Below are positions 1 through 64,000 of a stretch of DNA of 64,000 bases, piece by piece (position 1 is the stretch's first letter; the number at the start of each line of letters is the position of its first letter). The stretch is from positions 4,106,435-4,170,434 of the forward strand of contig OY282420.1 in the NCBI GenBank assembly GCA_958295955.1. The letters are read 5' to 3'. The notes beneath the pieces were generated by a model. The model ran no database searches. It was not told where the DNA came from and saw nothing but the letters and a program-made list of their open reading frames with translations. This stretch comes from an uncultured Bryobacterales bacterium. Its GTDB lineage: Bacteria > Acidobacteriota > Terriglobia > Bryobacterales > UBA6623. A program made the position numbers and the translations under genes.

Positions 1-380
1 GCGCCGGCTGCGGCGTGGGCTGCGAGCGCCTCTTCCACGGCGCGGCCCAGCCTGAGATCGGCGTGGGCGACGATTCCGGCGATTGCCGCTCCGCTGCCGG
101 CGGCGCCGGAGCGGGCGGTTGCGGCAACGAATTCCGTCTCGCCGACCGGTCGCAACGCCGCGGGGCCGTCCGTGCGGTAACAGGCGCGGCACTCGAGAAA
201 GACGGTTTGGACGACGTTATGCCCCGCGCCCGTGTCGGCGTGAAGCTGCGCCAACAGGTACGGCCCCTGGAGACGGTTTTCCTTCCAGAGGTGATGGTGC
301 GGGTCGACGATGACGCGCTCCGGCTCCAAGATCTCTTCCTGAACGAGATCGAGCCATTCCGCGCTGCCGGGTTTGGGCAT
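1..380 (-). CDS. Amidohydrolase (COG3618 type), 5' part only
   Basis: The gene begins at ATG 378-380 on the minus strand and runs off the left edge, so only about 126 N-terminal residues are visible. A clear TGGAGG ribosome site lies just upstream (381-390). The start reads MPKPGSAEWLDLV and soon reaches VDPHHHLW, the metal-binding HxH of the amidohydrolase 2 family (predicted TIM-barrel hydrolases, COG3618), followed by VFLECRACYR, also typical of this family. No signal peptide is seen, so it is probably cytoplasmic. Family members hydrolyse lactones or decarboxylate small acids; the substrate cannot be told from this piece. A second COG3618-like gene lies at 57438-58265. Confidence 0.75.
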   Translation of the reverse strand, partial: MPKPGSAEWLDLVQEEILEPERVIVDPHHHLWKENRLQGPYLLAQLHADTGAGHNVVQTVFLECRACYRTDGPAALRPVGETEFVAATARSGAAGSGAAIAGIVAHADLRLGRAVEEALAAHAAAG

Positions 381-475
381 GGTTCCTCCATTTGTACAGG
401 AAACCGCGGGCGGACGGTTTACATCCGCTTGTCACGGGATGTTCGCCCCGGCTTGTTAGGCTGGAGCTTATCCCC

Positions 476-1303
476 ATGAACAGTCCCGATTTTGTTGCGT
501 TTGCGTCGGACGTAGCCCACGAGGCGGGCGCGGTCTTGATGAATCACTACGAGAAGGTCAACATCGAGTACAAGGGCGCGTTCGACACCGTGACCGCCGC
601 GGACCGGGCGGCCGAGAAGCTGATCGTCGAGCGTATCCGGGCGCGGTTTCCCACGCATTCGGTCATTGCCGAAGAGGGCGGCGGGATCGACCGGGGCGGC
701 GATTGCGTCTGGTATGTCGATCCGCTCGACGGCACGACGAATTTCGCCCACGGGATGCAGCGTTTTTGCGTCAGCATCGGTTTGTGGTCGCAAGGGGAGG
801 GGCGGGTCGGAGTCGTTTTCGACCCGACTCGCGGCGATCTGTTTTGCGCGGAGGCGGGTTCCGGCGCCTACCTCAATACGCGCAGATTGCGGGTTTCGCA
901 GGTCAGCGACTTCCGCCAGGCACTTTTTGCGACGGGGTTTCCCAGCAGCATCCGCCATGTCAATACCAACGTGCATTATTTCTATCAGGTGGCGATGCAT
1001 AGCCACGGCGTGCGGCGGACGGGTTCGGCGGCGCTTGACCTGTGCTCGGTGGCGCGCGGCCACCTGGAAGGCTTTTGGGAAATCGGACTCAAGCCCTGGG
1101 ACGTGGGCGCCGGATTGGTGATTCTTGGCGAGGCCGGGGGACAATACTGCGACTTCGAGGGCGGCCGCTATCGGCCTGGAGACGCGCGCCTGGTTTGCGC
1201 CAACGGAAAAGTGACCGGCGCGCTGCTCGAACTATTCGCCGAGATCGGCCGCGGCGAGTTCCGCGCGGCGATGCCGCCCGTGACGGGCTCAGCGGGCGCG
1301 TAG
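476..1303 (+). CDS. Inositol monophosphatase family protein
   Basis: A 275-residue Mg-dependent phosphatase of the IMPase/SuhB family, of normal length. The three family metal sites are visible: EEGGG at residues 66-70, VDPLDGTTNF with D82 and D85, and WDVGAG with D209. Members remove phosphate from myo-inositol 1-phosphate or related sugar phosphates, or 3'-phosphoadenosine phosphate (CysQ); which one applies here cannot be decided from motifs. I chose ATG 476 because homologs begin close to the DFVAFASDVAHEAG helix; an upstream in-frame extension to 392 adds residues unlike the family and would overlap the divergent promoter area. The stop overlaps the tail of the convergent gene 1289-1819 by 15 bases. 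Next to a nitrite/sulfite reductase, a CysQ-like role in PAPS turnover is possible but unproven. Confidence 0.85.
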   Translation: MNSPDFVAFASDVAHEAGAVLMNHYEKVNIEYKGAFDTVTAADRAAEKLIVERIRARFPTHSVIAEEGGGIDRGGDCVWYVDPLDGTTNFAHGMQRFCVSIGLWSQGEGRVGVVFDPTRGDLFCAEAGSGAYLNTRRLRVSQVSDFRQALFATGFPSSIRHVNTNVHYFYQVAMHSHGVRRTGSAALDLCSVARGHLEGFWEIGLKPWDVGAGLVILGEAGGQYCDFEGGRYRPGDARLVCANGKVTGALLELFAEIGRGEFRAAMPPVTGSAGA

Positions 1304-1819
1304 GGAATAGCCTAGCCTGCCGAGCGGATCGGCGTGGCGCGCGAGTTGCTGCGGGTTAACCCCGAACGCCGCCGCCGCCGCGGGGCGGATCCGCGCGTCC
1401 GTTGCATCGTCGTTGGGAAAGCCGAGGCGGTCGTTGACGAAGATTTCCCAACAGCCTTCGCGCGTTTGGAAGTCCGCAGGAAATTCCGGTTCGGAGGTCA
1501 ACGCCGCGTTGAGTTCGCGGGCGCGGCGCAGGGCTGCGGCGAAACGCTCGCGGAGACCGCCGCTCAGTCCGCTTTGCGTGCTCGTCAACAGACCCGGTCC
1601 GGGGGGATTCAGGTTGACCGCATAGCGGTCGCGCTTGCCGGCGAGCAAAATCCCCGGGCCTTGCGCCATGTGCGCGTAATCGGCCAGATCTACCCAGTCA
1701 CAGGGATGGTCTTCCACCCGCCGCCAGCGGTCGAAAATCGTCAGAAAAGGGTCAAGGTCGGGCGCGGCCGGCGCGTCGAGCAGAAGCTTGACGTCGATTC
1801 TTTGCAGATCGTTTTCCAT
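1289..1819 (-). CDS. Hypothetical protein paired with nitrite/sulfite reductase
   Basis: A 176-residue soluble protein with no signal peptide or membrane segment, which I do not recognise. It starts at ATG 1817-1819 behind a good AAGGGAG site. The N-terminal part (MENDLQRIDVKLLLD) looks like alternating beta strands, and the middle has a conserved-looking HMAQGPGILLAGKRDRYAVN stretch; the C-terminal third is Ala/Arg rich. It sits 75 bases downstream of the siroheme reductase on the same strand, so the two are probably cotranscribed, and it may be an accessory to sulfur or nitrogen assimilation. That role rests only on position. Confidence 0.6.
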   Translation of the reverse strand: MENDLQRIDVKLLLDAPAAPDLDPFLTIFDRWRRVEDHPCDWVDLADYAHMAQGPGILLAGKRDRYAVNLNPPGPGLLTSTQSGLSGGLRERFAAALRRARELNAALTSEPEFPADFQTREGCWEIFVNDRLGFPNDDATDARIRPAAAAAFGVNPQQLARHADPLGRLGYSLRAR

Positions 1820-1894
1820 CGTCTCCCTTGGGCTGTCTTCCCCGGCGCGGGAGCAGTCTTCTTCCCTGCGGCCCCGGATGCGCCGCCCTGCGGC

Positions 1895-4030
1895 CTAAAA
1901 ATTCGTCGCTTGCGAGTACACTCCCTGCGCGGCCTCGATGAAGAGCGTCGCTTCCTCGACCCGCAGGCGGGCTTTTTCGGGATTGTCCGTCGCGCCTTCC
2001 ACCGCGGCGCGGAAGAAGTTCTCCGCGAACGGGCGGTAAAAAGCGTCCGACTCGTAGAAAAATTTCTTGAACTCGGCGACCGTGTCGTATTTGTCCGACA
2101 GCCAGAGGCCCTTGGTGAAGAGCAGGGCGTCGGCGGCCTTTTTGTTTGCCTGGAACGCCTTGCCCGCGGCCTCCGCGAAGCGTCCCTCGTCGAGGTCGAT
2201 GGTCGCTTCGAAGTGAATGCGGTCCGCGTCTTCAAGCATGAATTCCGCTTGGTCGACGACTTTGCCGGCGCACTCGCCGACGCCGATGGAGCGCTGGTAT
2301 TGCCACGGCTGCCGGGTGTCTTTGTAGAACTCCGGCGCTTCTTCGAGCGCCGGCAGCAGCATCAACTCTGCGAGCTCTTGACGCAGGCGCGCCTTGCCCA
2401 GCCGTTGCACGACCTGACTGAGGGTTTCGTTCCCTTGCTTTTCGCGGCTGTAGAACTCCGCGAGCTTGACGATGGCCTTCTCGACGTTCTGCGAGGGAAT
2501 TTTGCCCACGGCCAAGCCGTACGATTCGGCGTTGTTTTGCATCGAGCCGCCGACGGTTACCTGGAACACCGGCGCGGTATGGTTCTGCTTGCGCTGCACG
2601 GAACCGAAGAAACCGATGTCGGCGATGTGATGCTGGCCGCAGGAATTGAAGCAGCCGCTGATTTTGATCGAAAGATCCGCACGGCCGGCAATCTCGCTCA
2701 GACCGTTGGAGAAGCGGTTGTGCAGGTGGGCGGCGAGTCCGCGCGAGGAGGTGATGCCCAGCTTGCAGGAGTCCGTTCCGGGACAGGCGACGATGTCCTT
2801 CAGGCGCCCGGCGCCGGCTTCGCCCAAGCCGATTTCGTGCAGCTCTTCGTAGAGCGCCGGCAAATCCGCGTTCGAGACCCAACGCAGCACAAAGTTCTGA
2901 TCGACGGTGGTGCGGATGGTGTCTTTGATGAAGCGGCGCGACAATTCCGCCAAACGGCGGGTCTGCTCGGAAGTGATGTCGCCGAGCGGCAGCAGGACGG
3001 CGGCTGTCGAATAGCCTTTCTGCTTTTGCGGGCGGACGTTGGCGTTGAGCCAGCGGCGCATGGCCTCGGAGGCGTTCGCGGGAAGCGCGAGTTCCGACGG
3101 GCCTTTGAGCGGCTCGTCGCTGAGCCCCGCCATTGCTTCGACAAGCTCCAGTTCCCAGCGCGGGTCCGCCGGCAGCTTGCCGCGCTCCTCCTCCACCAGG
3201 CGCTTGAACTCGTCGAGGCCCAGCTTGGCGATCAGGAATTTCATGCGCGCCTTGGCCCGGTTTTTCTTTTCGCCCAGCTTGGCGAAGACGCGCGAGACGG
3301 CTTGCGCCAGCGGAAGCATTTCGTCGGCAGGCAGGAATTCGCTGTAGGGCTTGGCCTGATGGGGCAGGGAGCCGAGTCCGCCGCCGACCAGAACCTTGAA
3401 TCCTTTGACCCCGTTTCTGATTTGCGCGATGGCGCCGATGTCGTGCATGCGGCCGAGACCGCAGGCATGTTGTTCGCAGCCGGAATACGAAATCTTGAAC
3501 TTGCGGCCGAAGTTCTGCGCGTCGGGATGGCGCAGCAGGAAGTAGGCCATCGCCTGGGCGTAAGGGGTGACGTCGAAAGTCTCGTCGGAGCACACGCCGG
3601 AGCGCGGGCAGGCGGTGACGTTGCGCACGACGTTGCCGCAGGCTTCTTTGGTGGTGATGCCGGCCGCGGCCAGGCGCCGCATCATGTTGGGCGCGTCGCC
3701 GATATCGACGTAGTGGCATTGGAAGTCCTGCCGCGTCGTGACGTGCAACACGCCGACTGCGTATTCTTCGGCGATAGCGGCCAGAGCGATCAGTTGATCG
3801 GCGCTAACCATGCCCATGGGTATCTTGATGCGCTGCATCTGGACGCGGTCTTGCCGTTGCCCGTAAACGCCGTGGCGCAAGCGGAACTCGGTGAACACCT
3901 TGTCATCGACCAAGCCGGCCTGGACGCGGCGCAATTCCGTCTCGAAGACGTCGATTTCCCGGCGTATGTCGGCAGGCAGCCGGCCCCAGGTCACGCTGGT
4001 GTCGATAGGCGTGAAAGTCGGCGTAGCCAT
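1895..4030 (-). CDS. Nitrite/sulfite reductase, siroheme/[4Fe-4S] type
   Basis: A 711-residue assimilatory reductase catalysing six-electron reduction of nitrite to ammonia or sulfite to sulfide. It has two ferredoxin-like and two siroheme-binding modules. The cluster and siroheme ligands are intact: ACPGTDSC gives C416-x5-C422 and GCFNSC gives C460-x3-C464, matching the spacing of E. coli CysI. The N-terminal half carries HVTTRQDFQCHYV and ACPRSGVC, typical of NirA/Sir. The start is ATG 4028-4030 with GGGAG about nine bases upstream; a longer frame reaches past the divergent gene and is not credible. Beyond about residue 550 there is a helical extension of some 160 residues not found in CysI. 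No flavoprotein partner is nearby, so ferredoxin is the likely donor. Nitrite versus sulfite cannot be settled by eye. Confidence 0.9.
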   Translation of the reverse strand: MATPTFTPIDTSVTWGRLPADIRREIDVFETELRRVQAGLVDDKVFTEFRLRHGVYGQRQDRVQMQRIKIPMGMVSADQLIALAAIAEEYAVGVLHVTTRQDFQCHYVDIGDAPNMMRRLAAAGITTKEACGNVVRNVTACPRSGVCSDETFDVTPYAQAMAYFLLRHPDAQNFGRKFKISYSGCEQHACGLGRMHDIGAIAQIRNGVKGFKVLVGGGLGSLPHQAKPYSEFLPADEMLPLAQAVSRVFAKLGEKKNRAKARMKFLIAKLGLDEFKRLVEEERGKLPADPRWELELVEAMAGLSDEPLKGPSELALPANASEAMRRWLNANVRPQKQKGYSTAAVLLPLGDITSEQTRRLAELSRRFIKDTIRTTVDQNFVLRWVSNADLPALYEELHEIGLGEAGAGRLKDIVACPGTDSCKLGITSSRGLAAHLHNRFSNGLSEIAGRADLSIKISGCFNSCGQHHIADIGFFGSVQRKQNHTAPVFQVTVGGSMQNNAESYGLAVGKIPSQNVEKAIVKLAEFYSREKQGNETLSQVVQRLGKARLRQELAELMLLPALEEAPEFYKDTRQPWQYQRSIGVGECAGKVVDQAEFMLEDADRIHFEATIDLDEGRFAEAAGKAFQANKKAADALLFTKGLWLSDKYDTVAEFKKFFYESDAFYRPFAENFFRAAVEGATDNPEKARLRVEEATLFIEAAQGVYSQATNF

Positions 4031-4112
4031 GACTGAAGCTCCCGTCGGGCGGCGCCTCGTGCAATGCCCGTTATTTCGATAGGCATTGTATGGATTCTGC
4101 GCCCGTGTATCA

Positions 4113-4140
4113 ATAGTATCACTTCGCAGCGCGGAGGCAA
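4113..4140 (-). promoter_or_regulatory. Candidate sigma-70-like promoter for the nitrite/sulfite reductase
   Basis: On the minus strand TTGCCT (4135-4140) and TACTAT (4113-4118) are separated by 16 bases, giving a leader of about 75 bases before the ATG at 4030. A direct repeat GTATC at 4107-4111 and 4116-4120 (plus-strand reading) overlaps the -10 box and could be a regulator site. This is the 185-base divergent gap shared with the Sel1-repeat gene. Confidence 0.35.
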
Positions 4141-4215
4141 TCGCTGCGGCGCCGAGTTTCAGCTTGGCGATCGATTCTGTATGCTGAGTGCGAAAAGGAG
4201 AGAGGAAACGGAGCC

Positions 4216-6834
4216 ATGACTTATACCCAAAAAACTTCGTACCGTCACTCCGCTTTCGGATTTCCGCTCCGGCTTCGCGGCGTCGCGCTCGCGCTGCCGG
4301 CGCTTCTGCTTTCGGCGCAGGGCGCAATCGCCCAGGACGGAACCGTCGATGCCGCCGCCATCGATGTCGAGACATTCCGGCGCGGCGCCGAAATGGGCAA
4401 TCCCGGGGCGCAATACCAACTCGGCTTGCTGCATTTCGACGGTTTCGGCGTCCCTTTGGATCCCGCCGAAACCGTCCGCTTGCACCGCCTCGCCGCCGCG
4501 CAGGGACATGCAGGCGCTCATAATTCGCTGCGCGACAGATACCGCTACGGCCAAGGCGTTTCTCGCGATGCGGCGGAGTCGGTGTTCTGGCTGCGAGCGC
4601 TCGCCGAGCGAGGAAGCCCGGGCGCACAGGACAACTTGGCTCTTTTCTACCTTTTTGGCCGCGGCGTGGCGCCGAACGGCGCCGAGTCCGCCCGGTGGCT
4701 GCGCATGGCCGCCGAGCAGAACGACGACAACAACCGCGCCCGCAAGTACACTCTCGGGTTGCGCTACTTCCGGGGCGAGGGCATAGCGCAGGACTACGCC
4801 GAGGCGGCCCGCTGGTTCGAGGCGGCAGCCGAGCTTAACGGCAATCTCGCCCCCAACGCTCTCGCCGAGCGCCTACTGGCCTTGATGCACCGCATGGGTT
4901 TCGGCGTGCCGCAAGACCATGCCGAGGCTGAAAAGTGGTATTGCCGCGGCCTTGCCGTCGCCATGCCCGCCAAGCGGAATTGCGCCGCCGGCGCTGCCGC
5001 TCCCGGCGTCAACGCCTCCCTCTACAACCGCAGAGTGAGATGGGCGCAGAGACCGATGGTCCAAACAAGAGCCACCGGCGCTCAGGGAGGCAATCCCGCC
5101 GATCTGTATTGGCTTGTCCGCATGTACTATTTCAACGGTTTTATCTGGGGGTACGATCTGTTGCCCAATGGCGAGCTGCCGCCTGCGCTCGAAGGCTCGA
5201 TCGTGGCGCATCCCGAGTGGTCGGGCGCCCAACCCGACGCCTGGTTGATGACCTTGGCCGAGGGCGGGGATCCGGCGGCGCAGTTCTATGCCGGCCAGAT
5301 GTACGCCAACGGCTACGGAGCGCCGCGGGACGGCGCCGAGGCCGCGCGATGGTATCGCATGGCTGCCGAGCAAGGGCACGAGATGGCTCATAACGCGCTG
5401 AGCGCGGCCTACCGCTCCGGCCGCGGCATACCCCGGGACTCAATGGAATCCATCCGCCTACTGCGCGCTCTCGCCGACCTGGGGAACGCCGCCGCTCGGT
5501 ATCAGCTTGCCCTGCGTTATCGGTGGGGCGAGGGCGTGCCGCAGGACAACGGCGAGTATGTTCGGCTGCTCCTTTTGGCCGCCGAGCAAAGTTTCAACAA
5601 CTCTTACAACGCTTATATGGCGCTTGGCAACGCGTACTTGCGGGGCGACGGCGTTGCGCAAGACGACGCCGAGGCGGCCAGGTGGTTCGGACTGGCCGCA
5701 GCCGCCAATCCCGACAACTCTTTGGCGGACCGAAGAATCGCCGCGATGCATTACTACGGCAAAATTCCGCAGGAGACGGCAGCGGATTCCATCGCGAAGC
5801 TCGTCAGCGACGGCTCCAGGTCGGCCGCTGCGTCTTACGAGCTCGGCCTGATGCGCTACCACGGCAAAGGCGCGCCGCAGGATGTCGACGAGGCTCTGCG
5901 GCTGCTTCGCGGCGCCGCGGCAAGCCTTGCGCGTCCGCGGTGGGTGCTCGCCGCGCTGCACGAAGAGGGCGTTGCTTCCCCGGACATTGGCGGAGAGGTG
6001 ATTCTTGCGGACCTGCTCAGCGAGACTGCGAGCGGAGCGCCGAATGCTCTGGCCACGGCGTTCGGGAGCGCATTCGCCGGCTTGGGCGCGCAGGCTGTGG
6101 GCAGCCTCGACGAGTCCGGCCGGCTCTCCACGCAAGCCGGCGGCGTCTGCCTCGCCGTCGACGGGGTCAGGGCGCCGCTGCTGTTCGTCTCTTCCAGTCA
6201 GATCAACTTTCAGGTTCCGGCCGAGGCCGCCGCCGAGAGCGAAGCAGTGGTCGAAGCGGTCTCCGGTTGCGGGACCGCCGAGGAACGGCGCAGCAGCCCC
6301 GTCTCGTTCACGATTGCCGCGCGCAGACCGAGGTTCTTCCTGCTCGAGGGCTTCGGGACGCTCATCGCCATGCATGGCGGAAGCGGCGCGCTGGTAGCGG
6401 AGGGCGGTTCGATTCCCGGCGCTTCGCCGGCGAAACCCGGCGAGGTCGTCGTGCTGTACGGGACGGGTTTCGGAGCGGTGTCGCCGGCGTTGGCGGGCGG
6501 AGAGCTTGCGCAGGAAGCAAGAGGCGTGACGGCAAGCGTCAGCGCCCGCATGGTCGTCGTGGACAATACGCCCCGCGCCAATAGCCTCTTCGGCCGGTAT
6601 CGCGGCGTCGTCCATTGGGAGCGGAATACCCGGCTTTACGCGGCGCCTGAATCCAATTTCGATGCGGATGTCAGTTACGCCGGCATAGTTCCGCGGTTCG
6701 CCGGGCTGTATCAGGTAAACGTGCGTATTCCGGAGAATGCGTCCGGGGGCATATTGGGCCTTGTCGTAACCGTTGACGACGGCGGCGGGAACCCGATTCG
6801 GGCCGGTGGACTGATCGTCGTTGCGGAGGAGTAG
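4216..6834 (+). CDS. Secreted Sel1-repeat protein with TIGR03437 C-terminus
   Basis: An 872-residue exported protein. A signal peptide covers about residues 1-38, ending in SAQGAIAQ. From about residue 55 to 600 it has roughly twelve Sel1-type repeats (for example GNPGAQYQLGLLHFDGFGVP and GDPAAQFYAGQMYANGYGAP), an alpha-solenoid used for protein-protein contact. From about residue 620 it ends in the Solibacter C-terminal beta domain (TIGR03437), recognisable by SSSQINFQVPAEA, VVLYGTGFG and FAGLYQVNVRIP. The ATG at 4216 follows a GGAG site. Joining a Sel1 solenoid to this domain is unusual; the second such domain in the window (53007-55652) is joined to NHL repeats. Function unknown; probably a cell-surface scaffold. 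Confidence 0.85.
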   Translation: MTYTQKTSYRHSAFGFPLRLRGVALALPALLLSAQGAIAQDGTVDAAAIDVETFRRGAEMGNPGAQYQLGLLHFDGFGVPLDPAETVRLHRLAAAQGHAGAHNSLRDRYRYGQGVSRDAAESVFWLRALAERGSPGAQDNLALFYLFGRGVAPNGAESARWLRMAAEQNDDNNRARKYTLGLRYFRGEGIAQDYAEAARWFEAAAELNGNLAPNALAERLLALMHRMGFGVPQDHAEAEKWYCRGLAVAMPAKRNCAAGAAAPGVNASLYNRRVRWAQRPMVQTRATGAQGGNPADLYWLVRMYYFNGFIWGYDLLPNGELPPALEGSIVAHPEWSGAQPDAWLMTLAEGGDPAAQFYAGQMYANGYGAPRDGAEAARWYRMAAEQGHEMAHNALSAAYRSGRGIPRDSMESIRLLRALADLGNAAARYQLALRYRWGEGVPQDNGEYVRLLLLAAEQSFNNSYNAYMALGNAYLRGDGVAQDDAEAARWFGLAAAANPDNSLADRRIAAMHYYGKIPQETAADSIAKLVSDGSRSAAASYELGLMRYHGKGAPQDVDEALRLLRGAAASLARPRWVLAALHEEGVASPDIGGEVILADLLSETASGAPNALATAFGSAFAGLGAQAVGSLDESGRLSTQAGGVCLAVDGVRAPLLFVSSSQINFQVPAEAAAESEAVVEAVSGCGTAEERRSSPVSFTIAARRPRFFLLEGFGTLIAMHGGSGALVAEGGSIPGASPAKPGEVVVLYGTGFGAVSPALAGGELAQEARGVTASVSARMVVVDNTPRANSLFGRYRGVVHWERNTRLYAAPESNFDADVSYAGIVPRFAGLYQVNVRIPENASGGILGLVVTVDDGGGNPIRAGGLIVVAEE

Positions 6835-6897
6835 CTGGCAGGACCGGAGGTACGCCCGTTCGGATTTTCGTGTACAGTAGAGGGCGAGGTCAACGTC

Positions 6898-7965
6898 ATG
6901 AAGCGAACGGCGATTCCAGTGATTTTCGGCGCGCTGCTTGTATTCTCTTGGGCGGCGGTCGAAGCGCCGACGACGGCGGCGGACAACCACGCGGTCAGCG
7001 GCCAAGGCAAGTACAAGTTCAAGGTCGTTTACAAGGGCGGCCACCTGCCGCGCGAGGCGCAGGCGGTGCTGGAAAAGGCTCACGGCGGGTTCGCGGTGGA
7101 CCGCCGGGCGGGCAAGGGCGAGACGTATTTCGCGCTGCCCGGGGCGGGGATCATCCAGGTGAGCGCGGACTTGCGCAAGACGAAGTTGCTCAAAACCGAC
7201 GCCGCGATGAAGCCGCACAACATGCACAACGCCACGATCTGGTACGGGCCGAAGGGCGACGCGCATCTGACCTTCCCCGGCAACGGTTCTGCGGCCGTCT
7301 ATACGACCGATCTGAACGGCAAGCTGGAGCATACGCTCGGAGCGCCGACGGGCATGAAAGATCTGGGGTATCCGACGGCTACCGAATACTTTTTCGGGCA
7401 GGGCAATTTCGTTCCCACCGACGTCGAGTATTTGCAGGGCATGTTCTATGTGGCTACCGGCTATTCGAATCTGGATTACGTCCTGACCGCGTCGGTGGAA
7501 AGCGGCAAGGGCGTGAATGCCGCGTGGTACGACTTGGCCTTCGGCGGCAGGGGCGGCGGGCCGGGGCAGTTCGGCACCGGCCACGGGATTACCGTCCCGC
7601 CGGGTACGACGCGCATCGACGTTGCCGACCGTCCGAACTCGGAAATCGACCGCTTTACGCGCCACGGCCAGTATCTTTCGACGCTGAAGCTGCCGTTGGG
7701 CTCTTATCCTTGCGACGTGGACTACATGGACAATCTCGGCGTCGTCGGCGCCCTGCACGGGCCGGACCGCAAGAAGGGCGCGCCGATCTACATTCTCGAG
7801 GACGACCGGCTGGTTTCGACAATCATGCCCAAGGAAGACTTGGGACTTGAAAAGTTCCAGCACGTTCACAACGCGGTTTTGCACCGCAAGGGCGGCAAGC
7901 TTTACGTGATCGCGCAGGCTTGGAATCCCGGCGACTTCGCGGTCTTCGAGCAGGTTGCGAACTGA
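6898..7965 (+). CDS. Secreted beta-propeller (NHL/6-bladed) protein
   Basis: A 355-residue protein with a signal peptide (MKRTAIPVIFGALLVFSWAA) and a body of repeated strand-rich segments such as FVPTDVEYLQGMFYVATGY, GQFGTGHGITVPPG and FTRHGQYLSTLKLPLGSYP, which fit the blades of an NHL-like propeller. Several HxxN motifs (KPHNMHN, FQHVHNAV) may bind metal, as in copper-dependent PAL-like lyases, but no full catalytic set is clear. It lies 63 bases after the Sel1 gene and 12 before glcE, and may be cotranscribed with glcE. I do not assign a reaction. Confidence 0.7.
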   Translation: MKRTAIPVIFGALLVFSWAAVEAPTTAADNHAVSGQGKYKFKVVYKGGHLPREAQAVLEKAHGGFAVDRRAGKGETYFALPGAGIIQVSADLRKTKLLKTDAAMKPHNMHNATIWYGPKGDAHLTFPGNGSAAVYTTDLNGKLEHTLGAPTGMKDLGYPTATEYFFGQGNFVPTDVEYLQGMFYVATGYSNLDYVLTASVESGKGVNAAWYDLAFGGRGGGPGQFGTGHGITVPPGTTRIDVADRPNSEIDRFTRHGQYLSTLKLPLGSYPCDVDYMDNLGVVGALHGPDRKKGAPIYILEDDRLVSTIMPKEDLGLEKFQHVHNAVLHRKGGKLYVIAQAWNPGDFAVFEQVAN

Positions 7966-7977
7966 GCGGCAGTGTCG

Positions 7978-9162
7978 ATGCCGGCGGATGTGGCGGGAGC
8001 GGCCGTTGCGCCCTCCGAGATTGGGGAGTTTCGCGAAGGGCTTGCCGCGGCTGCCGCCGCAGGGCGGGCGATCGAGATCGGCGGGGCTTTTTCCAAGCGC
8101 TCGATGGGCGGGCCGACGGTTCCCGTCGACATCGCCTTTTCGACCCGCAACCTGAACCGCCTGCGCATTTACGAGCCCGCGGACTTGACGATCAGCGTCG
8201 GGGCCGGCATGCGCTACAAGCAGCTCGCTGAGACGCTTGCGGCGAACAACCAGTTCTTGCCGTTGGACCCTCCGTATGGAGAAGAGGCCACGATGGGGGG
8301 GATTCTCGCCGCTAACGCTGGCGGTCCGCGGCGGCGGCGCTACGGTACGGCCCGCGACATGCTGATCGGCATGGAGTTCGCGACGCTGGAAGGCAAGTTG
8401 GTGAAGTCCGGCGGCATGGTCGTGAAGAACGTTACCGGGCTCGACATGGGCAAGCTGATGATCGGCTCGTTCGGCACGCTGGCCGCGGTGGTGACCGCCA
8501 ATTTCAAGGTTTTTCCGCGTCCCGAGCAGACGGCGTCTCTGGCCTTCATTGCGGCGGACGCCGGCGCGCTGCTGGACGTTCGCCGGTCGATTCTGCAGAG
8601 TGTCTTGCAGCCCGTTGCGATCGATTGGTTGAATGTGCGGGCCGCGGCCGGGGTCGGGCTTGTGGGCGGCCACGCGCTGCTTGTCGAAGTTTCCGGCAGC
8701 GCGGCTGCCGTGGAGCGCTGCCGTAGGGAGTTGGCGGCGTTGCGCTCGCCCGCGGCGGCGCTCGAGGATCTCGATGACGCGGTTTGGGCGGACGTGCGCG
8801 AGTTCGCGCCCCGGGCGCTGCGCATATGCCCTGACGGCGCGGTGATTCGCGTGACGACTACCGCCGACCGCATCGGGGAATTGCTGCGGGTTGCCGAGGA
8901 ATTGGGCGCCGCGCTCTTGCTGCGCGCCGGCAACGCGGTTGGCTATCTGGCCGCGGACGGTCTCGACGCGGCGCGGACCGCTCTGCAAAGGCTTCGCGGC
9001 GCAGGCTTTCCGGCGACGGTCGAATCGGGATCGGCGGCGGTGCGCAACGAGCTTGAGCTTTGGCGGCCGCTCGATGCGGAATTGGCGGTGATGCGCCGCA
9101 TCAAGAACGATTTCGATCCGCGCAACCTGCTGAACCGGCGCCGGCTGTTCGGCGTGCTGTAG
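7978..9162 (+). CDS. glcE: Glycolate oxidase subunit GlcE-like FAD-binding protein
   Basis: A 394-residue FAD-binding protein of the VAO/PCMH fold. Typical GlcE features are LTISVGAGMRYKQLAETLAA, then PPYGEEATMGGILAANAGGP, RYGTARDMLIGMEFATLEGK and VKNVTGLDMGKLMIGSFGTL. GlcE is the second flavin subunit of the GlcDEF complex that oxidises glycolate to glyoxylate. The C-terminal end (MRRIKNDFDPRNLLNRRRL) is the usual family ending. I start at ATG 7978 because a weak GAGCGG site is eight bases upstream; a GTG two codons earlier is possible. Neither glcD nor glcF is present on either side, so this is either a separated subunit or a stand-alone FAD dehydrogenase. Confidence 0.85.
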   Translation: MPADVAGAAVAPSEIGEFREGLAAAAAAGRAIEIGGAFSKRSMGGPTVPVDIAFSTRNLNRLRIYEPADLTISVGAGMRYKQLAETLAANNQFLPLDPPYGEEATMGGILAANAGGPRRRRYGTARDMLIGMEFATLEGKLVKSGGMVVKNVTGLDMGKLMIGSFGTLAAVVTANFKVFPRPEQTASLAFIAADAGALLDVRRSILQSVLQPVAIDWLNVRAAAGVGLVGGHALLVEVSGSAAAVERCRRELAALRSPAAALEDLDDAVWADVREFAPRALRICPDGAVIRVTTTADRIGELLRVAEELGAALLLRAGNAVGYLAADGLDAARTALQRLRGAGFPATVESGSAAVRNELELWRPLDAELAVMRRIKNDFDPRNLLNRRRLFGVL

Positions 9163-9203
9163 CCGGCGCTCCGCGTCTCCGCGATGCGGTTACACTATCT
9201 GGG

Positions 9204-10658
9204 ATGCCGCAGTCGAGCCGCCGCGAATTTTTGACCGCCTCCGCCGGGGCGCTTGCGCTTTCTTGCGGCGGTGGGGCGGACGTTGCGGCCGCGCCCCCGA
9301 ACATCCTTCTGTTTTTCCCGGACCAGCTTCGTTACGACTGGACCGGCGCCAACAAGAATCTTGCGTTGCGCACGCCCAATCTCGACAAGCTCGCCGCCCG
9401 CGGGACAACCTTCAGCAACTGTTACTGCGCATCGCCGCTGTGCGCGCCGTCGCGGGCCTGTCTGGCCGCGGGCGTGGAGTACGACCAATGCGGCGTGCCG
9501 AGCAACGCGCGGAACTATCCACTCGAGCAGGTGACGCATTACAGGCTGCTGCGCGACGGCGGCTACCACGTCATCGGCTGCGGCAAGTTCGATTTGCACA
9601 AGCCGGAGCCGAGTTGGGGCGTCGAAGGCCGGCATCTGCTGGCCGAGTGGGGTTTTTCCGACGGCATCGACAGCGCGGGCAAATGGGACGCCATCCGCTG
9701 GGGCATGGAAGAGCCGTGCGATCCCTACACTTATCATCTGCACGCAAACGGGCAGGCCGAGACCCACCACAACGATTTTTTGAAGCGGCGCGAGATCGGC
9801 ACGTTCGCGGCTACGTTCCCGACGCCGCTGGCCGAGGAATTTTACTGCGACAACTGGATAGGCGCCCAAGGAATGCGCCTGCTGCAAGAGGCGCCCAAGG
9901 ACAAGCCCTGGTATCTGGCGGTCAACTTCGCCGGGCCGCATGAGCCGGTCGATATCACCCGGCGCATGGACGAGCTTTACCGCGGCGTCGATTTTCCGCA
10001 GCCCGACCGCAGCACGGAGTTCACGCCCGAAAAGCACGTCGAAATCCGTCGCAACTACGCGGCGATGATCGAAAACCTCGACCAGTGGCTGGGCCGCTTC
10101 ACGGACGAAATCGAAGCCCGCGGCGAGCTCGACAACACGATCATTGTTTTTTCCAGCGATCACGGCGAGATGCTGGGCGACCATAATCTCTGGATGAAAA
10201 ATCTGCCGCAGCAGGGGTCGGTCGGCGTTCCCCTGGTCGCCGCCGGCCGGGGGATTCGCCAAGGCGTCGTCAGCGATGCGCTGGCGAGCGTGATGGACCT
10301 TGCCGCGACGTTCCTCGATTACGGTGGAGTTGCGCCGCCCGCTCATATGGACAGCCGGTCGCTCCGCCCGGTCTTGGAGGGCGCTAGCGCAACGCACAGG
10401 GAGTTCCTGCTGAGCGGACTCGACCCGTGGCGCTGCATAACCGACGGACGTCTCAAGCTGATCCGGGGCTATGCGGGCGGCCCCGCCGCGCGGGGCGCCG
10501 ACATAAAGCCGTACGCCGCGGCGAGCGAAGCCGCGGCGCCGATGCTGTTCGCTATCCGGGAAGATCCGTTTGAAAACAACGATCTGGCGGAACGCTCCCC
10601 GGCGGATGTCGAACGGCTGACGGATGTTTTGCACGGCTTGACGAGCGTCGTCCGATGA
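9204..10658 (+). CDS. Sulfatase, Tat/lipoprotein-exported
   Basis: A 484-residue type I sulfatase. The active-site signature CAPSR is at C80-R84 (residue C80 would become formylglycine), followed by ACLAAG. Metal ligands are seen in [12 protein letters not shown] near the N-terminus and in [12 protein letters not shown] near residue 320. The leader [17 protein letters not shown] has a twin arginine and a lipobox-like LALSC, so it is probably exported folded and perhaps lipid-anchored. There is no Shine-Dalgarno site; TACACT at 9191-9196 suggests a leaderless start. Substrate unknown: the family hydrolyses sulfate or phosphonate esters. The stop overlaps the next start (ATGA, 10655-10658). Confidence 0.9.
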
Positions 10659-11026
10659 CTGCGCCGAGGATTCCGACCGGGCCGTACAGCCGGCACATCC
10701 TGCTTTGCGCCGACCAGACGAAAGACAAGTGCGCGCCGCGCGCGGTTACCGTTCCCGCCTGGACGTATCTCAAAGACCGCCTCGACCAACTCGGCGTCTC
10801 GCGCGGCCCCGGCTGCGTCTTCCGCAGCAAGGTCAACTGCCTGCGCGTTTGCGAGAAGGGGCCGATCGCGGTGGTGTATCCGGACGGGACCTGGTATCAC
10901 TCGGCGACCCCCGCAGTGCTCGAGCGCATCCTGCAAGAGCACGTCATCGGCGGCAAGCCGGTCGAAGAGTACGTTTTCGCGCAGAACCCCATGATTGCGC
11001 CGCCGCGGGGCAAGGAGAAACCTTGA
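10655..11026 (+). CDS. Thioredoxin-like [2Fe-2S] ferredoxin
   Basis: A 123-residue protein of the thioredoxin-like (2Fe-2S) ferredoxin family. It opens with [15 protein letters not shown] and continues with [20 protein letters not shown] and YPDGTWYH, the usual pattern of cluster cysteines followed by the GP-x-VYPxGxWY strand. It has no export signal, so it acts in the cytoplasm as a small electron carrier. The start overlaps the sulfatase stop by four bases, so translation is coupled although the neighbour is an exported hydrolase. It could be the donor for the siroheme reductase at 1895-4030, but nothing shows this directly. Confidence 0.85.
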
Positions 11027-11215
11027 TCCCGAGGCGGGTTGCCGCCCGACGCGGCCCGCCAATGGAATCGGGAGAATCCGGGGCTGTCCTCTTGCTACCA
11101 TCGATTGACACCCTGAAGCTTTTGCTTTCTCCCGGTGTTGTTGGATACCGACCCCAGCGAGATCCTGCCGGCGGGGAAAGAACGCTCCGCGGGGAAAAGG
11201 AGGCTCGGAAAGATC

Positions 11216-11807
11216 ATGTCAACCAAATTGTTCAGTGCGGGAGTCGGCGGCGCGCTGCTGCTTGCGGGAATCGCCGCCAATGTCCCGGCCCCCGCCCGGG
11301 CGGAAAGCGATGCCGACAAGGGCGCGGCCGCGGCCCATCTCTTCGTCAAGCGGGACAAGGCCGAGAAGCTGGAGCCAAGCAGCACCTCCGTCAGCCGAAT
11401 CATGCTGACGGCGGACCAGACCAACGGGCGCTACAGCATCATCGACGAGATGTTCAAGCCCGGCATGAAGCCCCCCCCCGCACAAGCACGCCTATCACTC
11501 GGAGACCTTCATGGTGATTGCCGGCAAGATGAAGTGGATCGTTGGCGGCGAGACCGACACCATCGGGCCGGGCGACCTGGTTTACATTCCGCCGGACACG
11601 TCGCACACGGCCGAGGTGGTCGGCGATGAGCCCGTCCACGCGATCATGCTCTACGAACCGGGCGGATACGAGATTGGGCTGCGTCAGCGCGCCGCCGCCC
11701 GGCGCGAGCGCGGCTCGACAGACCCAGCCGGCGGACAGTCCCGACCCCGCCGCCCCCCGAATCCGTACGCTGACTTCATCCCGGATGCAAGGCCTGCCGA
11801 TCGATAG
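11216..11807 (+). pseudogene. Secreted cupin protein, frameshifted at a C run
   Basis: Two overlapping frames encode one cupin. The first starts at ATG 11216 behind AAGGAGG, has a signal peptide ending APARAES, and reads in frame to FKPGMKPPP at the nine-C run 11471-11479. If one C is removed the reading continues as PPHKHAYHSETFMVIAGK, the metal-binding cupin motif 1, then GPGDLVYIPPDTSHTAEV (motif 2) to the stop at 11807. With that correction the protein has 196 residues. The shift may be a real mutation, a phase-variable tract or a base-calling error in a homopolymer. The C-terminal 30 residues are Arg/Pro rich. Cupins of this type bind a metal and small ligands; function unknown. Confidence 0.8.
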
Positions 11808-11852
11808 CGCGGGACCGGCTGCCTCGTCCGTCGGTTTTTCAAGAGTTCGACC

Positions 11853-12302
11853 ATGGCAGTCAAGCATCTGCTCAAGGGCAAGCCGATTGCGGTCACCGGC
11901 TCTTCATCCGGTATCGGGGCGGAAACGGCGAAGATCCTGACCGAACAGGGCGCCGTTGTTCTCGGCATCGACATCAACGAGAGCCTGCAAAACGTTGCGG
12001 CTTTCCACTGCGCCGACCTCTCCGACAAAGGCGCGGTCGATGCGCTTGTCGAAGCCCTGCCTTGCGGCATCGACGGGCTGGTCAACAACGCGGGATTGCC
12101 GCCGACGCGGCCGGCGAACAAGCTCCTGGCCGTGAACCTGGTCGGCCTGAAGCATCTCACGGTAAACCTGATCCCGAAGCTCAACGACGGCGCCTCGATC
12201 GTCAACGTCGCTTCGCTTGCCGGCTTCGGCCGGCCGCAGGCCGTCGAAGCGATCCAGGCGGCGGCTTACCGCTTGGCCGGGGCGGTCCGCGGCTCGAGGT
12301 AG
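11853..12302 (+). pseudogene. Short-chain dehydrogenase, C-terminally truncated
   Basis: A 149-residue frame with the N-terminal half of an SDR. It has the NAD(P)-binding TGSSSGIG at about residues 15-22, LVNNAG near residue 75, and the strand carrying the catalytic serine, SIVNVASLAGFG. SDRs of this type (3-alpha-hydroxysteroid/coniferyl-alcohol dehydrogenase-like) are about 255 residues. Here the frame turns into unrelated sequence at about residue 140, where it runs antisense into the end of the M28 peptidase gene. The catalytic YxxxK and substrate lobe are missing, so the product should be inactive. Confidence 0.75.
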
Positions 12303-13762
12303 GCGCGGTCTCCGGTTTCCCAGTCGTCCCAGATGCCGAGAAATTTCATCTGTTCGTCGAGGCCGGTCTCGCGCAGCAGGTCATCGACGCCCGCGCGGCT
12401 GAGCCGTTTGCCGAACCGCTCGCGCAGGTCGGCGATCCCCAGCGCAACGGCCGCCGCGGCCGCCGCCGCCGCCCGCACCTGCGGCATGTCGATCTTGTCG
12501 AACGTGTCGGCCTCGGAATGATACGACGCATAGTACGCGGACGTGTCCTGAATGGCGATCAGGCTGGGCACGCCCTGCAACAAAAAATCGAAGTGGTCGC
12601 TGCCGAAAAACGCTTCGGTTACGGGTTCGAGCGGCCCGCGTTCGGCGAGCGGCTCGAGCACGGCTTGCAGGTTCTCCAGCAGGTCGCGGCGGCCGCCGAC
12701 CGAATATCCTTTGACGGGACCCGCGCCCATGTCGTGAACGATGACGGCGACATGGTTGTCGAGCTCGCCGCGGCGCCGGCGGATGTAGGCGCGCGAGCCG
12801 AAAAGGCCGAGTTCTTCACCGCCGAAAAGCGCGAAGCGCAAGGTGCGGCGCGGCCGGACTCCCGCGGCAACCGCGGCCCGCGCGGCCTCGACTACCGCCG
12901 CGGCGTTGGAAGCATTGTCGAGGCAGCCGGCGCCCATGTCCCAGGAGTCGAGATGCGCGCCGAGCAGGACGATTTCGCGCGGCCGTTCGCTGCCGCGGAT
13001 CTCAGCCATCACGTTGTGCGTGTCGTACCCGCCGCCGATCTTGTTCGGCAGGTCGAGGCGCAGGCGCAAGCTCGGGTTGTCTTCGAGCGCGCGCAGCAGG
13101 CGAAGCCCGTCTTCCCGCGCCAGGACGGCCGAGGGCAACGGATCGATTTTCCCTTGAATGCCGTTGACATGCCGGTACATGAGGCCGTTGGGCCGCGTCG
13201 CGACGAACAGCACTCCGGCGGCGCCGATCTCCGCCGCCTCGCGCATGGCGATCATCGCATCGCGCTGCTCGACCGCCAAGCCTTCGAAGGAATCGACTTC
13301 GTGCAGGCGGATCAGCAGGAGTTTGTCTGCGAGCTCGCCGCGGCGGCGCAAGATGTGTCCCGGGGAACCGATGCCCGCGTAGGCGGCTTCCGCCTCGATG
13401 CCGTCTCGCGGAGTGGCGGGCGAAAGGGCGGACGAGGCCGCGCGGATGGGGAACCCCTGTCCGCCGAGGACGCCGACGCCGGTTTTCCCTTCCTCCCAGC
13501 GGAGCGGCATGGGAACCGGCTCGACCTCTACGGAATCGACGCCCGCCTCTTCGAAGGCGCTGCGCGCCCAAGCGACGGCGCGCCTCATGCCGGCCGTTCC
13601 GGCCATGCGCGGGCCGATCTCGGCGCACAGCGTGCGCAAGTTCCGCGGCAGCGAGCGCGAGGCTTCGATGCGGCGCACGACCTTTTCGACTTGCGACGGG
13701 CCGCCGGCGGCGAAAGCGGACGCAGCGAAGACGAGCGCGAGCGCAGGCGGGCGAAAAGACAT
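12266..13762 (-). CDS. Secreted M28 family zinc peptidase
   Basis: A 498-residue exported aminopeptidase or carboxypeptidase-like enzyme. A signal peptide is present (MSFRPPALALVFAASAFAAG). A PA-like insert lies around residues 130-220, then the M28 catalytic domain. Zinc ligands are visible: GAHLDSWD (His, Asp), GEELGLFGS (catalytic Glu and ligand Glu), MGAGPV region Asp, and YHSEADTFDKID (His). It closely resembles plasma glutamate carboxypeptidase (PGCP/CPQ)-type enzymes that trim peptides in the periplasm. The start is ATG 13760-13762 with no Shine-Dalgarno site; TACCTT at 13772-13777 (minus strand) fits a leaderless promoter. The 3' end overlaps the truncated SDR by 37 bases. Confidence 0.9.
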   Translation of the reverse strand: MSFRPPALALVFAASAFAAGGPSQVEKVVRRIEASRSLPRNLRTLCAEIGPRMAGTAGMRRAVAWARSAFEEAGVDSVEVEPVPMPLRWEEGKTGVGVLGGQGFPIRAASSALSPATPRDGIEAEAAYAGIGSPGHILRRRGELADKLLLIRLHEVDSFEGLAVEQRDAMIAMREAAEIGAAGVLFVATRPNGLMYRHVNGIQGKIDPLPSAVLAREDGLRLLRALEDNPSLRLRLDLPNKIGGGYDTHNVMAEIRGSERPREIVLLGAHLDSWDMGAGCLDNASNAAAVVEAARAAVAAGVRPRRTLRFALFGGEELGLFGSRAYIRRRRGELDNHVAVIVHDMGAGPVKGYSVGGRRDLLENLQAVLEPLAERGPLEPVTEAFFGSDHFDFLLQGVPSLIAIQDTSAYYASYHSEADTFDKIDMPQVRAAAAAAAAVALGIADLRERFGKRLSRAGVDDLLRETGLDEQMKFLGIWDDWETGDRAYLEPRTAPAKR

Positions 13763-13823
13763 TCAGGCATGAAGGTAACACGTCCGGGCGCCGCGGCGTT
13801 CGTTTTGTAGTACCCTGATCGCC

Positions 13824-15134
13824 ATGACCGCGCATACCCGCCGCACGTTCGTAAAAGGCGCCGCCTCCGCCGCCGCCGCGCAGGCGTTCCCCGTGCTCGG
13901 CGCGAACGACAGCGTAAACCTTGCCGTAATCGGCGTAGGCGGCCGCGGCCGCGGCCATCTCGGATTCTTTGCCGACGTGCCCGGCGCGCGGCTCGCCGCG
14001 GTCTGCGACGTCAACCAGGCGGCCCGCGAGCGAGCCTCGGCCATGGTCCAAAACCTCCAGGGGAGCAAGCCCAAGGAATACGCGGACATGCGTCTGCTGT
14101 TCGACGACAAAGACATCCAGGCGGTATCGGTGGCGACGCCGAACCATTGGCATGCGCTGACCACGATCTGGGCGTGCCAAGCCGGCAAGGATGTTTACGT
14201 GGAGAAGCCGGCGAGCCATAACCCGTTCGAGGGTGAGCAGATGGTGAAAGCCGCGCGCAAGTACGGGCGTATGGTGCAAGTCGGTTCGCAGAGCCGCTCG
14301 ATCGGCCACAAGCGCAAGGCGGTGGCGCTGCTTCATGAGGGAGTCATCGGCCGGGTTTACATGGCCCGCGGCCTGTGTTTCCGGCGCCGCAAGTCGATCG
14401 GGCGCACGCCGCAGGAACCCGTTCTGCCGGGCCTCGACTGGGATTTCTTTCTCGGTCCGGCGCCCATGCGGCCTTATACGAAGAACCGTTTCGACTACAA
14501 CTGGCACTGGTTTTGGGACACCGGCAACGGGGACATCGGCAATCAGGGAGTCCACGAGATGGACATCTGCCGTTGGGGCTTGAGCGAGTACGCGCGGCCG
14601 CGGTCGGTCGCGTCGACCGGCGGCAAGTTCGTCTGGAAAGACGATCAGGAAACGCCGAACACGCAGCAGTCCCACTTCCTTTTTGACGAGTCGGAGATCG
14701 TCTTCGACGTGCGCAACCTTTCCAGCCCGCCGGAAGGCGGGACGCCGATTCGGGGTTCGAACTTCGTCGGCAACATCTTCTTCGGCAGCGAGGGGTACAT
14801 GGTCGTCGACCCTTACGGCTTTCAAGTTTATAAGGGCGACGAACGCGAAAAGACGATGGACGAAAAGCCGCATGAGGAAAAGACATGGGACCCGCGGCCG
14901 CACATGACGAACTTCATCGAAGCGGTACGCTCCCGCAACTACCGCGCGCTCAATGCCGATATTCAGATCGGCGCGGCCGCGGCGGAACTCTGCCACTTGG
15001 CGAATATCGCTTATCGGGCGGGGCGGCAGTTGCACGTTGACCGCGAAAGCGGGCTTTTCGTCGGCAACGGCCTGGCCAACGAAATGTTGACCCGGCGTTA
15101 CCGCGAACCTTACGTCGTGCCCGAAAAGGTGTAG
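13824..15134 (+). CDS. Gfo/Idh/MocA family oxidoreductase, Tat-exported
   Basis: A 436-residue NAD(P)-dependent oxidoreductase. A twin-arginine leader (TRRTFVKGAASAAAAQAFPV) precedes the Rossmann fold, with VIGVGGRGRGH at about residues 37-47 and the family motif YVEKPASHN, which bears the catalytic lysine, near residue 130. The C-terminal lobe contains WHWFWDTGNGDIGNQGVHEMD and HMTNFIEAVRSRNY, as in the large Planctomycetes/Acidobacteria group of exported sugar oxidoreductases. These act on sugars or their derivatives in the periplasm with tightly bound cofactor. The start has no ribosome site; TACCCT at 13811-13816 lies 7 bases before the ATG. Confidence 0.9.
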   Translation: MTAHTRRTFVKGAASAAAAQAFPVLGANDSVNLAVIGVGGRGRGHLGFFADVPGARLAAVCDVNQAARERASAMVQNLQGSKPKEYADMRLLFDDKDIQAVSVATPNHWHALTTIWACQAGKDVYVEKPASHNPFEGEQMVKAARKYGRMVQVGSQSRSIGHKRKAVALLHEGVIGRVYMARGLCFRRRKSIGRTPQEPVLPGLDWDFFLGPAPMRPYTKNRFDYNWHWFWDTGNGDIGNQGVHEMDICRWGLSEYARPRSVASTGGKFVWKDDQETPNTQQSHFLFDESEIVFDVRNLSSPPEGGTPIRGSNFVGNIFFGSEGYMVVDPYGFQVYKGDEREKTMDEKPHEEKTWDPRPHMTNFIEAVRSRNYRALNADIQIGAAAAELCHLANIAYRAGRQLHVDRESGLFVGNGLANEMLTRRYREPYVVPEKV

Positions 15135-15144
15135 TTTGTTGCTC

Positions 15145-15654
15145 TTATTGTCCCCGGAACCAGCATACTGCGCGCTCGAGCGCCGCGGTCACCGGTCCCG
15201 GCTCGAAGCCCGGCTCCTTGCGCGCTTTCGAGGTATCGACGAACATCTTTCTGCGCGCCATGCGCACTCCTTCCAGCGGAACCCGCGGCGCTGCGCCCGT
15301 GAGCGCCGCCCAGGCGGTTGAAACGGCTCCCGCCGCGAAGGCCAACGCATACGGCATCCCCACTGCGGGCGCGGGCCGGCCGGTAATCGCCGCCAGGCGG
15401 TCGAAGATTTCCTTCAGCGTCAAGTTTTCGGCGCCGAGCAGATAGCGTTCGCCGAGGCGGCCTTTCTCCGCGGCTTGCAGGCGGCCCCGCGCGGCGTCGC
15501 GAACGTCCACGAGATTCAGTCCCGTATCGAGAAAGGCGGGCATGCGGCCGGTCAGGAAATCGCGGACGAGCGCCCGCACCACTTCGCCGCGTTCGAGCAA
15601 GAGGCGGGCGACGTGGTTGCCGATAAAGTGCGCGGCGCCTGTGACAAGAATCAT
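15145..15654 (-). pseudogene. NAD-dependent epimerase (HpnA-like), large internal deletion
   Basis: A 169-residue frame that joins the first beta-alpha-beta unit of an HpnA-like epimerase/reductase (residues 1-32, ending VVRALVRD) directly to the C-terminal third of the same family (FLTGRMPAFLDTGLNLVDV onward, including GERYLLGAENLTLKEI and VRMARRKMF). Full-length members have about 330 residues, so roughly 150 residues, including the YxxxK active site, are absent. The junction is near 15556-15561 and stays in frame. The dinucleotide motif is also worn: GAAHFIG instead of GxxGxxG. It is most likely a decaying gene. It ends ten bases from the convergent Gfo/Idh/MocA gene. Confidence 0.75.
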
Positions 15655-15689
15655 CCGCTGAGCATTACACTGTCAGAACAGGAGCTTCC

Positions 15690-16841
15690 ATGATGATTTA
15701 CCGCAACCTCCGTTCGCCGGCCGTTCCGCTCTTGGCCGCGGCGCTTGCCGCCTGCTCCGGCCCTCCGGCGGAATCCGACGCGCCGCCGGCCCGCGCGTTG
15801 GAGACGACGGAGTTCGGCGCGGCCGACGGCAAGCCGGTCATGCTCTATACCCTTACGAACGCTTCCGGCGCGCAGGTTGCGATCACCAACTACGGCGGAA
15901 TCGTGGTCAGCCTGAGCACGCCCGACCGCGACGGCAATCTCGGGGACGTGGTGTTGGGCTACGACAATCTCGATGCTTATCTCGCCGACACGCCGTACTT
16001 CGGCGCGCTGATCGGGCGTTACGGCAACCGCATCGCCAATGGGGCGTTCACCCTTAACGGCGAGTCGTTCGCTCTGGCCAAGAACAACGGACCGAACGCT
16101 CTCCACGGGGGCGAGAAGGGGTTCGACAAAGTTGTCTGGGACGCGGAGCCGACCGCCGCCGGCGACGGCTTGACGCTCGCCTACGTGAGCGCGGACGGCG
16201 AAGAAGGCTACCCCGGGACGCTCAGCGTCCGGGTTGTCTATACCTGGACCGACGACAACGAGTTGCATATCGCCTACGAAGCGACCACCGACAAGCCTAC
16301 GGTCGTCAATCTGACGAACCACTCGTACTTCAACTTGAAGGACGCGGGCGCGAGCAGCGCGCTGAACCATGAGGTCGTTATCCATGCGGACCGCTATACG
16401 CCGATCGACGAGACGTTCATTCCGACGGGCGAGCCGGCCGCGGTGGAGGGCACGCCTTTCGATTTTCGACAGGCCGCCGCAATCGGCGCGCGTATCGAAG
16501 AAGACCACCAGCAATTGCAGTTCGGGCTCGGATACGACCACAATTACGTGCTCAACCGCAGCGGCGAGGGGCTTGAGCTCGCGGTCACCGTTTACGAACC
16601 GGACAGCGGCCGCGTGATGGAAGTGTTGACCGAAGAGCCCGGCGTCCAGTTTTATTCGGGGAATTTCCTCGACGGACATCATGTCGGCAAGGGCGGCGTC
16701 GCCTACGAACGCCGCAGCGCGTTTTGCTTCGAGACGCAGCACTTTCCCGATTCGCCCAACCAGCCGCAGTTCCCTTCGACCGTGCTCAATCCCGGCGAAA
16801 CCTACAGCACCAAGACGGTTTACCGTTTCTCGACTCGCTGA
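15690..16841 (+). CDS. galM: Aldose 1-epimerase (galactose mutarotase), lipoprotein
   Basis: A 383-residue mutarotase interconverting alpha and beta anomers of hexoses. Family landmarks are GALIGRYGNRIANGAF, NALHGGEKGFDKVVW, VNLTNHSYFNL with the catalytic His, and FCFETQHFPDSPN with the catalytic Glu. The N-terminus has a lipobox-like end (AALAACSG), so the protein is probably exported and lipid-anchored, as in many environmental GalM proteins. A GGAG site precedes the paired ATG codons at 15690. The next gene starts two bases after its stop, so it forms an operon with the SMP-30 lactonase. Confidence 0.93.
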   Translation: MMIYRNLRSPAVPLLAAALAACSGPPAESDAPPARALETTEFGAADGKPVMLYTLTNASGAQVAITNYGGIVVSLSTPDRDGNLGDVVLGYDNLDAYLADTPYFGALIGRYGNRIANGAFTLNGESFALAKNNGPNALHGGEKGFDKVVWDAEPTAAGDGLTLAYVSADGEEGYPGTLSVRVVYTWTDDNELHIAYEATTDKPTVVNLTNHSYFNLKDAGASSALNHEVVIHADRYTPIDETFIPTGEPAAVEGTPFDFRQAAAIGARIEEDHQQLQFGLGYDHNYVLNRSGEGLELAVTVYEPDSGRVMEVLTEEPGVQFYSGNFLDGHHVGKGGVAYERRSAFCFETQHFPDSPNQPQFPSTVLNPGETYSTKTVYRFSTR

Positions 16842-16843
16842 CC

Positions 16844-17929
16844 ATGAAATTCCCTTCGATTCTCGTACTGAACTTGCTGTTGCCGGTTGCCTTCGGCGCT
16901 GAAATTCCGGCGCCGTCGGGCGATGCGATCGTCGATTCCTCGGCCAAGCTCGAGTTGCTTTTCACCCGCGAAGCGCCGATCGAGGGAGGGCTGACCGAGG
17001 GGCCGGCGGTCGGCCCCGACGGCGCGGTCTATTTCTCCGACATTCGCCGCGGAGAAAACCCCGGCGTCATTCACCGCTTCGCCCCGAAGACCGGCGAGAC
17101 GAGCGTATTCGCCGCGAACAGCCATAAATCGAACGGTCTCGTTTTCGGCGCGGACGGCAAGCTCTACGCGGCCGAGGGCGCCGACTACGGCGGACGCCGC
17201 ATTTCCCGTTGGGACATGCAGTTGAAAGAGCGGACGCCGATCGTCGACCGTTTCGAGGGCAAGCGCTTCAACTCTCCGAACGACATTTGCGTGGACGGCA
17301 AAGGCCGACTTTATTTCACCGACCCGCGCTACACGGGCCATGAGCCTCGCGAGCTGGAGCACAGGGCGGTTTACCGTACAACCTCCGGCGGCGATGTCGT
17401 GGAAGTGACGCGCGACCTGACCAAGCCGAACGGCCTGGCGCTGAGCCCCGACGAGAAAACGCTTTATGTCGCCGAAACCAACAACGGCGGCGACGGGATG
17501 CCGGGTTTCGAGCCGGGCAATCCGGGGCCGATGCGGATTTACGCTTTTCCTCTCGGAGCGGACGGGTTGGTTGCCGGCCCGCGGCGGACAATCCATGATT
17601 TCGGCAGCAAGTTCGGCTGCGACGGCATGACTGTGGACGAGCAAGGCAACTTGTATCTGGCGGTGCGCGACCCGGCGCGTCCGGGCGTGCTCGTGCTCGA
17701 CCCCGGGGGCAAGGAACTGGCCTTCATTCCGACCGGGCCGGGCGTGTCCGTTTCGAGCGTTCCGGCGGTCGTGTTGCAAAACGCCGAAGACGCCCCGCAG
17801 CCTTCGGGCTTGCCCAGCAACGTCGAGTTCGGCCTGGGGGACGACATCCGCTCCCTTTACGTCACGGTGGATGTGAGTCTCTACCGCATTCGCCTGAAAG
17901 CGCGCGGCTATCACCGCCAATACCGTTAA
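16844..17929 (+). CDS. SMP-30/gluconolactonase family protein, secreted
   Basis: A 361-residue six-bladed propeller lactonase. The signal peptide is MKFPSILVLNLLLPVAFGA. Metal-binding positions of the family are present: Glu in GGLTEGPAV, Asn in FNSPNDICVDG, Asn in KPNGLALSPD and Asp in GCDGMTVDEQG. Such enzymes hydrolyse sugar-acid lactones to the acids. It follows galM with a two-base gap (stop TGA, then ccATG), which supports a shared role in periplasmic sugar oxidation: the mutarotase supplies an anomer and the lactonase opens the oxidised product. The 3' end overlaps the convergent alcohol dehydrogenase by four bases. Confidence 0.9.
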   Translation: MKFPSILVLNLLLPVAFGAEIPAPSGDAIVDSSAKLELLFTREAPIEGGLTEGPAVGPDGAVYFSDIRRGENPGVIHRFAPKTGETSVFAANSHKSNGLVFGADGKLYAAEGADYGGRRISRWDMQLKERTPIVDRFEGKRFNSPNDICVDGKGRLYFTDPRYTGHEPRELEHRAVYRTTSGGDVVEVTRDLTKPNGLALSPDEKTLYVAETNNGGDGMPGFEPGNPGPMRIYAFPLGADGLVAGPRRTIHDFGSKFGCDGMTVDEQGNLYLAVRDPARPGVLVLDPGGKELAFIPTGPGVSVSSVPAVVLQNAEDAPQPSGLPSNVEFGLGDDIRSLYVTVDVSLYRIRLKARGYHRQYR

Positions 17930-19026
17930 AAGACCAGAACTCCCCGGGCGACGTTGCCGGCCTCCATGTCGTCGAACGCTTGAGGCAACTCGTCCAACGG
18001 ATAGCGCTTCGTAACCAGGTCGTCGAGTTGCAGCTTGCCGGCGCGGTACAACTCCAGCAACAGCGGCAAGTCGAGCCGCGGCCGGGTCGAGCCCACGAAC
18101 GAGCCGAGGAGCCGTTTATTCTGGAGCACCAGCGCGCCGGCCGATATCGCTACTTCCGACTTGGCCGCGTGCAAGCCCACGATGGTCGCCGTGCCGCCCG
18201 GACGGACGGCTCTCAAAGCCGCGTCGATGGTCTGCGCCGCCCCGACGCTGTCGAACACGTATTCGGGCCCTTGGCCGGTCAACTCCCGCAGGGCGTCAAC
18301 AAGGTCAACCTCGGAAGAATTGATGACGTGCGTCGCTCCGAGAGTGCGGGCGAACGCGAGTTTCGAGTCCAGCACGTCGATTGCGGCGATGGGGTTGCAG
18401 CCCGCCAGCTTGCAGCCTTGCACCGCGCTCAGGCCGACTCCGCCACAGCCGATGACGGCCGCCGGCAGTCCCGGCCGGGCTTGCGCCGTATGCGTCACGG
18501 CGCCGACGCCGGTGGCGACCGCACAGCCGACAACGGCGGCGATCTCGTAAGGTACGTCCGCGGGGACGGGAACCGCGCCGCATTCGTCCACAACCGCGTA
18601 TTCGGCCATGGTCGCCGCGCTGAGCATGTGCTTGAGCGGCATCCCGTCGGTCGTCTTCAGGCGCGTGGAGCCGTCGAGCATCAGCGCTCTGAAGGTAGTC
18701 CGCGCCAGCCGTTCGCACAGATTGTGACGGCCGCTGAGGCAAGTAGGGCAGGACTCGCAAGCCGGAAGCCAGTTCACCACCACCTTGTCGCCGGGCTTGA
18801 AGCGGGAAACGCGGCTGCCCGCGGTCTCGACGACCCCGGCGCCTTCGTGGCCGAGCACGAGCGGCGGCGTGGCCCGCAACTCGCCGCGGTAGGTGTGCAG
18901 ATCGGAATGGCAGACGCCCGCCGCCTGCATGCGGATCAGGATTTCAGTATCTTGCGGCCGGTCGAGCTCGACTTCCTCGATGCCCAAACGGCCGACTTCG
19001 CGGCTCACCGCGGCTTTCATTCTCAT
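17926..19026 (-). CDS. Zinc-dependent alcohol dehydrogenase
   Basis: A 366-residue medium-chain dehydrogenase. Catalytic zinc ligands are seen in AAGVCHSDLH and LVLGHEGAG. The structural-zinc lobe is complete (CESCPTCLSGRHNLC, C-x2-C-x2-C-x7-C). The cofactor fold has VIGCGGVGLSAVQG, and DVLDSKLAFA ends with an Asp pattern that suggests NAD rather than NADP. Length and the extra residues around TTFRALMLDGSTRL resemble class III/benzyl-alcohol-type enzymes. ATG 19026 was chosen because AAGGAAAG lies upstream; a second ATG two codons later is possible. It is divergent from msrP across 122 bases. Confidence 0.9.
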   Translation of the reverse strand: MRMKAAVSREVGRLGIEEVELDRPQDTEILIRMQAAGVCHSDLHTYRGELRATPPLVLGHEGAGVVETAGSRVSRFKPGDKVVVNWLPACESCPTCLSGRHNLCERLARTTFRALMLDGSTRLKTTDGMPLKHMLSAATMAEYAVVDECGAVPVPADVPYEIAAVVGCAVATGVGAVTHTAQARPGLPAAVIGCGGVGLSAVQGCKLAGCNPIAAIDVLDSKLAFARTLGATHVINSSEVDLVDALRELTGQGPEYVFDSVGAAQTIDAALRAVRPGGTATIVGLHAAKSEVAISAGALVLQNKRLLGSFVGSTRPRLDLPLLLELYRAGKLQLDDLVTKRYPLDELPQAFDDMEAGNVARGVLVF

Positions 19027-19148
19027 TGGGAACTTTCCTTTCGACAGCGCGCCGCGCGAAACGAGAAGCGCCCTATATGGTACGCTGAACGCGGCGGTCT
19101 TTGCCTCGCGCCGGGCTGCCGCAACCGTCTGACGGCGAGGATTGCTAC

Positions 19149-20087
19149 ATGTTGACAAGAGTACGCAAGGCATGGGAGATTGCCGAAAGCAACGCGATTT
19201 CCGAGCGCGCGTATTTCTCGCGCCGGAAATGGATGCAAGCGCTGGGCTTCGCGGGAGCGGCCGGTCTGCTTCCGCAAGCGTTGCAGGCAAAGGGAACGGC
19301 CGATCTCTATCCCGCCAAGCGCAACGCGAAATACACGCTCGATCGCCCGGTCACGGATGAAAGAGTGGCTACCGCGTACAACAACTTTTACGAGTTCACG
19401 CTCGACAAGCAGCGCGTCGTCGATATGGTCGATCGCTTCGAAATCGACCCCTGGAAGGTCAAGGTCAAGGGACTGGTCAACAATCCCAAGACTTACGACG
19501 TGGACGATCTCATCCGGCGGTTTCCGCTAGAGGAGAGGCTCTACCGTTTCCGCTGCGTCGAGACTTGGGCGATGGCCGTGCCCTGGACGGGCTTCCCGAT
19601 GTCCGCGCTGATCCGCGAAGTCGATCCCCAGCCGGCCGCCAGGTTCATGAAGATGGTCACCGTTTTCCGGCCCGAAGTCATGCCCGGAATCGTTTCGCAA
19701 CCGCACTACGACTGGCCCTACGTGGAAGCTCTTACGCTGGAAGAAGCCATGAACGAGTTGGCGTTGTTCGGCACGGGCATGTTCGGCAAGCCCCTGCCGA
19801 AACAGAACGGGGCGCCCTTGCGGGCAATCATTCCCTGGAAGTACGGCTTGAAAAACATCAAGTCGATCGTGCAGATCGAGTTCACGAAGAAGCGTCCGGC
19901 GACATTGTGGAACAAGGCCGTTCCGAGCGAGTACGGGTGGTACTCGAACGTCAACCCCCGGCGGCCGCATCCGCGTTGGTCACAAGCGATGGACCGCATG
20001 ATCCCGACGGGGGAACTGCGTCCGACGCTGCTCTACAACGGCTATGAGCAGCATGTAGCCGAGTTGTACAAGGGCAACGAATTTTAG
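19149..20087 (+). CDS. msrP: MsrP, protein-methionine-sulfoxide reductase catalytic subunit
   Basis: A 312-residue periplasmic molybdopterin enzyme (formerly YedY) that repairs oxidised methionines in exported proteins. A Tat leader is present (YFSRRKWMQALGFAGAAGL). The Moco-ligating cysteine is C136 in YRFRCVETWAMAVPW. Other family blocks are KVKGLVNNPKTYDVDDLI, LFGTGMFGKPLPKQNGAPL and IPWKYGLKNIKSIV. The ATG at 19149 has GAGG 12 bases upstream. The usual partner msrQ, the heme membrane subunit, is not next to it; a cupin gene follows instead. A second sulfoxide reductase, msrA, lies at 59248-59718. Confidence 0.95.
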   Translation: MLTRVRKAWEIAESNAISERAYFSRRKWMQALGFAGAAGLLPQALQAKGTADLYPAKRNAKYTLDRPVTDERVATAYNNFYEFTLDKQRVVDMVDRFEIDPWKVKVKGLVNNPKTYDVDDLIRRFPLEERLYRFRCVETWAMAVPWTGFPMSALIREVDPQPAARFMKMVTVFRPEVMPGIVSQPHYDWPYVEALTLEEAMNELALFGTGMFGKPLPKQNGAPLRAIIPWKYGLKNIKSIVQIEFTKKRPATLWNKAVPSEYGWYSNVNPRRPHPRWSQAMDRMIPTGELRPTLLYNGYEQHVAELYKGNEF

Positions 20088-20088
20088 C

Positions 20089-20144
20089 TTTTCGCGCCGT
20101 CGGCCGCGGGTGCGGGCGTCCTTGAGGCGCCCGGCGGCGCAAAA
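20089..20144. terminator. Two-stage stem-loop after msrP
   Basis: Two bases after the msrP stop an outer stem pairs TTTT(C)GCGCCG (20089-20099, one bulged C) with CGGCGCAAAA (20135-20144). Inside it GGGCG (20114-20118) pairs with CGCCC (20128-20132). There is no downstream T run on the plus strand, so if it ends transcription it is not a classical intrinsic terminator; it may protect the 3' end. Confidence 0.4.
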
Positions 20145-20223
20145 GGCGGGTAATCGGGCCGAGAGCCGCTGATAGACTATTGTTCAACCCCTTCCATAGA
20201 ATTTTCCGAGGAGGTTCAGCGTA

Positions 20224-20634
20224 ATGGAAAATCGCCGGGAAATGTTTGCCTTGATGGGCGCCGCGCTGATGGGCGCGGGCGCGGCGGAGGCCGTGGTCAA
20301 AGACGACGTGCTTGAGCAAGGAGCGGCCGAGCTGGCGCGTCTGCCCTTCGGCGACCACCGCGTGTACTTCCGCGGGGAAACCGATGAAGTGCGTCTTTTC
20401 GAGTGCGGCAGCCTCGAGTTGAAGCCGGGCATGAGTCCGCATCCTCCGCATACGCATCCCGAGGAAGAAATTCTGATCGTCGCCGAAGGCAGCGGAGAGA
20501 TTTTCTTGAACGGCAAGACGATTGCCGCGCCGGCCGGCACGATCCAGTACTGCAAGGGCAATGTCCCGCACGGTATCGAAAACACCGGCGGCGAGCCGCT
20601 GCTGTTCTACTACGCGAAGTGGGCCAAGAAGTAG
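20224..20634 (+). CDS. Exported cupin domain protein
   Basis: A 136-residue single-domain cupin with a short Tat-like leader (NRREMFALMGAALMGAGAA). Cupin motif 1 appears as HPPHTHPEEEILIVAEG and motif 2 as GNVPHGIEN, so the metal-binding His and Glu are kept. A strong GAGGAGG ribosome site at 20208-20214 sets the start. It stands between msrP and a tandem M42 peptidase gene that begins ten bases after its stop. Small exported cupins may act as isomerases, dioxygenases or sensors; no substrate can be read from the sequence. Confidence 0.8.
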   Translation: MENRREMFALMGAALMGAGAAEAVVKDDVLEQGAAELARLPFGDHRVYFRGETDEVRLFECGSLELKPGMSPHPPHTHPEEEILIVAEGSGEIFLNGKTIAAPAGTIQYCKGNVPHGIENTGGEPLLFYYAKWAKK

Positions 20635-20644
20635 GCCCCCGGCG

Positions 20645-22762
20645 GTGTTCTGCGCAAAACGGAGTCTGCTCCGGGGGGCGGCAGGCGTTTTCGCGGCCTG
20701 TCTGCTCTGCGCCGGCGCCCGCAGTTCCGATCTCGAAAAGCTGGCGGGCTTCGACGCGGCGTCCGGCGATGAATCGCGCATCGTCCGCTACATTGCCGCC
20801 CGCGTCGGCGGCGCCCATGAAATCGACAACACCGGCTCGCTGACCGCTTCGTTCGGCAGCGGCGCGCCTCATCTGCTGTTGGTTGCCGGGGTCGATGAGC
20901 CGGGCTACGTCGTCTCTGCGATCGACGGCGAAGGCTACCTCAGACTCGAAGCGCCGGCCGAGCCGCTCCCGCGTTACGACCTGGACAAATTCTTTACCGG
21001 CCGGCACGTTCACGTGACGAACGGGGCAGGGAAGACCTTGAACGGCGCGGTCGCCGCTCCTTCGGTCCACTTTGCCGCCGGCAGGAGCCTCTCGTCCTCG
21101 TCTTCCCGGGGGCTGTTCGTCGATATCGGAGCCGCCGGCCCGCAAGAAGCCGCGGCCGCCGGAGTCGCCGTTCTCGACCGGGTAACGCTGGCCAAGCGGC
21201 CCGCGTGGCTGAGCGACGACGTTCTCGGCGCTCCGTGGCTCTCCAGCCGCTCCGGCAGCGCGGTCCTGCTGGCCCTCGCCGAGCGACTCCGCAGGGAACG
21301 GCCGGCCGGCAAGGTAACGCTTGCCTTCGTCACCCGGCAGCATTACTACAACGCCGGGTTACGCCGCGTTCTCCAGCGGACGCAGCCCGAGCGCGTTCTC
21401 CTGCTGGCGCCCCACGGCGAGAATGTCTCCGGAGTTGCGGGCGTTTCCGGCTTTTCTTCCGCGTTGGCCGACGAGTTGCTCGCGCTCGCCGCGGACGCCG
21501 GCTACAGGATCGAGAAGCGGTCGCCGGCGAATCCGTCGTTCGGGCCGTTCGGAGACGAGGAAGCCTGGACGGCCGGCGCGCAGGCCGCCGTCCTTTTCCC
21601 GGCCGTACGCAACGGCGGCTCACCGGCCGCATCCGTATCCGCGGCGGAACTGGCTCGCTTGACAAGTCTTCTGGAAGCCTGGGTCGGCTTGCAGCCGCGG
21701 CAGCCCGAGGCTGTTGCGCAACGGTTGCGCGCGAACGGCTCGCAGCCCGCGCCGGACTCGCAAGGCGCGCGGTCGGATTTCGAGCGGACCGTAATAAGCC
21801 TCGTCGAGACGGCCGGAGTCAGCGGCGCCGAGGGTTCCGTGCGCGAGTTGCTGCGCAAGACGGCAAGCGAAGCCGGCGCCGCTGAAGCGCAGAGCGACGA
21901 CAAGGGCAATTTGATCGTCCGCTTGGGAAAGGGAGGCCCGCCCGACGCAATTTTCATCGCTCACATGGACGAGATCGGGTTCGCCGTCCGGCGCATAGCG
22001 TCTTCCGGCACGATCTTCACCGCTACCAAGGGCGGCGGCGACACCGGTCTTTTCGCCTGGCATCCGGTAACGGTTTATACCGCGGCCGGCGCGCTTCCCG
22101 CGCAAATGACGCGGCACGGCAGCATCGAGGTCGGCGCCTCCTCCGCGGATGAAGTCGCCGCGCGGGGCATCGCCGAGGGCGACTCCGTTACGGTTCCCAA
22201 GACCTACCGCCGCCTGCTCGGCTCGCGGGTCAGCGCCCGCTCGCTCGACGACCGCCTGGGTTGCGCGGTGCTGCTCGAAGCGCTGCGCCGCATCGCCCGC
22301 CGATCCCGCGGCGCCTCCGGCTCCGTCTGGTTCGCGTTCAGCGTCGAGGAGGAAGTCGGCCTGCTCGGCGCCAAGCATCTGGCCGCGGAAGCCGCCCCGG
22401 CGAGAGTTTACCCGATAGACACTTTCGTGACCTCCGATAGCCCTCTGGAAGACCGCCGCATCGCCTACGCCCGGCTGGGCGCCGGCCCGGTTCTACGCGC
22501 TCTCGACCACAGCGGACTGACGCCCCGCGACGAGGTGCGCCGCGTAGCCGCGCTCGCCCGGCGCAACGCCGTGCCGCTTCAGATCGGCGTGACCGCCGGA
22601 GGCAACGACGGCTCGAAGTTCACCGCATTCGGCGCGGTCAACATCCCCATCGGTTTTCCGCTGCGCTACGCCCACACGCCCGCCGAAACCGCCGACTTGC
22701 GCGACGCCGAGGCCGCCGTCGAGCTCATCGTTGCGCTGGCCCGCGAGGAGTTGCGGAATTAA
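20645..22762 (+). CDS. Tandem M42-family peptidase, first domain degenerate
   Basis: A 705-residue protein starting at GTG 20645 with a signal peptide (AAGVFAACLLCAGARS). The second half, from about residue 375, is a full M42 aminopeptidase: IFIAHMDEIGF (His), SLDDRLGCAVLLEAL (Asp), SVEEEVGLLGAKHLA (Glu pair), FVTSDSP (Asp) and RYAHTPAE (His). The first half repeats the same fold (LLLVAGVDEPGYVVSAID, SGSAVLLALAERLRRE, ending in a similar helix) but the metal-binding His and Asp are replaced. M42 enzymes are dinuclear-metal aminopeptidases or glucanases that usually form dodecamers from single-domain chains. The fused, metal-less N-half may replace a subunit. Probably periplasmic. Confidence 0.85.
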   Translation: MFCAKRSLLRGAAGVFAACLLCAGARSSDLEKLAGFDAASGDESRIVRYIAARVGGAHEIDNTGSLTASFGSGAPHLLLVAGVDEPGYVVSAIDGEGYLRLEAPAEPLPRYDLDKFFTGRHVHVTNGAGKTLNGAVAAPSVHFAAGRSLSSSSSRGLFVDIGAAGPQEAAAAGVAVLDRVTLAKRPAWLSDDVLGAPWLSSRSGSAVLLALAERLRRERPAGKVTLAFVTRQHYYNAGLRRVLQRTQPERVLLLAPHGENVSGVAGVSGFSSALADELLALAADAGYRIEKRSPANPSFGPFGDEEAWTAGAQAAVLFPAVRNGGSPAASVSAAELARLTSLLEAWVGLQPRQPEAVAQRLRANGSQPAPDSQGARSDFERTVISLVETAGVSGAEGSVRELLRKTASEAGAAEAQSDDKGNLIVRLGKGGPPDAIFIAHMDEIGFAVRRIASSGTIFTATKGGGDTGLFAWHPVTVYTAAGALPAQMTRHGSIEVGASSADEVAARGIAEGDSVTVPKTYRRLLGSRVSARSLDDRLGCAVLLEALRRIARRSRGASGSVWFAFSVEEEVGLLGAKHLAAEAAPARVYPIDTFVTSDSPLEDRRIAYARLGAGPVLRALDHSGLTPRDEVRRVAALARRNAVPLQIGVTAGGNDGSKFTAFGAVNIPIGFPLRYAHTPAETADLRDAEAAVELIVALAREELRN

Positions 22763-23856
22763 CGCGGCTCCTGCGGGAAAATCGACTTGTCGATGCCGGG
22801 AATCAAGCGCAGCGCGTTGCCGTAATAAATCGCCCGCAGCGTCTCGTCGGGCAGCCCCAGCCCGTACATCCGCCAATGCGCGTGATAACGCCGGTAGTAA
22901 GGGAAATACTCGTCGCGCGATTCCAGCACCCGCCAGTAATACGGGAACTCGTCCGGCGCATAGGAGTCTTTGCCGAACAGCACGCGGTCCTGGTAGCGCA
23001 TCAAAAACTCCCGGCCGCTGATCGGCACGCGCCCCAACTCGTAAAGCACCGCGGCAATATCGACGTGGAGATTCTGATGCCGGTCGAGCAGCGCGCCGAG
23101 CTTGCCGAGGTCGTTGCCGTGCCAACCCATATGCGCCAGGATGAACTTCACGTCCGGATGCCGCTCGAGCAGGCGGTTCCGCTCCGCGATCAGTTGCTCG
23201 AAGCCGGGATTGCCGGATCGCTTGCGCCGCGGCCGCAGCTTCAACTCCAGCCACTTCTCGTTGAACCGGTCGTGCGGCTGCCAGAACTGGGCCGGGTCGG
23301 CGACATGGATCAGCACCGGGATGTCGAGCTTCTTGCAGGCTGCGAATACCGGGTCCATGGCCGGATCGTCCACCGCAACCCGGCTTCCGTCTGCGGTGCG
23401 GACATTCATTCCAAAATTTTTGAAGATCTTCAGGCCCTGCGCGCCGGCCGCCACGTCGTCGGCAAGTTGCTGCGCGGCGCGCTCGCCCCAACCCGGGGCG
23501 CCGATTCCGGTGAAGTCCACGTTGGCGAACACGGCGAACCGCCGGGGGTAACGCCCAGAGAAATTCCCGACCGTCTCCCGCAGCCGCTCGCCGTAGCCCC
23601 CGCTGAGGTTGACGAGAACGCCGAGGTTCAACTCGTCCATCTCGCGCACGATCCGTTCCAGGCGTTCCACGCTTGTCGAGCCGCGGTGATGGCTGTGGAC
23701 GTCGATCACCGGAAACTTCGCCCTGGGAACCGGATGCTCCGCGGTCACCAGCGTGGACCGCGGCTCCCATTCTTCTACGCTCAGGGATTGGGGGTTCGCG
23801 GCCGGCGCCCAGGCGCAGCCCGAGAACAGCAAAACCGCGAACGGCAAACGCTTCAC
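22759..23856 (-). CDS. Exported amidohydrolase family protein
   Basis: A 365-residue protein with a signal peptide (KRLPFAVLLFSGCAWAPA) and the TIM-barrel amidohydrolase 2 fold. Metal-binding patterns are FPVIDVHSHHRG near the N-terminus, IPVLIHVADP, VKFILAHMGWHG and VLFGKDSYAPDE. The start is GTG 23856 with a very good AAGGAGG site seven bases before it. Related exported proteins are common in Bryobacterales and Planctomycetes and are usually annotated only as amidohydrolase. It follows rpoZ on the same strand but is separated by a terminator-like hairpin. Its last four bases overlap the convergent M42 gene. Confidence 0.85.
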   Translation of the reverse strand: MKRLPFAVLLFSGCAWAPAANPQSLSVEEWEPRSTLVTAEHPVPRAKFPVIDVHSHHRGSTSVERLERIVREMDELNLGVLVNLSGGYGERLRETVGNFSGRYPRRFAVFANVDFTGIGAPGWGERAAQQLADDVAAGAQGLKIFKNFGMNVRTADGSRVAVDDPAMDPVFAACKKLDIPVLIHVADPAQFWQPHDRFNEKWLELKLRPRRKRSGNPGFEQLIAERNRLLERHPDVKFILAHMGWHGNDLGKLGALLDRHQNLHVDIAAVLYELGRVPISGREFLMRYQDRVLFGKDSYAPDEFPYYWRVLESRDEYFPYYRRYHAHWRMYGLGLPDETLRAIYYGNALRLIPGIDKSIFPQEPR

Positions 23857-23887
23857 CGCAAGCCCTCCTTGTCCACTGACGATGCCG

Positions 23888-23918
23888 CCAAAATAGAGCA
23901 GCCCGCGCGGGGCGGCTC
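23888..23918 (-). terminator. Terminator-like hairpin after rpoZ
   Basis: Read on the minus strand, GAGC-c-GCCC and GGGC-t-GCTC (23896-23918) form a GC-rich stem with one mismatch, followed by TATTTTGG (23888-23895). It lies 17 bases after the rpoZ stop and would separate the msbA-yicC-gmk-rpoZ operon from the amidohydrolase gene. Confidence 0.5.
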
Positions 23919-23934
23919 TTGCCCTGCCGCGGCT

Positions 23935-24264
23935 CTATTCCGGAGGCAGGAATTGCATCGGTATTGTCGCATCGGCCTGCGACGTTTCTTCCGGTGACAG
24001 CGGAGGCGCGGGAGGCCACGGCTCGCCCTCGGGAACGATCTCCACCGCGACCGCCTCGGAGCGTACTTCTTCCATCGCAATCTTCGTGGACTTGCGCGAC
24101 GTAGTCGAGATCAGCGGTCTGGCGCCGCCTTGCAATTGGCGGGCCCGGCGGGCCGCCGCCAAAATAAAGCGGTAAACTCCCTGCTCTTCATCGGAGGGGA
24201 TAAACCATGCCTGATCGGGCGGCTTGACGTAGTCCGCCGGCGTGTTCGTGTCTTGAGCGCTCAT
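23935..24264 (-). CDS. rpoZ: RNA polymerase omega subunit
   Basis: A 109-residue protein carrying the omega signature: YRFILAAARRARQLQGGARP, then STKIAMEEV. Omega binds the beta' subunit and helps assemble RNA polymerase. It has a Pro/Glu-rich tail after residue 75, as in other Acidobacteria. The start overlaps the gmk stop by four bases, and gmk-rpoZ is the expected order in bacteria, which secures the call despite weak motifs at the N-terminus. Confidence 0.92.
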   Translation of the reverse strand: MSAQDTNTPADYVKPPDQAWFIPSDEEQGVYRFILAAARRARQLQGGARPLISTTSRKSTKIAMEEVRSEAVAVEIVPEGEPWPPAPPLSPEETSQADATIPMQFLPPE

Positions 24265-24896
24265 TCCGTTGCTCCGCTTGCTGTTGCGTGCCGTTTGAAA
24301 CTTTCCAGTATCGGGACGATCTTTTCCTGCACGTATCTTGTTCGCGCACGCTCTGCGAGCAAGATGCCGTGAAGTTGCTTGAACGACTCTTCAAGCTGGT
24401 CGTTCACCAACACGTAGTTGTACTCTTTGTAATCTTCGGCTTCGCCGGCCGCCTCGCACAGCCGGCGCCCGATCACTGCATTGCTGTCTGACGAGCGCTT
24501 GCGCAGGCGTTGCTCCAGCACCAGCCGGGACGGCGGCAGGATGAAAATCGTAACCGCCTCCGTCAGCGTCTTTCTTAATTGTGCCGCACCCTGCACGTCG
24601 ATGTCCAGAATCAAATCCTTGTCGTTTTGCCGAGCAAGTTCGAGCGCCGAGCGCGGCGTGCCGTAGAGATTCCCGAACACCTCGGCCCACTCCAGCAACT
24701 CGCCCGCGTCGCGCATCTCGAGAAATTGCTCGCGGCTCACGAAGCGGTACGCCTCGCCGTCGATCTCGCCGGCGCGCGCCGCCCGCGTGGTCACCGAAGT
24801 CGAGAACGTCAGCGCCGGGTCGTGCCGCATCAGACGATTGACCAGCGTTGACTTGCCGGAACCCGAAGGCGCCGAGATGATGAACACAATCGACAT
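24261..24896 (-). CDS. gmk: Guanylate kinase
   Basis: A 211-residue kinase that phosphorylates GMP to GDP using ATP. The P-loop SAPSGSGKST covers residues 8-17, followed by the GMP-binding patterns TFSTSVTTRAARAGEIDG and YRFVSREQFLEM, then EWAEVFGNLYGTPRSALE and DLILDIDVQGAAQLRKT. Length is normal for the family. It lies 32 bases after yicC and overlaps rpoZ, as in many genomes. Confidence 0.97.
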   Translation of the reverse strand: MSIVFIISAPSGSGKSTLVNRLMRHDPALTFSTSVTTRAARAGEIDGEAYRFVSREQFLEMRDAGELLEWAEVFGNLYGTPRSALELARQNDKDLILDIDVQGAAQLRKTLTEAVTIFILPPSRLVLEQRLRKRSSDSNAVIGRRLCEAAGEAEDYKEYNYVLVNDQLEESFKQLHGILLAERARTRYVQEKIVPILESFKRHATASGATE

Positions 24897-24928
24897 GAAT
24901 TAGGGTTATTCCAAATCGGCAAAGGCGG

Positions 24929-25816
24929 TTATTGCACGTTCTGGGCCTGCTCGCGGATTTTCTCGATCTCGGCCTTGAGCCGCAGGCCCGCTTCGGTAAT
25001 CGGCAGCGCGCCGGCGCCCAACGGATTCGTTTTCGACAGCAGGGTGTTCGCCTCGCGGTTCATCTCCTGCGCCAGAAAGTCGATTCTTTTCCCCAGCGCG
25101 GAATCTTCGTCCAACGTCCGCTGCAATTTCGCAACGTGCGCGCCGAGCCGTTGGAGTTCCTCGCTGATGTCCGTGCGCTCGGCGATCACGGCGGCCTCGT
25201 GCAGCAGTCGTTGGTCCTCGATTGTCGCATCGGCCAGAAGTTCCCCGAGGCGGGACTTCAGGCGCTGAAGATAAAGCCCGTTCACGCTGTCGATCTTGCC
25301 GCGGAGGGCGTTGACCTCGCCCGCCACGGCCGCCGCGCGCGCTGCGATGTCCGCGGCGATCGCGCGGCCTTCCTCGCCGCGGGCTTCGTTCAAGCGGTCG
25401 AGCGCCTCGTCCAGCACGTCCAGCAGCAGGGTCTTGAGCGTATCTTCGCCGCACGCCGGGCGTTCGATCGAAACGGCCCCCGGCAGCTTCAATACCGCAT
25501 TCAGATCCGGGTCGGCCGCAATGCCGTTTGCTCCCGCGGCGGCCCGATAAGCATCCAGATACGCCGCCACGAGCGCCTGATCGACGCGGACCGCCGCCGG
25601 CGCCGCGGACTCCAGATGCACGTCGATGCGCACGCTGCCCCGCTCAATCTTGCGCTTGACGCGCTGCCGGATTTCCGGTTCGAACGGGTCGGCTTCGGGA
25701 GGCGTGCGCAGCTTCAGATCGAGAAAACGGTGGTTGACGCTGCGCGCGGTCACTGCGATGCGCAAATCGGCGGCGGCGCCTTCGGCCTGGGCGTAGCCTG
25801 TCATCGAATAGGCCAT
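24929..25816 (-). CDS. yicC: YicC family endoribonuclease-like protein
   Basis: A 295-residue protein of the YicC/YloC family, an RNA-cleaving fold linked to small-RNA and stress control. It begins AYSMTGYAQAEG, then ARSVNHRFLDLKLR, and ends with the DUF1732 block RIDFLAQEMNREANTLLSK. ATG 25816 is used because homologs start just before SMTGY; an upstream TTG at 25834 overlaps the transporter stop. The gene begins eight bases after the ABC transporter and lies before gmk, the standard yicC-gmk-rpoZ order. Confidence 0.93.
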   Translation of the reverse strand: MAYSMTGYAQAEGAAADLRIAVTARSVNHRFLDLKLRTPPEADPFEPEIRQRVKRKIERGSVRIDVHLESAAPAAVRVDQALVAAYLDAYRAAAGANGIAADPDLNAVLKLPGAVSIERPACGEDTLKTLLLDVLDEALDRLNEARGEEGRAIAADIAARAAAVAGEVNALRGKIDSVNGLYLQRLKSRLGELLADATIEDQRLLHEAAVIAERTDISEELQRLGAHVAKLQRTLDEDSALGKRIDFLAQEMNREANTLLSKTNPLGAGALPITEAGLRLKAEIEKIREQAQNVQ

Positions 25817-25823
25817 GGAAACG

Positions 25824-27635
25824 TCAAACTTCAATCGATTGTAGCTTCACCAGCCGCCGGTATAGCTCGCAGGTTTGCAGCAGCCTCTCGTGAGAGCCGG
25901 AGTTGAGAATCCGCCCCTCGTCGAGCACCACGATCTTGTCCGCCGAACGAATTGTCGAGAGCCGGTGCGCGCTTACGATCACCGTGCGGCCCGCCATGAG
26001 ATTCGACAGCGCCTGCTGGACCAGAAGCTCCGCTTCGCTGTCGAGGTGCGAGGTCGCCTCGTCGAGCAGCAGGATCGGCGCGTCTTTCAACAGCGCTCTG
26101 GCGATCGAGATGCGCTGCCGCTGCCCGCCGCTCAGCCGCTGCCCGCGCTCCCCGATCTGCGTCCGGTATCCATCCGGCAACGAGTCGATGAAATCCGCGG
26201 CGATCGCCGCCGCGGCAGCCGCGCGAACCTTCTCCAAAGGGATATCCGGCCGGCCGTAAGCGATATTGTTTTGCACCGTATCGTCGAATAGAAACGTGTC
26301 CTGCGTGACGATGGAGATCTGCCGCCGCAGCGCGTCCAGGCGCAGTTCCCGCAGGTCGCGGCCGTCGATAAGCACGGCTCCCTCCTGCGGGTCGAAGAAG
26401 CGCGGCAACAGACTCATCAGCGTGGTCTTGCCCGCGCCGCTGGGGCCGACCAGGGCCACTACCTCCCCGGCATGCGCCGTCAGGTCGATGTCGCGCAGGG
26501 CCGTCTCGTTTGCGGCGTCGGGATAGCGGAACGTGACCCCAGAGAACTGAATGGAGCGCGCAAACGGCGCTGGCTCCACGGGCGACGGAGCTTCGCGTAT
26601 GTCGTGGGGATGATCGATATACTCGAAAACCCGCTGCGCCGAGCCTAGCGCTTGCTGAAAGATGTTGTAGATGCCGTTCAGTCTTTTCACGGGCTGAAAC
26701 AGCATCAGCAGGGCGGCGAGAAAGCCGGCGAACTCCCCGGGCGTCATCTCGCCCGCAACGATCCGCTGCCGCGCGTAAGCCAGCAGGGCGATAATCAGCA
26801 GCGCGCCGAACATCTCGATCAGCGGCGAGGCCAATGCCTGCCGGCTCACGTGCCGCATGTGCGCGCGGAACAATTTTTCGGACTGTTGCTCGAAGCGGCC
26901 GACCTCGAACCGCTCCATGGCAAAAGCCTTGACGACGCGGTTCCCCGAAATCGTCTCATGCATGATCTTGACCAGTTCGGCGAGGCGGTCCTGCGCCCGC
27001 CGCGCCGTGGCCCGCAGCCGCTTGCCGATGCGGGCGGTCGGCAAGAGCACCAGCGGCAGCACGATCAGACTTGCCGCCGACAGCCTCCAGTCCCGCTGCA
27101 CGAGCAAAAACAGAAGCGCGGCAGCGGTGAAAAACTGCCTCATCAGGTCGGCAAGGAAGTGCGAGAAGGCCGATTGCACCTTTTCGATGTCGCTGACCAG
27201 CGACGCAATCAGAGTCCCCGTGTTCTTCGACTGGAAAAACGCCGGCGACTGGTTCAGCACGACGTTGTAAACATCGTTGCGCATATCGCGGACGCCGGAA
27301 AACCCCGCGTGGTTGACCAGGTAGTTCGCCGTGAAGTCGCAGATGCCCTTGACTGCGAACACGCCGGCGAGCGCAACGGCGACCAATGTCCAAACGTCGC
27401 CGAGCGAAGCCGGCAGCAGATCGTCGAGATAGACCGCGGTTCCGACAACCGGAATCGTGAACAGGGCGATGGGCTCGGGCGCGGGGGCGGGGCTCAGGAT
27501 GTGGTCGATGACCGGCCCGATCAGCACTGCGACCGCCGCCTGGCAGAGTCCCACGACGGCCATCAGCAGCACGGAAACGGCGAGAAGCGCGGCGTAGGGA
27601 CGGACGTAGCGAAGCAGCCGCGCAAGTTCGCCCAC
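25824..27635 (-). CDS. MsbA-like ABC exporter (fused permease/ATPase)
   Basis: A 603-residue half-transporter that would act as a dimer. The N-terminal region has six hydrophobic segments (about residues 15-310) with the coupling stretch KIMHETISGNRVVKAFAMER. The ATPase domain carries Walker A GPSGAGKT (K403), the signature LSGGQRQR, Walker B ILLLDEATS and the switch His in VSAHRLSTI. This layout fits lipid A or multidrug exporters of the MsbA type; position ahead of yicC-gmk-rpoZ is unusual for msbA, so lipid substrate is only likely. It starts with GTG 27635 after a GGAG site. Confidence 0.88.
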   Translation of the reverse strand: MGELARLLRYVRPYAALLAVSVLLMAVVGLCQAAVAVLIGPVIDHILSPAPAPEPIALFTIPVVGTAVYLDDLLPASLGDVWTLVAVALAGVFAVKGICDFTANYLVNHAGFSGVRDMRNDVYNVVLNQSPAFFQSKNTGTLIASLVSDIEKVQSAFSHFLADLMRQFFTAAALLFLLVQRDWRLSAASLIVLPLVLLPTARIGKRLRATARRAQDRLAELVKIMHETISGNRVVKAFAMERFEVGRFEQQSEKLFRAHMRHVSRQALASPLIEMFGALLIIALLAYARQRIVAGEMTPGEFAGFLAALLMLFQPVKRLNGIYNIFQQALGSAQRVFEYIDHPHDIREAPSPVEPAPFARSIQFSGVTFRYPDAANETALRDIDLTAHAGEVVALVGPSGAGKTTLMSLLPRFFDPQEGAVLIDGRDLRELRLDALRRQISIVTQDTFLFDDTVQNNIAYGRPDIPLEKVRAAAAAAIAADFIDSLPDGYRTQIGERGQRLSGGQRQRISIARALLKDAPILLLDEATSHLDSEAELLVQQALSNLMAGRTVIVSAHRLSTIRSADKIVVLDEGRILNSGSHERLLQTCELYRRLVKLQSIEV

Positions 27636-27690
27636 CGCTCCATCATGTCACAGAGCGCCCGCCCACTCCGATCCCGTTGCCTCGGCGCGC

Positions 27691-27696
27691 TATAAT
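27691..27696 (+). promoter_or_regulatory. -10 box TATAAT for the VOC gene
   Basis: A perfect TATAAT in the 88-base divergent gap between the ABC exporter and the VOC gene. Transcription would start near 27703 and leave a 21-base leader that contains the GGAGAG ribosome site at 27710-27715. No good -35 box is present at 17 bases, so the promoter may need an activator. Confidence 0.4.
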
Positions 27697-27723
27697 CCGG
27701 GTTCGTTGCGGAGAGCTATCGAC

Positions 27724-28533
27724 ATGGCAAGACTCATTTCCCTCCTTTCTTTCGCTGCCGTCTTGGGTTCGGCGGCCGGCGCTCTTCAGGCGCAAGTTCC
27801 TGATTTGGGAGGCGGCGGCGTCGGTATGGGGCATCTCCATGTTCTGGTCGAAGAAGCCGATTACGAGGCTCACCGCAAGGCTTGGATCGAAGGGCTGGGC
27901 GCCCGGCCCGAGCAGGTCGGCCCGCTCGAGGCGCTGCTGCTTCCCGGCGTCGTCGTGGCGATCAAGAAAGGCGAGTCCGCGGGCGGTTCCGAGGGCTCCG
28001 CCGTCAATCATCTCGGCTTCATGGTGCGCGATCTCGAAGCGACCGTCTCGCGCTGGGAAAAGTTGGGTTACGAAGTCTTTGAGCGGCGCCCCGGCCCGAC
28101 CCAGGCGTTTCTGCGCTTTCCCGGCAATATCAAGGTGGAGCTCAGCGAATTCCCGATGCTCGTCAACCCCGTCGAGCACCACCACATCCATCTCTACACG
28201 ACCGACGTTGCGGGCATGCAGAAGTGGTATCTCGACACCTTCGGCGGCAAGGCGGGCAAGCGGGGGCGCTTCGAGGAAGTCTGGTTTCCCGGCGTGCGCC
28301 TCTCGTTCGCGCCGGTCGAGGAAAAACCCGCCGGCACGAAGGGCCGCGGCGTGGATCACATCGGTTTCGAGATCGACGGCCTGGAGGCTTTCTGCAAGCG
28401 AGCCGCATCGCGCGGCATCGAGTTCGACGTGCCCTACCGGCATGTTTCCGCGATAAAAACGTCGGTTGCCTTCTTGACCGATCCTTGGGGCACGTACATC
28501 GAGTTGACCGAAGGGCTGGATAAGATTCGGTAA
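27724..28533 (+). CDS. Secreted VOC-superfamily (glyoxalase-like) protein
   Basis: A 269-residue protein with a signal peptide (ARLISLLSFAAVLGSAAGAL) and paired beta-alpha-beta-beta-beta modules of the vicinal-oxygen-chelate fold: GMGHLHVLVEEADYEAHRK, NHLGFMVRDLEATVSRW, HHIHLYTTDVAGMQKWYL and GVDHIGFEIDGLEAFCKR, ending DPWGTYIELTEGL. Metal-binding His and terminal Glu positions are retained in the modules. Glyoxalases, dioxygenases and resistance proteins share the fold, so the reaction is open. Export of VOC proteins is common in Bryobacterales. Confidence 0.85.
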   Translation: MARLISLLSFAAVLGSAAGALQAQVPDLGGGGVGMGHLHVLVEEADYEAHRKAWIEGLGARPEQVGPLEALLLPGVVVAIKKGESAGGSEGSAVNHLGFMVRDLEATVSRWEKLGYEVFERRPGPTQAFLRFPGNIKVELSEFPMLVNPVEHHHIHLYTTDVAGMQKWYLDTFGGKAGKRGRFEEVWFPGVRLSFAPVEEKPAGTKGRGVDHIGFEIDGLEAFCKRAASRGIEFDVPYRHVSAIKTSVAFLTDPWGTYIELTEGLDKIR

Positions 28534-28557
28534 CGGGCGCGCGGGAGTCGATGGGGG

Positions 28558-28573
28558 GCGCCCGGTCGGGCGC
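28558..28573. terminator. Short GC hairpin after the VOC gene
   Basis: GCGCCCG (28558-28564) and CGGGCGC (28567-28573) form a perfect 7-base inverted repeat 24 bases after the VOC stop. No T run follows on either strand, so its role as a terminator is weakly supported. The rest of the 196-base gap to the CRTAC1 stop holds no gene that I can support. Confidence 0.3.
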
Positions 28574-28729
28574 TACAAGCCGGCTTCAAGGAGCCTGTCC
28601 CAAGGGATCAAGCTGCCGTCCGCGCGCTGCCGGGCTTGGCCGCCGCCATAGACAACGGCCGCGTTGCAGGCAATGCAAGATGCGGTCAGCCGGCGGCGAA
28701 CGCGGCGGGCCGACAGCCGCTCGACGGCG

Positions 28730-30463
28730 TTACCGCGGCGTCTCGCGCAGGGTCAGCAAGCGGTTCGCCTCGACCGCGCCGATTTTTTGGGTTCGGCCCG
28801 AAGACCAGCGGATCGAGACTTCCGCCGCATCCGCTTTGCCCAGGCCGAAGTGGGCCCGCAGATCGCTTTGCGAAAGGTAGCTGCCGCCGCTGCGGATTTC
28901 CTTGACCTGCGTTTGCCCCGCCGCGGCGACCGCAACGCGGGCCCCGATGTCGTCGCGGCCTGACGAGGCGAGAGCGCGGACCAGCAGCCAATTGCCCGCC
29001 GGGCCGAAATTCTGCAGCAGGGAAGGCGCCTCGTTCATGTTGACGACCACTATTTCCAAGTCGCCGTCATTGTCGAGGTCTCCGGCGGCGGCGCCGCGCG
29101 AGGAATGCCGCGCGGCGACCGCGGGGCCGGCTTCGGCCGACAGCGGATGAAAGCCGCCGTCCCCGCGGTTCCAGAACAGGAGCCCGGGTTGCGCGAAGCT
29201 CTCGTCGATCGGCGCGCCGTCCACGCTGGGCGCGACGTGTCCGTTGACGGCAAACAGGTCTTGCCGGCCGTCGTGGTCGAAGTCGAGGAATGCCGCTCCC
29301 CAGCCGACGTATTGCGTCACGGTGGCCAGTCCGGCGGCGACCGTTTCGTCGGTAAATGAGAAATCGCCGTTGTTGCGGTAGAGCGTGTTGGTGTCGGACG
29401 CGAAATTCGTCTTGAAAATATCGGTCAGGCCGTCTCCGTCGTAATCGCCCGCGGCCACGCCCATGCCGGCCTGCTCCTGGCCGTCCTCGTTGTAGGCGGC
29501 GCCGGAAAACAGCCCCAACTCCTCGAAGGCGCCGTCCCCCTTATTGCGGTAGAGCAGGCTCGCCGTGGAATCGCAGGCGACATACACGTCAGGCCGGCCG
29601 TCGTTGTCGTAGTCGCCCGTCAGCACCCCCAGGCCGTAGTGGTTGCGCGGCCCGGCGATGCCGGACGCTTCCGAGATGTCGGCGAACTTCCCGCCGCCGT
29701 CGTTTTCGAAAAGGGACATGGTTTCCGCCGGCAATCCCCGCGGCCCGCAGGGGATCGGAACGTTTTGCCAGCGGCACTGCGGCGCCTCGCCGGGCAGAGG
29801 CGTGCCGTCGATGTCGAAGTCCACGTAATGGGCGACGAACAAATCGAGGTCGCCGTCCCGGTCAAAGTCCAGAAAGGCGCAGCCGGAGCTCCAGCGCCGG
29901 CCGGTTTCCGCGAAGCCTCTTGGCCGGCTTTCGTCGGCGAACGTCTCGCCGCCCCGATTGCGCAGCAGGCGGTCCGGCCCCCAGTGGGTGACGAAAAGAT
30001 CCGTGTAGCCGTCGTTATCGACGTCGCCCGCGCAGACGCCCTGCCCCCAGCCGGTTGCGATAAGGCTCGCTTTCTCCGTAACGTCTTCGAAGCGCAACTC
30101 TCCGCGGTTGCGGTAGAGCCGGTGCGGCGGCGCCTTTTCGTTGAGCCGCCCGGAGTTGACGAAAAAAATATCGAGCAGGCCGTCGTTGTCGAAGTCGATC
30201 AGGGCAACGCCCGTTCCGGTAGTCTCCACGAGATAGTTTTTTTCGCCCGCTCCCCCCGATATATTCGCTTGTGCAAGCCCCGCCTCGGCGGCGATGTCGC
30301 GGTAATCGACGGTCGGCGCAACGACGCCTGCGGGCAGGGGAGCCGCGGGGACGGCGCGCCGGTTGCCGACGGCCATGCCCTGCGGGAAGGCGGCGTTCGA
30401 GCCGGCAATAGCCAAAAGCGGCAATAGCAGCTTGCCGACGAGACTGCCGCGGGCGGTCGTCAT
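28730..30463 (-). CDS. CRTAC1 family protein (FG-GAP/VCBS + ASPIC/UnbV)
   Basis: A 577-residue exported protein. After a signal peptide (SLVGKLLLPLLAIAGSNAA) come repeated calcium-binding FG-GAP/VCBS units such as LIDFDNDGLLDIFFVNSG, GDVDNDGYTDLFVTHWG, GDYDNDGRPDVYVACD and GDLDNDGDLEIVVVN, which fold as a seven-bladed integrin-like propeller. The C-terminal 70 residues form the ASPIC/UnbV domain (GDDIGARVAVAAAGQTQVKE, SGGSYLSQSDLRAHFGLGK). Family members sit at the cell surface; they occur in animals as cartilage acidic protein and often next to TPR and TonB genes in bacteria. ATG 30463 is used; an upstream TTG is possible. Divergent from the TonB receptor. Confidence 0.9.
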   Translation of the reverse strand: MTTARGSLVGKLLLPLLAIAGSNAAFPQGMAVGNRRAVPAAPLPAGVVAPTVDYRDIAAEAGLAQANISGGAGEKNYLVETTGTGVALIDFDNDGLLDIFFVNSGRLNEKAPPHRLYRNRGELRFEDVTEKASLIATGWGQGVCAGDVDNDGYTDLFVTHWGPDRLLRNRGGETFADESRPRGFAETGRRWSSGCAFLDFDRDGDLDLFVAHYVDFDIDGTPLPGEAPQCRWQNVPIPCGPRGLPAETMSLFENDGGGKFADISEASGIAGPRNHYGLGVLTGDYDNDGRPDVYVACDSTASLLYRNKGDGAFEELGLFSGAAYNEDGQEQAGMGVAAGDYDGDGLTDIFKTNFASDTNTLYRNNGDFSFTDETVAAGLATVTQYVGWGAAFLDFDHDGRQDLFAVNGHVAPSVDGAPIDESFAQPGLLFWNRGDGGFHPLSAEAGPAVAARHSSRGAAAGDLDNDGDLEIVVVNMNEAPSLLQNFGPAGNWLLVRALASSGRDDIGARVAVAAAGQTQVKEIRSGGSYLSQSDLRAHFGLGKADAAEVSIRWSSGRTQKIGAVEANRLLTLRETPR

Positions 30464-30618
30464 GAGCAATTTCAATGGTAACGGCGAGCAAAAGGCGCGC
30501 GATTCAGGCGCGTTTCGGCTCTTGTAAAAAGTTCGGCCTTTTCCGCCCGCGCTCCCGGCGATGTGCTACACCTAATTAGCCCTGCGGGTATCGTTAGCCA
30601 ATCCATCGGGAGGAACTC

Positions 30619-33600
30619 ATGCGACAAGCGGTTTCGATTTTTCAGTGTTTGCGGGCGCCGGCTCTTGCCGTCGGCGTTCTTTGCTTGGCGCTGTTCGCGC
30701 CGCAGGCGGCCTGGGGGCAAGCGTCGAGCGCGGCCATCAACGGGACGGTCACCGATCAGCAAGGCGCGGTGATACCCGGCGCGGAACTCGTGCTGACCAG
30801 CGTGGAAACCGGCATTGAGCGCCGCGCGGCCTCGAATTCCGTCGGTAATTACGGATTTCCCGGCATTCAGCCGGGCTACTACATCTTGGAGGCTTCGTCC
30901 GACGGATTCCGCACGGCGTCGATCGAGCCGTTCGCGCTGGTGGTGAACCAGACGGCGACGTTCGACATCGCGCTCGAAGTCGGCGCGGTGACCGAATCGG
31001 TGACGGTCGAGGCCATCGGCGCGCAGGTGCAGTCCTCGTCGTCCGAGCTGGGCACCGCCATGACCGAGCAGCAGGTAGTGGACCTGCCGCTGAACGGCAG
31101 AAACTTTACGCAGTTGCTGATTCTGACGCCCGGCGCCTCGCCCGCCAACGTGGCGCAGAACCGGGGCGGCTTCGGCAGCACCTCGGTCGGCTCGTTCAAT
31201 TTCCCGTCGATCAACGGACAGAACAACCGCAGCAATCTTTTCCTGACCGACGGCGTGAACAATCAGGGCATCATGACCAGCACCTACGCGGTTCCGCCGA
31301 TCATCGACGCCATCCAGGAGTTCAAGGTGCAGTCGCACAACGATCTGGCGGAGTTCGGCAGCGTCACCGGCGGCGTCGTCAACGTCGTCACCAAGTCGGG
31401 CACGAACCAGTTGCACGGGACCCTCTGGCACTTCCTGCGCAACGACAATCTGGATGCGCGAGGCACGTTTTTGCCCGAGAAGGCGGCCCTGGCGCAGAAT
31501 ATGTACGGCGCCACGGCCGGAGGCCCCGTCGTCAAGAACAAGACGTTTTTCTTCCTCACCTATCAGGGCTTCAAGAACCGTACGCCATCCAACCGCTGGT
31601 ACCGCGTGCCGACCGAAGCGAATCTGACCGGCGACATGAGCGACTGGGGGAACCAGATCTACGATCCGACCAGCACGGTGAACGACGCGAACGGCAACCC
31701 GACGCGCACGCCGTTCGCCAACAACATGATTCCGGCCGGCCGGCTCGACCAGGGCTTCCTCGGTTATCTGCAGCAAACGGTGCCCAAGCCCAGCGGCGTT
31801 CGCAACGGACTGCGGAATCAACTGGACACTACGGGAACGACCGTGGACCAGCATGAATACTCGGCGCGCTTCGATCACCGTTTCAGCGCGGAAGACTCAG
31901 TGTTCTTCCGCTGGAGCGGCCAGGACAATGCGCAAGACCGCTCGGCCGGCCGGCAGACGCTGTCCAGCTATATAGACGTCGTCAATACCAACATCGGGGC
32001 GAACTGGGTGCATGCCTTCAATCCGACGAGCATCCTGCAGCTTTCTTTCGCCCGCGTCGAAGTCGAGCGGGGCACGGGCAACGCCTTCCGCAATCTGTCC
32101 GACGGCTTCGTTGCGCAGGTCGGCTGGAACCCGGACTTCGCCGGCGGGTTCCGCGGCGGGGACACGTTCGTGCCGAACGTGGGCGTCGCGCAGTTTTTCG
32201 GCGGCGGCGAGCGGATCGCCTTCACGCGGACCAGCGATACTTGGCAGTACAAAGGCGACTACACCAAGATCTACGGCGCGCATACCTTCAAGTTCGGCGC
32301 GGAGTACGACGCCATCGGCCACTTCGGCCAGACCAACGACCACACCAACAACTTCAACAATGTCGGAACCGCCCACCCGGCGAGCCAGGGCAACACCGGC
32401 AGCCCGCTGGCGTCGTTTTTGTTGAACGTCCCTAACTCTTGGTCGCGGCGCGATTTCTTCAAGCGCGCGCGGGGCGGCGGGCTGGTTTCCTTCTTCGCGC
32501 AGGATTCCTGGAAGGCGTCGCAGAAGCTGACGATCAATCTGGGCTTGCGCATGGACAAGACCTTTCTGCCGCAGTTCGGCAACGTCGAAGAGAACACGTT
32601 GCATTTCGGCAACATCGACTACAACACGGGCATCTATTGGCTCACCGCGGCGCCCGAGCCCTGCGCGGCGCGCCGCATCGCGCCCTGCCTGCCGGACCCG
32701 GGCGGCGCGTTGCCCGACGACGTGCGGGTCTCGCCGAACGGCCGTGTGCAAGACCCTTGGCCGATCAGTTGGCAGCCGCGCCTGGGCTTCGCCTACCGCC
32801 TCAACGAACGCACCGCGCTGCGCGCCTCGGCCGGGGTATTCTTCGACAACTTCGCCGGCGTCACGCAGAACACGCAAAACCTCGGCCACACTTGGCCCGA
32901 CGTCGGCCGCAAGCTGCAGAACGGGACCAATCCGGCGTCGGCCAACCCGACGGTGGACGCCAAAAACCCCGCTCCGACCGGAATTCTGCCTACCGCGACG
33001 CCTTACAACCAGGGCGCCTGGTATTCTGACCCGCGCATGGACAACTCCTACTCCATGCAATGGAACTTCGGCATCCAGCGTCAGCTCGACGACGCGACCA
33101 TGGTGCAAATCAACTACGTCGGCTCGGGCAACCGCCGCCTGCCGCTGGGGACGTATTACAACGTGGCGCTGACTCCGGGGCCGGGGGCGACGGCGCGGCA
33201 GCGCGCGCCCTTCCCCCGTTTTCGCGCCAACCACTGGTTGACCTCGTGGGGCCGCGCCAACTACCACGCCCTGCAGACGCAGTACAACCGCCGCTTCGCG
33301 AAGGGCCTGGCCCTCATGGTCAACTACACTTGGGCGAAGGCGATCGACATCGGCTGCACGGGTTGGTTCGTCGAGGCGTGCTCGCAACAGAATCCCTACG
33401 ATTTCAACATCGACCGCAGCGTGTCCGGCATCGACCTCACGCACAACCTGAACTTCAACTGGGTTTACGAGATTCCGTTCCCGACCGACTCCTCGTTGTT
33501 GCGCGCGGTCCTGGGCGGTTGGAAGTTCAACGGCTTGGTGATGTTCGCCTCGGGGCAGCCGTACACTCCGACGATCAACGGCGACTTTGCCGGGACGGGA

Positions 33601-33957
33601 CTGCCGAACGGCCGCTACCGCCCGAACTTCGTCGGCGACCCCTTGCTCGGCAACCCCACGACAGGCCGTTGGATTAACACGGACGCCTTCGCGCCGCCCG
33701 CGCCGGGGACTTTCGGCAACGCCGGCCGCCACAGCCTGCGCCAGGACGGCATCAACAACTTCGATTTTTCGTTCTTCAAGACCATCCCGGTCAACGAGCG
33801 TTTCCGCTTCGAGTACCGCGTGGAGTTCTTCAACGGGTTCAATTCCCCGCAATACGCGGCGCCGGTGAGCAATTTCAGCAATGCGAACTTCGGGCGCGTG
33901 CTCGGTACGTCGAACCGCGCGCGTCAGATTCAGATGGGCCTGAAGTTGTATTTTTAG
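30619..33957 (+). CDS. TonB-dependent receptor, Oar-like
   Basis: A 1112-residue outer-membrane protein of the Acidobacteria type. A signal peptide ends near PQAAWGQ. Residues 33-115 form a carboxypeptidase-regulatory-like beta domain (INGTVTDQQGAVIPGAELVL, GNYGFPGIQPGYY). A plug-like region follows, with VVDLPLNGRNFTQLL and SINGQNNRSNLFLTDGVNN, and the rest is a beta barrel rich in aromatic strand ends, closing with the outer-membrane-type terminal Phe (MGLKLYF). A very good GGGAGG site precedes the ATG. Such receptors take up large ligands, often oligosaccharides or peptides. It lies upstream of TPR and heptaheme cytochrome genes and divergent from CRTAC1. Confidence 0.93.
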   Translation: MRQAVSIFQCLRAPALAVGVLCLALFAPQAAWGQASSAAINGTVTDQQGAVIPGAELVLTSVETGIERRAASNSVGNYGFPGIQPGYYILEASSDGFRTASIEPFALVVNQTATFDIALEVGAVTESVTVEAIGAQVQSSSSELGTAMTEQQVVDLPLNGRNFTQLLILTPGASPANVAQNRGGFGSTSVGSFNFPSINGQNNRSNLFLTDGVNNQGIMTSTYAVPPIIDAIQEFKVQSHNDLAEFGSVTGGVVNVVTKSGTNQLHGTLWHFLRNDNLDARGTFLPEKAALAQNMYGATAGGPVVKNKTFFFLTYQGFKNRTPSNRWYRVPTEANLTGDMSDWGNQIYDPTSTVNDANGNPTRTPFANNMIPAGRLDQGFLGYLQQTVPKPSGVRNGLRNQLDTTGTTVDQHEYSARFDHRFSAEDSVFFRWSGQDNAQDRSAGRQTLSSYIDVVNTNIGANWVHAFNPTSILQLSFARVEVERGTGNAFRNLSDGFVAQVGWNPDFAGGFRGGDTFVPNVGVAQFFGGGERIAFTRTSDTWQYKGDYTKIYGAHTFKFGAEYDAIGHFGQTNDHTNNFNNVGTAHPASQGNTGSPLASFLLNVPNSWSRRDFFKRARGGGLVSFFAQDSWKASQKLTINLGLRMDKTFLPQFGNVEENTLHFGNIDYNTGIYWLTAAPEPCAARRIAPCLPDPGGALPDDVRVSPNGRVQDPWPISWQPRLGFAYRLNERTALRASAGVFFDNFAGVTQNTQNLGHTWPDVGRKLQNGTNPASANPTVDAKNPAPTGILPTATPYNQGAWYSDPRMDNSYSMQWNFGIQRQLDDATMVQINYVGSGNRRLPLGTYYNVALTPGPGATARQRAPFPRFRANHWLTSWGRANYHALQTQYNRRFAKGLALMVNYTWAKAIDIGCTGWFVEACSQQNPYDFNIDRSVSGIDLTHNLNFNWVYEIPFPTDSSLLRAVLGGWKFNGLVMFASGQPYTPTINGDFAGTGLPNGRYRPNFVGDPLLGNPTTGRWINTDAFAPPAPGTFGNAGRHSLRQDGINNFDFSFFKTIPVNERFRFEYRVEFFNGFNSPQYAAPVSNFSNANFGRVLGTSNRARQIQMGLKLYF

Positions 33958-33968
33958 TCCGGTTTCAG

Positions 33969-33999
33969 GGGCGCCCGCTCGTCGATGCGGCGGGCGTCC
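33969..33999 (+). terminator. Ten-base-pair hairpin after the TonB receptor
   Basis: GGGCGCCCGC (33969-33978) pairs with GCGGGCGTCC (33990-33999) across an 11-base loop, with one G-U pair, 12 bases after the receptor stop. It is not followed by a T run but is the strongest stem in the 112-base gap and may mark the 3' end of the receptor mRNA. Confidence 0.45.
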
Positions 34000-34069
34000 T
34001 CGCCTTGTCCGCGCCCCGTATCGTTCAATCTCGGGGTTCCGGCTACGATAAAGGCGGGCGCCTTCCGCC

Positions 34070-35983
34070 ATGCGCACGATTCGACCCGTTCTCGCGGCGC
34101 TGCTCGCCTGTTCTGCGGCGTCCGCGCAGACGCCCACGCCCGCGGACGTCTCGACGATCATGGCCTCGGCCGAGCGCCAACGTCAGGCCGGCGACAACGG
34201 CGCTGCGCTCGCCGCGCTTGAAGACGCCGCCGCGGCCTATCCCGGCCAAGCCTTGCCGCTCTTCAACCTGGGCGCCGTTTACGGCGAGTTGGGCCGTTAC
34301 GAGGAGGCCGCCGGCGCGCTGCGGCGAGGCTTGGCGCTCGACCCCGGCAACGCGGACGCTCATCTGACGCTGGCCAAGGCGCGCATCGGCTTGCACGACT
34401 ATGCAGGCGCGTTGGATTCCGCCGGCCGCTATGCCGAGATCGCCGGAGCCGCGGCCTCGAATTTCGATTTCCACTACGTCCGCGGAGTGGGGCTGCGCCG
34501 TCTTGCCCGGTTGGACGAGGCCGAAGCGGAGTTGCGCAAGGCCGTTGCCCTGAACGGCGGTCACGCGGACGCCCTGTACAACCTCGGCTTCGTGTGCTCG
34601 CGCCGGGGCCGTTACAACGAAGCGCGCGCTCTGCTGGAGAACGCCCGGCGAATCGATCCCGAATCGCAGGACATAAGGTACCGGTTGGCGGCCGTGCTCA
34701 AAAAGCTGGGAGAGACCGCCGCCGCCGCCCGCGAGCTCGATGCCTTCCGCGAAGCGAAAGAACGCGCGCAGCGGCAAACCCGCGCGGCGGTGTCCGTCGA
34801 GCAGGGCCGGCGCGCCCTGCAAGGCGGCGATGCGCAAAAGGCGAAAGATTTTTTTCAGCAGGCCATCCGCCACGAGGCGGACAACACGGAGGCGCACAAC
34901 AGCCTGGGCGTCGCTTACGGCAGGCTGGGCAGAAACGACTTGGCGGAATTGATGTTCGCCAAGGCAATCGCTCTTCGAGGGGACTACGCCGAGGCCCATG
35001 TCAACCTGGCGCTCACGCTGGCGGCGCGCGGGAAGCTCGACGAGGCACGGACGCGGATCGAAGAGGCATTGCGCCTGGAGCCGGAGAACCCGGCGGCGCA
35101 CGAAGCGGCGGGCATGATCCTGACCCGGCTCGGCCGCGCCGCAGACGCGCTGCCGCATTTCCGCAAAGTTGCCGCCGCCCGGCCCGGAGACGCCGCCGCC
35201 CGCCTGAACGTGGGCATCGCCCTCGCCGAGAGCCGCCGGACGGCCGAGGCGCTGGTCGAATTTGCGCGCGCGGTCGAGATGAGCCCCGATGCGGCGCGTC
35301 CGCGCTACAATCGCGGCCGCGCTCTGCGCGATCTCGGCAGAACCGACGAAGCCGTAGCCGAATTGCGGCGGGCCGTCGCCATCGATTCCGGCTTTGCGTC
35401 GGCTCTGGAGGCGCTGGCGTCGATCGAGGCCGAGCAGGGCGACTTCGAGCGCTCCGCCGAGTTGTGGGCGCGCGTCGTCGAGTTGCGGCCGGAAAACGCC
35501 GATGCGCACTACGATCTCGGGCGCTCGCTCATGCAACTCGGGCGCAAGGATGAAGCCGTGACGCACTGGCGGCGCGCCGCGGAACTCGACCCCATGCACA
35601 AAGAGGCGCTCTACAATCTGGCCCAGGCGCTGCATCGGTCCGACCCCGAAAGCGCGCGCGGCTACCGGCTGCGCTTCCAGGCGCTGAAGTCAGAGGAGCA
35701 GGTGACCGACCGCGCCGGAACCCTCTGGAATTTCGCGCTTGCGGCCGCCGCGAAGAAAGATTGGGAGCAGGCGTTCTCGCTGTTTCAGCAGGCGCTGGAT
35801 GTCTGCGGCGATTGTCCGGCAAAGGGCGGCATCCACAAGAATTTCGGCTTGACCTACGGCCATGCGGGGGACTATGCGAACGCCGAGCGCGAGCTCGAGG
35901 CCGCGCGCGAACTGTTGCCGGACGACGGAGAGATCGCGCGGGCGCTGGCTATTGTCCGCGCTTCCGGCGGGCGGACGCAATGA
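34070..35983 (+). CDS. Exported TPR-repeat protein
   Basis: A 637-residue alpha-solenoid. A short signal peptide (RTIRPVLAALLACSAASAQ) is followed by a dozen or more tetratricopeptide units, for example ALPLFNLGAVYGELGRYEEA, HADALYNLGFVCSRRGRYNE, AHNSLGVAYGRLGRNDLAEL and NADAHYDLGRSLMQLGRKDE. TPR arrays bind other proteins. The stop overlaps the cytochrome start (ATGA at 35980-35983), so the two are made together, and the cytochrome itself ends in TPR units. This suggests the two solenoids assemble into one periplasmic complex, perhaps with the surface CRTAC1 protein. Confidence 0.88.
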   Translation: MRTIRPVLAALLACSAASAQTPTPADVSTIMASAERQRQAGDNGAALAALEDAAAAYPGQALPLFNLGAVYGELGRYEEAAGALRRGLALDPGNADAHLTLAKARIGLHDYAGALDSAGRYAEIAGAAASNFDFHYVRGVGLRRLARLDEAEAELRKAVALNGGHADALYNLGFVCSRRGRYNEARALLENARRIDPESQDIRYRLAAVLKKLGETAAAARELDAFREAKERAQRQTRAAVSVEQGRRALQGGDAQKAKDFFQQAIRHEADNTEAHNSLGVAYGRLGRNDLAELMFAKAIALRGDYAEAHVNLALTLAARGKLDEARTRIEEALRLEPENPAAHEAAGMILTRLGRAADALPHFRKVAAARPGDAAARLNVGIALAESRRTAEALVEFARAVEMSPDAARPRYNRGRALRDLGRTDEAVAELRRAVAIDSGFASALEALASIEAEQGDFERSAELWARVVELRPENADAHYDLGRSLMQLGRKDEAVTHWRRAAELDPMHKEALYNLAQALHRSDPESARGYRLRFQALKSEEQVTDRAGTLWNFALAAAAKKDWEQAFSLFQQALDVCGDCPAKGGIHKNFGLTYGHAGDYANAERELEAARELLPDDGEIARALAIVRASGGRTQ

Positions 35984-37569
35984 CGCCGCTGCGTTTGGGC
36001 GTTTTTGCCGGCTGCCTGCTGCTCTTGCCTGCAGGCGGCGGCGCGTCGGAGCGCTGCGCCGCCTGTCACCCCGATGAAGTTGCGGCGTATCTGCGAACGG
36101 GCATGGGCCGGTCGATCGGCCGACCTTCCGCGTTGCAACCCGCCGGCGCATACCGCCACGGACTTTCGAAAACGTCTTACGCGATTACCGCGGATTCCTC
36201 CGGCATGACCCAGCGCATCGCGCGCGGCGGACTCTCCGCCGAGTATGCGGTGGACTACGTAATCGGCTCGGGCAATGCCGCGTTCGGCTACCTCGTCAGC
36301 GCCGGCAACGCCGTTTTTCAATCGCCCATCGCCTACTACGCCAAACGGAAGCGATGGGGCGCCGCTCCCGGTATGGAGCGATACGCGGCGCCCGACTTCA
36401 CGCGGCCCGTGACCCCGGAGTGCCTTTGGTGCCATGCCGGACGCCCTCTGCCGCTGCCGCAAACCGTGAACCGTTACGAGCAGCCGGTTTTCGCGGTCGC
36501 GGCGATTTCCTGCGAGCGTTGTCACGGCGATGTCCGGGCGCATCTCGGTGAGCCGGCAGCCGCGAATATCGTCAACCCGGCCAAGTTGCCGCCCGTTGAA
36601 AGAGACAGCGTTTGCGAGCAGTGCCATCTCTCGGGCGTTGTCCGCATTCTCAATCCGGGCAAGAGCTTCGGCTCGTACCGTCCGGGCGAGAAGCTCGAAA
36701 GCGCGTTTTCGGTATTCACGGCCGCGCAGCCCGACGCCGGCCGGCCTTTCCAAGTCGTCAGCCACGTCGAGCAACTCGCTCTGAGCCGCTGCGCCCAAAG
36801 CAGCAAAGGGCAACTATGGTGCGGTACGTGCCACAACCCGCACGCTGAACCGCAGGCGCCGTCCGCGTATTTCCGCGAGCGCTGCCTGGACTGCCACGGG
36901 CCGACGTTGGCCGCCGACCACGGCGCGCCGGCGCGCGACTGCATCGGCTGTCACATGCCCAAGCGGCAGTCTTGGGACAGCGGACACAGCGCCTTCACCG
37001 ATCACAGAATCGCGGCGCATCCCGCCCGGACCGCAACGCCGGCAGAGGAGCCGCCTGCGGCGATTCGCGCCTGGCGCGCGGCGCCGGAGCCGCCGGCAAG
37101 CCGCAATCTTGGTCTGGCGAACGTCATGGTCGGACGGCAACGGAACTCGCCGCGGCATGCCGCGAACGGACTCGACCTGCTGCGTTCCGTAGAAGACGAA
37201 TTTGCGGACGATGCGGACTTCCTGGAAGGGTTGGGGACGGCCTTTGTGCTCACGGGGGAGCCGCGCAAAGGGCGGGATTATCTGCAAAAAGCGGTCGAGG
37301 CGCAGCCCGGCCATGCGCTGCGGCGCCTGTCTTTGGCCGCGGCCTGGTGGGAGCTCGGCGCCGCGCGCGAAGCAACCGCCGCTCTGGAGGCCGCAATTCG
37401 CCTCGACCCTTATCTGGAATCGGCGTACCGCATGTTGGCCCGCGTGTACGCCGATACGGGCCGGCCCGAGAAGGTTCGGGAGACGTGGCGGCGGTATCTC
37501 GAGCATCGGCCGCGGAGCATCGAAGCGCGCCGGCAAGCGGCGCTCGCGCCGGGGGCTCTCGACCGGTAA
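35980..37569 (+). CDS. Seven-heme cytochrome c fused to TPR repeats
   Basis: A 529-residue exported protein. The signal peptide ends near GGGASERCAACH. Seven CxxCH heme sites are visible in order: CAACH, CLWCH, CERCH, CEQCH, CGTCH, CLDCH and CIGCH, spread over residues 25-330. This resembles the cytochrome c554/multiheme family. From about residue 370 the chain becomes TPR-like (LGTAFVLTGEPRKGRDYLQK, YRMLARVYADTGRPEKVRET). Multiheme proteins carry electrons or reduce small nitrogen or sulfur compounds; the heme set alone does not show which. The start overlaps the upstream TPR gene by four bases. Confidence 0.9.
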   Translation: MTPLRLGVFAGCLLLLPAGGGASERCAACHPDEVAAYLRTGMGRSIGRPSALQPAGAYRHGLSKTSYAITADSSGMTQRIARGGLSAEYAVDYVIGSGNAAFGYLVSAGNAVFQSPIAYYAKRKRWGAAPGMERYAAPDFTRPVTPECLWCHAGRPLPLPQTVNRYEQPVFAVAAISCERCHGDVRAHLGEPAAANIVNPAKLPPVERDSVCEQCHLSGVVRILNPGKSFGSYRPGEKLESAFSVFTAAQPDAGRPFQVVSHVEQLALSRCAQSSKGQLWCGTCHNPHAEPQAPSAYFRERCLDCHGPTLAADHGAPARDCIGCHMPKRQSWDSGHSAFTDHRIAAHPARTATPAEEPPAAIRAWRAAPEPPASRNLGLANVMVGRQRNSPRHAANGLDLLRSVEDEFADDADFLEGLGTAFVLTGEPRKGRDYLQKAVEAQPGHALRRLSLAAAWWELGAAREATAALEAAIRLDPYLESAYRMLARVYADTGRPEKVRETWRRYLEHRPRSIEARRQAALAPGALDR

Positions 37570-37581
37570 TGCGGAACGGCT

Positions 37582-38295
37582 TCATTGCGCAACCGCCGCC
37601 TGCGCTTGCTTTTCTTCAGACGCGAATTCTTCTTTGGCAATCCTGGCGATAACCTCGTCGCTGAGTTCCGAATAGTATCCGTATTTCTCCCGAACCTTGT
37701 GCAGTTCTCTGTGAAACGCCCGGATTTTGTCCTTATCGCTCAACCCCTTCATTGATCGCTTGACTCTTCTCTCAGCTGCGGTGATGTGACCTACTATCTG
37801 CAGCTTGCGCTTCTTGGCTGAATCAGCTATCGCAGCGCCTTGATGTTCGCGCATATCCGCGAGATCCATATGGCCATTCAAATACGCAAACGCTAGAGTA
37901 GAACCGGTACCATCACTATCGGTTTTTGCGTTTACATCCGCTCCGGCATCCACAAGCAGATTTGCAACTGCCGCCGCTCCATTGATTGCGGCATAGTGCA
38001 GCGGAGCAAAGCCCATAGTATCTCTCGCATCCGCATCGGCCCCGAATCGCAAGAGTTCTGAAACATATAGATAACCCGAGTCCCTGGGCCCCGAAACAGC
38101 GTAATGCAAGGCTGTTTTACCGTAAGCGTCAACATCGTTGGGGTTGCGCCCCGATTGCAGAAGTCCAACGAGACGCTGCAAATCGCCCTCTCTGACTGCC
38201 TCGTGCAATGGATGGTTTCGTTCCCGGGTTGTCGCGGGCAGGGCCGTCAAGCACAACAGCGCAGCCGTTGCCGTACTTCTTTTCAACATTTTCAT
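37582..38295 (-). CDS. Secreted ankyrin-repeat protein
   Basis: A 237-residue protein with a signal peptide (KMLKRSTATAALLCLTALPA). Residues 30-150 carry about four ankyrin units: NHPLHEAVREGDLQRLVGLL, GKTALHYAVSGP, GFAPLHYAAINGAAAVANLL and a weaker fourth. A charged helical tail rich in Lys and Glu follows. It starts at ATG 38295 with an AGAGAAG site. Base composition is clearly lower in GC than its neighbours: I count 50% and 57% GC in the 60-base lines at 37741 and 37801. Ankyrin repeats bind proteins; the gene may be acquired. Its 3' end is 12 bases from the convergent cytochrome gene. Confidence 0.85.
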   Translation of the reverse strand: MKMLKRSTATAALLCLTALPATTRERNHPLHEAVREGDLQRLVGLLQSGRNPNDVDAYGKTALHYAVSGPRDSGYLYVSELLRFGADADARDTMGFAPLHYAAINGAAAVANLLVDAGADVNAKTDSDGTGSTLAFAYLNGHMDLADMREHQGAAIADSAKKRKLQIVGHITAAERRVKRSMKGLSDKDKIRAFHRELHKVREKYGYYSELSDEVIARIAKEEFASEEKQAQAAVAQ

Positions 38296-38643
38296 GTCTT
38301 CTCTTCCCAAGCCGCATTCAGAGCGTAGTTGATTATCGAACAGCGGTGATTCCGGGAAGCTCTGCCGTGCGCCTGTGAGTCGTCGCTTCTCAATGCTCCC
38401 GTTCGAGCCGCAAGATACGGTCGTCGAAGCGCGACACGGCGGCCTGCCGTAAGCGGATTACGCAGCGCGGGACCGCAGGGTTCCCGGGTATCGGAGCCGC
38501 GCCGCCTGTTTTCGCCCCGTTCGCCGCCGCTTGCTCCTTGCGCCTTTCCGCGCTATGCTGATTAGGTTCGCCGGGCTTCCGCCCTTTTCCTCCACGGCGA
38601 TCGACCGTGAACCCGTCCGCCGAGTGCGGTTGTCCTCTCCCTC
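38296..38643. other. 348-base intergenic region before rho
   Basis: No convincing gene is seen. The left half shares the lower GC of the ankyrin gene. The right half holds a candidate promoter for rho. A minus-strand open frame of 80 codons crosses the rho start but is Arg-rich and has no ribosome site, so it is not called. No tRNA or riboswitch fold could be recognised. Confidence 0.5.
38531..38559 (+). promoter_or_regulatory. Candidate rho promoter
   Basis: TTGCTC (38531-38536) and TATGCT (38554-38559) are separated by exactly 17 bases, giving a leader of about 78 bases before ATG 38644. Rho leaders are often used for autoregulation, which a leader of this length would allow. Confidence 0.35.
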
Positions 38644-39891
38644 ATGACAATTACGGAACTGCATCAGAAAGACATCACTGCACTCAGCGAGCTCGCCCAT
38701 GATTTGGGACTCGAAGGCATCAGCAGTCTACGCAAGCAGGAGTTGATCTTCCGCATTCTCCGCGCGCAGACCGAAGACGAGGGGCTGCTGTTTGTCGAGG
38801 GGAGCCTCGAAATCCTCCCCGAAGGTTTCGGTTTCCTGCGTTCGCCCGAGTACAACTACCTGCCCGGCCCGGACGATATTTACGTTTCGCAGCAGATCGT
38901 CCGGCGCAACGGCATCCGCAACGGCGATACGGTTTCGGGGCAGGCGCGGCCGCCCAAAGACCGCGAAAACTACTTTTCGCTGCTCCGCGTGGACGCCATC
39001 AATTTCGAGCCCCCGGAAGTCGCGCGGAACAAGATTCACTTCGACAACCTGACCCCGCTTTATCCCGACGAGCATCTCAGGCTGGAGACGGCGAAGGAAA
39101 ATCTCAGCGGCCGCGTCATGGACCTGGTAACCCCTATCGGCAAGGGCCAACGCGGCCTGATCGTCGCCCCTCCGCGCACCGGCAAGACGATGCTTCTGCA
39201 GTCGATCGCGAACTCGGTCACCGCCAATCACCCCGAAGTCACGCTCATCGTCTTGCTGATCGACGAGCGCCCCGAGGAAGTCACCGACATGACGCGCTCG
39301 GTCAAGGGCGAAGTGGTGAGCTCGACCTTCGACGAGCCGCAAGCGCGGCACGTGCAAGTTGCCGAGATGGTCATCGAAAAGGCCAAGCGGCTGGTCGAGC
39401 ACAAGCGGGACGTGGTCATCCTGCTCGATTCGATTACGCGCCTCGCCCGCGCCTACAACACGATCGTCCCCTCGTCCGGCAAGGTGCTGTCGGGCGGCGT
39501 GGATTCGAATGCGCTCCAGCGCCCCAAGCGATTCTTCGGCGCGGCGCGCAACATCGAAGAGGGCGGCTCGCTGACCATTGTCGCCACGGCGCTGGTCGAT
39601 ACCGGCAGCCGCATGGACGAGGTCATCTTCGAAGAGTTCAAGGGCACGGGCAACATGGAGTTGCATCTCGACCGCAAGCTGGTCGACAAGCGCACCTTCC
39701 CGGCCATCGACATTCATCAAAGCGGCACGCGCAAGGAAGAGTTGCTGCTCGATCGGGCAACGCTGCAGCGCGTCTGGGTGCTGCGCAAGGTGCTGAGCAA
39801 CTTGGGCACGGTTGAAGCCATGGAGTTGCTGCTCGACCGCATGTCGAAAACGCGCGGCAACACCGAGTTCCTGGCTTCAATGAAGAGTTGA
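38644..39891 (+). CDS. rho: Transcription termination factor Rho
   Basis: A 415-residue hexameric RNA helicase that ends transcription at untranslated RNA. The N-terminal RNA-binding domain starts [18 protein letters not shown] and includes [19 protein letters not shown]. The ATPase core has Walker A APPRTGKT near residue 180, [13 protein letters not shown], Walker [17 protein letters not shown] and the Q-loop/R-loop region [10 protein letters not shown]. Full length and very conserved. The acyl-CoA thioesterase starts nine bases after its stop. Confidence 0.98.
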
Positions 39892-39900
39892 CGGCGCGTC

Positions 39901-40302
39901 ATGCCGGCAGTCGAATCCACGGTGCAGGTGCGTTACGCCGAAACCGACCAGATGGGCGTTGTCTATTACGCGAACTATCTGGTCTGGATGGAAGTCGCGC
40001 GGGTCGCTTACTGCCGGGAAGCGGGATTCGAATACAGCGATATGGAGCGCGAGTCGGGCGCCTATCTGGCGGTGACCGAGGCGCGCTGCAGTTACCGCTC
40101 GCCGGCCCGTTTCAACGACAAGGTGCGCATCGTTTGCCGCGTGACGGAGGTTCGTTCGCGCACCGTGCGCTTCGCTTACGAGATGCGCCGCGGCGGCGAA
40201 CTGCTGGCGACGGGGGAAACCCTGCACGCCGTAACCAATGCGCAGGGCAAAATGATTCGCATGCCGGAGCGCTATCGGAAGTTTTTTCCGCTTTCCCGAT
40301 AA
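39901..40302 (+). CDS. Acyl-CoA thioesterase (YbgC/FadM, 4HBT family)
   Basis: A 133-residue hotdog-fold enzyme. The active-site block is VRYAETDQMGVVYYANYLVW with the catalytic Asp, followed by SYRSPARFNDKVRIVCRV. It hydrolyses acyl-CoA thioesters; proteins of this group are often linked to the Tol-Pal envelope system, but no tol genes are here. It lies nine bases after rho and is likely cotranscribed with it. Confidence 0.92.
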   Translation: MPAVESTVQVRYAETDQMGVVYYANYLVWMEVARVAYCREAGFEYSDMERESGAYLAVTEARCSYRSPARFNDKVRIVCRVTEVRSRTVRFAYEMRRGGELLATGETLHAVTNAQGKMIRMPERYRKFFPLSR

Positions 40303-40348
40303 ACTGTTGCGGAACCCGGCGCAACAACGGGGCCGGGCCGAAACGCCG

Positions 40349-42179
40349 ATGAGGGGAATGAAGAAACCGCGCGCCGCGCCGCTCGTTCGGGCGGTTGTTT
40401 TACTCTGCGCCGCGGCTGGAATGCTGCCGGGAGGGCTCGACCGGCGCTTCGATCTGACGCTCGAACGCGTTCTCAACGGCGGGCCGCCCGTTTACGACCC
40501 GCCGTTTCTGCTGGCGGACCTGATGCCCAGGGACGCGCGGCGCTTTACCGACTTCAGCGGCGATCTTTCCGGGCGTTATATCGGGGCGCTTGCGGCCGCA
40601 TCGCCGCATCGGCCGGTACCCGCCGAGGCGCTGCGGGAACTTGTCCATGAGGCGCTCGGGCTTCAGCGCTCCGACGGGCATTTCGGCGCTCCGCTGTCGC
40701 GCTTCGGAGTCGCTGACGACGACATGGCGCTCATGTGGGGCAACGGGCGGCTCTTGGTCGGTCTGCTGGAGTACCATGCCGTCTCCCATGACGCCGAGGC
40801 TCTGCGCGCCGCGCGAGGCATCGGCGACTTCCTGTCGGCCAACGCGGAGAAATTCAATAGCGCGAAGGTGCGCCGCGACTACGGCGCCGGCCGCATGGCG
40901 CACGGCTACATCTGCTGGACGCAAAACATCGAGGGACTGGTCGCGTTGGGCCGGGCGGCCGCCGATGCCCGCTATATCGAGACCGCCGCGTCTATCGCCG
41001 GGCATGTCTCGCAGCAACCGGGGCAGCACAGCCACGGCCTGCTGTCCTCGTTGCGCGGCATTCTGGAGCTTTACCGCGAGACCGGCGACGCGCAATGGCT
41101 GCGCCAAGTCGAGGAAGCGTGGTCGAAGCTCGCTGCGTCGGGGAACGTGGCCGTCACCGGAACCGTCTGCGAATACCTCGAGCCGGCGATGCACCGGGAC
41201 GAAGGCTGCTCCGTTGCCGATTGGCTGCGGCTGTCGCTGGCGCTTTGGCGCGAGACGCAAAAGCCGCGCTACATCGCCGCCGCCGAGCGGAGCTGGTTCA
41301 ACGGTTTTGCCATGAACCAGTTCGCCGGAGGCGATTTCGGCCACGTTTACTTCAACGAAAACGGATTCGCCGGCGGCGCCGATCGGGCCTGGTGGTGCTG
41401 TACGCTGCACGGGCTGCGCGCTTTTCCGGCGGTGGCCGAAGCGGCGTTTCGCGAGACGGAGGATGCTCTGCTTTACGAATTTGCGGTCGATGCCGCGGTT
41501 GCCTCCGGCGGCCTGCGCGTGCGGGCCGCGGCCGGGCTCGATATCGACTCGACCGTAGAACTCGAGATCGAGGCCGCGCCCGCCGAACCTCGAGCGATCG
41601 GCGTCAGAATCCCCGCTTGGGCGAACGATGCGGCGCTTGCCGTCAACGGAAATCCCGCCGCGGCAACGCGGGAGGACGGCTACGCGCTGCTCGAGCGCGT
41701 CTGGGCCGCGGGCGACCGGCTGCGCGTTTACTACGAGTTGCGCGCGGAATCGTTGCGCGACCGCAACCGCCCCGGCCGACGCGCGCTGTTGCTGGGTCCC
41801 TGGGTCATGGCCGTTTCCGAGGCCGAGGAGCCTGCCTTTTTCGATGAAGGCTACGCGCAAAACGAAGCCGACATCGACGATCTTGCCGCCGTCGAGGGGC
41901 TGCCGGCGAGACGCGAGATCCCGCTACGTCCACGCGGGTTACCGCGAGCAGGCGCAGACCGCCCGCCTGCTGCCCGTCGGGGAGCGTACCTGGTCCGCTC
42001 GTCAGGGCCGCTGGGAAGTTTGGCTGCGCAGCGGGGACGCGGCCGGCGCAGCCGAAAAAGCCGCGGCCCGGTTGCCGCAGCCGGAGCAGGCGCCGCTGCC
42101 GTTCCTCGCGGGCGCCGCCGCGATTGCCGCCGCCTGCTGTTTCCTTTGGCTGCGGCGGCGTCGCTCGGCAGGCCGTTAA
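40349..42179 (+). pseudogene. GH127-like glycoside hydrolase, frameshifted near the C-terminus
   Basis: The first frame encodes a GH127/DUF1680-like alpha-barrel protein with a signal/membrane start (APLVRAVVLLCAAAGML). Expected features are AHGYICWTQNIEGLVALG, the CEYLEPAMH acid/zinc area and WWCCTLHG, whose Cys pair (C350-C351) matches the zinc-bound nucleophile of beta-L-arabinofuranosidase. At about 41917-41927 the sense moves to the next frame: RYVHAGYREQAQTARLLP, then WSARQGRWEVWL and a C-terminal membrane helix with RRRR, stopping at 42179. Removing one base gives a 609-residue protein. Without it the frame runs on as Arg-rich noise to 42241, through the convergent gene. A real mutation or sequence error are both possible. 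Confidence 0.75.
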
Positions 42180-43330
42180 TGCAACTGCCGGCGGAAGCGG
42201 ACGGCGCTGAGCGTATAGACCAGGACGGCGATGCCCATTAACGCCGACAGGCGCGGCCACAGGAATTCGATGCCGACGCCCTTCATCGTGATGCCGCGCA
42301 CGATCTCGACGAAATAGCGCAGCGGCAGCAGATGCGACAGGACTTGAAACGCCTCGGGCAGGTTCTCGACTCTGGCGAAGGCTCCCGACAGCAGCACCAT
42401 CGGCGGATTCACGAAGAACGTCAGGAACTGCGCCTGCTGCTGGTTCGCCGCGAACGTCCCGATGAGCGTGCCGACGCCCAAAGACGCCAGGCCGGCGGCG
42501 GCGCCCGTTACGGGAAACAACCAGAAAGGGCCGTGCAGGGGCAGACCGAACCATAAGTGCGCGGTCGTCGTGCTCACGGCAAACCCCGTGAGCAACAGCG
42601 CCAGGACGGGGGTTCCCTTGGCCAGGACGATTTCCAACGATTGCGCGGGGCTCATGAGCAGTTGCTCGACGGTGCCGATTTCCTTCTCGCGGACCGTCAC
42701 CGCCGAGGCCAGCAACGATCCGTCGACAAACATGATTACGGCCATGATGCCCGTGAGGTAGTACCAGGAAAACAGCAGCCCGGGATTGTACAGCGCCGTC
42801 GCCCGCAGGTCGATCCGCGGCGGCGGCGCGGGCGCGCCCGCGGACGCAGAGAGGCGCACGGGCCGCTGGGCCGACAGGTCGAGCGCGTAGCGTCCGACGA
42901 TCTGCTGCAGATAGCCTCCGGCGATGACCGCCGAATTGGCAATCACGGCGTCCACCAGAACTTGCAGTTCGGCCGGCCGGCCGGCGGCGATCCTGGAACT
43001 CAGATCCGGCGGGAGCACGACAGCCATATCCACCTCGCGGCGCTCCAAAGCGAGTTGGGCATCCTTGAGCGAAACGAAATTGCGCACGATGGCGAACGCC
43101 TCGGTTCCGTCGAGGCGGCGGCCGATTTCGCGGGCGGCCGCGCCGCCGTCGAGATCGACGAGGGCTGTCGGCAGACGCTTGACCTCGGGATTCAACGCGT
43201 AGCCGATCACGATCAGAACCAGCGTCGGCGGAATCGTCAGTTGGACGATCATCCGCCAGTTCCGGCGAATCTGCCGGCACTCCTTGACGAGCAAGGCGCG
43301 GTAGCGGGTCAAGCTGAACCCTCCCGGCAT
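42176..43330 (-). CDS. ABC-2 type permease (YbhR/YhhJ-like), second
   Basis: A 384-residue membrane protein with one N-terminal helix (RMIVQLTIPPTLVLIVIGYA), a large periplasmic domain of about 150 residues and five C-terminal helices. Family blocks are TVREKEIGTVEQLLMSP and FVNPPMVLLSGAFARVENLP, then LLPLRYFVEIVRGI. With the permease at 43337-44440 it would form the heterodimeric channel of an efflux ABC transporter powered by the fused ATPase. The start is six bases after the upstream permease stop. The end overlaps the corrected GH127 end by four bases. Confidence 0.92.
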   Translation of the reverse strand: MPGGFSLTRYRALLVKECRQIRRNWRMIVQLTIPPTLVLIVIGYALNPEVKRLPTALVDLDGGAAAREIGRRLDGTEAFAIVRNFVSLKDAQLALERREVDMAVVLPPDLSSRIAAGRPAELQVLVDAVIANSAVIAGGYLQQIVGRYALDLSAQRPVRLSASAGAPAPPPRIDLRATALYNPGLLFSWYYLTGIMAVIMFVDGSLLASAVTVREKEIGTVEQLLMSPAQSLEIVLAKGTPVLALLLTGFAVSTTTAHLWFGLPLHGPFWLFPVTGAAAGLASLGVGTLIGTFAANQQQAQFLTFFVNPPMVLLSGAFARVENLPEAFQVLSHLLPLRYFVEIVRGITMKGVGIEFLWPRLSALMGIAVLVYTLSAVRFRRQLH

Positions 43331-43336
43331 CGGCGG

Positions 43337-44440
43337 TCAGTCCTCGAAGCGCATTTTGCGCACCCGGTAAAGATTCGCCAGCCAGGCCGCGGCGGCCAGC
43401 GCCGCCAGATAGAGCACCGGCAGCCAACCCGCGGCCCAGCCGCCGTCGCGCAGGATGCTGCCGCGGACAAGGTCGATGTAATAGGTGGCCGGCACGAGGT
43501 ACGAAATCCAGCGCAACTGCAAAGGCGCGTTCTCGACCGGCGTGAGGAAGCCGGAGAGCAGCATGGAAACGATAAAAAGCCCCAATTGGACTACCTGGGT
43601 GCTGACGCTCTGCGATTTCGTTTCGTGCCCCAGCCACATGCCGAAGAACACTCCGGCCGCGATGTAGAGCAGCGTGCCGGCCAGCAGCGGCGTCGGGTCG
43701 GACGGTACGCGGTAAGAGAAAAAAACGCTTCCCAGCAGGAAACAAAGCACGAACTGCGCCAAGCCGATGCCGATGTAGGGCAGCGCCTTGCCGAGAGTCC
43801 ATTCCTGCGCCGAAAGGTTCGAGGAGTAAACCTGAATCGCGGCGCCCAACTCGTGCTCCCTGGCGGCCGACGTGGCGCCAAGCAGGGCGGGGAAGAAGAT
43901 CAAGACGATGCCGAGGGCGCCCGTGCCGAAAAATACGCGGTCGGCGAGGCCGGGGTTGTGCCAGTAGCGAATGGCCACCCGCAGAGGCGGCGCCGGGGCG
44001 CCGCCGCGCGTGGTCAGGAAGGCTTGCGTAATGGCCTGCGCTTCTTGACGCAGCACAAGCGCCGTATTGCCGTCGGTTCCGTCCAGCAGGAGCTGCGCGG
44101 AGGCCGGCTGTCCGCGCAGTAGGCGGCGTTCGAATCCCGGAGGAATCGACAGCGCCGCGGATGCCGAGCCTTCGTCGAGCATGGTTTCGAGCCGGCCTGC
44201 GTTGGAGACCGGCGTCAATTCGAACTCGTTGCTCGCGGCGAACGCGTCGATATAGGCGCGGCTTGCCGGCGTGCGGTCGAGGTCTTCGACGGCCAGAGCG
44301 ACGTTGTCCGGGTCGAACGTCAGCGCTGCGCCGAACAACCAGAGCGTCGCCAGGGGCATCAGCACCGACAGCGCTACCGTCAGGCGGTCGCGCTGAAAAT
44401 GTTTCAACTCCTTGACGGACTGCGCGGCGATACGCTTCAT
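43337..44440 (-). CDS. ABC-2 type permease (YbhS/YhhJ-like), first
   Basis: A 367-residue membrane protein of the same plan: N-terminal helix (LTVALSVLMPLATLWLFGAA), periplasmic domain, then five helices ending near LPVLYLAALAAAAWLANLY. The motif AAREHELGAAIQVYSSNLS is the cytoplasmic coupling stretch, and FLTPVENAPLQLRWISYLVP is the usual family block before the last helices. The start overlaps the fused ATPase stop by four bases. Confidence 0.92.
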   Translation of the reverse strand: MKRIAAQSVKELKHFQRDRLTVALSVLMPLATLWLFGAALTFDPDNVALAVEDLDRTPASRAYIDAFAASNEFELTPVSNAGRLETMLDEGSASAALSIPPGFERRLLRGQPASAQLLLDGTDGNTALVLRQEAQAITQAFLTTRGGAPAPPLRVAIRYWHNPGLADRVFFGTGALGIVLIFFPALLGATSAAREHELGAAIQVYSSNLSAQEWTLGKALPYIGIGLAQFVLCFLLGSVFFSYRVPSDPTPLLAGTLLYIAAGVFFGMWLGHETKSQSVSTQVVQLGLFIVSMLLSGFLTPVENAPLQLRWISYLVPATYYIDLVRGSILRDGGWAAGWLPVLYLAALAAAAWLANLYRVRKMRFED

Positions 44441-46377
44441 GCCGCCTCCCGATTCCGCTCGCGATGCCGGTAGGTGAGCCGGATAAACAGGTCTTCGAGA
44501 CCGATCGGGATCGGGCGCAGGCGCTCGGGGACAATGCCGGCGCCTGCGAGGATTTGCGACACGCCGCGCATGCCGTCCGCCGCATTGGGCACGAAAACGT
44601 GCAGCCGGTCGCCGAACAGGGACACGGCTTCGGTGCCCAGCCTCCCCTTCAGCGCTCTCATGGCGCTGAGCGGCTCGCTTGTCGATACCTCCACGAGGCC
44701 GCCGTCATTTGTTGCCTTGATGGCGGCCGGGGTTCCCTCGACGGCCATTTCGCCCGCAACCATGAAGCCCAGGCGCCGGCACTGTTCCGCTTCCTCCAGA
44801 TAGTGCGTCACCACCAGCACCGCCGCTCCGCGGTCGGCGAGATCGTCGATCATCCGCCACAAGGCGCGGCGGGCCAGCGGATCGACTCCCGATGTCGGCT
44901 CGTCGAGCAGCACGACATCGGGTTCGTGCATGACCGCGGCGCCGAAGGCGATCCTCTGCTTCCATCCGTCGGGCAGCTTTCCGGTGAGCAGGTTTTCCTG
45001 GCCTGCAAGCCCGGCCGACTCCAGCGCCCAGGCCATCCGCTCGCGTCTCGCTGCTTCGGGAATGCCGTAGATCGATGCATAAAACTCGAGGTTCTGCGCC
45101 AGCGTCAGATCGTCGTACAGAGCGAATTTCTGCGACTTGTACCCTACCCGCGAACGCACGCGCGCGGAGCGCAAGTCTTTGGTATGCCCCAGCAGGGCGA
45201 CCGATCCTCGATCGGGCGCGAGCAGACCGCAGATCATCTTGACGGTCGTGGTTTTGCCTGCTCCGTTGGCGCCCAGCAGCCCGTATATCTCGCCGCGTTC
45301 GATGCGCAGGCTGACGTTGCGGACCGCGCGGAACGCGTTGAAATTCTTGTGCAGTCCGAAGGCCAGGATGCCGACGCGCTCTCCGCCGGCCGGGGCCGCG
45401 GCTGCTTTCCGCCGCGGAAAATGCGGAAGCGCAATCTCCCCGCGCCGTTCGCGCAAAATCGAAACGAAGGCGTTCTCGAGGGTCGGCTCCGACCGCTCAC
45501 AGCGCGTTACGGGATGCCCTTGCCCTGCGAGGAACGCGCGCAGCGCCGGCTCGCCGCGGTCCGGGTCAGGCGCCATCACGTCGAGGAAGTCGCCGAACCG
45601 CTGCACGTCATGCACCCTGACCTGTCCGCTGCCCGGCTCGTTGAGCAGCCGCAGCGTCGCCGCCAGGTCGTCGGTTTGGATGGCCAGCCGGGTCAGGCCG
45701 AGTTTCGAGCGCAGCCCGCGCGGGGAGTCGATGTCGAGAATCTCGCCGCGGTCCATGCAGGCCACCCGCGAGCAGCGCTCGGCCTCGTCGAGATAGGGCG
45801 TCGCCACCACCAGGGTCATGCCCCGAGCGGACAAGGCGCCGAGCGCGTCCCAGAACTCGCGGCGCGAAACGGGATCGACTCCGGTCGTCGGTTCGTCCAG
45901 CAACAGGACTTCGGGCGCCGATACGAGCGCGCAGGTGAGCGCCAGTTTCTGCTTCATGCCGCCCGACAGCCGCCCGGTCAGCCGGTCTTTGAATGCCGCC
46001 ATGCCGAACAGCGCGAGATAGCGCGCCATCCGTTCCGCGATGAGCGTTTCCGGAGTCTCCCGCAACCCGCCGGCGTAGTGAATGTTCTCGCTGACGCTGA
46101 GGTTTTCGTACAGGCTGAAAGGCTGCGTGAGATAGCCGACGCGGCTGCGGCTGCGCCTCGCCGTCGCATCGAGGATTCGGACGGCGCCGGATGTCGCGTC
46201 CATCACGCCGGCGAGAATCTTGAAGGTCGTGGTTTTGCCCGCGCCGTCGGCGCCGATGAGGCCGAAGGTCTCTCCCCGCGCGACTTCGAAACTTGCCGAG
46301 CGCAGCGCATGAACCTCGTCGCCCGCTTCGTCGCAATAGGTTTTCGTCAGATTGGAGCAGCGGATCGCCGCAGTCAC
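44437..46377 (-). CDS. Fused double ATP-binding protein of an ABC efflux system (YbhF-like)
   Basis: A 646-residue protein with two complete nucleotide-binding domains. NBD1: Walker A GADGAGKT, signature LSGGMKQK, Walker B VLLLDEPTTGVDPVSRRE. NBD2: Walker A GANGAGKT, a changed signature area (LPDGWKQRIAF in place of LSGGxxQR), Walker B VVLLDEPTSGVDPLARR. The weak second signature means only one composite site may hydrolyse ATP fast, as in asymmetric transporters. YbhF/RbbA-type proteins have this fused form. Both neighbours overlap by four bases. Confidence 0.93.
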   Translation of the reverse strand: MTAAIRCSNLTKTYCDEAGDEVHALRSASFEVARGETFGLIGADGAGKTTTFKILAGVMDATSGAVRILDATARRSRSRVGYLTQPFSLYENLSVSENIHYAGGLRETPETLIAERMARYLALFGMAAFKDRLTGRLSGGMKQKLALTCALVSAPEVLLLDEPTTGVDPVSRREFWDALGALSARGMTLVVATPYLDEAERCSRVACMDRGEILDIDSPRGLRSKLGLTRLAIQTDDLAATLRLLNEPGSGQVRVHDVQRFGDFLDVMAPDPDRGEPALRAFLAGQGHPVTRCERSEPTLENAFVSILRERRGEIALPHFPRRKAAAAPAGGERVGILAFGLHKNFNAFRAVRNVSLRIERGEIYGLLGANGAGKTTTVKMICGLLAPDRGSVALLGHTKDLRSARVRSRVGYKSQKFALYDDLTLAQNLEFYASIYGIPEAARRERMAWALESAGLAGQENLLTGKLPDGWKQRIAFGAAVMHEPDVVLLDEPTSGVDPLARRALWRMIDDLADRGAAVLVVTHYLEEAEQCRRLGFMVAGEMAVEGTPAAIKATNDGGLVEVSTSEPLSAMRALKGRLGTEAVSLFGDRLHVFVPNAADGMRGVSQILAGAGIVPERLRPIPIGLEDLFIRLTYRHRERNREAA

Positions 46378-47552
46378 GGTTGCGATGTCTCCTCGGAAGC
46401 GGCGGACTCGCGGATGAAAATGCGTCCGTCGGCCGGCATGCCTATTTTGGCTTGTCCGAAGCCTTCCTTGAGCAGCAGCTTGACGCCGACGACCTGCTTG
46501 ACGCGGTCCTCGCGGAAATACGTATTTTCCGGCGTGAACATCGCTTGCGGATCGATCCGCGAGACTTCGGCGCGCAAGGGAGACTGCGGGTAGGAATCGA
46601 GGATGACTTCGCCCCGCTGCCCCACGGCGACAAGTCCGATCCGCCCTTCGGGGACGTATGCCCGCAAGTACAGCGATTGGGGGTCGAGCAGGGTCAGCAG
46701 GGTCTGCCCCGGCGCGATTACCTGACCCGGCTCGGCGGCTCTCGTCAGCACGATGCCGTCGAACGGCGCGCGGACCGTGAGTTCCGCGACGGCGGCGCCG
46801 GTCTGCGCCGCTACCGCTTCGGAGACTTCGATTTGCGCTCCGGCGGCTCGAATCGCGCTGCGGGCTTCGGTCATCCGGTGTTTCAGCGCGGCTTTCTCCG
46901 CCGACACGATTTGCGGATTGCTCTCGGCCGCCTTGGCTATGGACAATGCCCCCTCCGCCGCGGCGACTTGGCGGGCGGCGGCGTCCGCAACGGCTTCGAG
47001 CGCGGCCTGTTGCGCCGAGAATCGGTCCGCCGTTTGTAGCGGAACGGCGCCTTTCTCAGCCAGCGACTTGTACCGTGCGGCGTCGGCTTCGACTTGGCCG
47101 AGTTCGCTCCGGGCCCGCTCGAGATCGGCCTTTGCCGCGGCGAGCTGCCCTTGGGCATGGGCGACTCGACCCGCGGCTTCGAGCGCGCTCTGTTTTTCGC
47201 GCAGATCGAGTTGACGAAACCGTTCGTCCAGCAGCGGCAATTGCGTCTGCGCCTGTTCGAGTTGCCGTCGAGCGGCCTCGATCATCGCCAGGCTCTGCTC
47301 GTTTCTGGCCAGCGCTTGATCGGAGCTGCAGCGCACCAGCACTTGACCGGCTTTGACCGCATCCCCTTCGCGCACCTCGACCGCGGCAATGCGGCCCGGA
47401 ACTTGCGCCGCCAGATGGGCCTCGCCGCCCTCGATGCGGCCGCTGACCTCGAGCGCCGCGGTCGGCTCGGCGGGGCCGGGCGCGCAGCCGCTCGCTGCGA
47501 ACGCGAGCAGAACGAGCGCCGGCAGGCTGCTGCCGATAGGAGAAGGATTCAC
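46374..47552 (-). CDS. HlyD-family membrane-fusion/adaptor protein (YbhG-like)
   Basis: A 392-residue lipoprotein-like adaptor (FAASGCAPG lipobox near residue 23). It has a split biotinyl-lipoyl domain: VPGRIAAVEVREGDAVKAGQ at the start and APFDGIVLTRAAEPGQVIAP later. A long alpha-helical hairpin lies between (residues about 85-220, Ala/Glu/Gln rich), as needed to reach a TolC channel. C-terminal beta-barrel strands follow. It would link the inner-membrane permeases to the TolC-like protein encoded just upstream. Four-base overlaps on both sides. Confidence 0.92.
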   Translation of the reverse strand: MNPSPIGSSLPALVLLAFAASGCAPGPAEPTAALEVSGRIEGGEAHLAAQVPGRIAAVEVREGDAVKAGQVLVRCSSDQALARNEQSLAMIEAARRQLEQAQTQLPLLDERFRQLDLREKQSALEAAGRVAHAQGQLAAAKADLERARSELGQVEADAARYKSLAEKGAVPLQTADRFSAQQAALEAVADAAARQVAAAEGALSIAKAAESNPQIVSAEKAALKHRMTEARSAIRAAGAQIEVSEAVAAQTGAAVAELTVRAPFDGIVLTRAAEPGQVIAPGQTLLTLLDPQSLYLRAYVPEGRIGLVAVGQRGEVILDSYPQSPLRAEVSRIDPQAMFTPENTYFREDRVKQVVGVKLLLKEGFGQAKIGMPADGRIFIRESAASEETSQP

Positions 47553-48907
47553 TGCGACCTGCCGTAGATGGTTTCCGCGTCGCCCGTTGCGCGGTGCAGA
47601 GCCGCGCGGGCCAAGTTCAGATTGTACAAAGCGCGTATCCGGCCGCGTTTCGATTGCGCCAACCGTTCCTGGGCCAGGACGACCTCGGAGTTGTCGGCAA
47701 CGCCGCCCTGGAAACGGATCAAACTGAGATCGACCTCTTCCTCGGCCAGCGCAACCGTCTCCTCGGCGGCTTCGACTTGCAGCCGCGAAGAATCGACTCC
47801 CGAAAGCGCGACGCGCACATCCAACTCGATCTCCGCTCGGATGGCGTCAAGCACGGCTTCCGCCTCGTGCAGCGCAGCCGTTGCGCGGACCTTTTCCGCC
47901 GATCCTCGGCCGCCGAAATAGAGAGGCATCGTCAGATTGCCCAGGAGCGTATAAGTGGCCTGGGTTGTCGCTGCGCTGCGGCCGACTTGACCGACATCGG
48001 CGTAAAACGTCAGTTTCGGCAGGCGCGCCGATTGCGCGGCCCGCACGGCCATCCGCGCCGACTCGACGCGTGACTTGGCGGCAAGGTAGTCCGGACGCCG
48101 TTCCATCGCGGCGCGCAGCATATCCGCGTCCGCCGCCCGCTCCGCGCGAAAGAAACGGCGTATGTCCGCAAGCTCGTAGTCCGCGCCGATTTCCGCGTGC
48201 AGCACGCCGGCCAGCCGCAGCTTCGCCGCTTCCAACGCGGCTTCGGCTTCGTAAACCGCCTGTTGCGCCGCGGTGACTTGGCGGCGCGAGCGCCTCCGGT
48301 CGAGCCCGCTGGCTATCCCGTGCTCGAAGCGGTCGGCGGTAATCGTCGCCAGCGCGCGGCTGGCGGCCAACTGCTCCCGCGCGGTCGCGGCCAGAGCCTG
48401 CGAGCGCAGGGCTTCGACATAATGCGCGACGACCTGCAGAACGATGAGCTCGCGGGCGTTGCCGCGGTCCGACTCGCTTGCCTCGGCTTGCCGCATCGCC
48501 GACCGCTGCTGAAACCGCGACGGAAGATTCAGCACGTCCGCGGTCATCACGAATTGAGCGTCGAACGTTCCGAACGGCCCAAATCTCTCCGGGATGGGCA
48601 CGTTGCCGAGCCCTTGAAACGTGTCGGCGTCGATGCCGTTCGCCCGCAGATTGAGAGTGCGCACCGATTGACCGGCCGTAAGCGCAACATGCGGCCGGTT
48701 TGCCGCGCGCGCGAGCATGTACGCGGCGCGGCCGTTGCGGTACGCGGCCTCGGCGCGCCGCAGTTGGGGGCTCGATGTCAACGCCATGCGTACGGCTTGG
48801 GGGAGCGTCAGCGAGGCCGGCATGGGACGCCGGTCCGCGGCGAGTGCGCCGGCCGCCGCAATCAGGGCAGGGAAAAGGACGCAGCAGTATTTTCCAAAGC
48901 GAAGCAT
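47549..48907 (-). CDS. TolC-family outer-membrane efflux channel
   Basis: A 452-residue outer-membrane factor. The signal peptide is GKYCCVLFPALIAAAGALAA. The two OEP halves are visible: SLTLPQAVRMALTSSPQLRRAEAA and, later, ERRPDYLAAKSRVESARMAV with NLTMPLYFGGRGSAEKVRA, ending LYNLNLARAALHRATG. ATG 48907 has AGGAGA six bases upstream, so the longer frame to 48940 is not used. First gene of the efflux operon (outer channel, adaptor, double ATPase, two permeases), an order that suggests a single complete drug or metabolite exporter. Confidence 0.93.
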   Translation of the reverse strand: MLRFGKYCCVLFPALIAAAGALAADRRPMPASLTLPQAVRMALTSSPQLRRAEAAYRNGRAAYMLARAANRPHVALTAGQSVRTLNLRANGIDADTFQGLGNVPIPERFGPFGTFDAQFVMTADVLNLPSRFQQRSAMRQAEASESDRGNARELIVLQVVAHYVEALRSQALAATAREQLAASRALATITADRFEHGIASGLDRRRSRRQVTAAQQAVYEAEAALEAAKLRLAGVLHAEIGADYELADIRRFFRAERAADADMLRAAMERRPDYLAAKSRVESARMAVRAAQSARLPKLTFYADVGQVGRSAATTQATYTLLGNLTMPLYFGGRGSAEKVRATAALHEAEAVLDAIRAEIELDVRVALSGVDSSRLQVEAAEETVALAEEEVDLSLIRFQGGVADNSEVVLAQERLAQSKRGRIRALYNLNLARAALHRATGDAETIYGRSQ

Positions 48908-48978
48908 TGTTTCTCCTTCGGGTATCCTTGATTGAAGCACGCTGGCGGACGCGGGGAGTAATCGGGCGCGCCGCCGAA

Positions 48979-49560
48979 ATGACGATGGGACCGTATCGCG
49001 ACCGGACGTATCCGAAGGTCGGGGCCGGCGCCGCGCTGCTGTTCTTTGCCGGCGCGTGGATTGCCGCGTCCCGGCCGGTCGTGGATTGCCCCTGCGACCA
49101 TACGGCCCCCGAATCGCTGCAACCGCGCGTTTGCAGTCTCTGCAAGACCGCCGAAGACCGCTCCGGGCCGATCTACTTCCTCAAGGACATCAATCCCCAC
49201 AAGCCGAGCCGCTATCTGGCTCTGCCCAAGGCGCACGGCAGCGGCTTCCAATCGACGTCGAGCCTCGCTCCGGCATTGCGCGCTCAGCTTTGGCAGGGCG
49301 CCATCGAACGCGCGGAAGAGCTTTTCCCCGGGCGCTGGGGCATCGCGGAAAACAGTCATTTTTTCCGCACTCAGTGCCACGCGCATCTGCACATCGGGCC
49401 GCTCAGCGCGGAAGTCGACGACTCGGACGGCGCGCTCTACGACTCGACCGCCGACTTCCCGAACCCGGCCCCGCGGGGCGGAATGTGGCTGCATCCCAAG
49501 AACGGCGCTTACTGCGTCCATCTCGACCGCGACCTGGCCGAAATCGTCCTGGTGCGCTGA
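48979..49560 (+). CDS. Membrane-anchored HIT-like protein
   Basis: A 193-residue protein with an N-terminal helix (GAGAALLFFAGAWIAASRP) that would anchor it or act as an uncleaved signal. Then comes DCPCDHTAPE and VCSLCKTAED, two close Cys pairs that could bind metal, and a HIT-like active site CHAHLHIGPLSAE (H-x-H-x-H). HIT proteins hydrolyse or transfer nucleotides, and this version resembles CDP-diacylglycerol pyrophosphatase-like secreted members. There is no obvious ribosome site. Divergent from tolC across 71 bases. Family call is moderate. Confidence 0.65.
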   Translation: MTMGPYRDRTYPKVGAGAALLFFAGAWIAASRPVVDCPCDHTAPESLQPRVCSLCKTAEDRSGPIYFLKDINPHKPSRYLALPKAHGSGFQSTSSLAPALRAQLWQGAIERAEELFPGRWGIAENSHFFRTQCHAHLHIGPLSAEVDDSDGALYDSTADFPNPAPRGGMWLHPKNGAYCVHLDRDLAEIVLVR

Positions 49561-49562
49561 AG

Positions 49563-49598
49563 GGCCGTCTCAAACCCAATGGCCGGCCGTCTCAAACC
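49563..49598. repeat. Short direct repeat GGCCGTCTCAAACC
   Basis: The 14-base word occurs at 49563-49576 and 49585-49598, 22 bases apart, in the 67-base gap between the HIT-like gene and the convergent LolA-like gene. It may be a slippage product; no function is proposed. Confidence 0.6.
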
Positions 49599-49627
49599 AA
49601 CTGTCCGTTTCCGGCCGCCGGCCGCGT

Positions 49628-50344
49628 TCAACGCTGCGGGAATACTCTGCTCGTTCCCGGCGCCGGTTTCAGCTTGAAGCTGCCGCGCGGAAATTTGGGG
49701 TTGGATTCGACCGCGGAGTAACTGTAAATGCGGTAGTCTCCGGGGCTCGTTTCGTAAACTTTCTGTTTCACGGGCTGCCAGGTCTTTTTGGCGATCCACA
49801 TCTCGATTTTCTCGAAGCTCCGCGCTTGCTCGTCCGTTTTCGGACGCAACTCCAGCCTGACGCTTTCTACGCCCGCCGCGGCTTCCTCGCCCGTCACCGA
49901 GACGTTGTAGTTGTCGCGGAGAAACTTGCCCGATGCGCCGAATCCGAGCAGCAGCGCCTGCCTAAGCTTGTCGCGCGACTTGCTCAAGTCGTAAACCTCT
50001 ACGGTGGCGATCTTCGGTTTGTAGATTTCAACCTTCGTATCTTTTATGGAAAGGAAATAGTGGTTCGGCTCGGTGAACTCGACCAGCATATCGATGCGGG
50101 ACGGGTTGACGCGCTGCACGACGATCGTGCCCGACTCCGCGGATTTGTCGTCCACGAGCGAAACGTACTTCGTCCAGACCGCATGCGCCCGCATGCCCTT
50201 CCATTGCGCCGCCGCGGCGTTCATATTCGAGAGCACGGCATCCAGCTCCGGCGCGGCCTGCAGCAACAACGCCGCCGGCAGTAGAACGAGTCCCAGCAAT
50301 CTCACAAGAGGGGAGACGGATGTTGCGGGCAACGCGTTTCGCAT
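49628..50344 (-). CDS. LolA-like lipoprotein-carrier-fold protein
   Basis: A 238-residue exported protein. The signal peptide is in VRLLGLVLLPAALLLQAAPEL. Strand-rich body with TEPNHYFLSIKDTKVEIYKP and KIEMWIAKKTWQPVKQKVYE, the half-open beta-barrel pattern of LolA/LolB and related lipid-binding proteins. ATG 50344 is used: the longer frame adds a Pro-rich part that overlaps the upstream gene. In Acidobacteria such proteins are candidates for carrying lipoproteins or glycolipids across the periplasm. No lolCDE is nearby. Confidence 0.75.
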   Translation of the reverse strand: MRNALPATSVSPLVRLLGLVLLPAALLLQAAPELDAVLSNMNAAAAQWKGMRAHAVWTKYVSLVDDKSAESGTIVVQRVNPSRIDMLVEFTEPNHYFLSIKDTKVEIYKPKIATVEVYDLSKSRDKLRQALLLGFGASGKFLRDNYNVSVTGEEAAAGVESVRLELRPKTDEQARSFEKIEMWIAKKTWQPVKQKVYETSPGDYRIYSYSAVESNPKFPRGSFKLKPAPGTSRVFPQR

Positions 50345-50366
50345 GCGGGGCGCGGCCGGGAGGCGG

Positions 50367-50735
50367 TTACGGCTGGGCGTAAACCAGATAGGCGCGCACG
50401 GCGCCCTCGGCATCGGTCGTAGGCTTCTTGTCGATGACCCGCAAATTCTTGCCGCTGCGCTGCTTCAGCAACTCGCGCAGGCGGCCGTCGGCATCCTCGG
50501 CGGGGGAAGCTTCGACAACTTCGGGATCGACCCAGAACACAAGCGTCCCGCTGCCGTCGTTCAGCGACTCGATCTCTTGCACGGTCGGCGGGCGCGGCCG
50601 GTCGCGAAAGACGCTCCGGGGGGTCAAAAATATAAACGCCAGGATCAGCGCAACAATCAAATCGTATTGCCACGAGCCGCGCCGATAGCTCCAGAAGACG
50701 GCCGGCCCGATTATCTGCCAGACCTTGCGGAACAC
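50367..50735 (-). CDS. Single-pass membrane protein of unknown function
   Basis: A 122-residue protein starting at GTG 50735, with one hydrophobic helix (YDLIVALILAFIFLTP, residues 24-39) and a soluble C-terminal domain (GSGTLVFWVDPEVVEAS, RLRELLKQRSGKNLRVID). I do not recognise the family. It is 22 bases upstream of the LolA-like gene and may be its membrane partner. TAAACT at 50742-50747 (minus strand) fits a leaderless start. Confidence 0.65.
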   Translation of the reverse strand: MFRKVWQIIGPAVFWSYRRGSWQYDLIVALILAFIFLTPRSVFRDRPRPPTVQEIESLNDGSGTLVFWVDPEVVEASPAEDADGRLRELLKQRSGKNLRVIDKKPTTDAEGAVRAYLVYAQP

Positions 50736-50789
50736 GATTCCAGTTTATCGTAAACTGAAGAGGCAAGCGCCCGCCCGGCGCATATCCCC

Positions 50790-51788
50790 ATGCGACGACT
50801 CCGCCAATTGATTCGACTTGCGACCCATGCGCAATTGCTGCCCGTGCTCGAGAGCGGCGACGACCCGCTGATCGGCGGCCAGGCCGTGATGGAGGGCGTC
50901 ATGATGCGCGCGCCGCACAACTACTGCGTCGCCATACGCAAGCCCGACGGATCGGTGGTAATCGAAAAGGGGCCGGCCAAGCGCCTGTCCGAGACGAGCC
51001 GATTCTGGGCCTTGCCGCTTGTCCGCGGGTGCGGCGCCTTGGGCCAATCGACGGCGCTGGGCATGAAAGCGCTGAATTTTTCGTCCAGGCACGCCGTCGA
51101 GGCCGCTGTAGGAGAGCGGAAGAACGGCGGGAAGGTCGAGGCGAAGGAACCGCCCGGTTGGATGATGGCGCTGAACATCGCCGTTTCCCTGGGTTTTTTC
51201 ATCTTCATGTACAAGTTTCTGCCGCTCGCCGCTACCGAACGGGTTCAGGCTTATGTTCCGTCGCTCGAGAATCAGGTCGGCTTCAGCATCGTCGAGGGTC
51301 TGATCCGCCTGGCGATCTTCCTGACGTTTCTGTATGCCATTTCCCGCATGAAAGATATCCGCCGCGTTTTCGAATATCACGGCGCGGAGCACAAGGTGGT
51401 CTTCAACTACGAGTCCGGCAAAGAGGTCAACGTCGAGAACGCGCAGAGTTTCGTCACTTGGCACCCGCGTTGCGGCACGAGCTTTTTGATGGTGGTTATG
51501 GTCGTCGCCATCGCCGTTTACGCGCTCGTTCCGTTCGACGGATTTTGGTTGCGGTTCCTTGCGCGTCTGGCGCTGCTGCCGGTCATCGTCGGTCTGGGTT
51601 ATGAGATCATTCGCTTCGCCGCCAAGCGCCGGAGCGGGTTTTTCAACGGCTTGGTGCGTCCGGGGTTGTGGCTGCAGCGCATCACCACGCAGCCCCCGGA
51701 CGACGGCCAGATCGCAATCTCGATCCGCGCCCTCGAAGAGGCCATGACGCTCGAAGAGAAATCCGGCGGCAAGCTTGTCGTAGCCTGA
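50790..51788 (+). CDS. DUF1385 membrane protein (YqhQ-like)
   Basis: A 332-residue protein of the DUF1385 family. The N-terminal block DPLIGGQAVMEGVMMRAPHN is the family hallmark. Four hydrophobic segments follow (MALNIAVSLGFFIFMYKFLP, GLIRLAIFLTFLYAI, LMVVMVVAIAVYALV, LLPVIVGLGYEIIRFA), with EYHGAEHKVVFNYESG and THPRCGTS-like WHPRCGTSFLM. The function is not established. DUF1385 next to prfA is a recurring arrangement. Divergent from 50367-50735 across 54 bases. Confidence 0.92.
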   Translation: MRRLRQLIRLATHAQLLPVLESGDDPLIGGQAVMEGVMMRAPHNYCVAIRKPDGSVVIEKGPAKRLSETSRFWALPLVRGCGALGQSTALGMKALNFSSRHAVEAAVGERKNGGKVEAKEPPGWMMALNIAVSLGFFIFMYKFLPLAATERVQAYVPSLENQVGFSIVEGLIRLAIFLTFLYAISRMKDIRRVFEYHGAEHKVVFNYESGKEVNVENAQSFVTWHPRCGTSFLMVVMVVAIAVYALVPFDGFWLRFLARLALLPVIVGLGYEIIRFAAKRRSGFFNGLVRPGLWLQRITTQPPDDGQIAISIRALEEAMTLEEKSGGKLVVA

Positions 51789-51836
51789 AAGAAGGCGGCA
51801 ATCCCGCATGAGCGCCTTTCGCCGATTCCGTTAGCC

Positions 51837-51854
51837 GTTCCGACTTGTCGGAAC
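51837..51854. other. Perfect stem-loop with CUUG loop before prfA
   Basis: GTTCCGAC (51837-51844) and GTCGGAAC (51847-51854) pair fully; as RNA this is a 7-base stem closed by a CUUG tetraloop, a very stable form. It lies in the 109-base gap between the DUF1385 gene and prfA, 43 bases before the prfA start. It could be a terminator without T run, a processing site or an operator. Confidence 0.45.
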
Positions 51855-51897
51855 TGCGGACAGTCGGCCGGTGGCGTAGAACGAACGAGGCGCAAGC

Positions 51898-52971
51898 ATG
51901 CAGTGGATCGCAAAGTTGGAGGAAATCGAGCGGCGTTACGAGGCGCTGTCCGCCGAATTGGCCGATCCGGCCGCGGTTGCAGACCCGAAACGCTACCGCA
52001 AGACCGCCAAGCAACTCGCGGAAATTACCGCGGTAGTCGAGAAGTTCCGCGAGTGGAAATCGCTCGCCGCGCAACTCGACGATGTGAAAGCGATGCTCAA
52101 GGATTCCGATCCGGAGATGGTCGCGATGGCCCGCGAAGAGGTCGAGTCCATCGAGGCGCGGCAGGCGGATCTCAGCGAAAGCATCCGTATGCTCATGCTG
52201 CCCAAGGACCCCAACGACGAAAAGGGAGTCGTGCTGGAGGTCCGCGCCGGCACGGGCGGCGGCGAGGCGACGCTGTTCGCCGCCGAGATCTTCCGCATGT
52301 ACTGCCGCTACGCCGAAGCGAAAGGCTGGAAAGTCGAGATCACCGCGCAGAGCGATTCCGAAATCGGCGGCATCAAGGAAGCAATCGCGCTGGTCACCGG
52401 CAACCGCGTGTACTCGAAGCTCAAGCACGAGAGCGGCGTTCACCGCGTCCAGCGCGTGCCCCAGACCGAGACGCAGGGCCGCATCCACACTTCGGCGGTG
52501 ACGGTGGCGGTCATGCCGCAAGCCGACGAAGTCGATATCGAGGTCAACGAGAGCGACCTGCGCGTCGATACCTACTGCTCTTCGGGTCCCGGCGGGCAAT
52601 CGGTCAACACGACCTACTCGGCGGTGCGCATCACGCACGTTCCGACCGGACTGGTGGTTACTTGCCAGGACGAAAAGTCGCAGATCAAGAATCACAAGAA
52701 GGCCATGCAGGTCTTGCGCTCGCGTCTTTACGAGATCGAGTTGGAAAAACAGCAGTCCGAGCAAGCCGACCGGCGCCGCGCGATGGTGCGTTCCGGCGAC
52801 CGCTCCGAAAAAATCCGCACGTACAATTTTCCCGAGATGCGCATCACCGACCACCGCGTCGGCCTCAAGACACACCAATTACAGGGCGTGCTGGAGGGCG
52901 CGCTGGACATTTTGATCGAGCCGATCTCCGCGTACTTTCAGGCCGAGCAGCTCGGCGCGCAGGCGGCCTGA
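51898..52971 (+). CDS. prfA: Peptide chain release factor 1
   Basis: A 357-residue RF1, which reads UAA and UAG stop codons and releases the protein from the ribosome. The codon-reading tripeptide is P188-Q189-T190 (RVPQTETQGRIHTSA), the RF1 PxT form rather than the SPF of RF2. The catalytic GGQ is at residues 232-234 in SSGPGGQSVNT, and Gln is the target of PrmC methylation. prmC, the usual downstream gene, is absent here; the next gene is convergent. Confidence 0.97.
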   Translation: MQWIAKLEEIERRYEALSAELADPAAVADPKRYRKTAKQLAEITAVVEKFREWKSLAAQLDDVKAMLKDSDPEMVAMAREEVESIEARQADLSESIRMLMLPKDPNDEKGVVLEVRAGTGGGEATLFAAEIFRMYCRYAEAKGWKVEITAQSDSEIGGIKEAIALVTGNRVYSKLKHESGVHRVQRVPQTETQGRIHTSAVTVAVMPQADEVDIEVNESDLRVDTYCSSGPGGQSVNTTYSAVRITHVPTGLVVTCQDEKSQIKNHKKAMQVLRSRLYEIELEKQQSEQADRRRAMVRSGDRSEKIRTYNFPEMRITDHRVGLKTHQLQGVLEGALDILIEPISAYFQAEQLGAQAA

Positions 52972-53006
52972 CCGTTCGCCGATTCTCGACTTTTCCTTTT
53001 GCGCGG

Positions 53007-55652
53007 TCACTGCGGGCGGCGGACGGTGAGGTACGGCCCCTCGGGCGTGGAGACGCCCTGCACGGTGGCCGTGACGGTTGCGTCGCCGTCGGGGACGTCG
53101 GCGGGCAGGCGCACCGTGAACTGGTACAGACCCGCGCAGCAGGGCGACGCGCCGGCGTAGAGCACGTCTTGCGCGGGAACGGCGATGCCGCCTACGGCAA
53201 ACGCAACCGCGTTCGTCAGATTCGCCGCCGCGCCCGGGATGCGACCCGCAGCGATAGCCGGCTCAGTCGGCCCGAAACCCGTCCCGTACAGCGTCACGAC
53301 CTCGCCGGGCGCGGCCGGCGTGAACTCGGCTCCAGGCAGCAGGCCGGGCGCGCCGATCAGGTCGGGGCCGCCGCCGTGCAGCGCTACGAGTGGGTTGCGC
53401 CCGTCGGCGTTGTTGACCAGGTTGAAAAACGCCGGCGAGACGGCGGCGACCGTTGCGCTTGCCGCTGCGCTGCGCTGTTCGTTCGCCGTCCCGCAACCGC
53501 GGGTGACGGTCAACGCCGCCTCTCCCGGGGCCAGGTCGTGCGGAACCTGGGCGTTGATCTGCCCCGGAGTCACTACGAACAGCGGGGCGCGCTTGCCGCC
53601 GATCTGCAGGCAGGTAGCGGCCAGGTTGACGGCAATGCCGCCGTCGGCGTCGATGACGGGGTTCAGCGTCCGCGTCCCGGCGAACTCGTGTCCGAAGACG
53701 GAAATGATCGCGTTGGGCGAGATGCGGCTCACCAGCGGGGTTCCGGTGGCCGGCACGACGCCGCCCGCAGAGATGCGGGGCGTGGACACCGGCGTCAAGC
53801 GGCGGATGAGGTGGTTTCCGGCATCGGCGATGTACAGGTTGCCTGCTCCGTCCAGCGCCATGCCTGCGGGGGAATTCAGTTGCGCGGCCACAGCCGCGCC
53901 GCCGTCCCCGCTGAAGCCCGCCGTGCCGCTACCCGCCACCGTGGTGATCACCCCCGCAGTGTCCACCTTGCGGATGAGGTGGTTTCCGGCATCGGCGATG
54001 TACAGGTTGCCTGCTCCGTCCAGCGCCATGCCGATGGGGGAGTTCAGTTGCGCCGCCAAGGCCGCGCCGCCGTCCCCGCCGTAGCCGCCGTAGCCGCGTG
54101 TCGCATCGCCCGCCACCGTAGATATCCTCCCCGCGGCGTTCACCTTGCGGATGCGGTGGTTGCCCGTATCGGCGATGTAGAGGTTGCCGGCGCCGTCCGG
54201 CATCACGCCAAAGGGGCGGTTCAGTTGCGCCGCCAAAGCCGCGTCGCCGTCCCCGCCGTAGCCTTCCGTCCCGTCGCCCGCCACCGTGGTGATCACCCCT
54301 GCGGCGTTCACCTTGCGGATGCGCTGGTTCAAACTATCGGCGATGTACAGGTTGCCCGCGCCGTCCAGCGCCACGCCTCGGGGGAAGTCCAGTTGCGCCG
54401 CCACAGCCGCGCCGCCGTCCCCGCCGAAGCCGCGCGTCCCGTCGCCCGCCACCGTGGAGATCGCCCCCGCAGCGTCCACCTTGCGGATGCGGTGGTTGTC
54501 CACATCGGCGATGTACAGGTTGCCCGCGCCGTCCAGCGCCACGCCTTCGGGGGCGTACAGTTGCGCCGCCACAGCCGCGCCGCCGTCCCCACTGTAGCCC
54601 GCCGTGCCGCTACCCGCCACCGTGGAGATCACCCCCGCAGCGTCCACCTTGCGGATGCGGTTGTTGCCCTCATCGGCGATGTAGAGGTTGCCCGCGCCGT
54701 CCAGCGCCACGCCTCGGGGGCTACTCAGGTTCGCCGCCAAGGCCGCGCCGCCGTCCCCGCCGTAGCCGCCGTAGCCGCGTATCACATCGCCCGCCACCGT
54801 AGAGATCCTCGCCGCAGCGTCCACCTTGCGGATGCGGTGGTTGTTCGTATCGGCGATGTACAGGTTGCCCGCGCTGTCCAGCGCCACGCCTCGGGGGAAG
54901 TCCAGTTGCGCCGCCACAGCCGCGCCGCCGTCCCCGCCGTGGCCGTACGTCCCGTCGCCGGCCACAGTGGAGATCACCCCCGCGGCGTTCACCTTGCGGA
55001 TGCGGTTGTTGAAAGCATCGGCGATGTACAGGTTGCCTGCTCCGTCCAGCGCCACGCCTAGGGGGAGGTTCAGTTGCGCCGCCGTAGCCGCGCCGCCGTC
55101 CCCACCGTAGCCGCGCGTCCCGTTGCCCGCTACTGTGGTGATTACCCCCGCGGCGTTCACCTTGCGGATGCGGTGGTCTGTAGCGATGTACAGGTTGCCC
55201 GCGCCTTCCACCGCCACGGCGGAGGGAGAAAACACTTGCGCCGCCACGGCCGCGCCGCCGTCCCCGCCGACACCCAACGTCCCGTCGCCCGCCACGGTGG
55301 AGATATTCCCCGAGGAGTCCACCTTGCGGATGCGGTAGTTGTCCCTATCGGCGATGTACAGGTTGCCCGCGCCGTCCAGCGCCACGCCGACGGGGAAGCG
55401 CAGTTGCGCCGTCACGGCCGCGCCGCCGTCCCCGTCTCTGAAGTTGGGCCTCCCCGCGAACGTCTCGATGATCCGGTCGTCCGCGGGCTGCGCCCCGGCA
55501 ACCGCCGCCGCCAGCGCGGCGAGCATTAGTGCAGAGCAAGACCGCCTGCGCAGGGCGACAAGAGCGGATGACTTGAAGCAGAGAAGAAATCCAACAGATC
55601 CGAGTTTGAGCAGGGAGAGCGAGGAGTGAAAAACGCAGACCGCATCATTCAT
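53007..55652 (-). CDS. Ten-repeat NHL propeller protein with TIGR03437 C-terminus
   Basis: An 881-residue exported protein. The N-terminus contains a basic then hydrophobic stretch (LRRRSCSALMLAALAAAVAG), a late signal peptide. Ten tandem units of about 56 residues follow, each like VALDGAGNLYIADxxNHRIR with a GDGGAAVAAQL linker, enough for one large or two NHL beta-propellers. From about residue 640 a TIGR03437 domain begins (SRISPNAIISVFGHEFAG, VVTPGQINAQVPHDL, VTLYGTGFGPTEPA, CCAGLYQFTVRLP). ATG 55652 lies 9 bases after a good -10 box. Likely cell-surface; binding target unknown. Confidence 0.9.
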   Translation of the reverse strand: MNDAVCVFHSSLSLLKLGSVGFLLCFKSSALVALRRRSCSALMLAALAAAVAGAQPADDRIIETFAGRPNFRDGDGGAAVTAQLRFPVGVALDGAGNLYIADRDNYRIRKVDSSGNISTVAGDGTLGVGGDGGAAVAAQVFSPSAVAVEGAGNLYIATDHRIRKVNAAGVITTVAGNGTRGYGGDGGAATAAQLNLPLGVALDGAGNLYIADAFNNRIRKVNAAGVISTVAGDGTYGHGGDGGAAVAAQLDFPRGVALDSAGNLYIADTNNHRIRKVDAAARISTVAGDVIRGYGGYGGDGGAALAANLSSPRGVALDGAGNLYIADEGNNRIRKVDAAGVISTVAGSGTAGYSGDGGAAVAAQLYAPEGVALDGAGNLYIADVDNHRIRKVDAAGAISTVAGDGTRGFGGDGGAAVAAQLDFPRGVALDGAGNLYIADSLNQRIRKVNAAGVITTVAGDGTEGYGGDGDAALAAQLNRPFGVMPDGAGNLYIADTGNHRIRKVNAAGRISTVAGDATRGYGGYGGDGGAALAAQLNSPIGMALDGAGNLYIADAGNHLIRKVDTAGVITTVAGSGTAGFSGDGGAAVAAQLNSPAGMALDGAGNLYIADAGNHLIRRLTPVSTPRISAGGVVPATGTPLVSRISPNAIISVFGHEFAGTRTLNPVIDADGGIAVNLAATCLQIGGKRAPLFVVTPGQINAQVPHDLAPGEAALTVTRGCGTANEQRSAAASATVAAVSPAFFNLVNNADGRNPLVALHGGGPDLIGAPGLLPGAEFTPAAPGEVVTLYGTGFGPTEPAIAAGRIPGAAANLTNAVAFAVGGIAVPAQDVLYAGASPCCAGLYQFTVRLPADVPDGDATVTATVQGVSTPEGPYLTVRRPQ
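53796..55460 (-). repeat. Ten tandem NHL-coding repeats, about 166 bases each
   Basis: The DNA of the NHL gene repeats a unit of about 166-178 bases ten times with strong base-level identity (for example the word gatgtacaggttgcc recurs through the region at about this period). Two units carry an extra GGYG insertion (near 54080 and 54770). Such an array should recombine easily and is a risk point for assembly. Confidence 0.9.
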
Positions 55653-55661
55653 TAACAACGA

Positions 55662-55690
55662 AAGATATCCATCCGCCAACGCCTTGTCAA
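55662..55690 (-). promoter_or_regulatory. Strong promoter of the NHL gene, leaderless type
   Basis: On the minus strand a perfect TTGACA (55685-55690) and TATCTT (55662-55667) are separated by exactly 17 bases. Transcription would start near 55655, three bases before ATG 55652, and there is no ribosome site, so the mRNA is probably leaderless. Confidence 0.6.
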
Positions 55691-55707
55691 CGGCGAAACG
55701 CGTTGAC
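55686..55707. promoter_or_regulatory. Inverted repeat over the -35 box
   Basis: GTCAACG (55686-55692), eight bases, CGTTGAC (55701-55707). One arm covers most of the TTGACA -35 box of the NHL gene, the usual place for a repressor site. Confidence 0.4.
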
Positions 55708-55753
55708 CGGATTTTTCGCGACCTGCGGGACTGTAAAATCCCAGATGAAATGC

Positions 55754-55767
55754 GGTGAAATTTCACC
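55754..55767. promoter_or_regulatory. 14-base perfect palindrome GGTGAAATTTCACC
   Basis: A perfect palindrome about 65 bases upstream of the NHL promoter and 39 bases after the sulfatase stop. It looks like a dimeric regulator site; a short GC hairpin (55782-55793) beside it may help end the sulfatase transcript. Confidence 0.4.
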
Positions 55768-55805
55768 TAAAATGAAACGCCCCGCGCCCGCGGAATACTC
55801 AACCG

Positions 55806-57413
55806 CTACCGCTCGAGCCAGAGCCGCGCGTTGCGATGCACTGCGACCTCGGGAACGTCGTTTGACAGCTTCGCTCCCGGCGTGCTGCGTCCGCGGGCGA
55901 TTTGCTCGTCGAGCAAGGCGACGATGCGGGCGGCTATCTCCGGGCGCGCAGCCGCCAGATTCTGCGTTTCGCCTATGTCGGCTTCAAGGTCGAACAGTTG
56001 CACGAAAGGCGCGCGCCGCAAATCCGCTGCGGCCGGCGTTCCGCCGAATGCGCGCAAGGCGTCTCCCCATGCCTGTTCGGGAACGGGCTTCGTGCCCCAC
56101 ATCCCCCGCGAGCCGCTGCTCGGCGTCAGCGCCAGCTTCCACTTTCCCTGCCGCACCGCGAAGGCCAGCGGCGACTGCATGACGAGACTGCCGCGGGTCG
56201 GGTCCGCCGCCGGGTCTTCGAGCAGCGGGAGAAAGCTGATCGAATCCGGCGCATTGTCTCCCAATTCGAGCCCGACGATAGCGGCCAGGGTCGCGGCCAG
56301 GTCGTTCAGACCCACCAGCCGGTCGCAGCGCGAGCCGGCCTTCACCTTGCCCGGCCAGCGCGCGAGCAAGGGTACCCGCAGGCCGCCCTCGTAAACCGTG
56401 AACTTGTAGCCGCGGTAGATGCCGCGCGAATAGTGTCCCAGCTTCTCCAGATCGCGTATCTGCCCGGCGGTCGCCTTGCGGATGTTCCCCGCGTACGACG
56501 CGGCCCCGTGGTCGGACGTGGCCAGAACCAGCGTGTTCTCGGCCAGACCGTTCTTTTCCAACGCCCGCAGCACCCGGCCCATCGTGTCGTCGGTTTCTTC
56601 GACGAAATCCCCGTAAAGCCCGATCTTGCTCTTGCCCTCGAATTGCGGACTCGGACTCGTCGGGGTATGCGGAGCGGTCAGCGCCAGGTAAAGGAAGAAC
56701 GGCTTGCCGTCCTTCGCTTGCGCGGCGTTGCGGGCGATAAAGGCGTCCGCTTCGCCGGCGAACGTGTCGAGCACGGCGTAGTCTTCGAAGCTCTCTTCCG
56801 CCGGGCCGACGCGGTTGAAGGCGCTCCAGCCTTTCCGCGCCGTGACGTTGCCGACGAACCGCCCGTTGCGCGCGAACGCATACGGATACATGTCCAAAGA
56901 TCCCGGCAGGATAAAGCTGTAATCGAATCCGTAATCGTTCGGGCCGATTTTCAAGGGGCGGTCGTAAGCGACGTTTTCGAGTCCTTGATTTTTGCCGTCT
57001 TTCGTCGCCATCAGCGTGCCGAGATGCCATTTGCCGACGTAGCCGGTGCGGTAGCCCGCTTGCTGCAGCATCCTGCCGACGGTAAAGGCGTCGGTTTCGA
57101 GGCGCGGGTTCAAGAATCCCCAGGGGCCGTTCTCTGCGGGGGGCTTGAAACGCCAGGCGTAACGCCCGGTCATGATGGCGATGCGCGAAGGCACGCAGAC
57201 CGAGGCGACGGCATGGGCGTCGCTGAACAACATGCCGTCGCGGGCCAGCGAATCGAGCGCCGGGGTTGCGGTTTGGCAGCGGTCTCCCCCGTAACACTTG
57301 ACATCGCCGATGCCGAGATCGTCGGCCATCATGTACACGATGTTGGGGCGGGCCGCGGCCGGCGCCCCGGCGCCCAACGAAAAGGCGAGGGGGACAAGAA
57401 AGATTCGCTTCAT
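55806..57413 (-). CDS. Exported arylsulfatase-like sulfatase
   Basis: A 535-residue type I sulfatase with a Sec signal peptide (KRIFLVPLAFSLGAGAPAAA). The N-terminal metal site is PNIVYMMADDLGIGDVKCYG. The active-site motif is CVPSR (C73, formylglycine position) followed by IAIMTGRY. Later blocks are YVGKWHLGT, LALTAPHTPTSPSP and LATSDHGAAS. The layout is close to arylsulfatase A/N-acetylgalactosamine-6-sulfatase-like polysaccharide sulfatases. It is the last gene of a four-gene set (msrA, aldo-keto reductase, lactonase, sulfatase) with gaps of 9 to 34 bases, which suggests desulfation of a deoxysugar polymer. Confidence 0.93.
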   Translation of the reverse strand: MKRIFLVPLAFSLGAGAPAAARPNIVYMMADDLGIGDVKCYGGDRCQTATPALDSLARDGMLFSDAHAVASVCVPSRIAIMTGRYAWRFKPPAENGPWGFLNPRLETDAFTVGRMLQQAGYRTGYVGKWHLGTLMATKDGKNQGLENVAYDRPLKIGPNDYGFDYSFILPGSLDMYPYAFARNGRFVGNVTARKGWSAFNRVGPAEESFEDYAVLDTFAGEADAFIARNAAQAKDGKPFFLYLALTAPHTPTSPSPQFEGKSKIGLYGDFVEETDDTMGRVLRALEKNGLAENTLVLATSDHGAASYAGNIRKATAGQIRDLEKLGHYSRGIYRGYKFTVYEGGLRVPLLARWPGKVKAGSRCDRLVGLNDLAATLAAIVGLELGDNAPDSISFLPLLEDPAADPTRGSLVMQSPLAFAVRQGKWKLALTPSSGSRGMWGTKPVPEQAWGDALRAFGGTPAAADLRRAPFVQLFDLEADIGETQNLAAARPEIAARIVALLDEQIARGRSTPGAKLSNDVPEVAVHRNARLWLER

Positions 57414-57437
57414 GACGCCTCTTTGCTGCGGTCGGAA

Positions 57438-58265
57438 TTACAGCTTGTACGCCTCGACCGCCGTGCCGCCGAGAATCCGCTCCTGCTCGGCCGCGGTCAA
57501 CGACGAAACGTATGCCGACACGATCCGGCTCCAGCGAGCGTACTCCACCGCGAGCAGGCAGACCGGCCAATCCGACCCGAACATCAGCCGCTGCGGGCCG
57601 AACGCTTCGACGACCGTATCGAGATAGGGCTTCAACTCGGCTTCGGTCCAGCTCGGCCAATCGGCTTCCGTCGCCATGCCCGAGATCTTGCAGTAAACGT
57701 TTTCGCGGCGCGCCAGCTCGTTGAGCAGGCTCCGCCAAGGCGAAAGGTAGCCGTCGCGGATGCGCGGCTTGGCGATGTGATCGACGACGAATGCCTGATG
57801 CGGATGGCGGTCGACGAATTGGATCGTCTGCGGCAGGTGCTTTTCGAAAATCAGAATGTCGTAAATCAAATTCGCTTCCGTAACGGCCTCGATTCCGGCG
57901 TTGAAGTCTTCGCGCAGCATGTAGCGGTCGTCTTCTTCGTCGTGCAGGACATGGCGGTAGCCCTTGAGTTTCTCCGCGCCCGAAAACTCGGCCATTGCAT
58001 CGCGGACCTGCGGATCGATCAGCGGGACCCAGCCGACTACCCCCCGGATGAAGTCGTGCCGCGCGGCATGAGCCAGCAGGAAGCGCGTTTCTTCCACGGT
58101 CTGCCGCGCCTGGACCGAGACGACGCCGTCGATTCCGGCGCGGTCGATCTCCCGTTTGAGATCGGCGGGCAGAAAATCGCGGCGGATGCGCGCCATGCGG
58201 TCGTTCATCCAGCCGTATTCTTTTTCGTTGTAATTCCAGAAATGATGGTGGGAGTCGATCTTCAT
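57438..58265 (-). CDS. L-fucono-lactonase-like amidohydrolase
   Basis: A 275-residue cytoplasmic TIM-barrel hydrolase of COG3618. It begins MKIDSHHHFWNYNEKEYGWM (metal HxH), then DFLPADLKREIDRAGIDG, GVVGWVPLIDP, FVVDHIAKPRIRDG and MFGSDWPVC (metal Asp). Characterised relatives open L-fucono-1,5-lactone or L-rhamnono-lactone. The gene upstream encodes an aldo-keto reductase of the fucose/galactose dehydrogenase type, which supplies such lactones; the two-gene pairing supports the call. The later steps (fuconate dehydratase and so on) are not in the window. Confidence 0.85.
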   Translation of the reverse strand: MKIDSHHHFWNYNEKEYGWMNDRMARIRRDFLPADLKREIDRAGIDGVVSVQARQTVEETRFLLAHAARHDFIRGVVGWVPLIDPQVRDAMAEFSGAEKLKGYRHVLHDEEDDRYMLREDFNAGIEAVTEANLIYDILIFEKHLPQTIQFVDRHPHQAFVVDHIAKPRIRDGYLSPWRSLLNELARRENVYCKISGMATEADWPSWTEAELKPYLDTVVEAFGPQRLMFGSDWPVCLLAVEYARWSRIVSAYVSSLTAAEQERILGGTAVEAYKL

Positions 58266-58299
58266 GATGCTGCGTGGCGCTCCGCCGGGCCGGCCGCCG

Positions 58300-59238
58300 T
58301 CAATCCCGGTTCTCGGGCAGGCCGGTCGGCCATATCCGATTTTTTACCGGTTCGACCAGAGTCTCGATTCGTTGCAGCAGGTCCGGCGGCGTTTCGAAGT
58401 CGAATACCGCAAGGTTTTTGCGGACGTGCCGCGTTTTCGACATCCCTACCAGAGTGCTTGCGCAATGGGGGTAGTCAAAGCAGAATTTCAGCGCAACGTC
58501 CGCGACGTCGACGCCGGCGGAGCGGCACAATGCCGCGATCTTCGAGCCGACTTGTTTGACTTGCTCATCCGCCGCATGCCATTCGGGAGCCCCGCGCTCG
58601 GTCAAGATGCGCAAGTGCAGCGGAGAGGCGTTGATCAGGCCGATGCCGTTTTCCGCGCAGAAGGGCCGCAGCATGTCATCGAGATCCCTGACCATCAGGT
58701 TGTAGCGGGCATAGGAAAGGATGCTGTCCACGGGCGCCCGCGAGGCAACGTCCTGCAGAATCCCCAACGGCAGCGCGGTAATGCCCACGTAGCGGCATTT
58801 GCCTTCTTGCTGCATCTCGCGGGCGGCGGGCAGCGCCTCGCCGATCACCTGCTCCCGGTCGACGAACTCGATGTCGTGCATCTGAAAGAGGTCGATGTAG
58901 TCGGTGCGCAGCCTGCGCAGCGATTCCTCGATGCTGCGCCGCACGCGGTCTGCCGAAAAATCGAACTTGTCGATGTCGTAGCGGCCGCATTTGGTGGCCA
59001 GGACGATGTTCTTGCGTTTGGCGCCCAATGCTTTGCCCAGACGCTCTTCGGAAAGAGTCCGCCCGTAGTACGGCGAGGTGTCGAAGAAATTCACGCCGTG
59101 GTCGATCGCCATGTGGACGGCGCGATCTCCCTCGGCCGTGTCGATTGCCTCGAACTCGTTGCCGAGCGGGGACGCTCCGTAACCGAGGACGGAGATTTCG
59201 AGATCCGTGTTGCCTAATCTGCGGTATTCCATATTCAT
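58300..59238 (-). CDS. Aldo/keto reductase, sugar (L-fucose-type) dehydrogenase
   Basis: A 312-residue AKR. The catalytic tetrad is visible: Asp and Tyr in NFFDTSPYYGRTLSEERLG, Lys in IVLATKCGRY and His in DLFQMHDIEF. ADRVRRSIEESLRRLRTDYI and VALKFCFDYPHCASTLVGMS are typical of the L-fucose/L-galactose/D-threo-aldose dehydrogenase branch. It would oxidise the sugar to its lactone using NAD(P)+. It lies 9 bases after msrA and 34 before the lactonase. Confidence 0.88.
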   Translation of the reverse strand: MNMEYRRLGNTDLEISVLGYGASPLGNEFEAIDTAEGDRAVHMAIDHGVNFFDTSPYYGRTLSEERLGKALGAKRKNIVLATKCGRYDIDKFDFSADRVRRSIEESLRRLRTDYIDLFQMHDIEFVDREQVIGEALPAAREMQQEGKCRYVGITALPLGILQDVASRAPVDSILSYARYNLMVRDLDDMLRPFCAENGIGLINASPLHLRILTERGAPEWHAADEQVKQVGSKIAALCRSAGVDVADVALKFCFDYPHCASTLVGMSKTRHVRKNLAVFDFETPPDLLQRIETLVEPVKNRIWPTGLPENRD

Positions 59239-59247
59239 GCGGGCGGG

Positions 59248-59718
59248 TTACAGCCGGCAGGTCGCCAGGCCGCGCTTGACGAGGTACTGCTGATGATAGT
59301 CTTCCGCAACGTAAAAAGTCGCCGCCGGCTCGACCGCAGTCGCCACCGGAGACGACAGCCGCACCGAGGCCGCCAACCGCCGCTTCGACTCTTCCGCCGA
59401 GGCTTTCTGCTCGGGCGTGTGATAGAAGATCACCGTACGATACTGCTCGCCGAAATCGGGCCCCTGCCGGTTCACCTGCGTGGGGTCGTGCGCGCTCCAA
59501 AACGTATCCAACAGGGTTTCGTATGAGACCTGTTGCGGGTCGTACTCGACCTCGACGACTTCCGCATGGCCCGTGTCGCCGCGGCAAACGTCCCGGTAGG
59601 TGGGATTCGCGTAGCGGCCGCCGGCGTATCCGACAAGGGCGTTCGTCACCCCCGGAACGTTGCGGAAAGTCACTTCGACGCCCCAAAAACAACCGGCCCC
59701 AAACGTCGCCTTCGCCAT
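59248..59718 (-). CDS. msrA: Peptide methionine (S)-S-oxide reductase MsrA
   Basis: A 156-residue enzyme that reduces the S-form of methionine sulfoxide. The active site GAGCFWGVE (C10) is at the N-terminus, followed by [24 protein letters not shown]-type blocks and [12 protein letters not shown]. Normal length, no signal peptide, so cytoplasmic. There is no ribosome site; TAAAAT lies eight bases upstream of the start. It is the first gene of the set with the aldo-keto reductase and lactonase, an odd mix that may be chance. Confidence 0.97.
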
Positions 59719-59725
59719 ACCGTTT

Positions 59726-59761
59726 ATTTTACAAGCAGTTTTTTACAAGCGGCGTACAAGC
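59726..59761 (-). promoter_or_regulatory. msrA promoter area with three GCTTGTA repeats
   Basis: On the minus strand the word GCTTGTA occurs three times (plus-strand TACAAGC at 59730-59736, 59744-59750 and 59755-59761), ending in the -10-like TAAAAT (59726-59731) eight bases before ATG 59718. The repeats could bind a regulator or come from local duplication. Confidence 0.4.
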
Positions 59762-59779
59762 GGCGTCGTCGGATTCCGC

Positions 59780-61306
59780 TTAATCGAGCGTATCTTTCAG
59801 GGGAACGTAATTCGTTGGATCGGACATGGGATAGCGGCCCGCATCCACTTTCTGCAGCCTGCGCTCGTTTTCCGGCAGATCGGCAAACAGGGGAATTTTC
59901 TTGCGCGACGGATTTTTCGGCAGCAGCGCGGCCAGTTCCGTTTTCGTTTGCGCATATGCGGCGTTCGACGCCAGGTTCGTCCACTCGCGCGGATCGTTGG
60001 CATGGTCGTAGAGCTCTTCGCCGTCGGGGTGCCTGGAGTAGCGCCAGCGTTCCGTGCGCACCGTCACCTTGTCCGCGTTGATGCTGGTGACGGCGGGCTT
60101 GTCCCAAGGCGCCGCGGGGTTGGCGAGCAGCGGCCGCAGGCTTTGCCCTTCGAGTTCGGGTCGTTGCGGCAGGCCGCATAGGTCGACGAGCGTCGGGTAC
60201 AGGTCGAGCAACTCCACCGTTCGCCGGCACTTTGCGCCGCGGGCTGCGACGCCGGGCCCGGCGATCATCGTCACCACCCGGGCGGAGCGTTCCCAGAGAG
60301 TGAATTTGCGCCACTGCTTCTTTTCGCCGAGTTGCCAGCCGTGATCGCTCCAGACCACGATGACGGTATTGTCCGCATGCGGGCCGTCTTCGAGCGCCTG
60401 CAGCACGCGGCCGATATTGGCGTCGGCGTAGTTGATGCACGAAAGGTAGCCGGCGACCGCCTTGTTCCACTGCCCCGTACCGGTGACGTTCTCGTGATCG
60501 CGGAAGCTGCGCAGCGCCGACTTCGGCACGTCGTCCACGTCTCCGTCCAACGTCGCCGGCAACTCCGTTTTCTGCGGCGGGAAACGGTCGAAGTGCTCGG
60601 CCGGCGCGTACCAGGGCAGATGCGGCCGGTAGAAACCCACCGCCAGGAAGAACGGCCGGTCGTGCTCCCGCCGCAAATAGTCCGCCGCCCAGTCGGCCAG
60701 TTGCGTGTCGGTTGTTTCTTCGCTCTTGGCGTTCAGGGCGCTCCAGTCGAAATGCGCCGCCCGCGGAATCTTGTTGACCGGCGTCGACGGCGGATGCAGG
60801 AACCCGTTGAACTGGTGGTAGGCATCCCAGGATGCGGCGTCGTTTTGCGAGCCGTGAAACGTCTTGCCGCCGCCCAGCGCGCGGTAGCCGTGCAGCATGA
60901 AATGCTGCGGCAGCGTCACCGCATCGGGCAAGGCTTTACGCCAGGCATCGCCGTTGCGATACACGCCCGACGTGGACGGACGGAGGCCCGTCATCAAGCT
61001 CGTCCGCGAAGGGTTGCACGACGGCGCCTGACAGTAGGCGCGGGTAAACGTCACGCCGCGTTTTGCCAACGCATCCAGATGGGGAGTCTGCGTCTGCGGG
61101 TGTCCGCCGAGCGGGCCGATCCAGTCGTTCAAGTCGTCGACGCCGATAAAAAGGACGTTCGGTCCGCGCGCCCGAGCGCCTTGAGCTTTCATCGCGGAGG
61201 GCAGGGCGCAGCCCGCGGCCGCCGCGGCCATGCCGCCGCCGGCCTGCCGCATCCATTCCCGCCGCGATGTGCGGCGCTCCGCCGCCCGACAATCGTTATC
61301 GCTCAT
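59780..61306 (-). CDS. Tat-exported sulfatase, iduronate-2-sulfatase-like
   Basis: A 508-residue sulfatase with a twin-arginine leader (RRTSRREWMRQAGGGMAAAA). The metal site is PNVLFIGVDDLNDWIGPLGG and the active-site motif CNPSR is at C97-R101, followed by TSLMTG. KTFHGSQNDAASW, FYRPHLPWYAPAEHF and VVWSDHGWQLGEKKQW are typical of the iduronate-2-sulfatase/choline-sulfatase-like group common in Planctomycetes and Bryobacterales. It acts on sulfated glycans in the periplasm. A GGGGAGG site precedes the ATG. It is 61 bases upstream of msrA on the same strand. Confidence 0.93.
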   Translation of the reverse strand: MSDNDCRAAERRTSRREWMRQAGGGMAAAAAGCALPSAMKAQGARARGPNVLFIGVDDLNDWIGPLGGHPQTQTPHLDALAKRGVTFTRAYCQAPSCNPSRTSLMTGLRPSTSGVYRNGDAWRKALPDAVTLPQHFMLHGYRALGGGKTFHGSQNDAASWDAYHQFNGFLHPPSTPVNKIPRAAHFDWSALNAKSEETTDTQLADWAADYLRREHDRPFFLAVGFYRPHLPWYAPAEHFDRFPPQKTELPATLDGDVDDVPKSALRSFRDHENVTGTGQWNKAVAGYLSCINYADANIGRVLQALEDGPHADNTVIVVWSDHGWQLGEKKQWRKFTLWERSARVVTMIAGPGVAARGAKCRRTVELLDLYPTLVDLCGLPQRPELEGQSLRPLLANPAAPWDKPAVTSINADKVTVRTERWRYSRHPDGEELYDHANDPREWTNLASNAAYAQTKTELAALLPKNPSRKKIPLFADLPENERRLQKVDAGRYPMSDPTNYVPLKDTLD

Positions 61307-61398
61307 GACGCCCTCCCCGTCCCTTCGTCCGCCGCCGGTTTCCTATGGTAGGCGAGACCGGACGCGCTCGCAACAACCGCCTCGCTAAACTGAACGGA

Positions 61399-61851
61399 AT
61401 GCCCGAGCGAAGCGCAGACGGCGCGGGACATCTTGCCATCGCGAAGGGGCCGCGACGCTATCTCTATCTGCTCCTTGCGGGGGTGTTCTTTGTGCTGGCT
61501 TGCGTCGGAGTCCTGCTTCCCGGCCTGCCCACCACCCCGTTCTTGCTGCTTACGAGCTATTTCCTGCTGCGCTCGTCGCCTTCCCTGAACCGCAAGCTCA
61601 TGCAATCTAGGGTCTTCGGCCGGATGCTCCGCGACTGGCATCGGCGCGGCGCTCTGCGGCCGCGCGTGAAGGTGTTCTCGCTGCTTGCCTGCTCGTCCGT
61701 AATCCTGCTCTCGGTTTTTCTCGGCCGCATGCCGGCTATCGCGCGCGCGGTCGTTGCGGCGGCCGGGGCTTACGGCATCTGGTTTGTGTGGAGGCTTCCG
61801 GTGATCCGCGGGAACCCCGATCTCGACCGGACCGAGAGCGAGAGCCGGTAA
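61399..61851 (+). CDS. DUF454 (YbaN-like) inner-membrane protein
   Basis: A 150-residue membrane protein with the DUF454 hallmark GVLLPGLPTTPFLLLTSYFL and then SSPSLNRKLMQSRVFGRMLRD. Two or three further helices include VFSLLACSSVILLSVFLG and AVVAAAGAYGIWFVW. ATG 61399 is chosen; an upstream frame from 61345 adds non-family residues. Function unknown. Stands 92 bases from the divergent sulfatase. Confidence 0.88.
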   Translation: MPERSADGAGHLAIAKGPRRYLYLLLAGVFFVLACVGVLLPGLPTTPFLLLTSYFLLRSSPSLNRKLMQSRVFGRMLRDWHRRGALRPRVKVFSLLACSSVILLSVFLGRMPAIARAVVAAAGAYGIWFVWRLPVIRGNPDLDRTESESR

Positions 61852-61890
61852 GCCCTGCGCCGGGCAAGAAGCATCCGGGGAGAGCGTCAA

Positions 61891-61896
61891 TATAAT
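61891..61896 (+). promoter_or_regulatory. -10 box TATAAT immediately before sppA
   Basis: A perfect TATAAT whose expected start site (near 61903) falls at the sppA ATG 61905, implying a leaderless or near-leaderless message. No clear -35 box. Confidence 0.45.
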
Positions 61897-61904
61897 AACT
61901 GTTG

Positions 61905-63659
61905 ATGTCGAGCGGCATGACCAAATATTTGCTTGGAATCGTTACGGGCCTGGTGTTGGCCGTTTTCTTTGCCGTGTTCGTGGGGATCGTTATCTGGATC
62001 GTCGGACAGCGGGGGAAACCTGTCGTTTCAGAGAATTCGGTGCTGGTGGCGCGGCTTGCGGGGGATATCCCCGAACATCTCGAAGCCGATTTTTCCTTCG
62101 CGCAGTTCGGAGACGACGACGGCGGGCCGCTGACGCTGCTTGCCGTGACGGAGGCGATCCGCAAGGCGGCGGCGGACGACGACATCGAGGCTCTGGTGTT
62201 GGAATGCAGCGATTTCGGCGCGGGCTGGGCCAAGGCGCAGGAGATTCGTTGGGCGGTCGAAAGTTTCAAAGAGTCGGACAAGCCGGTGTGGGCCTATCTT
62301 ACGGTTGCCGGCGGGCTCGGCTATTACGTTGCGTCGGCCGCCGACAGAATCGTCATTCAGCCGGAAAGCATGCTCGATGTCAAGGGGCTTCGCGCCGAGG
62401 TTTCGTTCTACAAGGAGACGCTCGACAAGATCGGCGTGACCGCCGAAATGGAGAACGTCGGCAAGTACAAAAGCGCCGTGGAGCCCTACTCGCGAACCGA
62501 GATGTCGGATGCGTTCCGCGAGGCGCTCAACGCGCTGCTCGACGAGCTTTACGGGCAGTTGCTGCGCGGGTTCGCCGCAGGCCGCGGGCGCGATGCGGCG
62601 CATTGGCGCGGCGTCGTCGATAACGGCCCTTTTTTATCGACCCAGGCGCTGGATTACGGTTTGGTGGATGCCGTTCTTTACGAGGATCAATTTTTCCAGG
62701 AATTGAACGACGCGGTCGGCGTCGACGAACTTGACCGGCTCAGCATCCGGCGGTACCGTTCGAGCGATTTTCAAGAATTCGGCGACGGCCCGGAGATCGC
62801 GATGGTTTATGCAGTGGGGACGATCCTCTCGGGGCGCAGCCGGAGCGATCCGTTCAGCGGCGGGCGCATACTCGGCGCGCGGAGCTTCGTCAGCATGCTC
62901 GACGGCATTCGCAAGGACGACGACATCGAGGCGGTGGTTCTGCGCATCGACTCGCCCGGCGGCGATGCGATCGCCTCGGACCAGATGCTGCGGGCCGTGC
63001 GCCGGCTGCGCGAGAAGAAACCGCTTGTGATTTCGATGTCGAACGTGGCCGCGTCGGGCGGATATTACATCGCCGCCGCCGAAGACACGAAGATCGTTGC
63101 CTATCCGAGTACGTACACGGGTTCGATCGGCGTGTATTTCGGAAAAATAAGCCTCGGCGGACTCTACGAAAAAATCGGAATCAACAAGCAGGTTCTGACG
63201 CGCGGGCGTTATGCGGGGATCGATTCCGACTCGCGGACGTTGACGCGAGACGAGCGGGCGAAATTGCGCGAGAGCATCGAGTCGGTTTACGACACTTTCG
63301 TGACGCGGGTCGCGGAGGCGCGAGGCCGGAATTACGAGACGATTCATGAGGTGGCCCAGGGGCGCGTCTGGCTGGGCGCTCAGGCGGTCGGCAACGGATT
63401 GGTCGATGATCTCGGCGGATTCGACCGCGCGCTCGAGCTGGCGCGCGAGGCCGCCGGCATCGATGCCGATGAAGAGGTCCGGCTGATCGGTTATCCGCCG
63501 CCGAAAAATTTCATCGAAGTTTTGTTCGAGAGCGGCGGCTTGATCCGTGCGGACCCCTTGGCGGAGTGGGCGCGCGCGCAACTCGGCGCCGCCGGCCGGC
63601 CGGCGCTGCTGCGCGGAGGCGTGCTGCGGCTGATGCCTTACAATCTGACGATTCGGTAG
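61905..63659 (+). CDS. sppA: Signal peptide peptidase SppA, 67-kDa type
   Basis: A 584-residue membrane-anchored serine protease that degrades cleaved signal peptides. One N-terminal helix (YLLGIVTGLVLAVFFAVFVG) is followed by two S49 domains in tandem. The general-base lysine is K189 in YKSAVEPYSR of the first domain and the nucleophile S384 in NVAASGGYYIAAA of the second, 195 residues apart, close to K209/S409 of E. coli SppA. An ATG at 61917 is an alternative start. It follows DUF454 by 53 bases. Confidence 0.95.
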   Translation: MSSGMTKYLLGIVTGLVLAVFFAVFVGIVIWIVGQRGKPVVSENSVLVARLAGDIPEHLEADFSFAQFGDDDGGPLTLLAVTEAIRKAAADDDIEALVLECSDFGAGWAKAQEIRWAVESFKESDKPVWAYLTVAGGLGYYVASAADRIVIQPESMLDVKGLRAEVSFYKETLDKIGVTAEMENVGKYKSAVEPYSRTEMSDAFREALNALLDELYGQLLRGFAAGRGRDAAHWRGVVDNGPFLSTQALDYGLVDAVLYEDQFFQELNDAVGVDELDRLSIRRYRSSDFQEFGDGPEIAMVYAVGTILSGRSRSDPFSGGRILGARSFVSMLDGIRKDDDIEAVVLRIDSPGGDAIASDQMLRAVRRLREKKPLVISMSNVAASGGYYIAAAEDTKIVAYPSTYTGSIGVYFGKISLGGLYEKIGINKQVLTRGRYAGIDSDSRTLTRDERAKLRESIESVYDTFVTRVAEARGRNYETIHEVAQGRVWLGAQAVGNGLVDDLGGFDRALELAREAAGIDADEEVRLIGYPPPKNFIEVLFESGGLIRADPLAEWARAQLGAAGRPALLRGGVLRLMPYNLTIR

Positions 63660-63672
63660 CCGTCCGGATGCT

Positions 63673-64000
63673 TCAAGGCCGGCCCGAAGCGTTCGTTTCG
63701 GCGGCGTCTTGCGGCTGCTCGCCCGTATCCCAGCCGCGGTTGATTTCGAGATCGGGGAGCGCTTTCTGCAGTTTGGCCGCGCTGGCGTCGGTGACTTTCG
63801 TCTGCCAAAGGTACAGCTTCTCCAGGCTCTTGAGCGTGGTCAGCCGCTCCAGGCCGGCGTCGGTGACCGTCGTGCCGTAGAGGTTCAGGTACTTGAGGTT
63901 CGTCAATTTTTTCAAGGAAGACAAACCCGCATCGGTGATTTTCGTGTTTTCGAGGTGCAGCCGCTCGATGGATGTCAGCGTTTCGAGGTGCGCCAGGGCG
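63673..64000 (-). CDS. Leucine-rich-repeat protein, C-terminal part only
   Basis: The frame enters from beyond the right edge and stops at 63673; about 108 residues are visible. They hold four LRR units of about 24 residues, such as LTSIERLHLENTKITDAGLS, LTNLKYLNLYGTTVTDAGLE and LKSLEKLYLWQTKVTDASAA, then a short tail (GWDTGEQPQDAAETNASGRP). LRRs of this type are frequent at the ends of exported cytochrome or DUF1549-type proteins in Planctomycetes and Acidobacteria; the rest of the protein is needed to tell. Confidence 0.8.
   Translation of the reverse strand, partial: ALAHLETLTSIERLHLENTKITDAGLSSLKKLTNLKYLNLYGTTVTDAGLERLTTLKSLEKLYLWQTKVTDASAAKLQKALPDLEINRGWDTGEQPQDAAETNASGRP

Follow-up and report, generated by a model that had tools for sequence, protein, structure and literature searches.

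Four neighbouring genes in a Bryobacterales genome encode a CRTAC1-type protein, an Oar-like outer-membrane receptor, a TPR solenoid protein and a TPR-tailed heptaheme cytochrome (Table 1). They were analysed within a stretch of 64,000 nucleotides, referred to here as the window. Our leading explanation, tentative when taken as a whole, is that the receptor, TPR and CRTAC1 proteins form an outer-membrane module and that this module has been joined by a TPR-tailed heptaheme electron carrier. We are confident that the first three genes make up a unit, and we consider a functional link between that unit and the cytochrome to be probable; the full mechanism proposed below is on the doubtful side of even. 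The parts are ordinary, and their combination is undescribed but recurrent.

Table 1. Features of the locus, in window positions
Feature	Position	Strand	Basis
CRTAC1-type protein (FG-GAP repeats and ASPIC/UnbV), N-terminal signal-like stretch	28730..30475	-	Pfam; PDB; sister-genus partner
Oar-like outer-membrane receptor, CarboxypepD_reg and beta-barrel PF25183, signal-like N-terminus	30619..33957	+	Pfam; orthologs
TPR solenoid protein, about 13 repeats, signal-like N-terminus	34070..35983	+	Pfam; orthologs
Heptaheme c-type cytochrome with TPR tail	35980..37569	+	Pfam; motif count; AlphaFold model
Heme domain of cytochrome, residues 22-345, seven CxxCH, OcwA-like fold	36043..37014	+	Model; profile; fold match
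Cys271 codon of cytochrome, candidate heme ligand	36790..36792	+	Alignment of 62 family members
C-terminal TPR tail of cytochrome, residues 372-521	37093..37542	+	Pfam; model; structural matches to TPR proteins

A preliminary description of this DNA had identified the same four genes, and Pfam analysis confirmed both their positions and their identities. The CRTAC1-type protein matched FG-GAP_3 (1e-56) and UnbV_ASPIC (5e-20), which places it in the CRTAC1/ASPIC-UnbV family, and its PDB match was cartilage acidic protein 1 (9etn; E, 1.1e-21). The receptor has the Oar-like domain combination, with matches to CarboxypepD_reg (1e-18) and OMP_b-brl_4 (PF25183; 3.5e-193); no separate plug domain was matched in Pfam at an E value of <=0.001. 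The TPR solenoid matched TPR_2 (1.4e-61). As had been described, the CRTAC1 and receptor genes are divergent, with their starts 143 bp apart, and the stop codon of the TPR gene shares 4 bases (ATGA) with the start codon of the cytochrome gene. The receptor and TPR genes are separated by 112 bp, and it is therefore plausible that the receptor, TPR and cytochrome genes form a single predicted operon. The gene at 37582-38310 (- strand) encodes an ankyrin-repeat-like protein with a signal-like N-terminus. Its GC content is 52.8% (GC3, 0.53) versus 65% for the window, and the gene looks like a recent acquisition. The source bacterium is a relative of sponge- and coral-associated Acidobacteriota, and sponge symbionts have often been reported to carry ankyrin-repeat proteins.

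Evidence for a three-gene unit comes from the sister genus. Orthologs of the receptor (72 to 76% identical) were found in 10 of 11 sister-genus genomes, and the order and orientation of the trio are kept in 9 of the 11, without the cytochrome. The CRTAC1 partner in these genomes (57 to 64% identical) lies divergently on the other side of the receptor gene, and the TPR ortholog (43 to 52% identical, mostly 49 to 52%) follows the receptor directly; the copy at 43% carries an internal stop codon. Synteny between the window and the sister genus does not extend beyond the trio. The window locus shows the pattern by which we define the module in Bryobacterales, namely, CRTAC1 divergent from the receptor and TPR downstream of it, and the sequence comparisons mark the receptor-TPR pair as its tightest unit. 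At one further sister-genus locus (L165; G006:C1:2746000-2765900), a receptor copy at 73% identity has only a 100-aa piece of CRTAC1 nearby and lacks the TPR gene; this locus looks like a second trio in the course of decay.

Clustering is also evident within this genome. The preliminary description had held that CRTAC1, TPR and receptor genes cluster in Acidobacteria, and here a receptor gene lies no more than 5 kb from 9 of the 16 CRTAC1 genes, compared with 1.8 expected, a count that none of 5,000 random placements reached (gene positions were taken from the family searches). The idea of a conserved four-gene set had to be rejected for the sister genus, in which the cytochrome is missing from the trio and its ortholog lies elsewhere. 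For the twelve receptors of the sister genus that are included in the tree, the surrounding 12 kb contained no cytochrome of the family; a few of these loci are cut by contig ends. What the wider search of Bryobacterales did return was related receptor-TPR pairs beside cytochromes of other clades, both in a second family of the order and at two sister-genus loci.

The fusion of a multiheme domain to TPR units is no peculiarity of this locus but marks a widespread acidobacterial family. Scanning of genome contigs yielded 135 confirmed relatives of the cytochrome, and loci were analysed for the best 80 of the 135. Nearly all of these 80 are labelled Acidobacteriota; two (L041 and L059) are labelled Pseudomonadota and come from bog genomes that are possibly misbinned. 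The fusion was present in 42 of 61 genomes (this genome and 60 relatives) at an E value of <=1e-20, and a heme-domain profile detected the family in 20 of 149 genomes sampled across the phylum at <=1e-60. Four relatives (L032, L037, L041 and L045) have nine CxxCH motifs and are 860 to 950 aa long. This genome encodes one full-length member of the family, versus 33 PSCyt2 (DUF1549) matches in its 4.58 Mb. Our literature search on TPR-tailed OcwA-related cytochromes of Acidobacteriota found no paper on the family.

Heptaheme-TPR cytochromes accompany this receptor type repeatedly. In the second family (f3; L159 to L163), at L053, L079 and L081 (contig labels, Candidatus Sulfopaludibacter or Acidobacteria) and at the sister-genus loci L167 (G006) and L166 (G004), receptors about 48 to 49% identical occur with such cytochromes. 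These larger clusters mostly contain a TPR gene and CRTAC1, and several include PSCyt/DUF1549/DUF1553, DUF1501, GH29 alpha-fucosidase or PQQ genes. L159 to L163, L079 and L081 have one or two heptaheme-TPR cytochromes each, several of them in a tail-to-tail arrangement. Receptor and TPR genes overlap or abut at six of the loci examined and CRTAC1 and cytochrome genes do so at five, second-family clusters being included in both counts. In the cytochrome tree, the proteins of the larger clusters fall into two clades, both separate from that of the window protein, and at least three clades of heptaheme-TPR cytochromes thus occur with the same receptor type. The receptor type has therefore been joined by cytochromes repeatedly, or an old link has often been broken. 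Consistent with either, the receptor tree requires 5 changes in cytochrome linkage, which may represent several gains or a single gain followed by losses from one ancestral link.

The alternative that has to be weighed most carefully is a chance neighbourhood, in which an independent cytochrome gene landed beside the conserved trio and later came to overlap it. The absence of the cytochrome from the sister-genus trio means that a chance arrival in this genome is possible, and the cytochromes nearest to that of the window (56% identical) have UxuA-like genes as neighbours and PPDK or ADP-ribosylglycohydrolase genes in the vicinity; the window protein is sister to these UxuA-context cytochromes in the tree (support, 99*). 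Furthermore, the receptor and CRTAC1 families are large, with 42 and 16 genes, respectively, on the main contig of this genome, so some proximity is expected and proximity alone weighs little against chance. Two observations argue the other way. Of 49 cytochromes, 12 have a CRTAC1 gene no more than 5 kb away, compared with 1.6 expected, an enrichment of about 7-fold (nine distinct loci; Poisson P, 4e-5), although the figure is generous, as the ten genomes were picked by hand and several were chosen for their larger clusters. In addition, the receptor type is shared by loci whose cytochromes belong to several clades, which makes it probable that the cytochrome is a functional addition. We regard a chance neighbourhood as unlikely but worth keeping in view. 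The earlier proposal that the cytochrome belongs with the receptor and CRTAC1 genes accordingly survives in part: the linkage to CRTAC1 and to the receptor type recurs in several clades, but the sister genus does not preserve the exact set of four genes.

Seven CxxCH motifs had been counted in the cytochrome, and we find exactly seven, at residues 26, 148, 178, 212, 281, 302 and 321, where 0.016 would be expected from the composition of the protein. That the protein ends in TPR units of its own was likewise upheld, both by matches that pass the Pfam cut-offs and by a helical solenoid at about residues 372 to 521 in the full-length AlphaFold model (mean pLDDT, 87.6). The model places a beta domain at residues ~56 to 128, inserted in the heme domain, which was also modelled separately (mean pLDDT, 84.7). 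In an alignment of 62 family members, all seven CxxCH motifs are kept and the C-terminal TPR region aligns throughout. Outside the motifs, the invariant residues are M42, H188, C271, H288, M326 and H342, with H336 present in 61 of the 62. Seven near-invariant residues of ligand type for seven hemes suggest mixed axial ligation, for which the candidates are four His, two Met and one Cys. The Cys in question, Cys271, lies outside the CxxCH motifs, making His/Cys ligation of one heme possible.

A profile search of the PDB with the heme domain returned OcwA as the best match (E, 1.8e-17). OcwA was also the top structural match to the full-length model in VIA-align (Z, 14.9; 273 residues at 3.3 A; model residues 21 to 343), and the matches below it were all TPR or other helical-repeat proteins. 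Sequence and predicted fold thus agree in presenting the heme domain as a distant relative of OcwA. This kinship favours a different reading, that the cytochrome is an OcwA-like cell-surface terminal reductase for extracellular acceptors (humics, Fe(III)) and the receptor a separate system. We consider this improbable: the protein carries seven hemes against the nine of OcwA, seven near-invariant candidate ligands suggest that all seven hemes are fully coordinated, the protein lacks a His-His motif of the kind that lies over the two open hemes of OcwA (PMC6703420), and Pfam recognised no porin-cytochrome conduit at the locus.

The preliminary description had proposed mutual docking of the TPR solenoid and the cytochrome tail, which would give a redox scaffold in the periplasm that is tied to ligand uptake, a model favoured by the ATGA overlap and by TPR genes that lie directly and closely upstream of the cytochrome at L020, L048 and L059, and upstream at L014 and L070; it now appears quite unlikely, since it is the receptor with which the solenoid is conservedly paired, even at loci that have no cytochrome nearby, and TPR-TPR docking is thereby weakened as the core idea. 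Among the loci examined, TPR and cytochrome genes overlap or abut in the window only and are closely spaced at just three others, a natural fusion of the solenoid to a cytochrome was sought and not found, and a TPR gene lies within 5 kb at 20 of 80 cytochrome loci (the best 80 of 135, many of them on short contigs).

Returning to the preferred explanation of a receptor-TPR-CRTAC1 module joined by an electron carrier, the receptor would take up an extracellular ligand, and the TPR protein and the CRTAC1 propeller would serve as accessory binding proteins, SusCD-like in logic with no homology to SusCD implied. The cytochrome would be exported, and its TPR tail would dock to a protein of the module or to a shared partner; it would accept the electrons released by a periplasmic or surface oxidation and then pass them on. 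That the ligand may be a carbohydrate is suggested solely by the neighbours seen in the larger, related clusters, which include PSCyt, DUF1501, fucosidase and PQQ genes. In Verrucomicrobia, PSCyt genes are often found near sulfatase genes, and some are fused to carbohydrate-binding modules (PMC5615132). At its most speculative, the locus could be a redox-coupled counterpart of SusCD, in which oxidation of captured ligands, possibly glycans, takes place at the receptor complex and heptahemes with mixed ligation, docked through their TPR units, carry the electrons off; we would give this long odds. The recurrence of the cytochrome with the receptor type and CRTAC1, in some cases together with carbohydrate-linked genes, offers a testable tie between electron transfer and the uptake of nutrients. 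Acidobacteriota often carry TPR-tailed OcwA-related cytochromes, and the receptors and multiheme cytochromes of this phylum have received little study.

Several known systems resemble parts of the locus. The receptor shares its N-terminal CarboxypepD_reg domain and a full-length barrel match with the Oar-like receptors of Acidobacteriota (PF25183), from which we found no difference; it is an ordinary member of that large family. Gene clusters of the PSCyt/DUF1549-DUF1553 and DUF1501 kind, of which the first description came from PVC bacteria (PMC5615132), have counterparts in the related clusters that carry this receptor type, but the window itself (G000:C1:4106435-4170434) has no PSCyt2 match, the nearest being at 4179728 and all 33 lying elsewhere in the genome. 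As in MtrAB-type conduits, a gene for an outer-membrane barrel lies near a multiheme cytochrome gene; however, this barrel matches CarboxypepD_reg models and PF25183 only, rather than models of the MtrB/PioB type, and the cytochrome is globular with a TPR tail. Like SusC/SusD of Bacteroidota, the locus has adjacent genes for a receptor and a helical-repeat accessory protein, a likeness of working only, and the 25 Pfam families matched by the TPR protein at <=0.001 do not include SusD. For the cytochrome, the closest likeness is to OcwA, the nonaheme terminal reductase of Thermincola (PDB 6i5b), in which two hemes are open under His-His motifs and the C terminus is a three-helix bundle (PMC6703420). 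The window cytochrome shares the sequence and fold of its heme domain, but it comes from a different phylum, has seven hemes rather than nine, contains no HH, the motif that in OcwA lies over penta-coordinate hemes, and ends in a TPR solenoid.
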